Shown: in pieces, positions 1-44,664 of the stretch
Layout: the number at the start of each line of letters is the position of its first letter
Numbering within the stretch: the stretch's first letter is position 1
Source: Oscillospiraceae bacterium
GTDB lineage: Bacteria > Bacillota > Clostridia > Oscillospirales > Acutalibacteraceae
Direction: 5' to 3'
Assembly (NCBI GenBank): GCA_015066575.1
Contig: SVOD01000003.1
Location: 1 to 44,664 of the forward strand
Length of the DNA stretch: 44,664 bases
Notes under the pieces: model-generated
Told to the model about the DNA's origin: nothing
Databases searched by the model: none
Seen by the model: the letters and a program-made list of their open reading frames with translations, nothing else
Translations under genes and position numbers: made by a program

Positions 1-71
1 CTGCTGCTAAAGGGCAGGCGCTGGTGATGTATGATGGAGATATCGTTGTCGGCGGCGGAACGATTATTTAG
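1..71 (+). CDS. mnmA: tRNA 2-thiouridine synthase MnmA, C-terminal end (partial)
   Basis: Only the last 22 codons are inside the window. Read in the frame of codons starting at base 3, they give a tail with the motif GQALVMYDGDIVVGGGTII followed by TAG at 69-71. A C-terminus of the form PGQ-x-x-V-x-YDGD-x-V-x-GGG is typical of MnmA, the ATP-dependent sulfur-transfer enzyme that thiolates U34 of Lys, Glu and Gln tRNAs. The gene ends just before a strong terminator. The identification rests on this short tail alone, so another beta-barrel-ended protein cannot be fully excluded. Confidence 0.72.
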   Translation, partial: AAKGQALVMYDGDIVVGGGTII

Positions 72-83
72 TTTTTAACAAAA

Positions 84-117
84 AAAGACTGACTTAACGA
101 GCGTTAAGTCAGTCTTT
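84..117. terminator. bidirectional intrinsic terminator
   Basis: A perfect 15-bp inverted repeat (84-98 with 103-117, loop GAGC) begins with A-rich and ends with T-rich sequence. It can therefore end both the rightward mnmA transcript and the leftward transcript of the gene at 128-799. Confidence 0.85.
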
Positions 118-127
118 CATTTTATCT

Positions 128-799
128 TTATAAAATGTATAATCCCGATTTGAGCCAAACAACTTCTGCATTTGCTACTTTCATATACTTATAAATCGGT
201 TCTTCGAAACTTTTATATTCGCCGACTTCATACATCGGTAAGCTGACAGTTTTGATTTTGCCGATACTGGAGTTGCACACATATACTAAATTGTCGTACA
301 CGGAAAGCGTGACGGGGGAAACAAAGGCGGAAGAATCCACATTGCCGATACGAATATGTGTTTTCAAGCTACCTGCATCATACTGCACGATGGAATTCTC
401 ATCCGGTACGGTGCACCAAAAGTAATCACCGTTGGTAAAAGGGGAGCGCACATAGTTATCGTGATAAGAGAATTGACCGTTCCACGCGAGTTCACCCTCT
501 TTTGTGAAGATAGCACAATTGCCGTCAGGTGTCAGGACGATAACACGCATATCGGGTAATACGGCGGCATCACAAAGAACACAGTTATTTAATTGGTCCG
601 AAATTGCTTCATATGCCGGACCAAACTTATTGAGCAAATATACGCCCATTGTTACAGGTAAAAAGCTATTTTGCACAATATCAAAGCAGCGATAAGCAAG
701 CCTTGCCTCGCCGGATTCCAAACTCACCATTTCCACAAACAAAACGCCTGAAGAAAAGGGAACCGTATCTAAAATTTTACCGTCTGAGATTAAATTCAT
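128..799 (-). CDS. hypothetical protein, possible beta-propeller-like
   Basis: This 223-residue protein was not recognised as a named family. It has no signal peptide or membrane segment. Its composition is rich in beta-formers, with recurring short blocks such as RVIVLTPDGNCAIFTKEG, DYFWCTVPDENSIVQYD and DNLVYVCNSSIGKIKTV that resemble blades of a beta-propeller (NHL/SMP-30-like); that is inference only. The gene is monocistronic. It is divergent from ftsK, convergent with mnmA, and shares a bidirectional terminator. A perfect-looking sigma-A promoter ends only 7 bases before the ATG, so the mRNA is probably leaderless; no Shine-Dalgarno is present. Confidence 0.7.
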   Translation of the reverse strand: MNLISDGKILDTVPFSSGVLFVEMVSLESGEARLAYRCFDIVQNSFLPVTMGVYLLNKFGPAYEAISDQLNNCVLCDAAVLPDMRVIVLTPDGNCAIFTKEGELAWNGQFSYHDNYVRSPFTNGDYFWCTVPDENSIVQYDAGSLKTHIRIGNVDSSAFVSPVTLSVYDNLVYVCNSSIGKIKTVSLPMYEVGEYKSFEEPIYKYMKVANAEVVWLKSGLYIL

Positions 800-806
800 A
801 CCACAT

Positions 807-835
807 ATTATAATGATTTATCATCCTTTTGTCAA
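807..835 (-). promoter_or_regulatory. sigma-A promoter of the hypothetical gene at 128-799
   Basis: On the minus strand, TTGACA (830-835) and TATAAT (807-812) are separated by 17 bases. Both hexamers match the consensus. The TATAAT box ends 7 bases before the ATG at 799, placing +1 at or next to the start codon. Confidence 0.8.
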
Positions 836-880
836 ATCATCGGTCTATATGGTATTTACTATTTTGCTGTTAACTATATA

Positions 881-909
881 TTGCGTTATTATAAATAATA
901 TGATATAAT
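881..909 (+). promoter_or_regulatory. sigma-A promoter of ftsK/spoIIIE
   Basis: TTGCGT (881-886), a 17-base AT-rich spacer and TATAAT (904-909) lie about 30 bases before the ftsK start. Confidence 0.65.
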
Positions 910-939
910 ACTTTAAATATTTATTGTAAAGGAATTGTT

Positions 940-3492
940 ATGGCGCAGAAAAAAAGTAATCAAAAAAATTCAGCCAAAAATAAAACAAAAACAGTAACCA
1001 AGGCGGCACAATCACAATTGGATGATTTGCAACAAAAAAAGCACCGCGAAATAGCTGCTATTGTTTTGCTTGTACTGGGTATTGTCAGTTTCCTGCTTGC
1101 CGTCATTCGCGGCGAGTCCGGTTGGTCTGCTATTCATAATTTTGTTTTAGGTATCTCGGGCTTTTGTGCCTTCATTATTCCTGTTTTACTCATATATCTT
1201 GCGGTTATTATTTCTACCGATAAATTCAGTAATATGATTTTGGCAAAGAGTATTGAAGTTGCTCTACTGCTGTTGTTCCTCTCCTCCGCTATCTTTCTGT
1301 TTAAAGGCTACGACGGCAGCTCGTTTTCCGGTTTTAGCGATGCAGTCATTGAGCAGTATAACAATAGTGATCCATTGGGAAGCGGTGTATTAGGAACTTT
1401 GCTCGGTTTCCCGCTCGGAGCTGCGTTAGGACCCACAGGGGGAAAAATTATTGCTATTATTGCGACAATAACAGATTTAATGATTATTACGGGTACAACG
1501 GTTTCCAAATTAACCCAATCGGCACAAAAGGTTCATGTCAAAGCCAAGAGCGACATTGAAGAAATGCGCCTGAAAAAGGCAGAAAGAAAGGAAAGAGAAG
1601 CTGCCGAACAGCGGGAGCTTGATGACCTTGCATATGATGAATCCAAAATTTACCGCACGAAAAAGCAGCCTGATTTAGATATTTATGATCCCAACCCGGA
1701 TGTATTAACCGGCGAAAAATCAAAAAGACCTGCTTCAAAAAAGCGCCGCGCAAAAAAGGTTGAACCTGTTCTTTCTCAAGCAGAAACAGATGAATCGGAT
1801 GAACTCGAAACGGATGCTTTAAGCGATGAAGAATTCGATGAAAAGATGCAGGCGATTATTGATGCGGAAAACAAGCGCAATCTGGAAAAAGAAAGCCAAA
1901 AGAAGGAAGATATTTATACCAAGGAAAAAACCATAGAAGAACTTGAAAAGTCTGTTGAAAGTGTTGAACCGATTTCTTCATATCGCTTGCCCTCACTTTC
2001 ATTTTTAAAGCGATTTCGCAACCAAAAAGGCAGTGATTCCGCAAAAGAAGTTCAGGAAAAAGCGACAATATTGATAGACACTTTAGAGAGCTTTGGCGTT
2101 GAAGCGGAATTGGTAGGGGTAACCAGAGGTCCCACAGTCACACGCTATGATATCAAGCCGGCTATCGGTGTGCGCATTAATAAAATCACCAATCTTTCTG
2201 CCGATATTGCCTTGAGTTTGGCAACCACGAGCATCCGCATTGCACCAATCCCCAATAAAACCGCTATCGGCATTGAGGTACCCAATTCAACAAAGAACAC
2301 GGTTGGTATTCGTTCCTTGCTGGAATCGCCGGAATTTGAAAAAATGAGCTCCAAAAAGCTGACGGTTGCTTTAGGTGAAAATATTGCCGGTGAACCGCAA
2401 TTTGCAGATTTGGCTAAAATGCCGCATTTACTCATTGCCGGTACAACCGGTTCCGGTAAATCGGTATGCTTAAATTCCATGATTATCAGTATACTGTACA
2501 ACGCCGAACCGAGCGAAGTTCAATTTATCATGATTGATCCGAAAGGCGTGGAATTAAGTGTTTACAACGGGATTCCGCATATGCCGACACCGGTCGTAAA
2601 GAATCCTCATAAGGCGGCAGGTGCACTTGCTTGGGCGGTCAAAGAAATGATGAACCGCTATGCACTTTTTGAGCAATATAAGGTTAAAGATATTAAGTCG
2701 TATAATAAACTTGCCAAAAATGATGATGAACTTTTGCCAATGACACAGTTTGTCATTATTATTGATGAATTGGCAGACTTAATGATGGTCGCTCCCGGTG
2801 AAGTGGAAGACAGCATATGCCGCCTTGCCCAGATGGCAAGAGCTGCCGGTATGCATCTTGTGATTGCCACCCAGAGCCCCAGAGCCGATGTTATCACCGG
2901 TTTAATTAAATCCAACATCCCTTCGAGAATTGCGCTCAGTGTTGCCAATGGCCTTGAAAGTCGCATCATCATAGATCAAAACGGTGCAGAGCAATTGCTC
3001 GGTAATGGCGATATGCTCTTTAACCCCATCGGCTCCAATAAGCCGACCAGAATTCAAGGTTGCTTTGTCAGTGAAGAAGAAATTGAAAAAATAACCGATT
3101 TTATTAAAAAACAGGGCAGAGGGGAATATGATGAAGAAATCGCCAAGCAGTTTGATGAGCTGGCAGCCAAAGAAAAAGGTAAGAAATCTGCCGATACCGA
3201 ACCGCAGGGCGAAAGTGATTATGACCCGCTGATTGAAAAAGCAGTGGAAGTAATTTTAGAATATCAGGCAGCTTCCACCAGTTTTATTCAAAGAAAACTT
3301 TCAGTCGGATATGCGCGTGGTGCACGCATCATTGATGAACTTGAGCAAATGGGAATCATCGGTCCGTCAGAAGGAGCCAAACCCAGAAAAATTCTGATTA
3401 CAAAGGATGAATGGTTGGAAAGAAATGCTATGAAGCCGGATGACCAAATAGCTTTGACGGATGATATGGGAGAAGACGAAGAAGAGGAATAA
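940..3492 (+). CDS. ftsK: DNA translocase FtsK/SpoIIIE
   Basis: This is an 850-residue membrane-anchored DNA pump that moves chromosome DNA through the division or sporulation septum. Residues 1-35 are Lys-rich and cytosolic. Hydrophobic segments follow at roughly 37-56, 65-92, 101-121 and 145-187, then a charged linker to about 350. The alpha/beta motor follows, with Walker A GTTGSGKS (501-508) and Walker B FVIIIDELAD (604-613). A C-terminal winged-helix gamma domain (about 760-825, YDPLIEKAVEVILE...GYARGARIIDELE) reads the polar SRS/KOPS-type sequences. The tail is very acidic. An AAAGGAA ribosome site precedes the ATG. Size and domain order fit SpoIIIE (about 790 residues) of sporulators better than the long-linker FtsK of proteobacteria. 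Confidence 0.95.
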   Translation: MAQKKSNQKNSAKNKTKTVTKAAQSQLDDLQQKKHREIAAIVLLVLGIVSFLLAVIRGESGWSAIHNFVLGISGFCAFIIPVLLIYLAVIISTDKFSNMILAKSIEVALLLLFLSSAIFLFKGYDGSSFSGFSDAVIEQYNNSDPLGSGVLGTLLGFPLGAALGPTGGKIIAIIATITDLMIITGTTVSKLTQSAQKVHVKAKSDIEEMRLKKAERKEREAAEQRELDDLAYDESKIYRTKKQPDLDIYDPNPDVLTGEKSKRPASKKRRAKKVEPVLSQAETDESDELETDALSDEEFDEKMQAIIDAENKRNLEKESQKKEDIYTKEKTIEELEKSVESVEPISSYRLPSLSFLKRFRNQKGSDSAKEVQEKATILIDTLESFGVEAELVGVTRGPTVTRYDIKPAIGVRINKITNLSADIALSLATTSIRIAPIPNKTAIGIEVPNSTKNTVGIRSLLESPEFEKMSSKKLTVALGENIAGEPQFADLAKMPHLLIAGTTGSGKSVCLNSMIISILYNAEPSEVQFIMIDPKGVELSVYNGIPHMPTPVVKNPHKAAGALAWAVKEMMNRYALFEQYKVKDIKSYNKLAKNDDELLPMTQFVIIIDELADLMMVAPGEVEDSICRLAQMARAAGMHLVIATQSPRADVITGLIKSNIPSRIALSVANGLESRIIIDQNGAEQLLGNGDMLFNPIGSNKPTRIQGCFVSEEEIEKITDFIKKQGRGEYDEEIAKQFDELAAKEKGKKSADTEPQGESDYDPLIEKAVEVILEYQAASTSFIQRKLSVGYARGARIIDELEQMGIIGPSEGAKPRKILITKDEWLERNAMKPDDQIALTDDMGEDEEEE

Positions 3493-3527
3493 TAGTATTT
3501 AATACTATTTGATCCTGCTAAATAATT

Positions 3528-4466
3528 ATGAAAAAGGGCAATCATAAATTCTTTATTTCTATACTTGTCGCAATTGTTTTACTTGTTAGCGCAGTTTTTA
3601 CATTTTCATCAAAGAATCTTTGGCAAAAGTTTATGCGCTCTACGGACGCGACAGCATCCGCTGTTGGCGATATCATCGAAAGTGAAGCGGCAAAACAACC
3701 TCTTGGTGTGCATTTTATTGATGTCGGGCAAGGGGACAGTACACTGATTCGCTTTGAGAATTACAATATCTTGATTGATTGTGCCAAAAAAGCAGAGGCG
3801 CAAAATGTCTACTATTATTTAGAGCAGCTTAATATTGACCATTTGGATTTAGCGATTGCCACGCACCCTGATGCCGACCACATCGGCGGTTTTGCTGAGC
3901 TTATCAACAACGCAAAACCCGATTTGTTCCTGTTGCCGCAGTTGCCGACATCGATTAAGAAAACGCAAACCGAAATGACATTAATCAATACGCTTAAAAC
4001 CATGAAAGTAAAAACGGAATATGCGGTAAATGCCAAAGAATATCGCTTTGGCGATTTGTTGCTGACTACGTATTTGACTGCGCAGGAGCATAGCGATAAA
4101 AACGATTACTCTGTTATCACCCATATTCGTTATAAAAATGCCACCTATCTATTTATGGGAGATGCCGGCAAAACCGTCGAGAAGGAATTGATGAAAGATA
4201 AAGCACCTATTCAAGCCGATGTGTTAAAAGCCGGGCACCACGGGTCATCCAAGTCGAGCGCTGCAAACTTTGTCAAATATGTGCACCCGCGCTATTGTAT
4301 CTTTTCTTGCGGACTAAATAATGACTACGGTCATCCGCATAACGAAGTGCTTGAGATTATGAAAAAGCAAATAATCGAATATTACAGAACGGATGAAAAC
4401 GGCACGGTTGTTATTGGCACCGACGGCAGCAAATATATCATTGCAACTGAGAAAGCGGCGGCTTGA
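3528..4466 (+). CDS. secreted ComEC/Rec2-related metallo-beta-lactamase-fold hydrolase
   Basis: This 312-residue protein has an N-terminal signal anchor (residues 8-26) and a metallo-beta-lactamase fold. The sequence GVHFIDVGQGDSTLI (60-74) and the metal motif THPDADHIGG (112-121) are the hallmarks of the ComEC C-terminal domain family. Later family blocks are FMGDAG and LKAGHHGSSKSS, followed by YGHPHNE near the end. Stand-alone secreted members are common in Clostridia and are suspected extracellular nucleases or phosphodiesterases; the substrate is not known. The transmembrane competence channel part of ComEC is absent. No Shine-Dalgarno is visible before the ATG; the gene starts 35 bases after ftsK and may be read from the same transcript. 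Confidence 0.85.
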   Translation: MKKGNHKFFISILVAIVLLVSAVFTFSSKNLWQKFMRSTDATASAVGDIIESEAAKQPLGVHFIDVGQGDSTLIRFENYNILIDCAKKAEAQNVYYYLEQLNIDHLDLAIATHPDADHIGGFAELINNAKPDLFLLPQLPTSIKKTQTEMTLINTLKTMKVKTEYAVNAKEYRFGDLLLTTYLTAQEHSDKNDYSVITHIRYKNATYLFMGDAGKTVEKELMKDKAPIQADVLKAGHHGSSKSSAANFVKYVHPRYCIFSCGLNNDYGHPHNEVLEIMKKQIIEYYRTDENGTVVIGTDGSKYIIATEKAAA

Positions 4467-4490
4467 TTTTTTCTTTTTATTGTGTATAAT
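4463..4490 (+). promoter_or_regulatory. possible sigma-A promoter for the lipoprotein gene
   Basis: TTGATT (4463-4468), 16 bases, then TATAAT (4485-4490). It overlaps the stop codon of the preceding gene and would give a leader of about 40 bases. Confidence 0.5.
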
Positions 4491-4536
4491 TGTGTGAGTA
4501 AATAACAAAACCTAAAATACATAATTTTTTATTCCT

Positions 4537-5040
4537 ATGAAAAGAGTTTTAGTTATTATTCTAACTGCCGTAATAATTGTCAGCCTGTTTTCAGGGTGCA
4601 GTATAACGAGGTTTGATAAAAACAGGGATTCATCCGGCTATATTCAATACATTGCGGAATTTCACAAGCGGCTTTTCGGCGAAACGCATAACGAGAATTC
4701 CGAGCAAAAGTATTACCCCGAAAATCCTAATTTGGAGTCATCTTTCGTTTACGGCCCCCACGATGTTAAGTTTACTGCACAGTATGAAGCTGACAAAATA
4801 ATTTATACAGTAGATAAAACCGAAGATTATCCGATTACTGCAAAAGTTTTTTCCGATATCTTTGCCGAGTATTATGATAGCTGGAAAAATTATATTGAAA
4901 AAACAGATGTCGGCGGCCTGTCTGTTGTTGGTAACAGCAGAATTGAAATGACAATTAGCGGTTATCAATACAGTGTTACTTTTGAGCCGCCCAATTTGGA
5001 AAAAGCGACTATTACTTACGAAGTCATTACAATTTATTAG
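4537..5040 (+). CDS. hypothetical lipoprotein
   Basis: This is a 167-residue protein of no recognised family. It begins with a lipoprotein signal peptide: a hydrophobic stretch at residues 4-18 and a lipobox ending FSGC with the acylated Cys at 21. The mature part is small, acidic and Tyr-rich, and has predicted mixed beta structure in its second half (blocks VKFTAQYEADKIIYTVDKTE and GYQYSVTFEPPN). It is probably tethered to the outer face of the membrane. No Shine-Dalgarno lies before the ATG (the preceding bases are T-rich). It sits between the ComEC-like hydrolase and tRNA-Leu; no partner is evident. Confidence 0.75.
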   Translation: MKRVLVIILTAVIIVSLFSGCSITRFDKNRDSSGYIQYIAEFHKRLFGETHNENSEQKYYPENPNLESSFVYGPHDVKFTAQYEADKIIYTVDKTEDYPITAKVFSDIFAEYYDSWKNYIEKTDVGGLSVVGNSRIEMTISGYQYSVTFEPPNLEKATITYEVITIY

Positions 5041-5047
5041 TCACTAT

Positions 5048-5130
5048 GCGGGTATGGTGGAATTGGCAGACACGCAAGATTTAGGATCTTGTGGGCAACC
5101 GTGCAGGTTCAAGTCCTGTTACCCGCACCA
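5048..5130 (+). tRNA. tRNA-Leu (anticodon UAG)
   Basis: The acceptor stem GCGGGTA pairs with TACCCGC at 5120-5126, followed by discriminator A and an encoded CCA (5128-5130). The D arm contains GGTGGAATTGGCAGAC, the usual class II leucine form. The anticodon stem is CAAGA/TCTTG with loop TTTAGGA and anticodon TAG at 5082-5084. A long variable arm and the T arm AGGTTCAAGTCCTGT complete an 83-base class II tRNA. It decodes CUA and, by wobble, other CUN codons. Confidence 0.97.
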
Positions 5131-5164
5131 AAAAACGCCGTTCCGATTGGAGCGGCGTTTTTAT
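5131..5164 (+). terminator. intrinsic terminator after tRNA-Leu
   Basis: A GC-rich stem (AACGCCG-T-TCC with GGA-G-CGGCGTT, one T-G pair, loop GATT) is followed by a T run. Confidence 0.8.
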
Positions 5165-5192
5165 AAATATTTTTAATAAGTAGGAAAAGTGT

Positions 5193-5690
5193 ATGCAACT
5201 AACGACTGCTATTCATAATATCGACCCGATTTACAATCAAGACAGCAAAATATTAATCTTAGGCTCTTTTCCGTCTGTTAAATCCAGAGAAGGGCAGTTT
5301 TTCTATGACCACCCGCAAAATCGCTTTTGGAAAGTGATGGCGGGTGTTTTGGGCTCTCCGGTACCGCAAACCCATGCACAAAAGCGAATTTTTTTACTCG
5401 AACACCATATTGCACTATGGGATGTGCTGCAGTCTTGTGAAATTTCAGGTTCTTCCGATGCTTCTATTCAAAATGCCGTGCCGAATGATTTAAGCCGTAT
5501 TCTTGAAAGTGCCGACATTCAGGCAATCTTTTGCAACGGAGCAGCTTCCTATAACTACTATGTAAAATATACATTGCCGCTGACGGGAATGGAGGCAATC
5601 AAGCTGCCTTCCACCAGCCCTGCAAACGCTTCTTTTTCTTTAGACAAGTTAAAAGAGCAGTGGCAGGTTATTTGTTCTTATCGGGATTAA
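5193..5690 (+). CDS. uracil/hypoxanthine-DNA glycosylase (deoxyinosine glycosylase family)
   Basis: This 165-residue enzyme belongs to the UDG superfamily. Motif 1 is GSFPS (24-28) and is followed by the HPQNRFW block (40-46). Motif 2 is LPSTSPAN (138-145), a combination I associate with the family 6 hypoxanthine-DNA glycosylases rather than UNG or MUG. It would excise deaminated bases (hypoxanthine, possibly uracil) to start base-excision repair. The length is normal for the family. A start at 5193 is supported by AGGAAAAG upstream. The 3' end overlaps the end of the convergent sigK by 23 bases. Confidence 0.82.
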   Translation: MQLTTAIHNIDPIYNQDSKILILGSFPSVKSREGQFFYDHPQNRFWKVMAGVLGSPVPQTHAQKRIFLLEHHIALWDVLQSCEISGSSDASIQNAVPNDLSRILESADIQAIFCNGAASYNYYVKYTLPLTGMEAIKLPSTSPANASFSLDKLKEQWQVICSYRD

Positions 5691-6369
5691 CGGAAAACTT
5701 TTTTTGTAAATCTTCAATCACTTTCTTTTCAATGCGCGACACATAACTGCGGGAAATCTGCAAAATGTTTGCCACTTGCTTTTGGGTTAAGGGTTCATTA
5801 CCGTCTAATCCGAAACGTTTGACAATGACGGTTTTTTCTCTTGAATTTTTAATTTGAGCAATATATTTTCTAAGCTGTTCTATTTTGAGTTTCACATCAA
5901 TTTCATCGGCTATAGTATCTTCTTTTGCGATAATGTCTAAGAAAGTCAACGGATTTCCTTCTGCATCCGTGTCAATCGGGTCGCTGATAAATACATCTTG
6001 CGCGGTTTTTTTATTGGTTCTGAAGTACATAAGTATTTCGTTTTGAATACACTTGGCAAGATAAGTGCTCAGCTTTGTTTTTTTGTCACTTTTATAACTG
6101 TCCACGCCTTTAATCAGTCCGATAGTACCGATAGATATTAATTCTTCCGGTTCACCGGTTTTAGAATAATATTTTTTGCTGATATGGGAGACCAGCCGCA
6201 GATTATGGGCTATGAGCTTTTGTCTTGCGTCTTCATCGCCTTGTTCCTTTTTTTGGATATACATTTCCTCTTCTTTTTTACTCAACTGTTTCGGAAAAAC
6301 ATAACTTTCGCGCACATTCAGCGCCAAGAAATAAAGACCGGAAAGTACGCTTAATAGTATTTCAATCAA
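5668..6369 (-). CDS. sigK: RNA polymerase sporulation sigma factor SigK
   Basis: This 233-residue protein matches mother-cell sigma-K. It starts at TTG 6369, behind a strong AAAGGAGG site 6 bases upstream. The longer reading frame to 6468 has no such signal. The short hydrophobic N-terminus (IEILLSVLSGLYFL) followed by SYVFPKQLSKKEEE corresponds to the pro-sequence that the SpoIVFB protease removes in Bacillus. Region 2 contains HNLRLVSHISKKYY and ISIGTIGLIKGVDSY, and region 4 contains LTQKQVANILQISRSYVSRIE. The gene is uninterrupted; no skin-type element is present. It is divergent from cwlD, another spore gene. Confidence 0.93.
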   Translation of the reverse strand: MIEILLSVLSGLYFLALNVRESYVFPKQLSKKEEEMYIQKKEQGDEDARQKLIAHNLRLVSHISKKYYSKTGEPEELISIGTIGLIKGVDSYKSDKKTKLSTYLAKCIQNEILMYFRTNKKTAQDVFISDPIDTDAEGNPLTFLDIIAKEDTIADEIDVKLKIEQLRKYIAQIKNSREKTVIVKRFGLDGNEPLTQKQVANILQISRSYVSRIEKKVIEDLQKKFSVNPDKNK

Positions 6370-6397
6370 AAAAACTCCTCCTTTATTTATATTATAT

Positions 6398-6426
6398 TTG
6401 AACTGTATCGGTTCATATGCTAAAAT
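6398..6426 (+). promoter_or_regulatory. possible promoter of cwlD-radA with palindromic -35 region
   Basis: TTGAAC (6398-6403), 17 bases, then TAAAAT (6421-6426). The -35 box lies in the short palindrome TGAAC-N7-GTTCA (6399-6415). The resulting leader would include the left arm of the inverted repeat that covers the cwlD start. Confidence 0.45.
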
Positions 6427-6500
6427 AGTTTCAGTGCCGGTTAAGGTATCAAATCTATTCTGTTTCATATAATTAATTATCTCTTGAAAGGAGAGGGTAT

Positions 6501-7226
6501 ATGAAACAGGCTCGATTTATCACATTGGTTCTATTTCTGCACTTTATTATCGCGGTTTTAATTATTTGCGGCGTTTATTTTTTATTGCGGCATCCCAAAC
6601 ATACCGGCAGCACTGCGGTGAAGCATCCGCTTACCGTTGTGCTCGATTGCGGACATGGCGGACCGGACGGCGGGGCTGTCGGTGCCGACGGCACATTGGA
6701 AAAAGATATTAACTTGTCACTCGGTTTTGCACTCAGAGAAATCTTAGAGCAAAACGGGTATACGGTGGTGATGACCAGAGAAACGGATGCGTTTATCTGT
6801 GATGACCACAGTGCTTCTTTGAGAGAACAAAACGTTTCCGATTTGCACAATCGCCTCAAGATAGCCGAACGCTATGCAGATTCCGTTTTTATCAGTCTGC
6901 ATATGAATAAGTTTTCCGAATCACAGTATTGGGGGAGTCAACTCTTTTACTCACCAAATCATCCGAATAGCCGCATACTTGCGCAGGCAATTCGCAGTCG
7001 ATTGGTGCAAACAGTTCAAAAAGGCAATCAACGCTCTCTTAAAGAAATGGATAGCAGTGTTTACATTATCTACCGCGCCACGCATCCGGCACTGCTTTTG
7101 GAATGCGGATTTATGTCCAATCCGGAAGAATTAAACCGATTTAAAAATAAAACCTATCGTTCTGATTTTGCATTTGCGGTTTTTTTAGGAATTCAAGATT
7201 ATATCACAGGAGAAAACAATGGCTAA
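6501..7226 (+). CDS. cwlD: N-acetylmuramoyl-L-alanine amidase CwlD
   Basis: This is a 241-residue amidase_3 enzyme with an N-terminal signal anchor (about 7-29). The zinc ligands appear as H52 (LDCGHGGPDGG), E67 (EKDINL) and H134 (ISLHMNKF), and the catalytic Glu is E201 in LLLECGFMSNPEE. CwlD removes peptide side chains from muramic acid so that muramic-delta-lactam forms in the spore cortex. The length, the single domain and the position beside sigK favour CwlD over a vegetative autolysin with repeats. AAAGGAGAGG precedes the ATG. It overlaps radA by 8 bases, indicating coupled translation. Confidence 0.88.
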   Translation: MKQARFITLVLFLHFIIAVLIICGVYFLLRHPKHTGSTAVKHPLTVVLDCGHGGPDGGAVGADGTLEKDINLSLGFALREILEQNGYTVVMTRETDAFICDDHSASLREQNVSDLHNRLKIAERYADSVFISLHMNKFSESQYWGSQLFYSPNHPNSRILAQAIRSRLVQTVQKGNQRSLKEMDSSVYIIYRATHPALLLECGFMSNPEELNRFKNKTYRSDFAFAVFLGIQDYITGENNG

Positions 7227-8586
7227 AAACAGTACAAAAACAATGTTTGTATGCGCTTCTTGCGGCTATGACAGCTCTAAATGGTACGGGCAGTGTCCTT
7301 CTTGTAAAGAGTGGAACACTATGGAAGAAATCCGTGTGCAGGCAGCAGAAAAAAATGCTACCGGAAGAGCAGCGGATTTAACCGCTTTACCGATTGACCA
7401 AATTCAAATTGATAATGAGCATCGTTATCAAACCGGCATGAAAGAACTCGATAGAGTTCTCGGCGGCGGGATTGTTCAGGGGAGTTTAATATTACTCGGC
7501 GGTGACCCCGGCATCGGTAAATCAACGCTGCTTTTGCAAATTTGCGAATATTTAGGTAAGCAGTTAAAAGTTCTGTATGTTTCCGGCGAAGAAAGTGCGC
7601 AACAGATTAAACTACGCGCAAACAGGTTAAATGTATACACGGAAAATCTTTTTATTATGCCGGAAAAAGATATGCTCGCCATCAGCCAATATATTTCGAG
7701 TATGAAGCCCGATATCGTGATGATTGACTCTATTCAAACCATGGTTGCCGATACAGCTTCTTCCTCCGCCGGAAGTGTCACACAAATCAGAGAATGCACC
7801 AACATCTTAATGAGCTGCGCAAAACGCAATAATATCCCGATTTTTATTGTCGGTCATGTCAATAAAGACGGCGACTTGGCAGGTCCTAAGATTTTAGAGC
7901 ATATGGTCGATGCCGTGCTCTATTTTGAAGGGGACAAGCAGTTGGCATACAGAATTCTAAGAGCTGCCAAGAACCGCTTCGGTTCCACGAATGAAATCGG
8001 CGTGTTTGAAATGGGAAACGCCGGCTTAAAGGAAGTCGAAAATCCTTCATTGATGCTCATTTCCGGCAGACCGAAAGGCGCTTCCGGTACTTGCATTGCC
8101 TGCATTATGGAAGGCACCAGACCGATTTTTGCGGAGGTGCAGGGACTTGCCGCACCGACCAATTTCGGTAATCCGCGCCGCATGGCGACAGGTTTTGATT
8201 ATAATCGCATGAATATGCTCATTGCGGTTTTGGAAATGAAAGCCGGCTATTATTTGGGCAATATGGATACCTATGTCAATGTAGTCGGCGGTTTAAAGCT
8301 TGATGAACCGGCGGCGGATTTGTCGGTTGCTATGGCGTTAGTCAGTTCTCTTAAAGATGTTGTAGTTCCGGATGATGTGATTGCTTTCGGTGAAATCGGG
8401 CTTGCCGGTGAGGTTAGAAGCGTGGTGTGTTGCGAACAGCGCGTGAGTGAAGCCGCAAGGCTTGGTTTTTCACGCTGCATCATCCCAAAAAATAATCTCA
8501 AAAACATCTCACCGAAACTAAAAAAGCAGATTGAAATTGTAGCTGTCGATTCTATTAGAGAAGCGTTTGAAGCCTTAATCAATTAA
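7219..8586 (+). CDS. radA: DNA repair protein RadA (Sms)
   Basis: This 455-residue hexameric RecA-like helicase extends D-loops during recombination and repair. A four-Cys zinc finger lies at C12, C15, C26 and C29. Walker A is GDPGIGKS (95-102) and Walker B is IVMIDS (166-171). The RadA-specific KNRFG motif is at 251-255. The C-terminal third is the Lon-like pseudo-protease domain (from about 285, including PAADLSVAMALVSSL). The length is standard. It overlaps cwlD and is followed by a fresh promoter, so the transcription unit is cwlD-radA. Confidence 0.96.
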   Translation: MAKNSTKTMFVCASCGYDSSKWYGQCPSCKEWNTMEEIRVQAAEKNATGRAADLTALPIDQIQIDNEHRYQTGMKELDRVLGGGIVQGSLILLGGDPGIGKSTLLLQICEYLGKQLKVLYVSGEESAQQIKLRANRLNVYTENLFIMPEKDMLAISQYISSMKPDIVMIDSIQTMVADTASSSAGSVTQIRECTNILMSCAKRNNIPIFIVGHVNKDGDLAGPKILEHMVDAVLYFEGDKQLAYRILRAAKNRFGSTNEIGVFEMGNAGLKEVENPSLMLISGRPKGASGTCIACIMEGTRPIFAEVQGLAAPTNFGNPRRMATGFDYNRMNMLIAVLEMKAGYYLGNMDTYVNVVGGLKLDEPAADLSVAMALVSSLKDVVVPDDVIAFGEIGLAGEVRSVVCCEQRVSEAARLGFSRCIIPKNNLKNISPKLKKQIEIVAVDSIREAFEALIN

Positions 8587-8590
8587 AATA

Positions 8591-8619
8591 TTGAAAGTTT
8601 TTAATATTTATGTTATAAT
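8591..8619 (+). promoter_or_regulatory. sigma-A promoter of the phospholipase-like gene
   Basis: TTGAAA (8591-8596), a 17-base spacer and TATAAT (8614-8619), about 30 bases before the start codon. Confidence 0.75.
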
Positions 8620-8649
8620 AAATTATCAATGTGAAAGGTGGATAGCAGT

Positions 8650-9543
8650 ATGAAAAAGATTTCATCAATTTTTGCCGTTCTTCTTTGTTGTGCTGTTCTT
8701 TTTAGCGCCTGTAGTTTACAAGCTGCTGCCTTAGAAGAGTGTGAAGGCGATAAATATCTGCCTCCAATCGTTTTGGAAATATTAGAGGGCAATGACAACG
8801 CGCTCAATACAATTAATGATTTTGATCGCTATGAAAAGGCGTATGAAGCAGCTTACAGCACTGTAGGCGGCGACTATCAGGTTAAATTTCAAGCCGGCGG
8901 TGCAGACCACACGCACCAATATATTTGTGCAACCGCTTTAAGAGTTTTGGCGAATGACAAAGGCGATTGCTTATATAATCAAAGTTCTAATGCATCTATT
9001 TTAGTGGAAAATGCAGATTGGCCGGATAAAAACGATATCGGATTTATTTTTGATACGCATTTTTACAATCCTTACACCGAAACAAATTATCATGCCGGTT
9101 CCACCACGGCAAAGGTTAAGGCGCAACAGTACTATAATGACGCTGTCAGTTATTACAAAAACGGCAACGTTTCCGATGCACTTGCCAATTTAAGCCGCGG
9201 TTCTCATTTTGTTGCCGATGCTTGCGAAGCGCACCATGCCACCAATAAAACCGCTGTCGGGTCCAACCACAGCGCCTATGAAAAGTATATTGATACCGTG
9301 CGCACTCAAATTCAAATTCCCGGTAACTCTCTTAATGAATCGGTTTATCAGGAAGCCTTGCAATGCTCGGTTGGTCAAATAGTCAGAAATAATTCCTATG
9401 CTTCCTATGTACTGGGCGACAGAGTTACAGTCAGTGAAAGCAGTCCCGATTATTTTGATGCAGCCAGAAGCACTGTTACAAACGCTGTGATTGCAAATGT
9501 GCAGTATTATTATAAATTTGCTGTTGAAGTAGGCTTGATGTAA
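8650..9543 (+). CDS. zinc-dependent phospholipase C-like lipoprotein
   Basis: This 297-residue exported protein is related to Bacillus cereus PLC, Clostridium alpha-toxin and the S1/P1 nuclease fold. It starts at ATG 8650, eight bases after AAAGGTGG; a GTG at 8638 overlaps that site. The signal peptide ends FSAC (Cys 21), suggesting a lipoprotein. Aligned by eye to B. cereus PLC, metal ligands are present at H89, D123, H137, H186, D190, H196, H207 and E211, inside the blocks DTHFYNP, RGSHFVADACEAHH and NHSAYEKYID. Only the N-terminal Trp ligand is absent, because the mature protein begins elsewhere. It is likely a surface phospholipase or phosphodiesterase; no C2-like membrane-binding domain follows, unlike alpha-toxin. 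Confidence 0.85.
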   Translation: MKKISSIFAVLLCCAVLFSACSLQAAALEECEGDKYLPPIVLEILEGNDNALNTINDFDRYEKAYEAAYSTVGGDYQVKFQAGGADHTHQYICATALRVLANDKGDCLYNQSSNASILVENADWPDKNDIGFIFDTHFYNPYTETNYHAGSTTAKVKAQQYYNDAVSYYKNGNVSDALANLSRGSHFVADACEAHHATNKTAVGSNHSAYEKYIDTVRTQIQIPGNSLNESVYQEALQCSVGQIVRNNSYASYVLGDRVTVSESSPDYFDAARSTVTNAVIANVQYYYKFAVEVGLM

Positions 9544-9565
9544 GAAAACAGTATTATAATAAAAC

Positions 9566-9594
9566 AAAGCAGAGATTTTTTCTCTGCTTTTTAT
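9566..9594 (+). terminator. intrinsic terminator
   Basis: The 10-bp stem AAAGCAGAGA/TCTCTGCTTT (9566-9575, 9581-9590) is followed by TTATT, just after the phospholipase-like gene. Confidence 0.8.
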
Positions 9595-9622
9595 TGATTT
9601 ATGGTTCATATAATGCTATAAT
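9594..9622 (+). promoter_or_regulatory. sigma-A promoter of hpf
   Basis: TTGATT (9594-9599), 17 bases, TATAAT (9617-9622). The leader is about 50 bases long and ends in an AAGGAG site. Confidence 0.7.
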
Positions 9623-9676
9623 AATGTTGAAAAGATTAGCAGTCTTTTTCCATTCTTACAACAAGGAGTTGTTATT

Positions 9677-10216
9677 ATGAATACTACTAACTTTATTACA
9701 AGAAAATGCACTTTAAAAGATTCTTTTGTCGAAAGAGCGGAGCATAAGCTCGCTAAAGTATATAAGCTGTTGGGTGAAGATGCTTCTGCCGATGTGACCG
9801 TCAGCTCCGACAACAACGAGCAGAAGGTTGAAATCACCGCAAAAAGCGGTTCTGTTACCGTCAGAGCTGAAGAAGTCAGTGATGACAGAGTTGAGGCACT
9901 TGATAAAGCGGTCGATTCATTAATCAGAAAAATCAGAAAGAATAAGACAAGACTTGAGAGAAAAATCAAGGGAGCACCTTCCATTGACTCCTTGTTTGCC
10001 GAGGATGAAGAAAAAATTTATGAAGAGACTACCTTTGATATCGTTAGAGAAAAAAGAGTGCAGATGAAGCCTCAATTTGTGGAAGAAGCCATTTTGGAAA
10101 TGAATTTGTTAGGGCATAATTTCTATATGTTCTTTAATGCGGAGACAGAAGAAGTTAATGTCATTTACAAGAGAAAAGACGGTAAATACGGCTTATTAAT
10201 GGCGGAAGTTTTATAA
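9677..10216 (+). CDS. hpf: ribosome hibernation promoting factor, long form (HPF)
   Basis: This is a 179-residue two-domain HPF. The N-terminal RaiA/YfiA domain (about 3-100) has the basic helix LDKAVDSLIRKIRKNKTRLERKI. The C-terminal dimerisation domain (about 120-178, VREKRVQMKPQFVEEAILEMNLLGHNFYMFFN split by family blocks) is what defines the long form. In Firmicutes long HPF alone joins 70S ribosomes into inactive 100S dimers in stationary phase or spores. It is monocistronic, with its own promoter and terminator. AAGGAGTTG lies before the ATG. Confidence 0.95.
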   Translation: MNTTNFITRKCTLKDSFVERAEHKLAKVYKLLGEDASADVTVSSDNNEQKVEITAKSGSVTVRAEEVSDDRVEALDKAVDSLIRKIRKNKTRLERKIKGAPSIDSLFAEDEEKIYEETTFDIVREKRVQMKPQFVEEAILEMNLLGHNFYMFFNAETEEVNVIYKRKDGKYGLLMAEVL

Positions 10217-10234
10217 TAGTATAAATAAATTTAG

Positions 10235-10261
10235 GGGAGGGCTTCCGCCCTCCCTGTTTTT
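10235..10261 (+). terminator. intrinsic terminator of hpf
   Basis: An 8-bp GC stem GGGAGGGC/GCCCTCCC (10235-10242, 10247-10254) with loop TTCC is followed by TGTTTTT. Confidence 0.85.
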
Positions 10262-10278
10262 ACAAAGAAGAGAAAACA

Positions 10279-11385
10279 ATGAAATTTTGTGCACCTTGTC
10301 TGCTGGGCACCGAAGGTCTGGTTGCCGAAGAATTAAAAGAACTTGAATTTCAACATATAACCGCCGAAAACGGCAGAGTGCTTTTTGATACTTCCATCGA
10401 ACAAATACCGCGCGCCAATATTTGCTTGCGCATTGCCGAAAGGGTATTAATAGTGGTCGGACAATTCCGCGCCGAAAGCTTTGAAAATTTATTTGAAAGT
10501 GTTAAAGTGCTGCCGTGGAGCGATTATTTGCCGAAAAATGCGGCTTTCCCGGTCAAAGGCTGGAGTTTAAACTCTAAGCTGCATTCTGTGCCGGATTGTC
10601 AAAAAATCATCAAAAAAGCAATTGTCACTTCACTTTCCGGAGTATACGGTGTGAATTGGTTTGAAGAAGACGGACCAATCTTTCAAATACAGTTTTCTAT
10701 TTTGAAAGATGCTGTGACCGTCATGATTGATACCACCGGCGCCGGGCTTCACAAAAGAGGCTATAGAGCACAATCCAATGAAGCGCCGATTAAAGAAACT
10801 TTAGCGGCAGCGCTGTGTAAAATCGCAAGAGTAAGAGATTATCATACATTATACGACCCGTTTTGCGGTTCGGGTACCATACTAATCGAAGGTGCCATGC
10901 TTGCAAACAATATTATGCCCGGCTATCGGCGCGGTTTTGTCAGTGAGCAGTGGGGACAAATACCTACCGAAGCTTGGCAGAGGGAACGCACAAGAGCACT
11001 GGATGAGATTAAACACAATACACCGTTTCGTGCCTTTGGCAGCGATATAGATGCATGTGCAGTGGAATTAACACACAGTAACGCCGTTAAATTCGGTGTA
11101 CGCAAATTGATGACTTTGCAGCGGGCAGATATTCGCGATTTTGCACCGCAAACCGAAAAAGGAACGCTCATAACCAATCCGCCTTACGGAGAACGAATGG
11201 CAGATATGCAAACGGCGCGCAGCCTATATCGCACAATGGGCAAATTGTTTGCAGATAAACGAGGGTGGAGTTATAATATTATATCGCCCGATGAAGAATT
11301 CGAAAAAATTTACGGCACAAAAGCGCGCAAGCGCCGAAAACTGTATAATGGCATGATTAAGTGTACTTATTATTCATATTTTTAA
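10279..11385 (+). CDS. THUMP-domain class I rRNA methyltransferase (RlmL/YpsC-like)
   Basis: This 368-residue enzyme is a ferredoxin-like plus THUMP RNA-binding region (about 1-160) joined to a Rossmann-fold methyltransferase. The SAM-binding motif I is DPFCGSGT (193-200) and the catalytic motif IV is TNPPYGE (299-305), the NPPY form that marks N2/N6 nucleobase methylation. It corresponds to the N-terminal half of E. coli RlmL, which makes m2G2445 in 23S rRNA, and to Bacillus YpsC. The exact target here is inferred. The length is right for the single-methyltransferase Firmicute form. Confidence 0.88.
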   Translation: MKFCAPCLLGTEGLVAEELKELEFQHITAENGRVLFDTSIEQIPRANICLRIAERVLIVVGQFRAESFENLFESVKVLPWSDYLPKNAAFPVKGWSLNSKLHSVPDCQKIIKKAIVTSLSGVYGVNWFEEDGPIFQIQFSILKDAVTVMIDTTGAGLHKRGYRAQSNEAPIKETLAAALCKIARVRDYHTLYDPFCGSGTILIEGAMLANNIMPGYRRGFVSEQWGQIPTEAWQRERTRALDEIKHNTPFRAFGSDIDACAVELTHSNAVKFGVRKLMTLQRADIRDFAPQTEKGTLITNPPYGERMADMQTARSLYRTMGKLFADKRGWSYNIISPDEEFEKIYGTKARKRRKLYNGMIKCTYYSYF

Positions 11386-11394
11386 GGTGATTAT

Positions 11395-11814
11395 GTGTCT
11401 ACAGCTAAAAAAATCCTTATTGCTGTTATTTGTGCGGTTGTCGGCATACCGATTATTTTGATTGCAGTATCTATTATCGCTATATTATTTCATAATGATG
11501 CAAAGCCTGATAACAGTAGCGACCCTCTTATTCCGCAAGGATATATGGAATTTGATGGTCAGCAGTCATATGGTGGCGGAGATTGGGATGAAATTGCATA
11601 TTATGTTTACGAACAACAACCGAAATTAGACGGTGTATTTCAACGACTTGATACAGTTAACGGCAGCGAAATTCAACAGCTTATCAGCGGTTATCCTCTG
11701 TCTACCGCAGATAATGACAATCCGCGTTTAGAACATGATTACTTGCTCCAATGCTTATCTGAAGGTGATTATTATTATGTATCGCAAAGACACTCACAGG
11801 GGCGCCCTCAATAA
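11395..11814 (+). pseudogene. small membrane-anchored protein, 3' end displaced by an inserted element
   Basis: Reading starts at GTG 11395, with AAGGTGATT upstream and 9 bases after the methyltransferase. A signal anchor (residues 5-30) is followed by an extracellular, Asp- and Tyr-rich part ending EGDYYYVSQRHS. From base 11797 the frame enters the inverted repeat of the inserted element and stops after six foreign codons (139 residues in all). The missing 19 residues, starting LFYYYDIQTKTLYKIDY, lie in frame at 15272-15331 on the far side. The original protein would have had about 153 residues. The function is unknown. The truncated protein may still be made, since only the last 12% is lost. 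Confidence 0.8.
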
Positions 11815-11824
11815 AGAGGAACAG
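11799..11824 (+). repeat. left terminal inverted repeat
   Basis: This 26-base end begins GGGGCGCCCTCAATAA. It pairs with 15242-15267 apart from two purine transitions at positions 17 and 22 of the repeat. Confidence 0.88.
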
Positions 11825-12142
11825 CTCAAAATCGCCTCTTTTCCGCTATAATTGCAGTAAAAAACTGCCAACTGGCGTCAGCCAAGAGTTACTATGTAAA
11901 GGGTAGTTTTTCACTACCTAATACATAATGACTGCGGCTCATTTGCGGTAAATGGATACGCAGTTGTGGAAAGGAGTAAATCTCACTCGAAAGCGAACAA
12001 AGCAATACAAACACATTAACAAACAAAAAATGCTTTCCGAAAAACGCATCACCATGCGACTTTCAAAAAGCAAAAGCGTTACATTTTTTTGTCGGTTCCT
12101 GTTCACGCGCTCGCTGTACACAAGCGGCGCATAAAGTAAACT
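11825..12142. other. gene-poor left end of the element
   Basis: No convincing gene is present. The stretch holds the subterminal repeat GTAAAAAACTGCCAACT (11857-11873) and a small hairpin GGTAGT/ACTACC (11902-11918). It also contains a 60-codon open frame at 11952-12134, rich in Lys, Arg, Thr and Ser, that starts without a ribosome site. That frame looks like debris of mobile DNA rather than an expressed gene. Confidence 0.5.
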
Positions 12143-12180
12143 GCCCTTGTCCCGAAGCACTCGCTTCGGGCAAGGGCTTT
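12143..12180 (+). terminator. strong GC-rich hairpin, terminator-like
   Basis: GCCCTTG and CCCGAAGC pair with GCTTCGGG and CAAGGGC (one bulged T, loop ACTC), followed by TTTC. The stem is very stable but the T run is short, so it may be either a terminator or a structural element. Confidence 0.55.
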
Positions 12181-12192
12181 CAAATATCCCGA

Positions 12193-12274
12193 AGGGCGCA
12201 CTTACTCACCACCCGAAAACCCTCTGCGAGATTTCCCTGGTGGTATTCTAACATTCGCTAGAATCGTGCGCTCT
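12193..12274. other. three-way-junction-forming sequence, possible mobilisation-region remnant
   Basis: The outer arms AGGGCGCAC (12193-12201) and GTGCGCTCT (12266-12274) pair at 8 of 9 positions. They enclose two adjoining hairpins: ACCACC/GGTGGT (12208-12213, 12239-12244) and ATTCTA/TAGAAT (12245-12250, 12259-12264). The arms abut exactly at 12244/12245. From memory, similar CTCTGCGAGGCT-type sequence lies near mobilisation genes of gut Firmicute plasmids and ICEs; that link is not verified here. Confidence 0.45.
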
Positions 12275-12359
12275 GCGAGGCTATGCGGCTTGCCTGATGA
12301 ACAGCAAACACCGCATGTTTTTTCGATGAATTACACACAACGAATAAAAGAATAATAAA

Positions 12360-12436
12360 ATGATGTTGGCGCAACGCGCCTTATGATGTATCGGCTAAAG
12401 TCGAAATGATGTAGTTCGTTTCTCTCACAATGATGC
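12360..12436 (+). repeat. short regularly spaced ATGATGT array with hairpin spacers
   Basis: ATGATGT occurs at 12360, 12383 and 12406, and ATGATGC at 12430, giving periods of 23, 23 and 24 bases. The first two 16-base spacers are self-complementary (GGCG/CGCC and TCGGC/GTCGA with one wobble). The third is degenerate. It is too short and too structured to be a CRISPR. Confidence 0.6.
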
Positions 12437-12535
12437 AATAAGTCTTGAATCTTTAAACTCACCATCAAAACTGGTCGAATACTTCAAGTATCATATGTAA
12501 TCAGTCCTTCTTTCAAGAGGTTTTTTGTTTTTTAT

Positions 12536-12568
12536 GCTCTCGGCTTATAGCCGAGGGCTTCATTTTTT
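12536..12568 (+). terminator. intrinsic terminator inside the element
   Basis: The stem GCTCTCGGCT/AGCCGAGGGC (12536-12545, 12549-12558, one T-G pair) with loop TAT is followed by TTCATTTTTT. It would stop read-through before the CHAP promoter. Confidence 0.75.
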
Positions 12569-12622
12569 GCTAATATTGTTTTAAGAATTAAATATATTTA
12601 CTATTGGCGGTGTTTGTTTTTA

Positions 12623-12652
12623 TTGACAAATACATTCGGTCAATGATAAAAT
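12623..12652 (+). promoter_or_regulatory. sigma-A promoter of the CHAP hydrolase gene
   Basis: TTGACA (12623-12628), 18 bases, TAAAAT (12647-12652). The expected +1 (about 12659) coincides with the first base of the large inverted repeat, so the hairpin forms the very 5' end of the mRNA. Confidence 0.65.
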
Positions 12653-12658
12653 AAAAGA

Positions 12659-12781
12659 GCCAAATAAAAGTCAATTAAATATGCACATACTATGGGAGTA
12701 CTGGCATTTTTATTTTTCGGTAAAAATGCATACTCTTTTCAATGCGTGTACTCTTGTATGTGTAATTGACTTTTGTTTGGC
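12659..12781 (+). promoter_or_regulatory. structured 5' leader of the CHAP gene (nested 19-bp inverted repeat)
   Basis: GCCAAATAAAAGTCAATTA (12659-12677) pairs with 12763-12781, with one T-G wobble in 19. After a 6-base bulge, CACATAC (12684-12690) pairs with GTATGTG (12756-12762). Inside is a second hairpin: GAGTA/TACTC (12696-12700, 12731-12735) and GCATTTTTA/TAAAAATGC (12704-12712, 12721-12729). It matches no riboswitch class that I know. It may instead be a small MITE whose arms became the leader. GA lies directly outside both arms. Confidence 0.7.
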
Positions 12782-12806
12782 GACAGTTGGAGTTGTGCAT
12801 TTTTCG

Positions 12807-12835
12807 GTGCGTGGCTTCCGGCTGCGCACTTTTTT
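12807..12835 (+). terminator. attenuator-like terminator immediately before the CHAP ribosome site
   Basis: GTGCGTGGC (12807-12815) pairs with GCTGCGCAC (12821-12829) through nine pairs, two of them G-T, with loop TTCCG and then six T. It ends 6 bases before the GGGAGG site of the CHAP gene, so transcription must pass it for the gene to be expressed. Confidence 0.7.
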
Positions 12836-12855
12836 GTTTTCGGGAGGAAAAAGAA

Positions 12856-14991
12856 ATGAAAAGAGTTGTTAGTTTATTACTTGTCTTTGCTATTGTGTTT
12901 TCTCTTGCGGCAGGGATGGGAATTAGTTCAAATGCCACTACAGCGCATACACAATCGGAGGCTGTGAGTTGGGCGAATAGTCAAGTTGGAAAATCGCTTG
13001 ATTATGATGGTGTTTATGGAGCGCAGTGTGTTGATTTAATAAAATATTATTATAAATATTTAGGAGTCAGCCCTGTTACTGGAAATGCTTCTGATTATTC
13101 TTCAAATTCGTTGCCAAGTGGATGGAGCAGAATAAAGTATTTTAGCGGCTTTGTTGCACAACCTGGTGATGTGGCTGTTTGGTCGTATTTATCCTCGAGC
13201 GCAGGACATGTTGGAATTGTGACATCCGCTAATTCTTCCGGCATGAATTTGGTCGACCAAAACGGCGCAACTGCTCCTGCTCATGTTGTGAAAACCTGTT
13301 GGAAAAACTATTCGAGCGGAACTTTTTATGGCGTAATACGACCCAATTTTCCAAGCAATGGAACTTCAAACAAAACGCCGGCAAATTTGGGTGATGATTT
13401 TTATGCTTATATTATAAGATTTGACACTTGGAAACATTTGGCAAACGAAAAGGATAATCTACAAATCTCTTCAACAGGTAATGAATGTATCCCAAGACAA
13501 ATTTGGCATTTTACTCGTCAGTCTAATGGCAGTTATCGCATTGAAAGCGCTTATGATAACAGAAGTTTAGATGCTGACTGTGCAGGAACAACTAACGGCA
13601 CCAATGTTAAAATGTATAACAGTTACGATACTGCAGCGCAAAAGTGGTTTTTATATGCAAATGGCTCCGGATATAATATTGCCGCCTCATATTGCGATAA
13701 TGTCTTTGATTGCACAGCCGGTTCCAGTAATGCCGGTACGAATGTTCAATTACATCAATCAAACAATACCGCAGCACAAATCTTTTCAATTTATAAATAC
13801 GACAGAAACAATGGAGTTTATGTTAAGCCAGGCGTTCCTAATAAAGTTAGTGTTACTACGAGTGTTTCGTCAAAGACTGTTACTATTAAGTGGAACAGTG
13901 CACCTTTGAAGAGCGATCATTTAGATGCCAGAGAATATGATGTGCGAATCTACAAAAATAGTACTGGCAATAGCCCAATTTTTACCAAGTTTGGAATTTC
14001 AAATACAAGTTATTCTTATACATTAAGCGATTCAGGAACATATTATGTTACGGTTGCCTCGGTTAATGCGAAGTATTACAGTTATTTCTCAATGTCAGAC
14101 GCTGTAAAGTTTACTGTTTCAACAGTTTGTTCTCATTCTTACACAAGCAAAACCACTAAATCAGCCACATGCACGGCAACCGGAGTCAAAACCTTCACCT
14201 GTTCCAAATGCGGCAATCAATATACACAAACCATTGCTGCTCTCGGACACGATTATAAAGACTCCGTCACTAAGGCAGCCACCTGCACCGAAAAAGGCAT
14301 TAAGACTTTCAAGTGTTCTCGCTGCACAAGCAGTTATACGCAAGACATTGCTTCTTTAGGGCATAATCTAAAAACAAAGGTTTATGATAAAGCTAAAGTT
14401 TGGCAAACCGGCTCCTGCTCGGGTGATACGGAAGATTATTGTACGAGATGTAATTATCAATCAATTCATTACACAACTATCGGATATGTCGATGAGATTG
14501 TGCTTGCAAAAACAACTTATACTTATTCCGGCAATACAATCACTCCTTCTATAAAGGTTGTTGATAGGGATGGGAAAACGCTCAAAAACGGAACCGACTA
14601 TACCGTCAAATACGCAAGCGGCAGGAAAAATGTCGGCAAATATGCTGTGAAAGTCAGTTTCCAAGGGAAATATACCGGCTCTCGTATGTTGTATTTCAAG
14701 ATTGTTCCGAAAGGAACCACGCTTTCAAAACTGACTGCCGGTAGAAAATCATTTACGGCAAAGTGGAAAAAACTTGGAGGAATTACGGGTTATCAAATCC
14801 AATACAGCACCAACACTAAATTCACCAGTGCAAAACTTGTTACAATTCGAAGTGCAAACACGCTTTCAAAAACCATAAAAAGTCTTTCGGCAAAGAAAAA
14901 CTATTATGTGCGCGTGCGCACTTACAAAACAGTTTCCGGTACACACTATATGTCCGCTTGGAGTAAAACCTACAAGGTAAAAACAAAATAA
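12856..14991 (+). CDS. secreted multidomain CHAP-domain cell-wall hydrolase
   Basis: This 711-residue exported protein starts at ATG 12856, with GGGAGGAAAAAG upstream. A signal peptide (1-30, ending SNATTA) is followed by a CHAP amidase/endopeptidase domain (about 33-165). Its catalytic Cys is C58 (GAQCVDLIKYY) and its His is H118 (AGHVGIVTS). A ricin-type beta-trefoil follows (about 180-315, with QKW and QIF repeats), then a fibronectin-III-like domain (about 327-422). Two 38-residue Cys/His repeats (C439, C449, C452, H465 and C477, C487, C490, H503) come next, then a bacterial Ig-like domain (about 545-617) and a C-terminal FN3-like domain (about 620-711). It probably cleaves peptidoglycan peptides and binds glycans at the surface. 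It is the only cargo gene of the surrounding element. Confidence 0.85.
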   Translation: MKRVVSLLLVFAIVFSLAAGMGISSNATTAHTQSEAVSWANSQVGKSLDYDGVYGAQCVDLIKYYYKYLGVSPVTGNASDYSSNSLPSGWSRIKYFSGFVAQPGDVAVWSYLSSSAGHVGIVTSANSSGMNLVDQNGATAPAHVVKTCWKNYSSGTFYGVIRPNFPSNGTSNKTPANLGDDFYAYIIRFDTWKHLANEKDNLQISSTGNECIPRQIWHFTRQSNGSYRIESAYDNRSLDADCAGTTNGTNVKMYNSYDTAAQKWFLYANGSGYNIAASYCDNVFDCTAGSSNAGTNVQLHQSNNTAAQIFSIYKYDRNNGVYVKPGVPNKVSVTTSVSSKTVTIKWNSAPLKSDHLDAREYDVRIYKNSTGNSPIFTKFGISNTSYSYTLSDSGTYYVTVASVNAKYYSYFSMSDAVKFTVSTVCSHSYTSKTTKSATCTATGVKTFTCSKCGNQYTQTIAALGHDYKDSVTKAATCTEKGIKTFKCSRCTSSYTQDIASLGHNLKTKVYDKAKVWQTGSCSGDTEDYCTRCNYQSIHYTTIGYVDEIVLAKTTYTYSGNTITPSIKVVDRDGKTLKNGTDYTVKYASGRKNVGKYAVKVSFQGKYTGSRMLYFKIVPKGTTLSKLTAGRKSFTAKWKKLGGITGYQIQYSTNTKFTSAKLVTIRSANTLSKTIKSLSAKKNYYVRVRTYKTVSGTHYMSAWSKTYKVKTK

Positions 14992-15000
14992 CTCAAGCAA

Positions 15001-15045
15001 AAAACTGTGAGTCACAGATAACCTGTAACTCACAGTTTTACTTTT
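15001..15045 (+). terminator. intrinsic terminator of the CHAP gene
   Basis: The 12-bp stem AAAACTGTGAGT/ACTCACAGTTTT (15001-15012, 15028-15039) with inner ACAG/CTGT pairs is followed by ACTTTT. Confidence 0.85.
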
Positions 15046-15241
15046 AAAAAAATACCCTTGACAAATCGCTTCTCAAGTTGGCAGTTTTTACTTTATTCTA
15101 ACAAAAAATAGGCTGATTTTGAGTGCTTTGCAGTTTTTGTTAAGTTATTTTATTCGGATAAGTGAGAAAAAATGCTTTGCATACTTGCCGTATTCAAGGG
15201 ATTTTTTATCGCTTAGGCGGATGAAAGAACAACGCAAAAAC
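15046..15241. other. non-coding right end of the element
   Basis: This AT-rich stretch carries the subterminal repeat AGTTGGCAGTTTTTAC (15076-15091) 176 bases from the right end. An open frame from 15119 runs through the right inverted repeat into the displaced 3' end of the host gene. It has no start signal and is an artefact of the insertion. Confidence 0.55.
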
Positions 15242-15267
15242 CTGTCCCTCCTTATTGAGGGCGCCCC
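15242..15267 (-). repeat. right terminal inverted repeat
   Basis: Reverse complement of the left end, reading GGGGCGCCCTCAATAA from the outside inward. Two of 26 bases differ. Confidence 0.88.
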
Positions 15268-15271
15268 CGCA

Positions 15272-15331
15272 TTGTTTTATTATTATGATATACAGACTAA
15301 GACGCTTTATAAGATAGATTATCGTTTTTAA
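15272..15331 (+). pseudogene. displaced 3' end of the interrupted membrane-protein gene
   Basis: This encodes LFYYYDIQTKTLYKIDYRF and TAA. Joined at codon boundaries to the fragment ending at 11796, it completes an uninterrupted 153-residue frame. It is followed at once by a terminator, as expected for the true 3' end of a gene. Confidence 0.78.
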
Positions 15332-15332
15332 A

Positions 15333-15367
15333 AAAAGAGATTTGGAATGCAACTCCAAATCTCTTTT
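15333..15367. terminator. bidirectional terminator between the interrupted gene and dapB
   Basis: A perfect 14-bp stem AAAAGAGATTTGGA/TCCAAATCTCTTTT (15333-15346, 15354-15367) has A and T runs on either side. It serves both convergent genes. Confidence 0.85.
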
Positions 15368-15369
15368 CT

Positions 15370-16122
15370 TTATTTGATAATATCTTCCATGGAAAACATG
15401 CCGCTATGTTTTTCTGTTAAGAACTTGGCGGCATTAATCGCACCGACAGCAAACACTTTTTTGCTCATTGCCTGATGTTTGACGGAAACGACTTCATCCG
15501 TACCGGCAAAAATCACTTCGTGCTCACCTACAATGGTACCGCCTCGCACGGAGTGAATACCGATTTCATTTTTAGAGCGCTTTGCGCGTTTGGAATGGCG
15601 GTCATATTCATAGAGCGGCTTTTGTTCCAATTCCTCGCTAATGGCATTAGCAAGCATAATTGCCGTACCGCTCGGCGCATCAATCTTTTGATTGTGGTGT
15701 TTTTCAATAATTTCAATATCAAAACTATTACCCAATACTTTAGTGGCTGTTTTAGCAAGTGCACACATCAAATTGATGCCTAAAGACATATTAAAGGTAA
15801 AGAAAATAGCAATATCCTTTGCCGCTGTTTGAATCATTTGCAGTTGTTTTTCATCATAACCGGTTGTGGCTATGACAACCGGTGTTTGCGTTGATTTTGC
15901 AAACTCTAACATAGATTCCAAAACAGAAGGGTTCGAAAAATCAATTATCACATCGGCTTTTTGAGCTATTCTTTCAAAAGCAGGGTAGACCGGATAAGGC
16001 ATTTTGCCGCAATCAAAACTGTCTACTCCCGCAACGATTTGAATTGTTTCGTCTTCTTGACAAAGCGCAGTAATCACTTTGCCCATATTACCGCAACATC
16101 CGCTTAAAATAATATCTGTCAT
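15370..16122 (-). CDS. dapB: 4-hydroxy-tetrahydrodipicolinate reductase DapB
   Basis: This 250-residue NAD(P)H enzyme of the lysine/diaminopimelate pathway has the dinucleotide motif SGCCGNMG (7-14). The substrate signature EKHHNQKIDAPSGTA lies at 140-154, with the catalytic His and Lys. The start is set at ATG 16122, behind AAAGGCAG; the frame extends further upstream into dapA but without a ribosome site. It is the last gene of asd-dapA-dapB, whose product supplies peptidoglycan cross-links and spore dipicolinate. Confidence 0.95.
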   Translation of the reverse strand: MTDIILSGCCGNMGKVITALCQEDETIQIVAGVDSFDCGKMPYPVYPAFERIAQKADVIIDFSNPSVLESMLEFAKSTQTPVVIATTGYDEKQLQMIQTAAKDIAIFFTFNMSLGINLMCALAKTATKVLGNSFDIEIIEKHHNQKIDAPSGTAIMLANAISEELEQKPLYEYDRHSKRAKRSKNEIGIHSVRGGTIVGEHEVIFAGTDEVVSVKHQAMSKKVFAVGAINAAKFLTEKHSGMFSMEDIIK

Positions 16123-16142
16123 TTTGAAACTGCCTTTCTTTA

Positions 16143-17036
16143 CTAATCTATTAAGTTGTATTTTCTCATACAAGAGATAAGCATTTTCTCGTTTGTTTCG
16201 CTAAGGTGATATAGCGGCATTCTGCATTCGCCGGCTTCAAACCTCATTAAATTGAGCGCGCGCTTGACCGGGATAGGATTGACATCACAAAACAAGGTAT
16301 TACACATATCCAAGTACTTAATTTGCAAAGCAGCACTCTTTTTGAAATCGCCATCCAGCGCTGCTTGTGCAATGTTATGCGCTTCGCGCGGCATAATATT
16401 GGAAAGCACGGAAATAACGCCTTTAGCGCCCAGTGCCATAAAAGCAGTTGTTTGGTCATCGTTTCCCGAATAAAAATGAAGATTTTCGCCGCAAAGCTCA
16501 ATACTTTTTGCCAAAGCTGAAATATCACCGTTTGCTTCCTTGGAAGCAACAATCATCGGGTGCTTAGCAAGTTCTGCGTAGGTTTCGGGTAATATATTCA
16601 AACCGGTGCGTGAAGGCACATTATAGAGAATAATCGGCTTTTTTGCACGGTCAGCAATATAATTAAAATGGTGAATTAAACCTTCTTGAGAAGTTTTATT
16701 GTAATAAGGGGTGACCAAAAGGAGTGCATCCGCTCCGCAGGCTACCGCATCCTCAGCCAAAGCAACGCCATAAGCGGTGTCATTGCTGCCGGCACCGGCA
16801 ATGACCGGAACCTTGCCTGCCACTTCATCCACCACAAACTTAATCACCTTAATGTGCTCATCGGTGTTCATTGTTTTTGCTTCACCTGTTGTGCCGCAAA
16901 CAATAATTGCATCTGTCTGATTTTTAATTTGAAAATCAATCATTTGTGCAAGCACATCGAAATTAACACTTCCGTCAGCATACATCGGTGTAGCAATAGC
17001 CACACCGGCACCTTCAAAAATAATGGGTTTACTCAT
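16143..17036 (-). CDS. dapA: 4-hydroxy-tetrahydrodipicolinate synthase DapA
   Basis: This 297-residue TIM-barrel aldolase condenses pyruvate with aspartate semialdehyde. The Schiff-base Lys is K166 (IVASKEANGD), the catalytic Tyr is Y138 (LYNVPSRTG), and the phosphate-like loop CGTTGEA starts at 47. The ATG at 17036 has GGAG six bases upstream; a TTG four codons earlier overlaps that site. It is flanked by asd and dapB in the same direction. Confidence 0.96.
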   Translation of the reverse strand: MSKPIIFEGAGVAIATPMYADGSVNFDVLAQMIDFQIKNQTDAIIVCGTTGEAKTMNTDEHIKVIKFVVDEVAGKVPVIAGAGSNDTAYGVALAEDAVACGADALLLVTPYYNKTSQEGLIHHFNYIADRAKKPIILYNVPSRTGLNILPETYAELAKHPMIVASKEANGDISALAKSIELCGENLHFYSGNDDQTTAFMALGAKGVISVLSNIMPREAHNIAQAALDGDFKKSAALQIKYLDMCNTLFCDVNPIPVKRALNLMRFEAGECRMPLYHLSETNEKMLISCMRKYNLID

Positions 17037-17053
17037 AGTGTTCTCCAAATAAA

Positions 17054-18145
17054 TTAATCAAAATAGCCTTTCGCTGCCAATAATTCCGCCATTAAAACAG
17101 CACCGCCGGCAGCGCCACGCATCGTGTTGTGGGCTAAGCAAACAAATTTGTAGTCAAATTGCGTATCCTCACGCAGTCTTCCGATAGAGACAGCCATACC
17201 GTTTTCCAAATCTCTTTTTTCTTTACACTGCGGCTGATTATCCTCACTAAAGTAGTGTAAAAACTGCTTGGGCGCGCTGGGTAAATTCAGTTCTTGCGGC
17301 GCACCTTTATAGTCTTTCCAAATGCGCAGGCATTCTTCAATCGTCGGCTTTTTACCGTCTTCAAAACGCACATAAACCGCGCCTGTATGTCCATCGCTAA
17401 CCGGAACGCGGATGCATTGTGCCGTAAAGTTCGGACGATTGCTATCTGTGATAACAGCACCTTCAATCTTGCCCCAAATTTTAAGAGGCTCTTTTTCGCT
17501 TTTTTCTTCTTCACCGCCGATAAAAGGAATAACATTATCGACCATTTCAGGCCAGGTTTCAAAGTTTTTACCGGCGCCTGAAATAGCCTGATAGGTGCAA
17601 ACAAGCACATCCTTAACCGTGTAACCGGCTTTATCAAGAGGGAAGAGGGCAGGCACATAACACTGAATAGAGCAGTTGGGCTTAACGGCGATAAAGCCGC
17701 GCTTTGTTCCCAGGCGTTCTCTCTGCTTTTTAATAATTGCGACATGCTCCGGATTGAGTTCCGGCAGGAGCATCGGAACATCAGGAGTATGGCGGTGTGC
17801 GCTGTTATTGGAAACAACAGGGCATTCTAAACGTGCGTATTTTTCTTCTAATGCGCGGATTTCTTCCTTTTTCATATTTACGGCGCAAAATACAAAGTCC
17901 ACAAGTGATGCAATAGTTTCGGCATCTGCTTCGGCGTTGTAAATGACCATATCCTTTAATTTTTCCGGCACGGGTGTGCTCATCTTCCAGCTGTTTTGAA
18001 CGGCTTCCTCATATGTTTTGCCGGCACTTCTCGCGCTGGCTGCAAGTAATACGACATCGAACCAAGGATGGTTTTCAAGCAAACTTGCAAATCTTTGCCC
18101 AACCATACCGGTGGCACCGATAATTCCGACTTTATATTGTTTCAT
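17054..18145 (-). CDS. asd: aspartate-semialdehyde dehydrogenase, archaeal/fungal type
   Basis: This 363-residue NADPH enzyme makes aspartate semialdehyde from aspartyl phosphate. The Rossmann motif is GIIGATGMVGQRF. The active-site Cys is C158 in KPNCSIQC and the His is H253 in SDGHTGAV. The sequence style (SIQC, AHRHTPDVPMLLPELNPEH) belongs to the archaeal/yeast branch, which some Clostridia use instead of the usual bacterial form. A GGGGGG site lies before the ATG. It is the first gene of asd-dapA-dapB. No lysine riboswitch is visible upstream. Confidence 0.93.
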   Translation of the reverse strand: MKQYKVGIIGATGMVGQRFASLLENHPWFDVVLLAASARSAGKTYEEAVQNSWKMSTPVPEKLKDMVIYNAEADAETIASLVDFVFCAVNMKKEEIRALEEKYARLECPVVSNNSAHRHTPDVPMLLPELNPEHVAIIKKQRERLGTKRGFIAVKPNCSIQCYVPALFPLDKAGYTVKDVLVCTYQAISGAGKNFETWPEMVDNVIPFIGGEEEKSEKEPLKIWGKIEGAVITDSNRPNFTAQCIRVPVSDGHTGAVYVRFEDGKKPTIEECLRIWKDYKGAPQELNLPSAPKQFLHYFSEDNQPQCKEKRDLENGMAVSIGRLREDTQFDYKFVCLAHNTMRGAAGGAVLMAELLAAKGYFD

Positions 18146-18171
18146 TCATAGCCCCCCTATAAAAATAAATG

Positions 18172-18200
18172 TTGTCAACAACCGATTTATGCATTATAAT
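18172..18200 (+). promoter_or_regulatory. sigma-A promoter of queA-tgt
   Basis: TTGTCA (18172-18177), 17 bases, TATAAT (18195-18200) in the gap between divergent asd and queA. Confidence 0.65.
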
Positions 18201-18282
18201 AGATATTCGGTTATAATTATATTTATTTTATCATTTATATATACTTAAGTCAATTCTTTCTCTGTGATTAACAGGAGCTCTT

Positions 18283-19305
18283 ATGAAAAAAAGCGATTTT
18301 TATTTTGATTTACCCGATTCGTTGATTGCACAGCATCCTCTTGAACAACGCGATGCCTCTCGATTAATGGTTTTAGATAAACATAGCGGCAAAATCGAAC
18401 ACCGTCACTTTTACGATTTATGTGACATGTTAGGCGAAAATGACTGCCTGATTCTTAATGATACGCGTGTATTACCTGCCAGAATCTATGGCACTAAAAC
18501 GCAAACCGGAGCAGTAGTGGAATTTTTGCTCTTAAAGCAATTAGGCGCACAGTCTTGGGAATGTTTGGTAAAACCCGGCAAAAAAGCAAGAGAAGGCGCT
18601 TCTTTTGATTTTAGCGGTAAGATGCAGGGAACCATCTCAAAAGTATTGGAAAACGGTAACAGAATTATTGATTTTAGCTTTGAAGGGAATTTTTTTAACT
18701 TACTTGAAGAAATCGGTTCAATGCCGATTCCACCGTATATTAAAGAAAAACTCGAAGATAATGAGCGCTACCAAACGGTTTATTCGAAGTATTTAGGTTC
18801 GGCTGCTGCACCCACTGCCGGTTTGCACTTTACCGAAGATATGCTCAACAGGCTAAAAGACAAGGGTGTAAAAATCGGATTTGTGACACTGCATGTCGGT
18901 TTGGGCACTTTCAGACCGGTTAAGGAAGAAAACATTGAAGACCATTTAATGCATTCCGAGCACTACTGCATCCCGCAGGAAACTGCCGCGCTGATTCGCT
19001 CTGTCAAAGAGAAAGGCGGCAGAATTATTGCGGTCGGTACAACAGCGTGCCGAACCCTTGAAACAGCGGCGCAGGAAAACGGCGTGGTGGAAGCCTGTGA
19101 AGGAGACAGTAAAATCTTTATTTACCCGGGTTATCACTTTAAATGCATTGATGCGCTTATCACTAATTTTCATTTACCTGAAAGCACATTAATCATGCTT
19201 GTCAGTGCTTTAGCCGGCAGAGAAAATGTTCTAAATGCTTATGCAAAGGCAGTCGAAGAACAATATCGCTTTTTTTCTTTCGGCGATGCAATGTTCATTC
19301 AATAG
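18283..19305 (+). CDS. queA: S-adenosylmethionine:tRNA ribosyltransferase-isomerase QueA
   Basis: This 340-residue enzyme moves the ribosyl part of SAM onto preQ1 in tRNA, forming epoxyqueuosine. Family blocks are [21 protein letters not shown] near the start, [30 protein letters not shown] and [18 protein letters not shown] near the end. CAGGAG lies before the ATG. It is followed 8 bases later by tgt, the step that inserts preQ1. Confidence 0.97.
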
Positions 19306-19313
19306 GAGTAGTT

Positions 19314-20441
19314 ATGAAAATCATTGTAAAAGACGGTCTTGCAAGGCGCGGTGAATTTCAAACCGTTCACGGTACCGTGCAGACACCTGCATTTCAAAAC
19401 GTTGCAACCGCAGCTGCCATTAAAGGCGGTTTATCGGCGCACGACTTAAAAGACAATCAATGCCAGGTGATGCTGTGTAACACCTATCACTTGCATCTGC
19501 GACCGGGTGATGAAGTGGTAAAACAAGCGGGCGGTATACACAGATTTACCGGCTGGCAGGGACCTGTTTTAACCGATAGCGGCGGATTTCAAGTTTTTTC
19601 GCTCGCAAAACTAAATAATATTAAAGAAGAGGGCGTAACATTTGCTTCTCATATTGATGGCAGGCGTATTTTTATGGGTCCGGAAGAAAGTATGCAGATT
19701 CAGTCAAATTTAGGTTCTACCATTGCCATGGCATTTGATGAATGTGTCAAAAACCCGGCACCTTATGCCTATGCAAAAGAAGCGAGTGAGCGTACCATTC
19801 GCTGGTTAGAGCGCTGCAAAGCCGAAATGAAGCGATTAAATGCTTTACCGGATACCGTCAATCCGCGTCAATTACTGTTTGGTATTAATCAAGGTTGTTG
19901 TTTTGAAGATATTCGTATTGATAATATGAAACGCATCGCTGCCATGGATTTAGACGGTTACGGCATTGGCGGCTTGGCAGTTGGTGAACCGAAAGAAGAA
20001 ATGTACCGCATTATCGGTGAAATTGAGCCCTATATGCCGACAGATAAAATTCGCTACTTAATGGGTGTCGGCACACCGGGAAACATTATAACCGCTGTCA
20101 AACTCGGTGTGGATTTGTTTGACTGTGTCATGCCCTCCAGAAATGCAAGGCACGGACATGTATTTACTTGGGAAGGAATTATCAACCTAAATAACGCCAA
20201 ATACATCAACGATTTTGAACCGATAGACCGGCGCTGTACCTGTGAAGCCTGTACAAAGCACTCCCGTGCCTATATCCGACATTTGCTCAAAGCCGGAGAG
20301 ATGCTCGGTATGCGCTTAGCTGTCATACATAATTTACATTTTTATAATGAACTGATGGCACAAATCCGCCTGGCAATTGAAGAAGGCAGATATGATGCAT
20401 TTTATGAGCAATATGTGGACAAATTGGATATGCGTATATAA
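19314..20441 (+). CDS. tgt: queuine/preQ1 tRNA-ribosyltransferase Tgt
   Basis: This 375-residue TIM-barrel enzyme swaps guanine-34 for preQ1 in GUN-anticodon tRNAs. An active-site Asp is D88 (LTDSGGFQ) and the nucleophile is D270 (FDCVMPSRNARHG). The zinc site is C308, C310, C313 and H339. The order queA-tgt-yajC is common in bacteria. Confidence 0.97.
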   Translation: MKIIVKDGLARRGEFQTVHGTVQTPAFQNVATAAAIKGGLSAHDLKDNQCQVMLCNTYHLHLRPGDEVVKQAGGIHRFTGWQGPVLTDSGGFQVFSLAKLNNIKEEGVTFASHIDGRRIFMGPEESMQIQSNLGSTIAMAFDECVKNPAPYAYAKEASERTIRWLERCKAEMKRLNALPDTVNPRQLLFGINQGCCFEDIRIDNMKRIAAMDLDGYGIGGLAVGEPKEEMYRIIGEIEPYMPTDKIRYLMGVGTPGNIITAVKLGVDLFDCVMPSRNARHGHVFTWEGIINLNNAKYINDFEPIDRRCTCEACTKHSRAYIRHLLKAGEMLGMRLAVIHNLHFYNELMAQIRLAIEEGRYDAFYEQYVDKLDMRI

Positions 20442-20447
20442 AAATGC

Positions 20448-20476
20448 TTGCATTTCCTTTTATTTTCATATATAAT
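20448..20476 (+). promoter_or_regulatory. sigma-A promoter of yajC
   Basis: TTGCAT (20448-20453), 17 bases, TATAAT (20471-20476), just after the tgt stop. Confidence 0.65.
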
Positions 20477-20506
20477 AACTTAGATATTAATTCGGAGGAA
20501 AATTTT

Positions 20507-20917
20507 ATGAACTTTATTAATGTAACGGCAGCAGCAACCGCTTCAGGCGGTTTGGGCGGCTTTTTCGGTAGCACATGGGGTATGATTGTTTTAATTGGCG
20601 GTATGTTTGTGCTGATGTACTTTATGATGATCAGACCGCAAAACAAAAGGCGCAAGGAAGAAGAGGAAATGCGCAACAGCGTCGATATCGGCGATGAAAT
20701 TATCACGATTGGCGGCATTATGGGAAAAGTTGTTTCCGTTAAAGATGATGCACTGATTATTGAGACCGGTGCCGATAGAAATAAAATGAAAATCAGCCGC
20801 TGGGCTTTGCAGACGAACGTAACCAAGCAAGCTACCATGCAGGAAGCAGCACAAAAAGCTAAAGAAGCAAAAGAAGCTGCAAAAGCGGAAAAGAAAAAGA
20901 AAAAAGAAGAAAAATAA
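20507..20917 (+). CDS. yajC: preprotein translocase accessory protein YajC
   Basis: This 136-residue single-span membrane protein associates with SecDF and SecYEG. The start is ATG 20507, after CGGAGGAAAA; the frame is open upstream but passes through the promoter. The membrane helix is at about 23-42, ending FMMIRPQNKRRKEEE, the family signature. The SH3-like part (VDIGDEIITIGGIMGKVVSV) follows. The C-terminus is a Lys/Glu/Ala-rich tail. Confidence 0.93.
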   Translation: MNFINVTAAATASGGLGGFFGSTWGMIVLIGGMFVLMYFMMIRPQNKRRKEEEEMRNSVDIGDEIITIGGIMGKVVSVKDDALIIETGADRNKMKISRWALQTNVTKQATMQEAAQKAKEAKEAAKAEKKKKKEEK

Positions 20918-20936
20918 TTGTAGCATAATTGAAGTT

Positions 20937-20980
20937 CTCCCGCAGTATCATTTAATAAGTGATACTGCGGGAGCTTTTTT
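20937..20980 (+). terminator. terminator of yajC that contains the next gene's Shine-Dalgarno
   Basis: A perfect 14-bp stem CTCCCGCAGTATCA/TGATACTGCGGGAG (20937-20950, 20960-20973) is followed by CTTTTTT. The bases GGGAG at the end of the right arm stand 7 bases from the ATG at 20981, so the hairpin both ends transcription and hides the ribosome site. Confidence 0.85.
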
Positions 20981-21376
20981 ATGAAAAAATATGTCAAACG
21001 TGTTTTTAAATCCATTGTCCTCAGCGCGACTTTGCTGACGCTGTTTTACGCACTTAGTGCATTCTTTATTTTAAAAAATGAATGGGGGAACAACGCTTAT
21101 TATATTTCAGCTGTGATTATTCACTGTCTCACAGGGCTTGTTTTGTCTCTTATTTTTCAAAAAGACAGAAACTTCTTGGATATTGTACCGGTTATTGTAT
21201 TTGATATATCCCTTTTCATTATCTTTCAGAAGTTTCATTATCGCTTTGTTCTTTTGCCGATAAGTGCTATTGGTGTATATTATCTGATAGGACTCATACA
21301 AAGAATCAAGCTATCCAAGAAAAAGAATTCCATTAAACAAATCAGGAGAAATTATGAAAGGCTTCATAAAAAATAG
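20981..21376 (+). CDS. small four-helix membrane protein of unknown function
   Basis: This 131-residue protein was not recognised. Hydrophobic helices lie at about 10-31, 40-60, 66-83 and 88-105, followed by a very basic C-terminus. The reading frame overlaps the SpoIIM-like gene by 23 bases, suggesting the two are translated together and may act together at the membrane. The start has its ribosome site inside the upstream terminator hairpin. Confidence 0.72.
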   Translation: MKKYVKRVFKSIVLSATLLTLFYALSAFFILKNEWGNNAYYISAVIIHCLTGLVLSLIFQKDRNFLDIVPVIVFDISLFIIFQKFHYRFVLLPISAIGVYYLIGLIQRIKLSKKKNSIKQIRRNYERLHKK

Positions 21377-21974
21377 CATCATCAGCACAGGACTATTTAT
21401 AAAAGATAACAGGCTCACAATTATTTTTATTACTTTATTTACTATCGGATGCCTGAGCGGAACATTAGTACTTGGATTATCTTTAGGAAAATCCGAAACG
21501 GCACTGTCCTTATTAAAATCATATTTTCAAGAAAACAGCGAGCTGTCTATTCTTGCTCTTTTTAGCAGAAATCTGGTCAGCTCACTGTTATATTTAGGTG
21601 TCATGTATGTAGGTGGATTGTGTGCAATCGGTTTGCCTTTTATTGCTATAATTCCTATATTAAAAGGGATTGCACTCGGTATGATAATATCGTATCAATA
21701 CTTATATAGTGGCATAAAAGGATTTTTATATTGCTTTATTATTTTACTTTTGCCGCAGGCACTATGTATGGCAGTTTACACAATCGCGTACATGGAAGGC
21801 ATTTATATGAGTTTAAGTGTATCGAACGGTATATTTAACGGAAAGCCGCGGCAAATCAAATACCAATTAAACTTTTTGACATTTTCCAAGCGCTATGTGA
21901 TTTTCGCGCTTGCCATGGTGGCAATATCCATGCTGGAAGCAATTTTAGGCTCTGTTTTTTCAAAGGTTTTATAA
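21354..21974 (+). CDS. spoIIM: SpoIIM-like membrane protein
   Basis: This 206-residue protein has about five membrane helices and the size of SpoIIM (about 214 residues). In Bacillus, SpoIIM is part of the SpoIID-M-P machine that remodels septal peptidoglycan during engulfment. The blocks TIGCLSGTLV, FIAIIPILKGIALGMIISYQY and a late LEAILG helix fit the SpoIIM/DUF95 pattern. It follows an unknown membrane protein with overlapping frames. A divergent paralogue with another role remains possible. Confidence 0.75.
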   Translation: MKGFIKNSIISTGLFIKDNRLTIIFITLFTIGCLSGTLVLGLSLGKSETALSLLKSYFQENSELSILALFSRNLVSSLLYLGVMYVGGLCAIGLPFIAIIPILKGIALGMIISYQYLYSGIKGFLYCFIILLLPQALCMAVYTIAYMEGIYMSLSVSNGIFNGKPRQIKYQLNFLTFSKRYVIFALAMVAISMLEAILGSVFSKVL

Positions 21975-21983
21975 TTATTAGGA

Positions 21984-22014
21984 AAACCACCGGCTTTTAT
22001 TGAGTCGGTGGTTT
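21984..22014. terminator. hairpin at the convergent ends of spoIIM and the recombinase gene
   Basis: AAACCACCG/CGGTGGTTT (21984-21992, 22006-22014) overlaps the last codons of the recombinase gene. The T run on the plus strand is weak. Confidence 0.55.
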
Positions 22015-22995
22015 ATCGGATGTTTTTTTTACTCCTGAAAGAGGATTGGCATTCACGGCATTTCGAATCTGTTGAGAATCTGTATGCGTGTAAATCTCGG
22101 TAGTATTGAGGTTTTCGTGGCCTAATATTTCTTTTAAGACAAGCACATCGGCATCACCGGTCTGATACATCAGAGTTGCTGCCGTATGGCGTAGCTTATG
22201 TACAGAAAAGCCTTGGTCACCGAGACCTGCTTTTTCCAAATACTTTTGAACCATTTTCTGTACACTTTCGCGGCTCATGCGCCTTTTTCTTGCGGAAAGA
22301 AACAAGGCTTTTTTATCAATGACGCCATCAACCGGACGCACGCGCATATAGTCTCTGATTGCAACTAAACAAGCATTATTGAGGTAAACAACGCGCTCTT
22401 TATTGCCTTTACCGGTGATATCTATGGTACCGTCTTCACGAATATCGCCGTAATTCAGTGAGCACAGCTCCGCCAAACGTAAGCCGCAATTTAAGAATAA
22501 AGTAATAATGCAGTAATCGCGTTCTTTATGTTTTCCTTCAACTGCTCCCAGTAATTGTAAAGACTGTTCATAACTGAGGTATTTCGGTCGCGCACTTTTC
22601 TTGAATTTTGGCATTTCCAAATCAATCATAGGGTCCGCCGGAATACGCTTGCGCTTGCGAAACATATAATCAAAAAATGATTTTAAAGTGGAAACCTTTC
22701 GCGCTCTGGTGCGGTCGGAATTTCCGCGCTCATCTTTGCAGAATATTAAGTAGTTATAGGCATCCATGAGCGTAACAGAGGCAATAAAATCATCATCAAT
22801 ATCGGAAATATCAATTTCTTCAAATGCACAATCGGCAGGGGAGATTCCTCTGCTTTTTTTAAGAAAACGAAAAAAAGTGCGTAAATCCGATGCATATTCT
22901 AATGTGGTTAAATCGGATTTGCCTTTAATAACACGCAAATGTGTTACGTATTCCTGCACACTTTGCGGCATAGCTGCTAATTCTTCTTTTCTCAT
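21997..22995 (-). CDS. Xer-type tyrosine recombinase
   Basis: This 332-residue enzyme starts at ATG 22995 behind TGGAGTG. The N-terminal SAM-like DNA-binding domain covers about 8-115. The catalytic set is complete: R173 (CGLRLAEL), K196 (TGKGNKER), H266 and R269 (VHKLRHTAATL), H293 (LGHEN) and Y302 (TEIYTH). This form is widespread in Clostridia as the housekeeping Xer that resolves chromosome dimers; it may instead serve an integrated element. A 10-bp palindrome lies just before the start and could be its own operator. Confidence 0.88.
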   Translation of the reverse strand: MRKEELAAMPQSVQEYVTHLRVIKGKSDLTTLEYASDLRTFFRFLKKSRGISPADCAFEEIDISDIDDDFIASVTLMDAYNYLIFCKDERGNSDRTRARKVSTLKSFFDYMFRKRKRIPADPMIDLEMPKFKKSARPKYLSYEQSLQLLGAVEGKHKERDYCIITLFLNCGLRLAELCSLNYGDIREDGTIDITGKGNKERVVYLNNACLVAIRDYMRVRPVDGVIDKKALFLSARKRRMSRESVQKMVQKYLEKAGLGDQGFSVHKLRHTAATLMYQTGDADVLVLKEILGHENLNTTEIYTHTDSQQIRNAVNANPLSGVKKTSDKPPTQ

Positions 22996-23009
22996 AATCA
23001 CTCCATTAA

Positions 23010-23032
23010 TTCTGTGAAACTGTTTCACAGAA
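23010..23032. promoter_or_regulatory. palindrome before the recombinase gene (operator candidate)
   Basis: TTCTGTGAAA (23010-23019) and TTTCACAGAA (23023-23032) form a perfect 10-bp inverted repeat with spacer CTG, about 15 bases before the recombinase start. Symmetry and position suggest a repressor or recombinase site. Confidence 0.6.
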
Positions 23033-23701
23033 CATAAAAATTACACAAAATACTAAATGTATTGTATCAAAAACAGCAGCTATATGCAATAGGTAAGAGC
23101 AAAATAAACACAACGCATACTTATACCGGGAACAATTAATTATTATGTATATATTAATACAATGCAATACAGATAAAGAAAAATAGCAGTAAGTGCGTAT
23201 TCTAAGCTAAAAGATAATTGCAAATAGTCTGATAGCAAAATTTGAATCGAATAAAATATTTTGAATAATACATTGTTCGAATGAAAAAGAATTATCGGAT
23301 GAGAACAAAGAGAAAAAAGCAAATATAAAATTATTTGGAATAAATAATATCTTATTAACAACCATAAATAGAAAACTACTTGGTGATAAAAAATATGGAT
23401 GCAAAAAAGTGTTTATTATTGAAAGCAATAGAAGTATGGAAATAATAAAGCTGCACTGCATCCATCCATAAAAAAATACAAAAAAGAGCGAAACACGTAA
23501 TTATGCCGGTTTTTCACTCCCCTTAATTACACAAAATATACATTTTGTGTAATTAAGGATATGTTTTTACGACTCCTCTTTCCCGCTGTAAAAAAGAGAA
23601 AGAATCATTAATTGATTGATTAGCATTTTATTAAGAACTCTATTTTTCCAAAAAATAAATTGTAATGCATCAATATGTCTCACTTTATTTTAAACTATGA
23701 A
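23033..23701. other. AT-rich gene-free stretch
   Basis: No credible gene is present. Two short minus-strand frames (23143-23361 and 23207-23461) are hydrophobic only because the DNA is T-rich there, and neither has a ribosome site. The stretch holds a 14-base direct repeat AATTACACAAAATA (23039-23052 and 23525-23538), whose second copy is half of a perfect palindrome. It could be a decayed gene or a scar of lost mobile DNA. Confidence 0.55.
23521..23558. repeat. perfect 17-bp inverted repeat
   Basis: CCTTAATTACACAAAAT (23521-23537) pairs perfectly with 23542-23558 around the loop ATAC. It lacks a close T run, so it is not a convincing terminator. A protein-binding or recombination site is more likely. 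Confidence 0.7.
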
Positions 23702-24709
23702 TTATGATTGTACAGCGCCTTTATTTTCAAATTTCTTCCCTTTTTTGTTTTTGATTGTATAAACACATATTTTTTCGATAACCGGAATAAAACGATATAA
23801 ACCTATCATGATGGCAAATCGATACATTGTATTAATAAGTGCAATGGATATCGGCGTCATCTCACCCGCAAAAGCGCCTTGCGGAATCAATCTTGTTGCT
23901 ATTAAAGCAATGATACCGCAAAACAGTGCGCCGCAGGCGTTAATGCAAAGATATGAAAATGCTGCTCTTTTCGCTTCATTATTTCTACCGATTGCACTCA
24001 CTAATACCGGTAGAGATGCGCCTATTCCAATGCCTAAAATAAGCGAAAACGCCGTAGGTAAGCCAATAATTCCCGTAACCGATAGAGTTTGAAGAATACC
24101 GACTGCTGCCGATGCACTCTGCAATAGTGCTGCTAATATCACGCCGATTACAGCTAAAAGCAACGGATTCTTCAGTTGCAAAATTGCATTAAGCACCATC
24201 GTATTTTCTTTCATCGGCTCCACAGCTGCTGATATTGTTGAAATACCAAGCATTAATATGGAAAAACCGAGCAGTATTTCCCCTGTGCGCTTTATTCTTA
24301 CATTTTTTAGGAATACTTTAAAAACAATACCAACGATTGCAAATACGGCGCTGATTATTCGAGCAGAGAATAAATCGGCTATTGGCGATGAAAACTGTAA
24401 CGAGGAATAAGCAACTATCCAACCGGTAAATGCTGTTCCGAAAATGGAGCCTAATATAATTTCGATTCCCCTTTTAAGCTTTATCAGGCGATTCTCCACT
24501 AAACCGACTACCATTGCACTGACGGCACTGGAGGATTGAATAAAAGCAGTTACACCGGCGCCGACTGCTATTGATTTTAAAGATTTATCGGTAAGGCGGT
24601 ACAACAGCAATTCCGTCTTGGAGCCGGCAATCTTTTTTAGGTGTTCACTCATCAGATTCATTCCAAACAAAAACAGTGCTATACCAAAGAGCAGATTTAA
24701 TACGATAAT
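23702..24709 (-). CDS. Na/Pi-cotransporter family membrane protein, short form
   Basis: This protein of about 335 residues carries the two inverted QSSSA-type repeats of the family: FIQSSSAVSAM (58-62 core) and LLQSASAAVG (197-201 core), among eight or more hydrophobic helices. It opens with LFGIALFLFGMNLMSEHLKK, the usual family start. The only in-frame ATG (24793) lies inside the upstream terminator. The best start is ATT 24709 (or ATC 24706), behind GGGGGAGGG. The C-terminal PhoU-like domain of NptA-type proteins is missing. It probably moves phosphate or a related anion with sodium; the substrate is inferred. Confidence 0.8.
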   Translation of the reverse strand: MIVLNLLFGIALFLFGMNLMSEHLKKIAGSKTELLLYRLTDKSLKSIAVGAGVTAFIQSSSAVSAMVVGLVENRLIKLKRGIEIILGSIFGTAFTGWIVAYSSLQFSSPIADLFSARIISAVFAIVGIVFKVFLKNVRIKRTGEILLGFSILMLGISTISAAVEPMKENTMVLNAILQLKNPLLLAVIGVILAALLQSASAAVGILQTLSVTGIIGLPTAFSLILGIGIGASLPVLVSAIGRNNEAKRAAFSYLCINACGALFCGIIALIATRLIPQGAFAGEMTPISIALINTMYRFAIMIGLYRFIPVIEKICVYTIKNKKGKKFENKGAVQS

Positions 24710-24773
24710 TGTTTCCCTCCCCCGGCAAAATGATTTATAATAATTATATTCACTCTTAGTTTTAACAATTCTC

Positions 24774-24804
24774 AAAAAAATAAACCCGCACATCTCTGTG
24801 CGGG
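24774..24804 (-). terminator. intrinsic terminator of the yab-divIC operon
   Basis: CCCGCACA/TGTGCGGG (24785-24792, 24797-24804) with loop TCTC. On the minus strand it is followed by TTTATTTTTTT. Confidence 0.85.
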
Positions 24805-24820
24805 AAATGAATCAAAGAAA

Positions 24821-25144
24821 CTAATTAACATCGTAATACACTTTTTCATCCGGAAATACATAGCCGAGTCGTTCTCTGGCAATTCGCTCGATAATGTCAT
24901 TTTCATCGGCGTTTTCGAGTAAATTCTTTGTATTCTTATTAGCTGCTTCAATTTGCTTGTATTGCGTTTGTGCCAGTTGTATTTTTTCGTTGGTGTCCTT
25001 AATCTTAATAGCTGTTTCAATTGCCGTGACAGCCAAATATACGGCAAGACAGGTAAATGCAAACGCAAGAATCATGCTGCGAAGCGGTTTTCCCTGTTTT
25101 TTCTTCTTTTTCTTCTTTTTTTTCGGGGGCACGGAACTCGCCAT
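24821..25144 (-). CDS. divIC: septum formation initiator DivIC/FtsL-like
   Basis: This 107-residue bitopic membrane protein of the divisome has a cytosolic N-terminus with nine consecutive lysines (8-16), one membrane helix (about 22-42) and an extracellular coiled coil (about 45-80). It ends with the family motif IIERIARERLGYVFPDE. It is the last gene of the yab cluster, as in Bacillus. The first 73 bases overlap the end of yabQ, and the nearest AAGGAG lies 14 bases from the ATG, so translation is probably coupled to yabQ. Confidence 0.9.
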   Translation of the reverse strand: MASSVPPKKKKKKKKKQGKPLRSMILAFAFTCLAVYLAVTAIETAIKIKDTNEKIQLAQTQYKQIEAANKNTKNLLENADENDIIERIARERLGYVFPDEKVYYDVN

Positions 25145-25584
25145 TTAGACTTTTGATACTCCTTTATCTGATTAATAGAATTATACACTATTATCCTTGC
25201 TTTTTTCAATAGCTTTTTTATATTGTTCACAATATATTTAAAAAGACGTTTTACCGGTTGAATAAAGCATTTTTTTACAACATCCGCCAGTTTAAGTGCA
25301 ACTTTGTCACTGTGTTTCTTAAATAAAACAACAATCAAAATCAATGCAATAAGGAATGCTGCAAGTTCATAAACGCGCATCGCCCCTTCTTGAAAGACCA
25401 AATTCGTGCAAACAAAAAGCATCACACTCAGAAGGCATAAAACAATATCAAATATAGAACGCAAAGCACCCTTAAAAGGCTTTGCACAAAGAAATAAGGC
25501 ACAAACGCCGGCTGCAAGCCCTGCAGCAAAGCTAATCAAAAAAAAGCGAAACTGTGCACCGAAGGCAATATCATGATAATACAT
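25072..25584 (-). CDS. yabQ: spore cortex biosynthesis protein YabQ
   Basis: This 170-residue membrane protein has about four helices between residues 13 and 87, then a long Lys/Arg-rich amphipathic tail. YabQ is needed for cortex formation in Bacillus. Identification rests on the topology, the start (YYHDIAFGAQFRFFLISFAAGLAAG split by family blocks) and above all the position between yabP and divIC. The frame begins within the yabP stop (TAATG). Its extreme C-terminus is encoded by the purine-rich stretch that in the other frame gives the DivIC polylysine tract. Confidence 0.85.
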   Translation of the reverse strand: MYYHDIAFGAQFRFFLISFAAGLAAGVCALFLCAKPFKGALRSIFDIVLCLLSVMLFVCTNLVFQEGAMRVYELAAFLIALILIVVLFKKHSDKVALKLADVVKKCFIQPVKRLFKYIVNNIKKLLKKARIIVYNSINQIKEYQKSKWRVPCPRKKRRKRRKNRENRFAA

Positions 25585-25865
25585 TACTTCATCAACCTGC
25601 CAAAAAAAGAAGAGGTTTTCTCGGTTGTATTTTCCCGGTAAAAGAATGAAGATATCAACCCTTCTACAAACAGTTCGCCGCTTTCAACATCTAATTTTGT
25701 AATTTTTAAATCTTGCCCGTGTATAACCAAATCCCCTTGCTGAGACTGCACACTTATCGCATCTTCAGCAAAATTGTCAACATCTTTGACACCTGTTAAG
25801 CGCAATTTTTCTCGATTTTCAATAAATAAATTGGATTGTGTATACAAGTTTTCGCTTTCACTCAT
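25584..25865 (-). CDS. yabP: sporulation protein YabP
   Basis: This 93-residue protein starts at ATG 25865, seven bases after AAGGAAGG. It contains the YabP/YqfC-family core NREKLRLTGVKDVDNF...AISVQSQQGDLVIHGQDLKITKLDVESGELFVEG (split here). It acts in mother-cell-stage spore coat or cortex assembly, with exact role unknown. It overlaps yabQ by one base. Confidence 0.9.
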   Translation of the reverse strand: MSESENLYTQSNLFIENREKLRLTGVKDVDNFAEDAISVQSQQGDLVIHGQDLKITKLDVESGELFVEGLISSFFYRENTTEKTSSFFGRLMK

Positions 25866-25931
25866 ACTCTCGCCTTCCTTAAAAAACACTACTGTATGAT
25901 ATGAAGCAAATACCCGGGATATGCTAAAAAT

Positions 25932-26174
25932 TTAACGAATCAGTTCGTATAACTCCCCTGCCTGCTCTTTTTTGGCTGTTTCGGCAACTTCAAGAACTTT
26001 ATATTCGTGTGCCGAAGAACCTAAATGAACTGTTATAACATCTCCGACTTTCACCGCATAGGAAGCGCGAGCTGCCTTGCCGTTGACAAGGATTCTGCCG
26101 GCATCACAAGCATCGTTGGCAATGGTACGCCTTTTAATAATTCTGGATACTTTTAAAAACTTATCTAATCGCAT
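25932..26174 (-). CDS. rqcP: S4-domain RNA-binding protein RqcP (YabO)
   Basis: This 80-residue, almost pure S4 domain (MRLDKFLKVSRIIKRR at the start, GRILVNGKAARASYAVKVGD in the middle) is related to heat-shock protein Hsp15. In Bacillus, RqcP works with RqcH on stalled 50S subunits to add C-terminal alanine tails to incomplete chains. GAGAGGTGA precedes the ATG. A hup terminator lies upstream, so it likely has its own promoter (a TATAAT sits about 20 bases before the ribosome site). Confidence 0.92.
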   Translation of the reverse strand: MRLDKFLKVSRIIKRRTIANDACDAGRILVNGKAARASYAVKVGDVITVHLGSSAHEYKVLEVAETAKKEQAGELYELIR

Positions 26175-26219
26175 AAAATCACCTCTCGATTATTATAACA
26201 CAATTCAAATAAAACACAA

Positions 26220-26249
26220 AAAAGAAATGATGCGGCGAACCGCATCATT
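26220..26249 (-). terminator. intrinsic terminator of hup
   Basis: ATGATGCGG/CCGCATCAT (26227-26235, 26240-26248) with loop CGAA. On the minus strand it is followed by TTCTTTTTTG. Confidence 0.85.
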
Positions 26250-26269
26250 CTTATAAGCATTAAGGATTA

Positions 26270-26542
26270 TTATTTGATAGCATCCTTAAGAGCCTGTCCT
26301 GCTCTGAAAGCGGGAAGCTTAGAAGCCGGAATTTTCATAGTAGCACCGGTTCTCGGGTTGCGGCCTTGCTTAGCAGCTCTTTCTCTGACTTCAAAAGTAC
26401 CGAAGCCTACGAGTTGAACCTTTTCGCCCTTCTTAAGAGCATCTGTGATAGCAGCAGTAAAAGCGTTGATAGCTTTTTCAGCATCCTTGTTGGTAAGAGC
26501 GCTTGCATCTGCAACTGCTTTAATAAGATCCTTTTTGTTCAT
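26270..26542 (-). CDS. hup: HU-family nucleoid protein
   Basis: This 90-residue histone-like protein has the family start [14 protein letters not shown], the central [17 protein letters not shown] and the DNA-arm signature [15 protein letters not shown]. It bends and compacts DNA as a dimer. The ATG at 26542 is preceded by TTGGAGGAAAT. It lies between mazG and rqcP, a place where Bacillus has no hup but which I associate with Clostridia. Confidence 0.96.
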
Positions 26543-26582
26543 TGTAATTTCCTCCAATTTTTTATTCCAAAGGCTTTCGCCT

Positions 26583-27386
26583 TTATTTACACATTTCTTT
26601 CGCTTCGTCCCAGAGCGCATCTAAACACTCAAGCGAAGCATCTTTCATAGCAATACCGCGTTGCGTGGCAAGTTTCTCAACAATAGCAAAACGCGCCATA
26701 AACTTATCGCTCGCTGCTGTCAGGCTTTCCTCACTGTCGCAATGCAAAAATCTGGAAACATTGACACAACTAAACAGCAAATCTCCTAACTCTTCAAAGC
26801 AATCGGACCGGTTACCGGATTGGATTGCCTGCTCTAATTCCGCACATTCGCTATGAACTTTTTCCAAAGCACCGGATACATCATCCCAGTCAAAACCGAC
26901 TTTGGCGGCTTTTTTTTGAATCTTCTGCGCTCGCATCAGTGCAGGTAACTCTTTCGGGATAGCCTCCATTGCCTCGGTAATAGTTGTTTGATTCTTTGTT
27001 TCGGTTTTTACCCGATCCCAAGTGACCAAAACTTCTTCAGCGTTTTCACAGTGCTCATTACCGAAAACATGAGGATGGCGAATGACTAACTTCTGCGCTA
27101 ACTCATTGACAATATCATGAAAATCAAAGTTGCCCTTTTCCTGTTCCATTTGCGCATGCAGTAACACTTGCATCAGCACATCACCGAGTTCTTCGCGCAA
27201 CATGGCAGGATTGTCTTTATTAATCGCTTCTATCACTTCATAGGTTTCCTCGATGAAGTTCTTTTTAATGCTTTCATGGGACTGTTCCCTATCCCAAGGG
27301 CAACCCTCCGGAGTTCGCAATAAGCGAATGATTTCGACTAAATCCTCAACACTATATTTAGTTTTAAAATCAAAGTTTTGAATCAT
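26583..27386 (-). CDS. mazG: nucleoside triphosphate pyrophosphohydrolase MazG (YabN-like)
   Basis: This 267-residue all-alpha NTP pyrophosphatase has two MazG domains. The first holds the metal-binding set [10 protein letters not shown]...[15 protein letters not shown] and the second ECAELEQAI...[31 protein letters not shown] is the hallmark of the long MazG/YabN form. It lacks the N-terminal methylase-like domain that Bacillus YabN carries. It cleans non-canonical NTPs. No good ribosome site is seen; it lies 22 bases after spoVB. Confidence 0.93.
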
Positions 27387-27408
27387 CTATACACAATATA
27401 TATCTATT

Positions 27409-29115
27409 CTATCCTAAAACGTGGAATTTTTCAAGTACTTTTGCGATTTTTTCACCTGCCGGCAGCATTAAAACATCTTCTTTTGACAATGCTTTGAGCA
27501 AAAGCAGCATTATCGTGTATGCAATAACGGCGGCGACAATCGCAATAAGCGTTGTAATTTTTTCGGGTAAAGAGCCAAAACTGCTTAAAAGCCGGAAGCA
27601 TCCCCATGCCGCCACGCCGCAAATTACAGAAGCAGTAACCGGCTTAATGACAATGGAAACAAAGTCAAATTTCACTTTGGTAAACTTAAACAGATAGAAC
27701 AAGTTGACGCAAACCGAAATCGCATAGCACGCAACAGTGCTGTATGCCGCGCCTTTGATATTAAACTGCGGCATACCGACCAAAACGTAGTTTAAAACAA
27801 TTTTAACCGCACAGGCAATGCCGAAAGAAATGGCAGGTATTTTTGCCTTGCCGATTGCCTGTAACAAAGTAGTAACCGGCGATGAAAGCGCATAGAAAAA
27901 CAGCGTTACACCGAAAATAACCAAAATGTCTTTACACATAAACGGAATATCCGGTTGGCTGGTTCCATACAGCAAATTTAATATCGGTTGCGCAAGAACA
28001 GCCATACCCACACCGGCGGGTAAAGAAATGAGCATACAAATACGCAACACCGATTCAATACTGATGCGAATATTCTTCCTGTCGTTGACCGCCCAATACT
28101 GTGCCAACGCCGGTAAAGAACTGACACCTAATGTCAGCGTGATTTGCGGCACCATATTTCTCAAGGTTTCATCCACGTCAAAACAGCCGTAAAGATACAC
28201 ATTGAGTTTCTCGGTACCTTTTGGAATCATCGGATACATTTGACGAATAATGCTCTCACCGTTTGCCACTGCAACCGCCAAGCGGTTTTGCACTGTCGCA
28301 GCATCAATGAGCGTGGCAACATTCGCAATCAGCGAAGTCATAACAATCGGGATTGCCAGGGAAATGAGCGTTCGCAGAATCTCTTTATTTGAATCGGCTT
28401 TAGGCGCAAGAAACAGCTCTTCTTCGGTAAAACCGAAGCCGTCCTTTTTCAGCTTTATCCAAAGGTAAATCTGAGAGCCTAAAGTGCCTAAGGTCACACC
28501 CAATATTGCCGCCGAGGCTTCAATCGGATAACGGACTTCCGGTTTCGTGATGGCATGTGAATCGCAATAGCGAATCGCTAAATAGGTTAGCCCTAAACCA
28601 AAAACCAATTTCACGAGACTTTCCGTAATTTGAGAAATAGCGGTAGGTACCATGTTGCGCATACCTTCATAATAACCGCGATAGGCACTCATAACGCAAC
28701 AAATCAAAATTGCAGGCGCAATACACAGAATAACCGGCAAAGCTTCCGGTGCCCTTGCTACATATTTTACATACGGGTACGCAACGGCAGCCAACAGCAA
28801 GGTTCCTGCAGTGCCGGTAACGATAAAGGCGCGCAGAGAAACTTTAAAAATACTTTTGACATTATTGTATTTCCCCAATGCCATATTTTCCGAAATGAGC
28901 TTGGAAACCGCAATCGGAAGACCCGCCATGGAAATAGACCAAATCGGCAGATAAATTTTATAAGCAGTCGTGTAATACCCCATTCCAATGCCGCCAATGT
29001 AGTTGGTAATGGGGATTTTATAAATCGCACTGATGAGTTTGACAATAATTGTCGAAGCCACAAGAATCAGTGCGCCGCTTAATAGAGTTTGATTTTTTCT
29101 TTGATGTTGTGCCAA
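27409..29115 (-). CDS. spoVB: stage V sporulation protein B / MOP-superfamily lipid flippase
   Basis: This 568-residue protein with about 14 membrane helices belongs to the polysaccharide/lipid II exporter superfamily (MurJ, SpoVB, YabM). The first block STIIVKLISAIYKIPITNYIG and the later GYYEGMRNMVPTAISQI are typical of SpoVB/YtgP. It begins at TTG 29115, with AAGGAG six bases upstream. It heads the mazG-hup-rqcP-yabP-yabQ-divIC cluster, at the place of Bacillus yabM, so it probably flips a cell-wall or cortex precursor. Confidence 0.88.
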   Translation of the reverse strand: MAQHQRKNQTLLSGALILVASTIIVKLISAIYKIPITNYIGGIGMGYYTTAYKIYLPIWSISMAGLPIAVSKLISENMALGKYNNVKSIFKVSLRAFIVTGTAGTLLLAAVAYPYVKYVARAPEALPVILCIAPAILICCVMSAYRGYYEGMRNMVPTAISQITESLVKLVFGLGLTYLAIRYCDSHAITKPEVRYPIEASAAILGVTLGTLGSQIYLWIKLKKDGFGFTEEELFLAPKADSNKEILRTLISLAIPIVMTSLIANVATLIDAATVQNRLAVAVANGESIIRQMYPMIPKGTEKLNVYLYGCFDVDETLRNMVPQITLTLGVSSLPALAQYWAVNDRKNIRISIESVLRICMLISLPAGVGMAVLAQPILNLLYGTSQPDIPFMCKDILVIFGVTLFFYALSSPVTTLLQAIGKAKIPAISFGIACAVKIVLNYVLVGMPQFNIKGAAYSTVACYAISVCVNLFYLFKFTKVKFDFVSIVIKPVTASVICGVAAWGCFRLLSSFGSLPEKITTLIAIVAAVIAYTIMLLLLKALSKEDVLMLPAGEKIAKVLEKFHVLG

Positions 29116-29139
29116 GGGAAACTCCTTAATGCATAATAA

Positions 29140-29493
29140 TTACTTTTGGGCACCGCATTTCGGGCAGAACGGATCATTTTCATCCACATCAGCACCGCAA
29201 GCAGCACACCTGACAGTATTTTTGATGGAACTGATAATATCTTTTTGTTCCTCAATATCAGCCTTGAGAAGATCTATTTCTTCAATTAACGCGGCAAAAT
29301 CAGGCATTTCTGCGCCTTTTTTGGTTGCATCGTATACCTTTTTACCGATAGAAGCGTAGTTTCTGTCAAGTTTTGCATTTAACTGAGCAATTTCAACTTT
29401 ACACTTGGAGATTTGGTAAAACTCTTGTGATTTTTCGGATGCGGTTTGTGCAAGTTCTTTTGCTTTATCGATTACTTCATTAATATCAGCCAT
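29140..29493 (-). CDS. coiled-coil zinc-ribbon protein
   Basis: This 117-residue cytosolic protein of unknown function has a long charged helix (about 1-90, probably coiled coil) and a C-terminal zinc ribbon CAACGADVDENDPFCPKCG. Small proteins of this build are common in Clostridia. AAGGAGACG precedes the ATG, and a promoter (TTGATT-17-TAAAAT) lies upstream. Confidence 0.8.
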   Translation of the reverse strand: MADINEVIDKAKELAQTASEKSQEFYQISKCKVEIAQLNAKLDRNYASIGKKVYDATKKGAEMPDFAALIEEIDLLKADIEEQKDIISSIKNTVRCAACGADVDENDPFCPKCGAQK

Positions 29494-29526
29494 TTTTTCG
29501 TCTCCTTAATTAATTATAATATAAAT

Positions 29527-29555
29527 ATTTTATCACGAATAGTGCGTAAAATCAA
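29527..29555 (-). promoter_or_regulatory. sigma-A promoter of the zinc-ribbon gene
   Basis: On the minus strand TTGATT (29550-29555), 17 bases, TAAAAT (29527-29532). It overlaps the end of hemZ. Confidence 0.65.
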
Positions 29556-31027
29556 GGTTTTTGCCACTTTTTAATAATAGATGCCGCCTTGGTTTTTCGC
29601 GCTATCATTTGTTCAAAATCATCAATATATTCATAGGGATATTTATAATTAAATATGCGCTGAATATCACTTTGTTCATTGTTGACCAAGCGCGTAACGG
29701 CTCCGGCACCCGCGCCAAAGACGTGTTGCACCTCTTCCATCATAAATATATTGTATTCACAAGCTTTCCCCGGCAGCGCCCAACCGGTGTTTTCCAAATT
29801 GCCGACAGATTTGGACTGGCGATACATATAATACGGCACATAACCGTTTTGTTTCAAAAGAAAATTTGCCTTTTCAATCATGGAAGCCGTGACACTGATG
29901 ATTTTACCTTTCATAGCATCGCGCGTGATTAAAAATGAAGAACGCTTGAGCGCAAGGGTATGCACCGTGATATTTTCCGCTTTTAGCGCAATAGCGCTGC
30001 GCACCGAATGCAGAAAGCTTTCTTCACTCTCCCCTTCCAAACCCGCAATCAAATCGGTATTAATTGTATCAAAACCGTTTTTTCTGGCTCTGAGATAAGC
30101 ATCTTTGACATCTTGCGATGAATGATTTCTGCCTATCGCGCGCAACACATCATCATTAAATGATTGCGCATTAATAGCAATGCGCGTCACCGGCTGCGAT
30201 TTTAAAAAGGAAAGTTTTTGCGCACTGAGCGTGTCCGGGCGCCCGGCTTCGATTGTAAATTCAGTCAAGAAAGAAAAATCAAAATTTAATTGAATGGTGT
30301 CAAATATCTTTTCTAATTGCGCAATATCCAATACAGTCGGCGTGCCGCCACCGATATAAACCGTACGCAGCTGCAATCCGCATGATTTGGTGATTGCGGC
30401 AATGTGAACTAACTCTTCACAGAGTAAATCTACATAGCGAGGAATCAGTTTTTTTAAGGATTCATATGAATGAGATATAAAGGAGCAGTAGGAACAGCGA
30501 GACGGGCAAAACGGGACAGATACAAACAGCGAAAACTGTTCCGGCGTCGAAGAGTCCATAATCACTTTCTCATTCTCGCAAACTGATTTCATCAGTTCTA
30601 CTTTGGAAGGTGAAATATATAATTCGTCCTGTAAATATTTTACGGTTTGCTCCGGTGTGTTATTCCTTAATAATTTAAAATAGATTTTACTTGGTCTGAC
30701 GCCGGTTTGAATTCCCCAAGCAGGGGTATAATCACTATACTCAACCAGCATATGATAGAGCGCTTGACAGGAACGCAGCTCACCGGTTTTATATAAATCT
30801 TCTCCGGTGAAAGTGCCGGAGGATTCACGCTCAAAAGTGCCGAATCGTACGCGCACATCAATCGTTATATCGGCTTCTTTTTCTATACTTTGACATAATA
30901 CAAAATCACCGTCCCCCGCGGGTGGTGTGTTGTATTTCTTTTCAAGCTGAATATCAGGCATAAATACGCGCAGCAGCTGCTCGAAAGAGTAATGATAATT
31001 ATTGCCGTTAATAAATAATTGCATCAT
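29552..31027 (-). CDS. hemZ: HemZ-type radical SAM coproporphyrinogen dehydrogenase
   Basis: This 491-residue protein has a HemZ-specific N-terminal region (about 1-160) before the radical SAM core. The iron-sulfur Cys are C174, C178 and C181 (FCPSRCSYCSF), and GGGTPT follows about 50 residues later. HemN-like blocks INAQSFNDDVLRAIGRNHS and INTDLIAGLEGE support the oxygen-independent CPO family. The name is by homology; whether this organism makes haem is unknown. It overlaps the preceding MBL gene by 4 bases. Confidence 0.9.
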   Translation of the reverse strand: MMQLFINGNNYHYSFEQLLRVFMPDIQLEKKYNTPPAGDGDFVLCQSIEKEADITIDVRVRFGTFERESSGTFTGEDLYKTGELRSCQALYHMLVEYSDYTPAWGIQTGVRPSKIYFKLLRNNTPEQTVKYLQDELYISPSKVELMKSVCENEKVIMDSSTPEQFSLFVSVPFCPSRCSYCSFISHSYESLKKLIPRYVDLLCEELVHIAAITKSCGLQLRTVYIGGGTPTVLDIAQLEKIFDTIQLNFDFSFLTEFTIEAGRPDTLSAQKLSFLKSQPVTRIAINAQSFNDDVLRAIGRNHSSQDVKDAYLRARKNGFDTINTDLIAGLEGESEESFLHSVRSAIALKAENITVHTLALKRSSFLITRDAMKGKIISVTASMIEKANFLLKQNGYVPYYMYRQSKSVGNLENTGWALPGKACEYNIFMMEEVQHVFGAGAGAVTRLVNNEQSDIQRIFNYKYPYEYIDDFEQMIARKTKAASIIKKWQKP

Positions 31028-31632
31028 CTGAAATAAGGGTTAACCAATCTTTGCGTCGGAATGTCCGTGACTGTCATATGACCGGGATAAAGAGCATAAT
31101 CACCAAGTGTTGCAATCTTTGCAACACTCTTCATTATTTCAAAGAATGAACCTGTCGCCATATCGGTTCTGCCAATAGAACCGTCAAACACAGTATCGCC
31201 GCAAAAGAGAGCATCACCAAACAGGTAACATACACTGCCTGAAGTATGACCGGGCGTGGCAATGACTTGAATTATCGATTGCAAAAACGGTAAAGTGTCG
31301 GCATCATCGACAAGAATATCCGGCTCGGGAAAGGACTCTTTTTGACAAAAAACGTTCCTTCCCTGCTCAATATTGTTATAATCGGATTGGCTGATAACAA
31401 CCTTTACTTTTGGAAAATGGTGCAAAAAGGATTCGATATCCGCGGCATGGTCATAGTGACCGTGAGTAATTAAAAGATAGCATATTTGAAGATTCTTTTC
31501 TTCAATAAAAGAAATATATTTATCATTCATTTTGTCACTGCAGTCTACACAAAATGCCATTTTGCTATTTTCATCATAGACAATATAGCAGTTCGTACCG
31601 ATACTGCCCTGTTCAAACACTGCAATTTTCAT
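31024..31632 (-). CDS. MBL-fold hydrolase, glyoxalase II-like (YqgX family)
   Basis: This is a 202-residue metallo-beta-lactamase-fold protein with metal motif THGHYDHAAD (H57, H59, D61, H62). Later ligands are in ATPGHTSGSVCYL, FCGDTVFDGSIGRTD and YPGHM. The small single-domain form without the glyoxalase II C-terminal domain is typical of Firmicute YqgX-like thioesterases; the substrate is unknown. Four-base overlaps with both dtd and hemZ indicate one polycistronic message. Confidence 0.88.
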   Translation of the reverse strand: MKIAVFEQGSIGTNCYIVYDENSKMAFCVDCSDKMNDKYISFIEEKNLQICYLLITHGHYDHAADIESFLHHFPKVKVVISQSDYNNIEQGRNVFCQKESFPEPDILVDDADTLPFLQSIIQVIATPGHTSGSVCYLFGDALFCGDTVFDGSIGRTDMATGSFFEIMKSVAKIATLGDYALYPGHMTVTDIPTQRLVNPYFR

Positions 31633-32084
31633 TTTTTCAGTTCCTCGGAATCCAAAAGAATCGTAAACGGCCCGTTATTGACAAGCGAAACCTTCATATC
31701 CGCGCCGAAAACACCTTTTTGAACAGGCTTGGGATATAAGCTTTCAAGCACACTGTTAAAATATTCATACAGTTCATTCGCCATTTCTGGCGCACCGGCA
31801 TATATAAATGAAGGGCGCCTGCCATGGGAGCAATCGGCATATAGTGTAAACTGAGAAACACTCAGTATTTCCCCTTCAATATCCGACAAGGATAAGTTGG
31901 TTTTACCGCCGGAATCTTCAAATATGCGCAGCCCGACAAGCTTTTTCGCCAAGAGCTCGGCATCGGACTTTGTGTCATTTTGTCCCACTCCAACCAAAAC
32001 CAAAAACCCTTTTCCGATTTGACCGGTAATTTGTTTCTCTACTTCTACTTTTGCGTTGTCTACAACTTGAATTACAAGTTTCAT
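31629..32084 (-). CDS. dtd: D-aminoacyl-tRNA deacylase Dtd
   Basis: This 151-residue enzyme frees tRNA from D-amino acids. Both family motifs are present: SQFTLYAD in the middle and the Gly-cis-Pro motif, here as NGPFT where NGPVT is usual. The N-terminus (MKLVIQVVDNAKVEVE) is slightly unusual compared with the common AVVQRV form. It lies 12 bases after relA, a widespread pairing. Confidence 0.94.
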   Translation of the reverse strand: MKLVIQVVDNAKVEVEKQITGQIGKGFLVLVGVGQNDTKSDAELLAKKLVGLRIFEDSGGKTNLSLSDIEGEILSVSQFTLYADCSHGRRPSFIYAGAPEMANELYEYFNSVLESLYPKPVQKGVFGADMKVSLVNNGPFTILLDSEELKK

Positions 32085-32096
32085 AATGCCCCTTTT

Positions 32097-34304
32097 CTAA
32101 GAACCTGTCCTCTCGACACTAATCACATTTTCCACTTTCTTTAAATGTGCCAGAAAGTTGTTCAAGTGCTCGGTGTTATCGACAATAATTGCCAATGTAA
32201 TGATGGAATTACCGCTCTTGATTACCCTTGCTTCAATACTTGAAATTCTGATTTTAACCTCATAACACACTTTCATGACATCTGCAAGCAGGTTTTCTCT
32301 GTCAATACAAAAAATGCTCAATGTCGTGTGTAAATTGAATTTAACATCCCCATCCCAATACGCGTTGAGCCACCTGCCCGGTTCTGCACATTCGGCAATA
32401 TCTTCCGGAACATTGCTGCAGTCTCTCTTGTGAATGGAAACACCGTGTCCTCTGGTGATAAAGCCGATAATACGATCTCCCGGCAAAGGGTTACAACACT
32501 TGGATAGCTTGATTTGGCAATCATCGAAACCTTCTACAATGATACCGTCTTTATTCGATAGTGCGTGCGCGGACGGCTGCGGCATATAAGGTTTGGGCGG
32601 TAATGCATCGGAATCATCTAAGACAAATTGCTTATATAAATCCTTAATAGAAGGCATTATGCGAGAAACGGAAATTGCGCCGTATCCGATTTTGGCATAC
32701 AGTTCGTCAATGGAATTACATTTCTGGCGCACTACAAGTTTTTCGATAAATTCATCATATTTATCTTCACTCAAGCGAATATAATTGCGCTTGAACTCTT
32801 TTTCAAGCTCCGCCTTACCGGCCGCAATATTTTCTTCTCGCTTTTCTTTTTTAAACCAGCTGCGTATTTTATTGCGTGCTTCACTTGTACGCACAATATT
32901 GAGCCAATCACGGCTCGGACCCTTATCCTCCGATTTGGTAGTGATAATATCGCAAATCTCACCGGTCTGCAGCTTATAGTCAATCGGTACCATTCTGCCA
33001 TTGACCTTTGCGCCGGTCATTTTATGTCCGACTTGCGTATGAATGGCATAGGCAAAATCAATAACGGTTGAATTCTTCGGCAATGTTTTTACATCGCCCT
33101 GCGGGGTAAAGACAAATACTTCTTCAAATTCCAAGTCATTTTTGACCGTATAAAGAAATTCTTCGGGTGTTTCGCCTTCATTGGTTTCTTCGGTTTGTTT
33201 ATCGACCATTTGATGAATCCAAGCAATTTTTTCATCAAACTTATCATCTTTCCCCTTCACACCGGACTTATATTTCCAATGCGCTGCGATACCGTATTCA
33301 GCCGTTCTATGCATTTCCCAAGTACGGATTTGCACTTCAAAAGGAATACCTTCTTTTCCGATTACGGTGGAGTGAAGCGACTGATACATATTCGGCTTCG
33401 GCGTTGCAATATAATCCTTGAACCTGCCGGGAATGGGACGAAACATATCATGAATTACACCCAGACAGTTATAGCAGTCATTGACCGTATCCACAATAAT
33501 TCTGACCGCATAAATATCATAGATTTCATCAAAAGAGCGGTTTTGCATATACATTTTTCGATAAATGCCGGTGACGGATTTAATTCTGCCGTCAATATGC
33601 GGGTTCTCTACCGTCTCTTTAAGCCTTTCACTGATTTTATCTATAATGGATGGAATCAAATTCTTGCTGACAACGCTGTTTTGTGAGAGCCTGTCTTTTA
33701 TTTCCTGATAACCGACCGGGTCCAAATGGCGGATTGCCAAATCTTCCAGCTCTTCTTTGAGCGGTCGAATACCGAGACGGTGCGCAATCGGTGCATAGAT
33801 TTCCAAAGTTTCCAGCGCTTTTTCGCGCCGTTTGGCTTCATACATAAAATCAAGCGTGCGCATATTGTGCAGTCTGTCGGCAAGCTTAATAATGATAACT
33901 CTGACATCTTCTGCCATTGCCAAGAGCATTTTTCGGATATTCTCGGCTTGCTGCTCTACCTTACTTTTAATATCCACTTTACCGAGCTTGGTAACACCTT
34001 CTACAAGAAATGCAACATCTTTACCAAACTCTTTTTCCACATCCTCTTTGGTTTCCTCGGTGTCTTCTATGACATCATGCAGCAGAGCGGCAATAATACT
34101 TTGGGTGTCTAATCCGAGACTGACCAAAATTTTTGCCACTTCTATCGGGTGGATGATATAAGGCTCACCTGAAAATCTGGTTTGACCTGCGTGCAGTTGT
34201 GCCGCCTTATTGTAGGCCTTGATAATTAAATCTTTGTCATAGGACGGATTATTGACAATACTTTCGAGCAATTCATCAAATCCGTTGCCGTACTTATTCT
34301 TCAA
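32097..34304 (-). CDS. relA: bifunctional (p)ppGpp synthetase/hydrolase RelA/SpoT
   Basis: This is a 735-residue long RSH enzyme. The HD hydrolase domain (about 25-185) is intact, with H52, H76 and D77 in HDVIEDT, so it should both break and make (p)ppGpp. The synthetase domain (about 240-350) includes RFKDYIATPKPNMYQSLHS split across family blocks. TGS (about 395-455), zinc-finger-like/helical regions (CCNPLPGD near 620) and a C-terminal ACT domain (about 660-735) follow. The start is TTG 34304 behind GAGGTGAT. It lies between recJ and dtd. Confidence 0.97.
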   Translation of the reverse strand: MKNKYGNGFDELLESIVNNPSYDKDLIIKAYNKAAQLHAGQTRFSGEPYIIHPIEVAKILVSLGLDTQSIIAALLHDVIEDTEETKEDVEKEFGKDVAFLVEGVTKLGKVDIKSKVEQQAENIRKMLLAMAEDVRVIIIKLADRLHNMRTLDFMYEAKRREKALETLEIYAPIAHRLGIRPLKEELEDLAIRHLDPVGYQEIKDRLSQNSVVSKNLIPSIIDKISERLKETVENPHIDGRIKSVTGIYRKMYMQNRSFDEIYDIYAVRIIVDTVNDCYNCLGVIHDMFRPIPGRFKDYIATPKPNMYQSLHSTVIGKEGIPFEVQIRTWEMHRTAEYGIAAHWKYKSGVKGKDDKFDEKIAWIHQMVDKQTEETNEGETPEEFLYTVKNDLEFEEVFVFTPQGDVKTLPKNSTVIDFAYAIHTQVGHKMTGAKVNGRMVPIDYKLQTGEICDIITTKSEDKGPSRDWLNIVRTSEARNKIRSWFKKEKREENIAAGKAELEKEFKRNYIRLSEDKYDEFIEKLVVRQKCNSIDELYAKIGYGAISVSRIMPSIKDLYKQFVLDDSDALPPKPYMPQPSAHALSNKDGIIVEGFDDCQIKLSKCCNPLPGDRIIGFITRGHGVSIHKRDCSNVPEDIAECAEPGRWLNAYWDGDVKFNLHTTLSIFCIDRENLLADVMKVCYEVKIRISSIEARVIKSGNSIITLAIIVDNTEHLNNFLAHLKKVENVISVERTGS

Positions 34305-34313
34305 AATATCACC

Positions 34314-36371
34314 TCAAAGAGTTTGACTTAAATCCATCATTTTACGGTACAGGCGAGAATCCGAAATATTTACCTTTTCGGGTTCAATCGGTAAATCAAT
34401 TCTGCCTCTTTGCGCATCCGCTATCACAATTCCTAATTCAATCATAATTGCAAGAGATAAACGCATTTGGCTGTAATTCATCCTCACGGGTTTGATACAC
34501 ATATACAATTCTTCCGTAGAAAACTGCCACCCGTTGTTATCTCTTAAAAACCGATAAATCTGTGCAATGTTATCGCGCCCGGTCAGTAAAAATTCCATTT
34601 CATTTTTTGTCGTTTCACTGCGCATAAAGTTTTCAAAAATGCGCAAGCCGTTCAAAATGCTGCTGTCGGAAAAGCCGCTGTAGCGAATTGCTTTTAAAAA
34701 CAGCGATATAGTTGTTTTACCATAGTATTCATTCTTTTCTATATGCAGAGCCACATCGACCCTATCCCCTTTTCTAAACGGGATACTCTCGGTGGAATAA
34801 CCAAAGTAAATGGCGCTAAAGGTAGTGTTGTTCTTTGCCAAAGTAATTTTAATGTGCTTATTGCCGCTAATCGGCGTAATCATTAAAATTTTCGCGTTGA
34901 ACACACCAAACAAAGGTTTGGCATTTCCCATACCGAAAGGCTGAAAGCGATTGAGAGCGCGCAGAACATCCAAATTAATACTCGCCGGATTAATTTTAAA
35001 ATCAATGTTTAATTCCCCCGAAGGCATATAGCGGAACATTTTAGCAGCATAGTCATTTATAAGCGCTCTAAATTCCTCGACCCGCTCACGCTCCACAGAA
35101 AGTCCGGCTGCCAGTGTATGCCCGCCAAACTGTTTTAAACAATCACAGCAGGCACTGAGTGCTTCAAAAATATTAAAGCCTTTAAGGCTTCTGCAGGAGC
35201 CCTTGAGTACACTTTCGCCGCTATCGGTAATAATGATGGCAGGCTTGCCGTAGCGTTCGCAAATTTTCGATGCCACAATGCCTGCAATACCGCTGTTCCA
35301 CCCTTTTTTACAAAGCACCAATACCCTGTCATGAACAAAACTGTCATCCGCTAACATATTACAGGCGTCTTCGAGCATTTCGTTCTCAATTTGAATGCGT
35401 TTTGTGTTGCACTCCTGTATTTCCTCCGCTAAGCGAATCGCAGTCGGGGCATCATCCGTCACAAGCAATTCAACCGCTTTTTTAGCGGAACTGATTCTGC
35501 CGGCAGCATTGATGCGCGGAGAAATAACAAAGGCAATATCTCCTGCAGTCAACTGCTTTTGGCTGACTCCGGCTACGCCTTTGAGTGCGGCAATTCCAAG
35601 GCGCTTGGTATCATTAATCAGCTCTAATCCTTTTTTGATTAAAAAACGGTTTTCACCGAGAACCGGAACAATATCGGCAATCGTTCCGATACAAATCAAA
35701 TCTGCATATTCTTCAAGGATTTCTTCTTCTCCTCCTGCCAGTGCGCTGACAAGCTTGAAGGTAACACCGACACCTGCCCAATCTTCATATTCACACTCGC
35801 TGTCATTGCGGTGCGGGTTGACAACAGCCACCGCATCCGGCAAAAGACTGCCCTGCATATGGTGGTCGGTGACAACAACATCTATCCCGTTTTCATTAGC
35901 AAATGCGACCTCATTAAGCGCACTGATTCCGTTGTCAACCGTAATAATCAAACTGACATTTTGCGATTTAAATTGCTTAATTGCATCAATATTTAAACCG
36001 TAGCCTTCTGCATTACGGTCGGGAATATAATAAATAACATCGGCACCGCATGAGCGCAAATATAAATACAGCAAAGCAGTGGAAGTGACACCGTCACAAT
36101 CAAAATCGCCGAAAATGGCAATCTTTTCGCCACTATCAATCGCAGCACCGATGCGCTCTACCGCCAAATCCATATCCGGCAGCGTAAAGGGATCGATGTA
36201 TTCACAAGTATCACTAAAAAATGCACGAATCTGTTCAGGCTCTGTAATGCCTCTGGAGGTAAGTAATACGGCAGTGACAGCGTCAACATCACAAGTGTCC
36301 ATCAGTTCTTTCGCACGAACTTTATCATAATCTGATATTTTCCATTGTTTAAATGCCAAACGCCTCACCAC
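34314..36371 (-). CDS. recJ: single-strand DNA exonuclease RecJ
   Basis: This 685-residue 5'-3' ssDNA exonuclease has the DHH motifs FGDFDCDGVTSTALLY (88-94 core), ITVDNG (145-148) and VVTDHH (168-171). A DHHA1 region with GGHTLAAGLS and an OB-like part (about 440-560) follow. A further C-terminal domain (about 565-685) is the Firmicute extension. The start is uncertain. GTG 36371 opens the frame, but TTG 36359 has AAAGGTGG eight bases upstream and may be the real start. Confidence 0.93.
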   Translation of the reverse strand: MVRRLAFKQWKISDYDKVRAKELMDTCDVDAVTAVLLTSRGITEPEQIRAFFSDTCEYIDPFTLPDMDLAVERIGAAIDSGEKIAIFGDFDCDGVTSTALLYLYLRSCGADVIYYIPDRNAEGYGLNIDAIKQFKSQNVSLIITVDNGISALNEVAFANENGIDVVVTDHHMQGSLLPDAVAVVNPHRNDSECEYEDWAGVGVTFKLVSALAGGEEEILEEYADLICIGTIADIVPVLGENRFLIKKGLELINDTKRLGIAALKGVAGVSQKQLTAGDIAFVISPRINAAGRISSAKKAVELLVTDDAPTAIRLAEEIQECNTKRIQIENEMLEDACNMLADDSFVHDRVLVLCKKGWNSGIAGIVASKICERYGKPAIIITDSGESVLKGSCRSLKGFNIFEALSACCDCLKQFGGHTLAAGLSVERERVEEFRALINDYAAKMFRYMPSGELNIDFKINPASINLDVLRALNRFQPFGMGNAKPLFGVFNAKILMITPISGNKHIKITLAKNNTTFSAIYFGYSTESIPFRKGDRVDVALHIEKNEYYGKTTISLFLKAIRYSGFSDSSILNGLRIFENFMRSETTKNEMEFLLTGRDNIAQIYRFLRDNNGWQFSTEELYMCIKPVRMNYSQMRLSLAIMIELGIVIADAQRGRIDLPIEPEKVNISDSRLYRKMMDLSQTL

Positions 36372-36387
36372 CTTTCACTGTAAAAAA

Positions 36388-39300
36388 TTAAAAATCAAAG
36401 AAACTGACTTGATTGGAATCCGGTAAACCCTGAAGGGCATCAAACGCATCTAAAGCAGCAATAACCGCGGATGAAACACCGCTTTTTTCCGCAAAGTCCT
36501 CTTTGGAAATAAACGGTTCATCACCTTGTTCGCAAACCGCATCGTAAATAGCCTTTGCTGCATTTTCACCGACTCCGTCCAGCGCGGAGAACGGCAAGCG
36601 CAGTTGATTTCCTTCAATGCGATACACACGCCAATCCGACTTGTATAAATCGACCGGCAGGAAAGAAAATCCTCTTGCAAGCATTTCAACAACAATTTTA
36701 AGCGCTTCAATCTGTTTGTTCTCTTTATCGCTCGCCTCTTTGCCTTTTGCCATTAACTCACCCATTTTCGCATTGACCGCAGCCATACCTTTTGCTGCGG
36801 AAACTGCATCAATATCCTCTCCTCGCACGGTAAAATAAGCAGAATAAAAATGAATGGGATAATAAATCTTGTACCACGCAATACGCAGTGCTGCGATAAC
36901 ATATGCAGCAGCATGTGCCTTCGGGAACATGTATTTAATCTTGTAGCAAGAATCAATGTACCACTGCTCTACGCCGACAGTTTTCATTGCTTCTTCAAAA
37001 GGCGGAAGCATTTTCGGTGCCTTGCCTTTTCTTGTATATTCCATGATATTAAAGCAGTCTTTTTTGCTTAAAGGCGATTGACTGCCCGTACGCTGCTCAT
37101 AATTTTCTGCAACGTGAATTAAGTGCGTCATAATATCATCACGACAACCGATAACATCGGAAATTGTACAAATTCTGTTATTAATCAAATCCTGCGCATT
37201 TCCAAGCCATACATCCGTACCGTGAGACAAACCGGAAATCTGCAACAAATCGGCAAAGGTTTGCGGTTTTGCATCAATAAGCATATTGATAACAAAGGGC
37301 GTTCCCATCTCCGGGATACCTAATGTACCGGTCGGACAGTTTATATCATCGGGAGTCACACCGATTGGCTCGGTGGAAACTATTAGTTTATATAACTGCG
37401 GGTCCGATAAATCCACATCCATAACCGGAATACCGGTAGAATCTTCCAAAAACTTATATATGGTCGGATTATCATGACCGAGCTCATCTAACTTCAACAG
37501 CGTGTCATGCAATGAATTTTTAAAATCAAAATGCGTGGTGTAGGTGCCTTTTCTCTCGTCGTTCGACGGATATTGAATCGGCGTAAAATCTTCCACCGTA
37601 TATTCTTCCGGCACAACAACCATTCCGCCGGGGTGCTGACCGGTGGTTCGCTTAATTCCGGTGCATCCCTTAGTTAGGCGATTTATTTCTGCCTTGGGAG
37701 TCGAGTCGCCAACACCATGCTCGTCTAAATACTTTTTAACATAGCCGTAAGCGGTCTTGTCGGCAACCGTTGCCATGGTACCCGCTTTAAAGACATATTC
37801 TTTTCCGAAAAGTTCTTCCGTATAGCGGTGAATTTCACTCTGCACATCGCCGGAGAAATTCAAGTCAATATCCGGCTCTTTATCGCCATCAAACCCCAAG
37901 AAGGTTTCAAAGGGAATTTCGTGACCATCTCGCTTCATGGGTTCACCGCATTCCGGACAATCCTTTGGCGGCAAATCAAAACCGGAGCCGTATTCTCCAT
38001 GCAGGAAAAACTCGGAATGTTTACACTTTTTGCAGTAATAATGCGGCGGTAAGGGATTCACTTCGGAGATACTGCCGAAATGTGCTACCAAAGAAGAACC
38101 GACAGAACCCCTGGAGCCTACTAAATAGCCGCGGCGTTCACTTTCCGCCACCAATTTCTTGGCAATGACATATAACACGGCATAGCCATGGGAAATAATG
38201 GAATCCAACTCGCGCTCCAATCGGGAGGCAATATGATCAGGAACCGGATCACCATAGAGTTCTTTAGCGCGTTCCCAACAACTGTCTGTTAAGATTTTTT
38301 CCGCCCCGTCAATATGCGGCTGGAAGGTACCGGGCGGTATCGGCGGAATATTATCTTGAATCATATCGGCGATTTTGCATGGATTATCAATAACAAATTC
38401 TTTTGCTCTACTGCCTGCCCAAGCAAAATCATCCAACATTTCATCTGTTGTCTTAAAATACAACGGCGCTTGATTATCCGCATCCGTAAAGCCTTTTGAA
38501 TGCATTAAAATAGAGCGGTACTTCGCATCCTCCGGATTGAGAAAATGTACGTCTCCCGTCGCTACAACCGGTTTTCCCAACTTGTCGGCAACTGCGACAA
38601 GTTTTTCATTTAACTTAACCAAGTCCTCTTCGGAACGAATATTTTTATGAAGTTCCTTATCGGAACGAATCATAAATTCATTATTACCATTCGGCTGCAG
38701 TTCAATATAATCATAGAATTCTGCTAATTCTTCAATCGTCTCATCATTTTCGCCGCGCAAAACAGCCTGAATCAGTTCGCCCTGTTCGCATGCGGAACCG
38801 ATGAGCAATCCCGCTCTTTTTTGCGCCAACAAAGACTTAGGAATTAAAGGTCTGTATTTAAATGTTTTGACACTCGAATGCGAAACAAGTTCATATAAGT
38901 TTTTTCTGCCGTACTTACGTTCACTTTTGGGGATACTCTCATCCATGGAAGTATCTTCTTTGACCAGTAAAATGATATGATGGCGGCGAAATTCCTTTAA
39001 CTTCATGTGCATAAAGTCAGGATAGATGCTGTCATCTACCAAATAGCCCTCCATGCCGAGAATAAGTTTAATATCATTATTTTTGGCAGCAGCGTAGGCT
39101 TCGGGAAGCGCCTGCACAACACCATGGTCGGTAATGGCAATAGCCTTATGTCCCCACTTTATTGCATTTTCAACCAGCTTTTTCGGTGCGGTCATTCCAT
39201 CCATTTCGGACATGGATGTATGCAAATGCAGCTCCACGCGCTTTTCGGCGGAAGTATCTTGGCGCAATTCTTTTTTTACGGCACAGATACTGTACGGTTC

Positions 39301-40305
39301 GAGCATAAAGGTCTTGTCATACTCATCTTCCTTCTGCTTGCCGACAACCAAAACGGTTTGACCGACGTAAAGATCTTTTTGAAGCTTTTTAATTGTCGCT
39401 GCATCGCGAATAAGTTTTAACGACAAGGATGATGTATAGTCGGTCATCTCGACCTGGAGTATGGTTTTTTTGCGTGTTTGGCGCACATCGATACTAAAAA
39501 TATCGCCCCAAACAGCATATTTACCTGTTCTTCCGACAATATCCTTCATAGCTATCGGTTCTTCATAGGGAAGGGATTTCCCAAAAATCCTTATAGCGCT
39601 ATCCGGATAAATCGGAGCATTTTTTGCCAATTCCCCTACCGCTTTGATGTTTTGGATATCATGTACGGTTATTTTGGTCACCAAATCATCTTCACTGATA
39701 ACAGGAACAGAATCAGCCGGTGTTTGCCAAACCTCTTCTTGCGGTTCGGGAGGAGCTGAATGCTCTTCAACCGGCGGGATATCATCATTGACAGGCGGTG
39801 CAATATCTTCCGGCATGCTTTCATCGACTCGAATTCCGATATCCACCGGGTCAAGCAGTTTTACTCTAAATGCAAGACCGAATTCATCGGCAATAATCTC
39901 GGAAACCAATTCACAAAAACCGTTTTCCAGCAAATACTGAATATTATCATTCAAAGAAACAACTTCAATCGTGTTTGCTTTTCGTCTTGACATGGTTTTA
40001 TGTAAAAAGTTTTGAAGAACAGGTTTTCTGTACTTCGCTTCCAAAACCACCTGTGAAAAATATTTATCTATATATTTATCCTGCGGGAAACGCGGAATAA
40101 TGTGCACCGCATTCAGCGAGAGTGATTCCTGCAAATACTTTTGGGCTTCGAAAAACCAATTTTTGCGCAGCAAATTATCAAACTGTGCATAGATTGTCAC
40201 AGCTTTTGCAGCTTTATTAATTTCAATTTTCAGAATTTGTCCTGCACCGACTTTTTGCAGCGCCTGGCTGACATCTGATGTATAAAAATCACAAATCTGT
40301 TTCAT
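36388..40305 (-). CDS. polC: DNA polymerase III alpha subunit PolC, lacking the embedded exonuclease domain
   Basis: This 1305-residue replicative polymerase is shorter than the usual 1430-1460. The N-terminal domain is followed by an acidic Pro-rich linker (about 155-205) and an OB fold (about 255-345). The PHP domain begins RVELHLHTSMSEMDG (356-370). Normally PHP is split by a DEDDh 3'-5' exonuclease of about 170-200 residues. Here LGMEGYLVDD (416-425) passes almost directly to HHIILLVKE (442-450) and then to NLYELVSHSS. No DxExTG or HNAxFD motif occurs anywhere. Polymerase features are intact: zinc site C758, C761, C783 and C786, and catalytic PDIDLNFSG (811-819). Without the domain, proofreading would need a separate exonuclease. 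Confidence 0.95.
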   Translation of the reverse strand: MKQICDFYTSDVSQALQKVGAGQILKIEINKAAKAVTIYAQFDNLLRKNWFFEAQKYLQESLSLNAVHIIPRFPQDKYIDKYFSQVVLEAKYRKPVLQNFLHKTMSRRKANTIEVVSLNDNIQYLLENGFCELVSEIIADEFGLAFRVKLLDPVDIGIRVDESMPEDIAPPVNDDIPPVEEHSAPPEPQEEVWQTPADSVPVISEDDLVTKITVHDIQNIKAVGELAKNAPIYPDSAIRIFGKSLPYEEPIAMKDIVGRTGKYAVWGDIFSIDVRQTRKKTILQVEMTDYTSSLSLKLIRDAATIKKLQKDLYVGQTVLVVGKQKEDEYDKTFMLEPYSICAVKKELRQDTSAEKRVELHLHTSMSEMDGMTAPKKLVENAIKWGHKAIAITDHGVVQALPEAYAAAKNNDIKLILGMEGYLVDDSIYPDFMHMKLKEFRRHHIILLVKEDTSMDESIPKSERKYGRKNLYELVSHSSVKTFKYRPLIPKSLLAQKRAGLLIGSACEQGELIQAVLRGENDETIEELAEFYDYIELQPNGNNEFMIRSDKELHKNIRSEEDLVKLNEKLVAVADKLGKPVVATGDVHFLNPEDAKYRSILMHSKGFTDADNQAPLYFKTTDEMLDDFAWAGSRAKEFVIDNPCKIADMIQDNIPPIPPGTFQPHIDGAEKILTDSCWERAKELYGDPVPDHIASRLERELDSIISHGYAVLYVIAKKLVAESERRGYLVGSRGSVGSSLVAHFGSISEVNPLPPHYYCKKCKHSEFFLHGEYGSGFDLPPKDCPECGEPMKRDGHEIPFETFLGFDGDKEPDIDLNFSGDVQSEIHRYTEELFGKEYVFKAGTMATVADKTAYGYVKKYLDEHGVGDSTPKAEINRLTKGCTGIKRTTGQHPGGMVVVPEEYTVEDFTPIQYPSNDERKGTYTTHFDFKNSLHDTLLKLDELGHDNPTIYKFLEDSTGIPVMDVDLSDPQLYKLIVSTEPIGVTPDDINCPTGTLGIPEMGTPFVINMLIDAKPQTFADLLQISGLSHGTDVWLGNAQDLINNRICTISDVIGCRDDIMTHLIHVAENYEQRTGSQSPLSKKDCFNIMEYTRKGKAPKMLPPFEEAMKTVGVEQWYIDSCYKIKYMFPKAHAAAYVIAALRIAWYKIYYPIHFYSAYFTVRGEDIDAVSAAKGMAAVNAKMGELMAKGKEASDKENKQIEALKIVVEMLARGFSFLPVDLYKSDWRVYRIEGNQLRLPFSALDGVGENAAKAIYDAVCEQGDEPFISKEDFAEKSGVSSAVIAALDAFDALQGLPDSNQVSFFDF

Positions 40306-40314
40306 TTTATCCTC

Positions 40315-41358
40315 TTATAAAGTTTCTATCTCTTTAAACAAAGCGTCAATCAGTTCCGCTTCAGGTACTTTTTTAATAATGTTCCCTTTTTTGAATATCA
40401 GACCTTCCCCATCGCCTCCGGCGATGCCGATATCCGCCTCTCTGGCTTCTCCGGGACCGTTGACAACACAGCCCATCACAGCAACTTTTATCGGTTTATG
40501 TACCGATTTTAAGCGTTGTTCGACTGTAGCGGCAAGGGAAATCAGATCAATCTTTGTTCTGCCGCAAGTCGGGCAACTGACCAGATACGGCTCATCCTTT
40601 TTTAAATCAAGAGCCTTTAAAATATGATGGGCAGCATCAATTTCTTCCACCGGGTCTGCAGTAAGAGAAACCCTGATTGTGTCCCCAATCCCGTCATTGA
40701 GCAAAGAGCCGATGCCTATGGCGGATTTAACAATTCCCATTTGCTTCGTGCCGGCCTCGGTAACGCCTAAATGCAGCGGATAATTACATTTCTGACTGAG
40801 TAATCGATATGCTGCAATCATGGTGTGAACGTTAGAAGATTTTAAAGAAATGACAATATCCGTAAAATCAAAGCGCTCGAGTAAAGAAGCATGATACAAC
40901 GCACTTTCCACAAGAGCTTCGGCACAGGGAGAGCCGTATTTTGCCAAAATGCTTTTTTCCAGAGAACCGGAATTAACACCGATGCGAATCGGGATTGCGT
41001 GTTTTCTGCAAGCATCGGCAACCTCTTTAACCCTCTGTTCATCACCGATATTACCGGGGTTGATTCTGATTTTATCCACACCTGCATCGGCACAAGCGAG
41101 CGCGATTTTATAATCAAAATGGATGTCGGCTACCACCGGAATATTTACAGCTTCTTTGAGTGCGTTAATTAAATTGACATTGGAAAGTGTCGGTACGGCT
41201 GTGCGAATAATTTCGCACCCGGATTCTTCTAATCTGCGGGCTTGCGCCACATTTCCCGCCACATCATCGGCTGAAATATTGAGCATGGACTGCACGGCAA
41301 TCGGCGCGCCGCCGCCGATTGTGATATGACCTATTTTAACTGCTTTTGATTCTCGCAT
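40315..41358 (-). CDS. ispG: 4-hydroxy-3-methylbut-2-enyl diphosphate synthase IspG
   Basis: This 347-residue iron-sulfur enzyme of the MEP isoprenoid pathway has 4Fe-4S Cys at C262 and C265 (SCPTCGRTK) and C297 (GCVVNGPGEA, with E304). The N-terminal TIM barrel starts with GGGAPIAVQSMLN. It lies in the conserved uppS-cdsA-dxr-rseP-ispG-polC order and supplies precursors for the undecaprenyl carrier made by uppS. Confidence 0.97.
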   Translation of the reverse strand: MRESKAVKIGHITIGGGAPIAVQSMLNISADDVAGNVAQARRLEESGCEIIRTAVPTLSNVNLINALKEAVNIPVVADIHFDYKIALACADAGVDKIRINPGNIGDEQRVKEVADACRKHAIPIRIGVNSGSLEKSILAKYGSPCAEALVESALYHASLLERFDFTDIVISLKSSNVHTMIAAYRLLSQKCNYPLHLGVTEAGTKQMGIVKSAIGIGSLLNDGIGDTIRVSLTADPVEEIDAAHHILKALDLKKDEPYLVSCPTCGRTKIDLISLAATVEQRLKSVHKPIKVAVMGCVVNGPGEAREADIGIAGGDGEGLIFKKGNIIKKVPEAELIDALFKEIETL

Positions 41359-41360
41359 AG

Positions 41361-42422
41361 CTACCCCTTGATGATGTTAATAATATCATTTGCCGAAACA
41401 ATGGCAATAAATATAAGTAAAACAATAAGACCTATTGTATTAATTAACGCTTCGTGTTTAATTTTGATTTTATCTCGCGTGACACCTTGAATGAGCAGAA
41501 TAAACAGTCTGCCTCCATCAAGCGCCGGTATCGGCAGTAAATTAAAAACGCCGATATTTATGGAAATGAAGGCGATGATAAACATCAAATTTTGAATTCC
41601 ATATGATGTTGACTGCGCAACTGCTTTAACGGTGCCGATGGGGCCCGAAAGCTCGGAAAAACCGATTTGCCCGGTACACAGGTCATATAAACTGATGAAT
41701 ACCAGCCGCGCAAAAGAAACTGTTTGGCGCACACCTGCGCAAATACAGTGCAGGAAAGTCGGCTTTTGCCCTAACAGTAAAAAGTCATACTTGATAATGA
41801 CTTTATTCTTTCCATACGCTTCGTCACTTTCTTCGGTATTAAATTGCACACCGGTAAGTGATTTCTTCTCGCCGTCACGTTTAATAACAAAGTCAACTAT
41901 CCCGTCATCATCGCGCATTAATCCGATTTGAATATCGTAATCGGAAATACATCGCATTCTATTTATACTGACAATTTCATCACCGACTTGCAAATAGCGA
42001 TTACTGACGGAATCATCGGCAAATTTTGCAATCGTTCTTGTACCGATAAGAGACTGCGTGGAAAGTAAAATCGTGATAATTAAAAAGCCGGTGAAAATAT
42101 TCATCAATGCACCGGCGGCAATAATGAGAAAGCGCTTGGGTTTGGAGGCGTTGCCAAAAGAGCGGCTGTCGGTGCTATCTTCATCCTCCCCTTCCATTGC
42201 GCAATAACCGCCAATCGGGAAAAGGCGCAATGTATATTTGGTTTCTTTCTTGCCGAATTGCAGGATTTTCGGACCCATGCCGATAGCAAATTCATTAACC
42301 TTAACGCCGCAAAGCTTTGCCGCCATAAAATGAGCGAATTCATGCACAAATATGATGACACAAAACAGTAATATTGCCACAATAAAAGGCCATATTTTTT
42401 GAAATATCAGCGAAATACTCAC
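41361..42422 (-). CDS. rseP: site-2 zinc metalloprotease RseP
   Basis: This 353-residue intramembrane protease has HEFAH at 27-31 in the first helix and the third zinc ligand in LLPIPALDGGRLF near residue 300. A single PDZ domain (about 115-190) sits between the membrane helices. It belongs to the RseP/RasP family, which cuts anti-sigma factors and leftover signal peptides. The start is GTG 42422, with AGGAGAG upstream. It lies between dxr and ispG. Confidence 0.95.
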   Translation of the reverse strand: MSISLIFQKIWPFIVAILLFCVIIFVHEFAHFMAAKLCGVKVNEFAIGMGPKILQFGKKETKYTLRLFPIGGYCAMEGEDEDSTDSRSFGNASKPKRFLIIAAGALMNIFTGFLIITILLSTQSLIGTRTIAKFADDSVSNRYLQVGDEIVSINRMRCISDYDIQIGLMRDDDGIVDFVIKRDGEKKSLTGVQFNTEESDEAYGKNKVIIKYDFLLLGQKPTFLHCICAGVRQTVSFARLVFISLYDLCTGQIGFSELSGPIGTVKAVAQSTSYGIQNLMFIIAFISINIGVFNLLPIPALDGGRLFILLIQGVTRDKIKIKHEALINTIGLIVLLIFIAIVSANDIINIIKG

Positions 42423-42436
42423 TACGCGTGACTCTC

Positions 42437-43585
42437 CTAAGCGTGTTTTTCCAATACAAATTCTCTTGCAGCTCTATCGGCTTCAAAAATATCCTCTAAT
42501 GTAACAGAGCTCTTTTGCGGTGCATTTTCCATAGCTTCCCTCACTGCAAACGGAATGTCATAATACGCAATTTTATCATCCAAAAACAGTTGAACTGCCG
42601 CTTCGTTAGCGCCATTTGCCGCTGCGGGAAATACACCTGCACGACGTATCGCATCACGACAAATGTCAATACACAGAAATGTTTTATAATCCGGCTCAAA
42701 AAAAGTAAGCTTGGGATACTGCGCAAAACTCAGTTGTTCAACCGGAGATTCGTAGCGCTCCGGATAGGTCAAAGCATATTGAATCGGTATGCGCATGTCC
42801 GGCACACCCATTTGCGCAATGATGGAATTGTCTTGAAATTCAATCATTGAGTGCACAATGCTTTCTCGGTGCACAACGATATCAATTTGTTCGGGTGTTA
42901 AATCAAACAGCCACTTTGCCTCAATAAACTCTAAGCCTTTATTCATCATTGTAGAGGAATCGATGGTAACTTTTTGCCCCATGCTCCAATTCGGATGATT
43001 CAATGCCTGCGCTTTTGTTACCGACTTCAATGCTTCCAAAGTCTTTCCAAAAAACGGACCGCCTGAAGCTGTCAAAATAATTCGCTTTAGAGCTTCTTTG
43101 CGCGGTGAAGACTCCAAACACTGAAAAATGGCGGAATGTTCACTGTCAACAGGTAAAATCTTCACACCTTTCCTTTTTGCCGCAGCCATCACCAGCTCAC
43201 CGCCGGCGACAAGTGTTTCTTTATTGGCAAGCGCAATATTTTTACCGGCTTCAATCGCGCATAAAGTAGGAACTAATCCCACCATACCGACAACAGAAGT
43301 CAGCACTGTATCACACTGTGATTCGGTAGCGCAGGCGCATAATCCATCCATACCGGCTTCCACCCGAATCGGTGTATCGGCAAGTCGCGCTTTAAGGTCG
43401 TTGAATCTGTTTTTGTCAAAAACAGCCACCAATTGCGGAGCAAATTCTCTTGCTTGTTTTTCGAGTAATTCTACATTATTATGCACGCAAAGCGCGGTTA
43501 CATTAATCCCGCGCTTTCTGACTACATCGAGTGCTTGCGTACCGATAGAACCGGTAGAGCCTAAAATAGAAACATGATTTGTCAT
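42437..43585 (-). CDS. dxr: 1-deoxy-D-xylulose 5-phosphate reductoisomerase Dxr
   Basis: This 382-residue NADPH enzyme catalyses the second step of the MEP pathway. Motifs are ILGSTGSIGTQALDVV (7-22), LANKETLVAGG, the metal/substrate block PVDSEHSAIFQCLE, and HPNWSMGQKVTIDSSTMMNK. The start codon overlaps the cdsA stop by 4 bases. Confidence 0.97.
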   Translation of the reverse strand: MTNHVSILGSTGSIGTQALDVVRKRGINVTALCVHNNVELLEKQAREFAPQLVAVFDKNRFNDLKARLADTPIRVEAGMDGLCACATESQCDTVLTSVVGMVGLVPTLCAIEAGKNIALANKETLVAGGELVMAAAKRKGVKILPVDSEHSAIFQCLESSPRKEALKRIILTASGGPFFGKTLEALKSVTKAQALNHPNWSMGQKVTIDSSTMMNKGLEFIEAKWLFDLTPEQIDIVVHRESIVHSMIEFQDNSIIAQMGVPDMRIPIQYALTYPERYESPVEQLSFAQYPKLTFFEPDYKTFLCIDICRDAIRRAGVFPAAANGANEAAVQLFLDDKIAYYDIPFAVREAMENAPQKSSVTLEDIFEADRAAREFVLEKHA

Positions 43586-44484
43586 GACTTGATTATCACC
43601 ATCACTTTTAATATAGCATATAAAATCGGCGTCACATACAGTACACTGTCAAATCTGTCGAGAACACCGCCGTGCCCCGGGAAGAAGTTACCGAAATCTT
43701 TCACACCGAAATTGCGCTTAATTGTTGAAGCGGACAAGTCGCCCATGATGGACAAAGTTGCCAAAATCGGAGAAATTATGGCAATCATGCCCCATGAAAA
43801 CATTTCCGGTTGATACTCCGGTATCGCCAACCATTTAAAAAGCAAAAAGTAAGCGACACTTGCTATCTCACCGATGACAATACCGCCGATATATCCTTCC
43901 CAAGTCTTTTTGGGGCTGATATTCGGTGCCATTTTATGCTTGCCGCATGCACTGCCGATAAAGTATGCACCACCGTCAAAAGTCCAACAGACGACCATTG
44001 CGTAAATAAAGATAAACATGGAGTCGCCTTTGGAAAAGACAGGATAATAAAAATAGAAATCATGAAAAGCACCTAATAGTGAAATGCCCAAAGATACACC
44101 GATAGTGCCAAAAACCAAAGTGGCTACCTGCTCAAACTTAACCGATGTATAGTGCTTAATCATGGAATGAAGCATTACAAGCACATATAAAATAGTGACA
44201 ATTAATAACACTGTCGTATTTAACGGAACACCTAATTCCTGCCCGGTAAACTCATAATACATAGAATTACCGGTAATCAAAAACGGTGCTAATGCGGCAT
44301 ATGTAACAGAGCACGCTTTAAGCATTTTTGACTGAATTTTAATACAATGCGCAAGTTCTAAAATACTGATTACCGCTAATGCGGCAATAGGTGTCATCAG
44401 GAAAATCGATTTAATTTTTGAAAGGATTACTATGCCGATTGCTAAAATTATTGCAATCGCAGCAGTAATAATTCTTTTTTTCAT
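43582..44484 (-). CDS. cdsA: phosphatidate cytidylyltransferase CdsA
   Basis: This 300-residue polytopic enzyme makes CDP-diacylglycerol for phospholipid synthesis. About eight helices precede the C-terminal signature region: GSACGKHKMAPNISPKKTWEG, written here as SPKKTWEGYIGG, then GDLSASTIKRNFGVKDFG and PGHGGVLDRFDS. The ATG follows the uppS stop with no gap. Confidence 0.95.
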   Translation of the reverse strand: MKKRIITAAIAIILAIGIVILSKIKSIFLMTPIAALAVISILELAHCIKIQSKMLKACSVTYAALAPFLITGNSMYYEFTGQELGVPLNTTVLLIVTILYVLVMLHSMIKHYTSVKFEQVATLVFGTIGVSLGISLLGAFHDFYFYYPVFSKGDSMFIFIYAMVVCWTFDGGAYFIGSACGKHKMAPNISPKKTWEGYIGGIVIGEIASVAYFLLFKWLAIPEYQPEMFSWGMIAIISPILATLSIMGDLSASTIKRNFGVKDFGNFFPGHGGVLDRFDSVLYVTPILYAILKVMVIIKS

Positions 44485-44664
44485 TTACTTCACACCACCA
44501 AATCTTCTTTGTCGATTGGAATATTCACGAATCGCTCTGTCTAAATCTTTTGTAGAAAAGTCAGGCCACAGCACTTCATCAAACAAAAATTCCGAATATG
44601 CCGCCTGCCAAATCAAAAAGTTAGACAATCTGTACTCACCGCTCGGTCGGATAATCAAGTCAGG
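44485..44664 (-). CDS. uppS: undecaprenyl diphosphate synthase UppS, C-terminal 59 residues (partial)
   Basis: The frame from the window edge to TAA (44485-44487) encodes [18 protein letters not shown] and later [11 protein letters not shown] and NRQRRFGG. These are the C-terminal signatures of cis-prenyltransferases that make the C55 carrier lipid. The family usually has RTSGE or RPSGE at the diphosphate-binding Arg. The first three quarters lie outside the window. It is the first visible gene of the uppS-cdsA-dxr-rseP-ispG-polC run. Confidence 0.92.

What the first reader, a model, noticed from the sequence alone, without database searches (positions are those of the whole stretch)
11797..15269. 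TIR-bounded 3.47 kb cargo element without transposase, precisely splitting a host gene
The sequence shows 26-bp inverted ends (24/26 identical), a second inverted motif (GTAAAAACTGCCAACT) inside each end, and CA on both outer edges. Deleting the segment plus one CA fuses ...RHS to LFYYYD... in frame, giving a complete 153-codon gene with its own terminator. Inside there is one secreted CHAP hydrolase with promoter, leader and terminator but no transposase. I do not recognise this TIR family. It may be a non-autonomous transposon that spreads cell-wall hydrolases or bacteriocin-like lysins.
Basis: partly seen in the sequence, partly recalled or inferred. Interest (0 to 1): 0.8.

Follow-up and report, generated by a model that had tools for sequence, protein, structure and literature searches.

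The report
Lysin cassette nested in hairpin repeat
A gene for a predicted secreted cell-wall enzyme sits in a 3.2-kb cassette, likely moved by a site-specific recombinase, that lies in the tip of a hairpin-shaped repeat which itself interrupts a bacterial gene; because the repeat is scattered through related genomes, it would act as a dispersed docking site for mobile cargo.

Summary
The inverted ends, the second inverted motif and the split gene are real, but this is two nested elements, not one TIR transposon. Outer: a 278-bp hairpin repeat whose intact copies occur elsewhere in this genome; 7 of 7 genomes of the genus carry it. All seven left junctions found in the genus (4 genomes, probably six cassettes) lie at the same loop position. 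Three cassettes encode a TnpX-like large serine recombinase; three, including this one, are small and carry a secreted-protein gene instead. The small ones share a left end that is a mosaic of pieces of the autonomous element. Best reading: a non-autonomous (CIME-like) derivative of a Tn4451-type element whose attachment site is the loop of a dispersed hairpin repeat. Recombination in trans is inferred, no circle was seen, and no close recombinase was found in this incomplete draft. An uninterrupted orthologue of the host gene exists. The CHAP enzyme itself is of a common kind. New variant of a known kind.

The parts
11395..11798 (+). 5' part of the interrupted host gene (predicted small membrane-anchored protein, no Pfam match)
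   Evidence: ORF; no Pfam family; uninterrupted relative in G002
15268..15331 (+). 3' part of the interrupted host gene
   Evidence: read by eye against the G002 frame; stop at 15329-15331
11799..11882 (+). left part of the hairpin repeat (left TIR and left strand of hairpin 1)
   Evidence: same sequence in intact units
15078..15267 (+). right part of the hairpin repeat (right strand of hairpin 1, hairpin 2, right TIR)
   Evidence: intact units
11799..11824 (+). left terminal inverted repeat, closing stem of the repeat
   Evidence: pairs covary, helix 1
15242..15267 (-). right terminal inverted repeat
   Evidence: helix 1
   Evidence: helix 4
15076..15089 (+). right strand of the stem of hairpin 1
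   Evidence: helix 4
11883..11886 (+). CAAG of attL-like junction, in the apical loop
   Evidence: same junction in 7 left ends
15074..15077 (+). CAAG of attR-like junction
   Evidence: same junction in 4 right ends; a fifth (G001:C92) is truncated
11887..15073 (+). cassette (3,191 bp counted with one CAAG), non-autonomous
11799..12283 (+). stretch similar to the autonomous element in three blocks (11799-11991 repeat plus cassette left end; 11998-12135 inverted internal stretch; 12142-12283 stretch downstream of the recombinase gene)
   Evidence: blastn
12856..14991 (+). 711-aa predicted secreted protein: leader, CHAP, ricin-B-like lectin, C-terminal fn3
   Evidence: 2373 relatives at E<=0.001 among 7994 scored candidates
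15001..15039 (+). terminator-like hairpin after the CHAP gene
   Evidence: inverted repeat I6

Best explanation
The segment is a 278-bp hairpin repeat lying in a small host gene, with a 3,191-bp cassette seated in the apical loop of the repeat's first hairpin, and the cassette is likely a non-autonomous derivative of a TnpX-like large-serine-recombinase element that was moved in trans by such a recombinase. Shown: the cassette ends, the CAAG shared by both junctions and the loop position recur in other genomes of the genus, where three cassettes with the same ends carry the recombinase. Inferred: the recombinase joins an attP (ATCGCTTCT-CAAG-AGTTACTATG) to the attB in the repeat's loop (GGCGTCAGC-CAAG-TTGGCAG); small cassettes that kept both ends but lost the recombinase still moved when a sister element supplied it, and exchanged the secreted-protein gene in their middle. 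Inferred: the repeat moves separately, often into terminator-like hairpins, so that each new copy adds an attachment site. In this window the two insertions together interrupt the host gene.
For: Length: window unit 3,469 bp minus 3,191 bp cassette = 278 bp, the length of intact units. 7 of 7 cassette left ends found in the genus (4 of 7 genomes) have the same loop junction; the query held both loop and cassette, so left ends elsewhere would also have been found. Four of five right ends match. Recombinase 656 aa in G005:C49, 98% identical in G001:C93, 100% over the 423 aa held in G003:C98, with Resolvase, Recombinase, Zn_ribbon_recom and DUF4368 domains and TnpV at the left end; best solved match by sequence TnpX 2mhc, E 2.5e-43 over residues 8-122. 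Small cassettes in the window, G003:C124 and G001:C66/C92 share the mosaic left end (94% over 554 columns and 84% over 449 columns to the window), while the outer flanks of the three loci show no cross match. Tn4451-type elements use 2-bp cores (PMC5704250, PMC3158075, passages).
Against: No circle or attP joint was seen (viral contigs: 0 exact matches; bacterial genomes were not searched for attP). In the window's own 82.7%-complete draft the best recombinase is 39% identical, so mobility there may be over. The G001:C93 recombinase is split over two frames. The third small cassette is held on two contig ends, was not joined, and its right repeat half is nearly gone. Two other genera have partial matches to the cassette left end without the loop part (83% over 58 nt and 79% over 57 nt), which were not studied. 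The hairpin's role in recognition is untested.
Confidence: 0.87

Rival explanations
1. One TIR transposon: a transposase acting on the 26-bp ends moved the whole 3.47-kb unit, cargo included.
For: TIRs at both outer ends; an intact host orthologue. One element, G001:C83, does carry 15.6 kb directly between the same TIRs. The whole composite could have moved after the cassette entered; my data do not exclude that.
Against: Intact 278-bp units without cargo and cassettes always opened at the same internal loop (7 of 7) show the cargo entered separately; recombinase-bearing elements share the cassette ends, not just the TIRs.
Confidence: 0.06
2. In-place remnants: each small cassette is a full element that decayed where it had integrated and never moved again after losing the recombinase.
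For: CIMEs are described as decayed elements that keep attL and attR (PMC5704250, passages); no close recombinase found in G000.
Against: Three small cassettes at loci with unlike flanks share one mosaic left end, which is easier to explain by one rearrangement followed by movement; horizontal transfer and repeated parallel deletion are not excluded.
Confidence: 0.05
3. An RNA-level mobile element (intron-like or another structured RNA) with its ORF in a peripheral loop, comparable in layout to group II introns with an ORF in domain IV (recalled).
For: The unit is strongly structured (z -14 and -16), its stems covary, and the cargo sits in a loop.
Against: No Rfam match at gathering score in the window but a tRNA; in an intact unit four weak matches, none near its gathering score; the cargo has its own junctions and, in full versions, a DNA recombinase.
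Confidence: 0.02

Closest known systems
Tn4451/Tn4453 and Tn6104 (TnpX-type large-serine-recombinase mobilizable transposons)
   Same: TnpX-like recombinase and TnpV; very short identical core at both junctions; a relaxase in one full element (PMC3158075 and PMC5704250, passages)
   Different: Tn4451 is described as of low target specificity, here one loop of one repeat family is used in all 7 left junctions found; the window cassette has no recombinase
CIME (cis-mobilizable element: att sites kept, recombination and transfer genes lost)
   Same: Keeps attL- and attR-like ends and lacks recombinase and transfer genes (PMC5704250, passages)
   Different: The same mosaic small form recurs at three loci with exchanged secreted-protein cargo; the site is a multi-copy repeat, not a gene end
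IME_Rho_tet (serine-recombinase elements of gut Bacillota)
   Same: Serine recombinase near the 3' boundary and TIRs at the ends (81-90 bp after the stop; PMC12904643, sections 13 and 15), like G001:C83, G002:C41 and G002:C40 here (69-77 nt by eye)
   Different: No cargo-less hairpin repeat with the same TIRs and no loop-seated cassette appears in the parts I saw; resistance cargo there, none found here
Insertion sequences that target REP sequences
   Same: A mobile element that uses a dispersed extragenic palindrome as its target (PMC1525189, abstract)
   Different: There IS transposases and short REPs; here a serine-recombinase element and a 278-bp two-hairpin unit
Bacterial MITEs nesting in one another (BOX, RUP, SPRITE of pneumococcus)
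   Same: Short structured repeats inserted into one another and linked to terminators (PMC10969869, passages)
   Different: Here the interior is more conserved than the termini, and a recombinase cassette uses a fixed loop

Membership tests
Tn4451-type serine-recombinase element (the cassette family) | TnpX-like large serine recombinase between the ends | tested here: met
   met in 3 full cassettes; not met in the window cassette itself, which is therefore only a derivative
Tn4451-type serine-recombinase element (the cassette family) | TnpV | tested here: met
   Pfam TnpV in G005:C49 and G001:C93; G003:C98 has a similar 125-aa ORF that was not scanned
Tn4451-type serine-recombinase element (the cassette family) | very short identical core at both junctions, restored as one copy in the empty site | tested here: met
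   CAAG in attL, attR and empty loops of the same kind
Tn4451-type serine-recombinase element (the cassette family) | excision as a circle | not testable with these tools
   only exact attP in viral contigs was searched: 0
Tn4451-type serine-recombinase element (the cassette family) | mobilisation gene | tested here: inconclusive
   MobQ relaxase above NCBI cut-off in G001:C93; none among the listed ORFs of G005:C49
CIME | keeps attL and attR, lacks recombinase and transfer genes | tested here: met
CIME | mobilised by a related element | not testable with these tools
   needs an assay
MITE (the 278-bp repeat) | short, non-coding, TIR-bounded, multi-copy | tested here: met
   278 bp, 3 to 45 matches per genome in 7 of 7 genomes, partial matches included
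MITE (the 278-bp repeat) | termini shared with an autonomous element | tested here: inconclusive
   three serine-recombinase loci (G001:C83, G002:C41, G002:C40) end in the same terminal repeat shortly after the recombinase stop, but there are no excision data and no search for other transposases was made
MITE (the 278-bp repeat) | target duplication of fixed length | tested here: inconclusive
   13 of 21 units have the same AA or TT on both sides (7% by chance), the window unit does not; no empty site of sufficient identity

The most novel reading that the evidence does not exclude
A two-layer docking system: a structurally selected hairpin repeat spreads serine-recombinase attachment sites into transcription terminators across the genome, and recombinase-less cassettes with interchangeable secreted-protein cargo, as well as full elements carrying a phage-defence system, are collected in those loops, a scattered, non-tandem counterpart of an integron; the repeat itself is carried by other recombinases of the same family through shared TIRs.
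Probability: 0.3. Interest if true: 0.78.

Novelty: new variant of a known kind. Interest (0 to 1): 0.6.

Why it matters
If right, it is a concrete case in which a dispersed hairpin repeat is the attachment site of a serine-recombinase element, so that repeat copy number would set the number of landing sites. It also shows recombinase-less cassettes in which a secreted-protein module is exchanged between constant ends, with a full element carrying Gabija-type defence genes between the same ends. The att sites and the recombinase are defined well enough for a two-plasmid assay.

Tried and rejected
Single TIR transposon with an unknown transposase: rejected for the entry of the cargo, because ends and position belong to a separate cassette. 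CA target duplication and 153-codon join: not supported. Known RNA family or intron: no Rfam match at threshold other than a tRNA. Phage or plasmid vehicle: no exact match of attP, attL or repeat patterns in viral contigs, no near match of the G005:C49 stretch in plasmids; the recombinase has matches in 417 phage records, best 75% identity over 54% of the query in a human-gut contig, not followed. Wider spread: the cassette left end matched in 3 of 120 and the right end in 7 of 120 genomes drawn from the family, the repeat in 4 of 150, the window's own genome included each time; matches outside the genus were short and were not studied. The right-end search in the genus also hit G005:C40 and other places that match only the terminator hairpin; G005:C40 was fetched but not studied. 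Eight paper searches listed no paper whose title or abstract describes a serine-recombinase element using a MITE or hairpin repeat as its site; preprints and most subscription journals are outside that library. Integron attC membership was not tested and no integron integrase was searched.

Rows dropped: alignment A1 holds 17 of 18 trimmed units (G002:C72, with the same flanks as G001:C107, was left out), and those 18 were picked as the most complete of the matches listed (a capped list). In one search, 15 of 18 units had both 32-nt flanks. The loop table covers 25 units, three of them copies of one insertion. My note says 8 of 15 for the flank pairing; the right count is 9 of 15.
Full report
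What is in the sequence. The two 26-nt arms (11799-11824, 15242-15267) and the inner 14-nt inverted motif are present. Between them lies one large gene, 12856-14991, with a CHAP domain, a ricin-B-like lectin domain and a C-terminal fn3 domain; no transposase-like gene was seen among the listed ORFs. The surrounding gene is interrupted: G002 has an uninterrupted 156-aa frame between the same neighbours, and nucleotide similarity to the window stops at 11784 and resumes at 15269. A relative of the gene was found in 2 of 7 genomes, the window's own included. The exact base of insertion cannot be fixed, and a CA duplication is not supported.

The ends belong to a separate repeat. Searching the window's own genome with the left and right ends showed them side by side as 278-279-bp units at C28, C96 and C72. 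All 7 genomes searched in the genus carry the repeat, with 3 to 45 matches each, partial matches included. In 150 genomes drawn from the family, 4 match: two of this genus and two others with short weak matches. One unit with about 20 nt of flank on each side folds into a closing stem (the TIRs) and two long hairpins; 0 of 100 shuffles fold as well on either strand. In 17 units (16 distinct) with several different terminal sequences, 38 of 116 pairs have changes on both sides and 89.7% of cells pair, against 11-15 pairs and 42-51% when partners are slid by 1-3 columns. Shuffles reached neither value in 500 tries, but the number of further pair types was no higher than in shuffles (75 against a mean of 75.4; 308 of 500 reached it). 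The structure was taken from one of the units, which favours it over the slid versions, and the units are related, so shuffle counts are not probabilities. Conserved interior with exchanged but complementary termini is the reverse of what I would expect of a MITE (recalled).

Where the repeats sit. In 9 of 15 units with both 32-nt flanks the flanks can pair at -18 kcal/mol or better; with one row per site it is 7 of 13, mean -15.5, against 5 of 156 cross-pairings, mean -9.6. Several of these flanks read as terminator-like hairpins split at the loop (by eye). 13 of 21 units have the same AA or TT on both outer sides, 7% expected from base composition. The window unit is an exception on both counts: flanks pair at only -5.9, it lies in a gene, and the dinucleotides are CA and CG.

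The cassette. In the window the repeat is opened in the apical loop of hairpin 1 by 3,191 bp. Left junction GGCGTCAGC-CAAG-AGTTACTATG, right junction ATCGCTTCT-CAAG-TTGGCAG, empty loops of the same kind GGCGTCAGC-CAAG-TTGGCAG. The left junction occurs in 7 of 7 left ends found in the genus, in 4 of 7 genomes. G003:C14 and G003:C98 may be one copy split between contigs, so six cassettes is the safer count. Four of five right ends match; the fifth, G001:C92, has lost nearly the whole right half of the repeat. Six of the seven occupied loops share the left side CAACTGGCGTCAGC. Of 25 empty loops examined 12 have CAAG, 10 CTTA, 2 CAAA and 1 CTGA.

Autonomous relatives. G005:C49 (7.4 kb) has a 656-aa recombinase, TnpV, a Cys_rich_VLP protein, an AlbA/HATPase protein and a 113-aa AAA-type ORF. 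G001:C93 (21.2 kb) has a recombinase 98% identical over residues 1-496 and 96% over 488-656 in two frames, a MobQ relaxase, a subtilase and GajA/GajB genes of the Gabija defence type. G003:C98 shows a 125-aa ORF like the G001 TnpV and the recombinase up to its contig end. The best solved match by sequence is TnpX. In the window's genome the best recombinase is 39% identical.

Small cassettes. The window, G003:C124 and G001:C66/C92 share a left end similar to the autonomous element in three blocks: its left end, an inverted internal stretch and a stretch downstream of the recombinase gene. The outer flanks of the three loci show no cross match (the two G001 flanks match each other over 184 nt, so a local duplication there is possible). 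Cargo: CHAP proteins in two, sharing leader and CHAP part (45% over 147 aa) and the C-terminal fn3 part but differing in the middle. In the third a predicted secreted protein whose N-part has no Pfam match above cut-off, with the same kind of C-terminus (two contig ends, not joined). CHAP relatives are numerous in public data (2373 at E<=0.001 among 7994 scored candidates), so the enzyme class is ordinary.

Second layer. Of 20 recombinase-search loci whose 3' ends were read, three (G001:C83, G002:C41, G002:C40; 42% identical to the first recombinase) end in the repeat's own terminal sequence within about 80 nt of the recombinase stop; most others do not. The first two carry what reads as the same element type. 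G001:C83 is bounded by the terminal sequence on both sides, 15,611 bp apart, with TnpV at the other end. This makes it plausible, not shown, that the repeat is also carried by a serine recombinase: a 2-bp core is described for Tn4451 and Tn6104 (PMC5704250 and PMC3158075, passages) and TIRs at serine-recombinase boundaries for IME_Rho_tet (PMC12904643, section 15).

Verdict. A new variant of a known kind: a CIME-like, recombinase-less cassette of a TnpX-type element whose attachment site is the loop of a dispersed hairpin repeat. Placement, ends and relatives are shown; recombination in trans, present mobility and any lytic function are inferred.

Noticed in passing
window 8638-9543: A 301-aa predicted secreted protein with no Pfam match at E 0.001; its spaced histidines and aspartates recall zinc-dependent phospholipase-like folds (recalled, untested).
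   Followed up: no
L077 305-4033 (G001:C93): GajA and GajB genes of the Gabija defence type inside a full cassette with the same ends; G005:C49 holds a 113-aa AAA-type ORF at the matching place.
   Followed up: partly
L097 237-15847 (G001:C83): A 15.6-kb element with TnpV, another large serine recombinase and large secreted-protein genes, bounded by the same terminal sequence as the repeat with AA on both sides.
   Followed up: partly
L107, L108, L111: 27-28-bp hairpins made of the two TIR halves only, which look like deletion forms of the repeat.
   Followed up: partly
L106 (G002:C103): A repeat whose second hairpin is interrupted by about 250-300 bp of other sequence that itself looks hairpin-rich.
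   Followed up: no
L166 117-300 and the right flank in L165: The outer flanks of the G001 small cassette match each other at 93% over 184 nt in direct orientation.
   Followed up: no
L174, L175, L176, L171, L090, L186: Subfamilies of the repeat with quite different but complementary terminal sequences around a conserved interior.
   Followed up: partly
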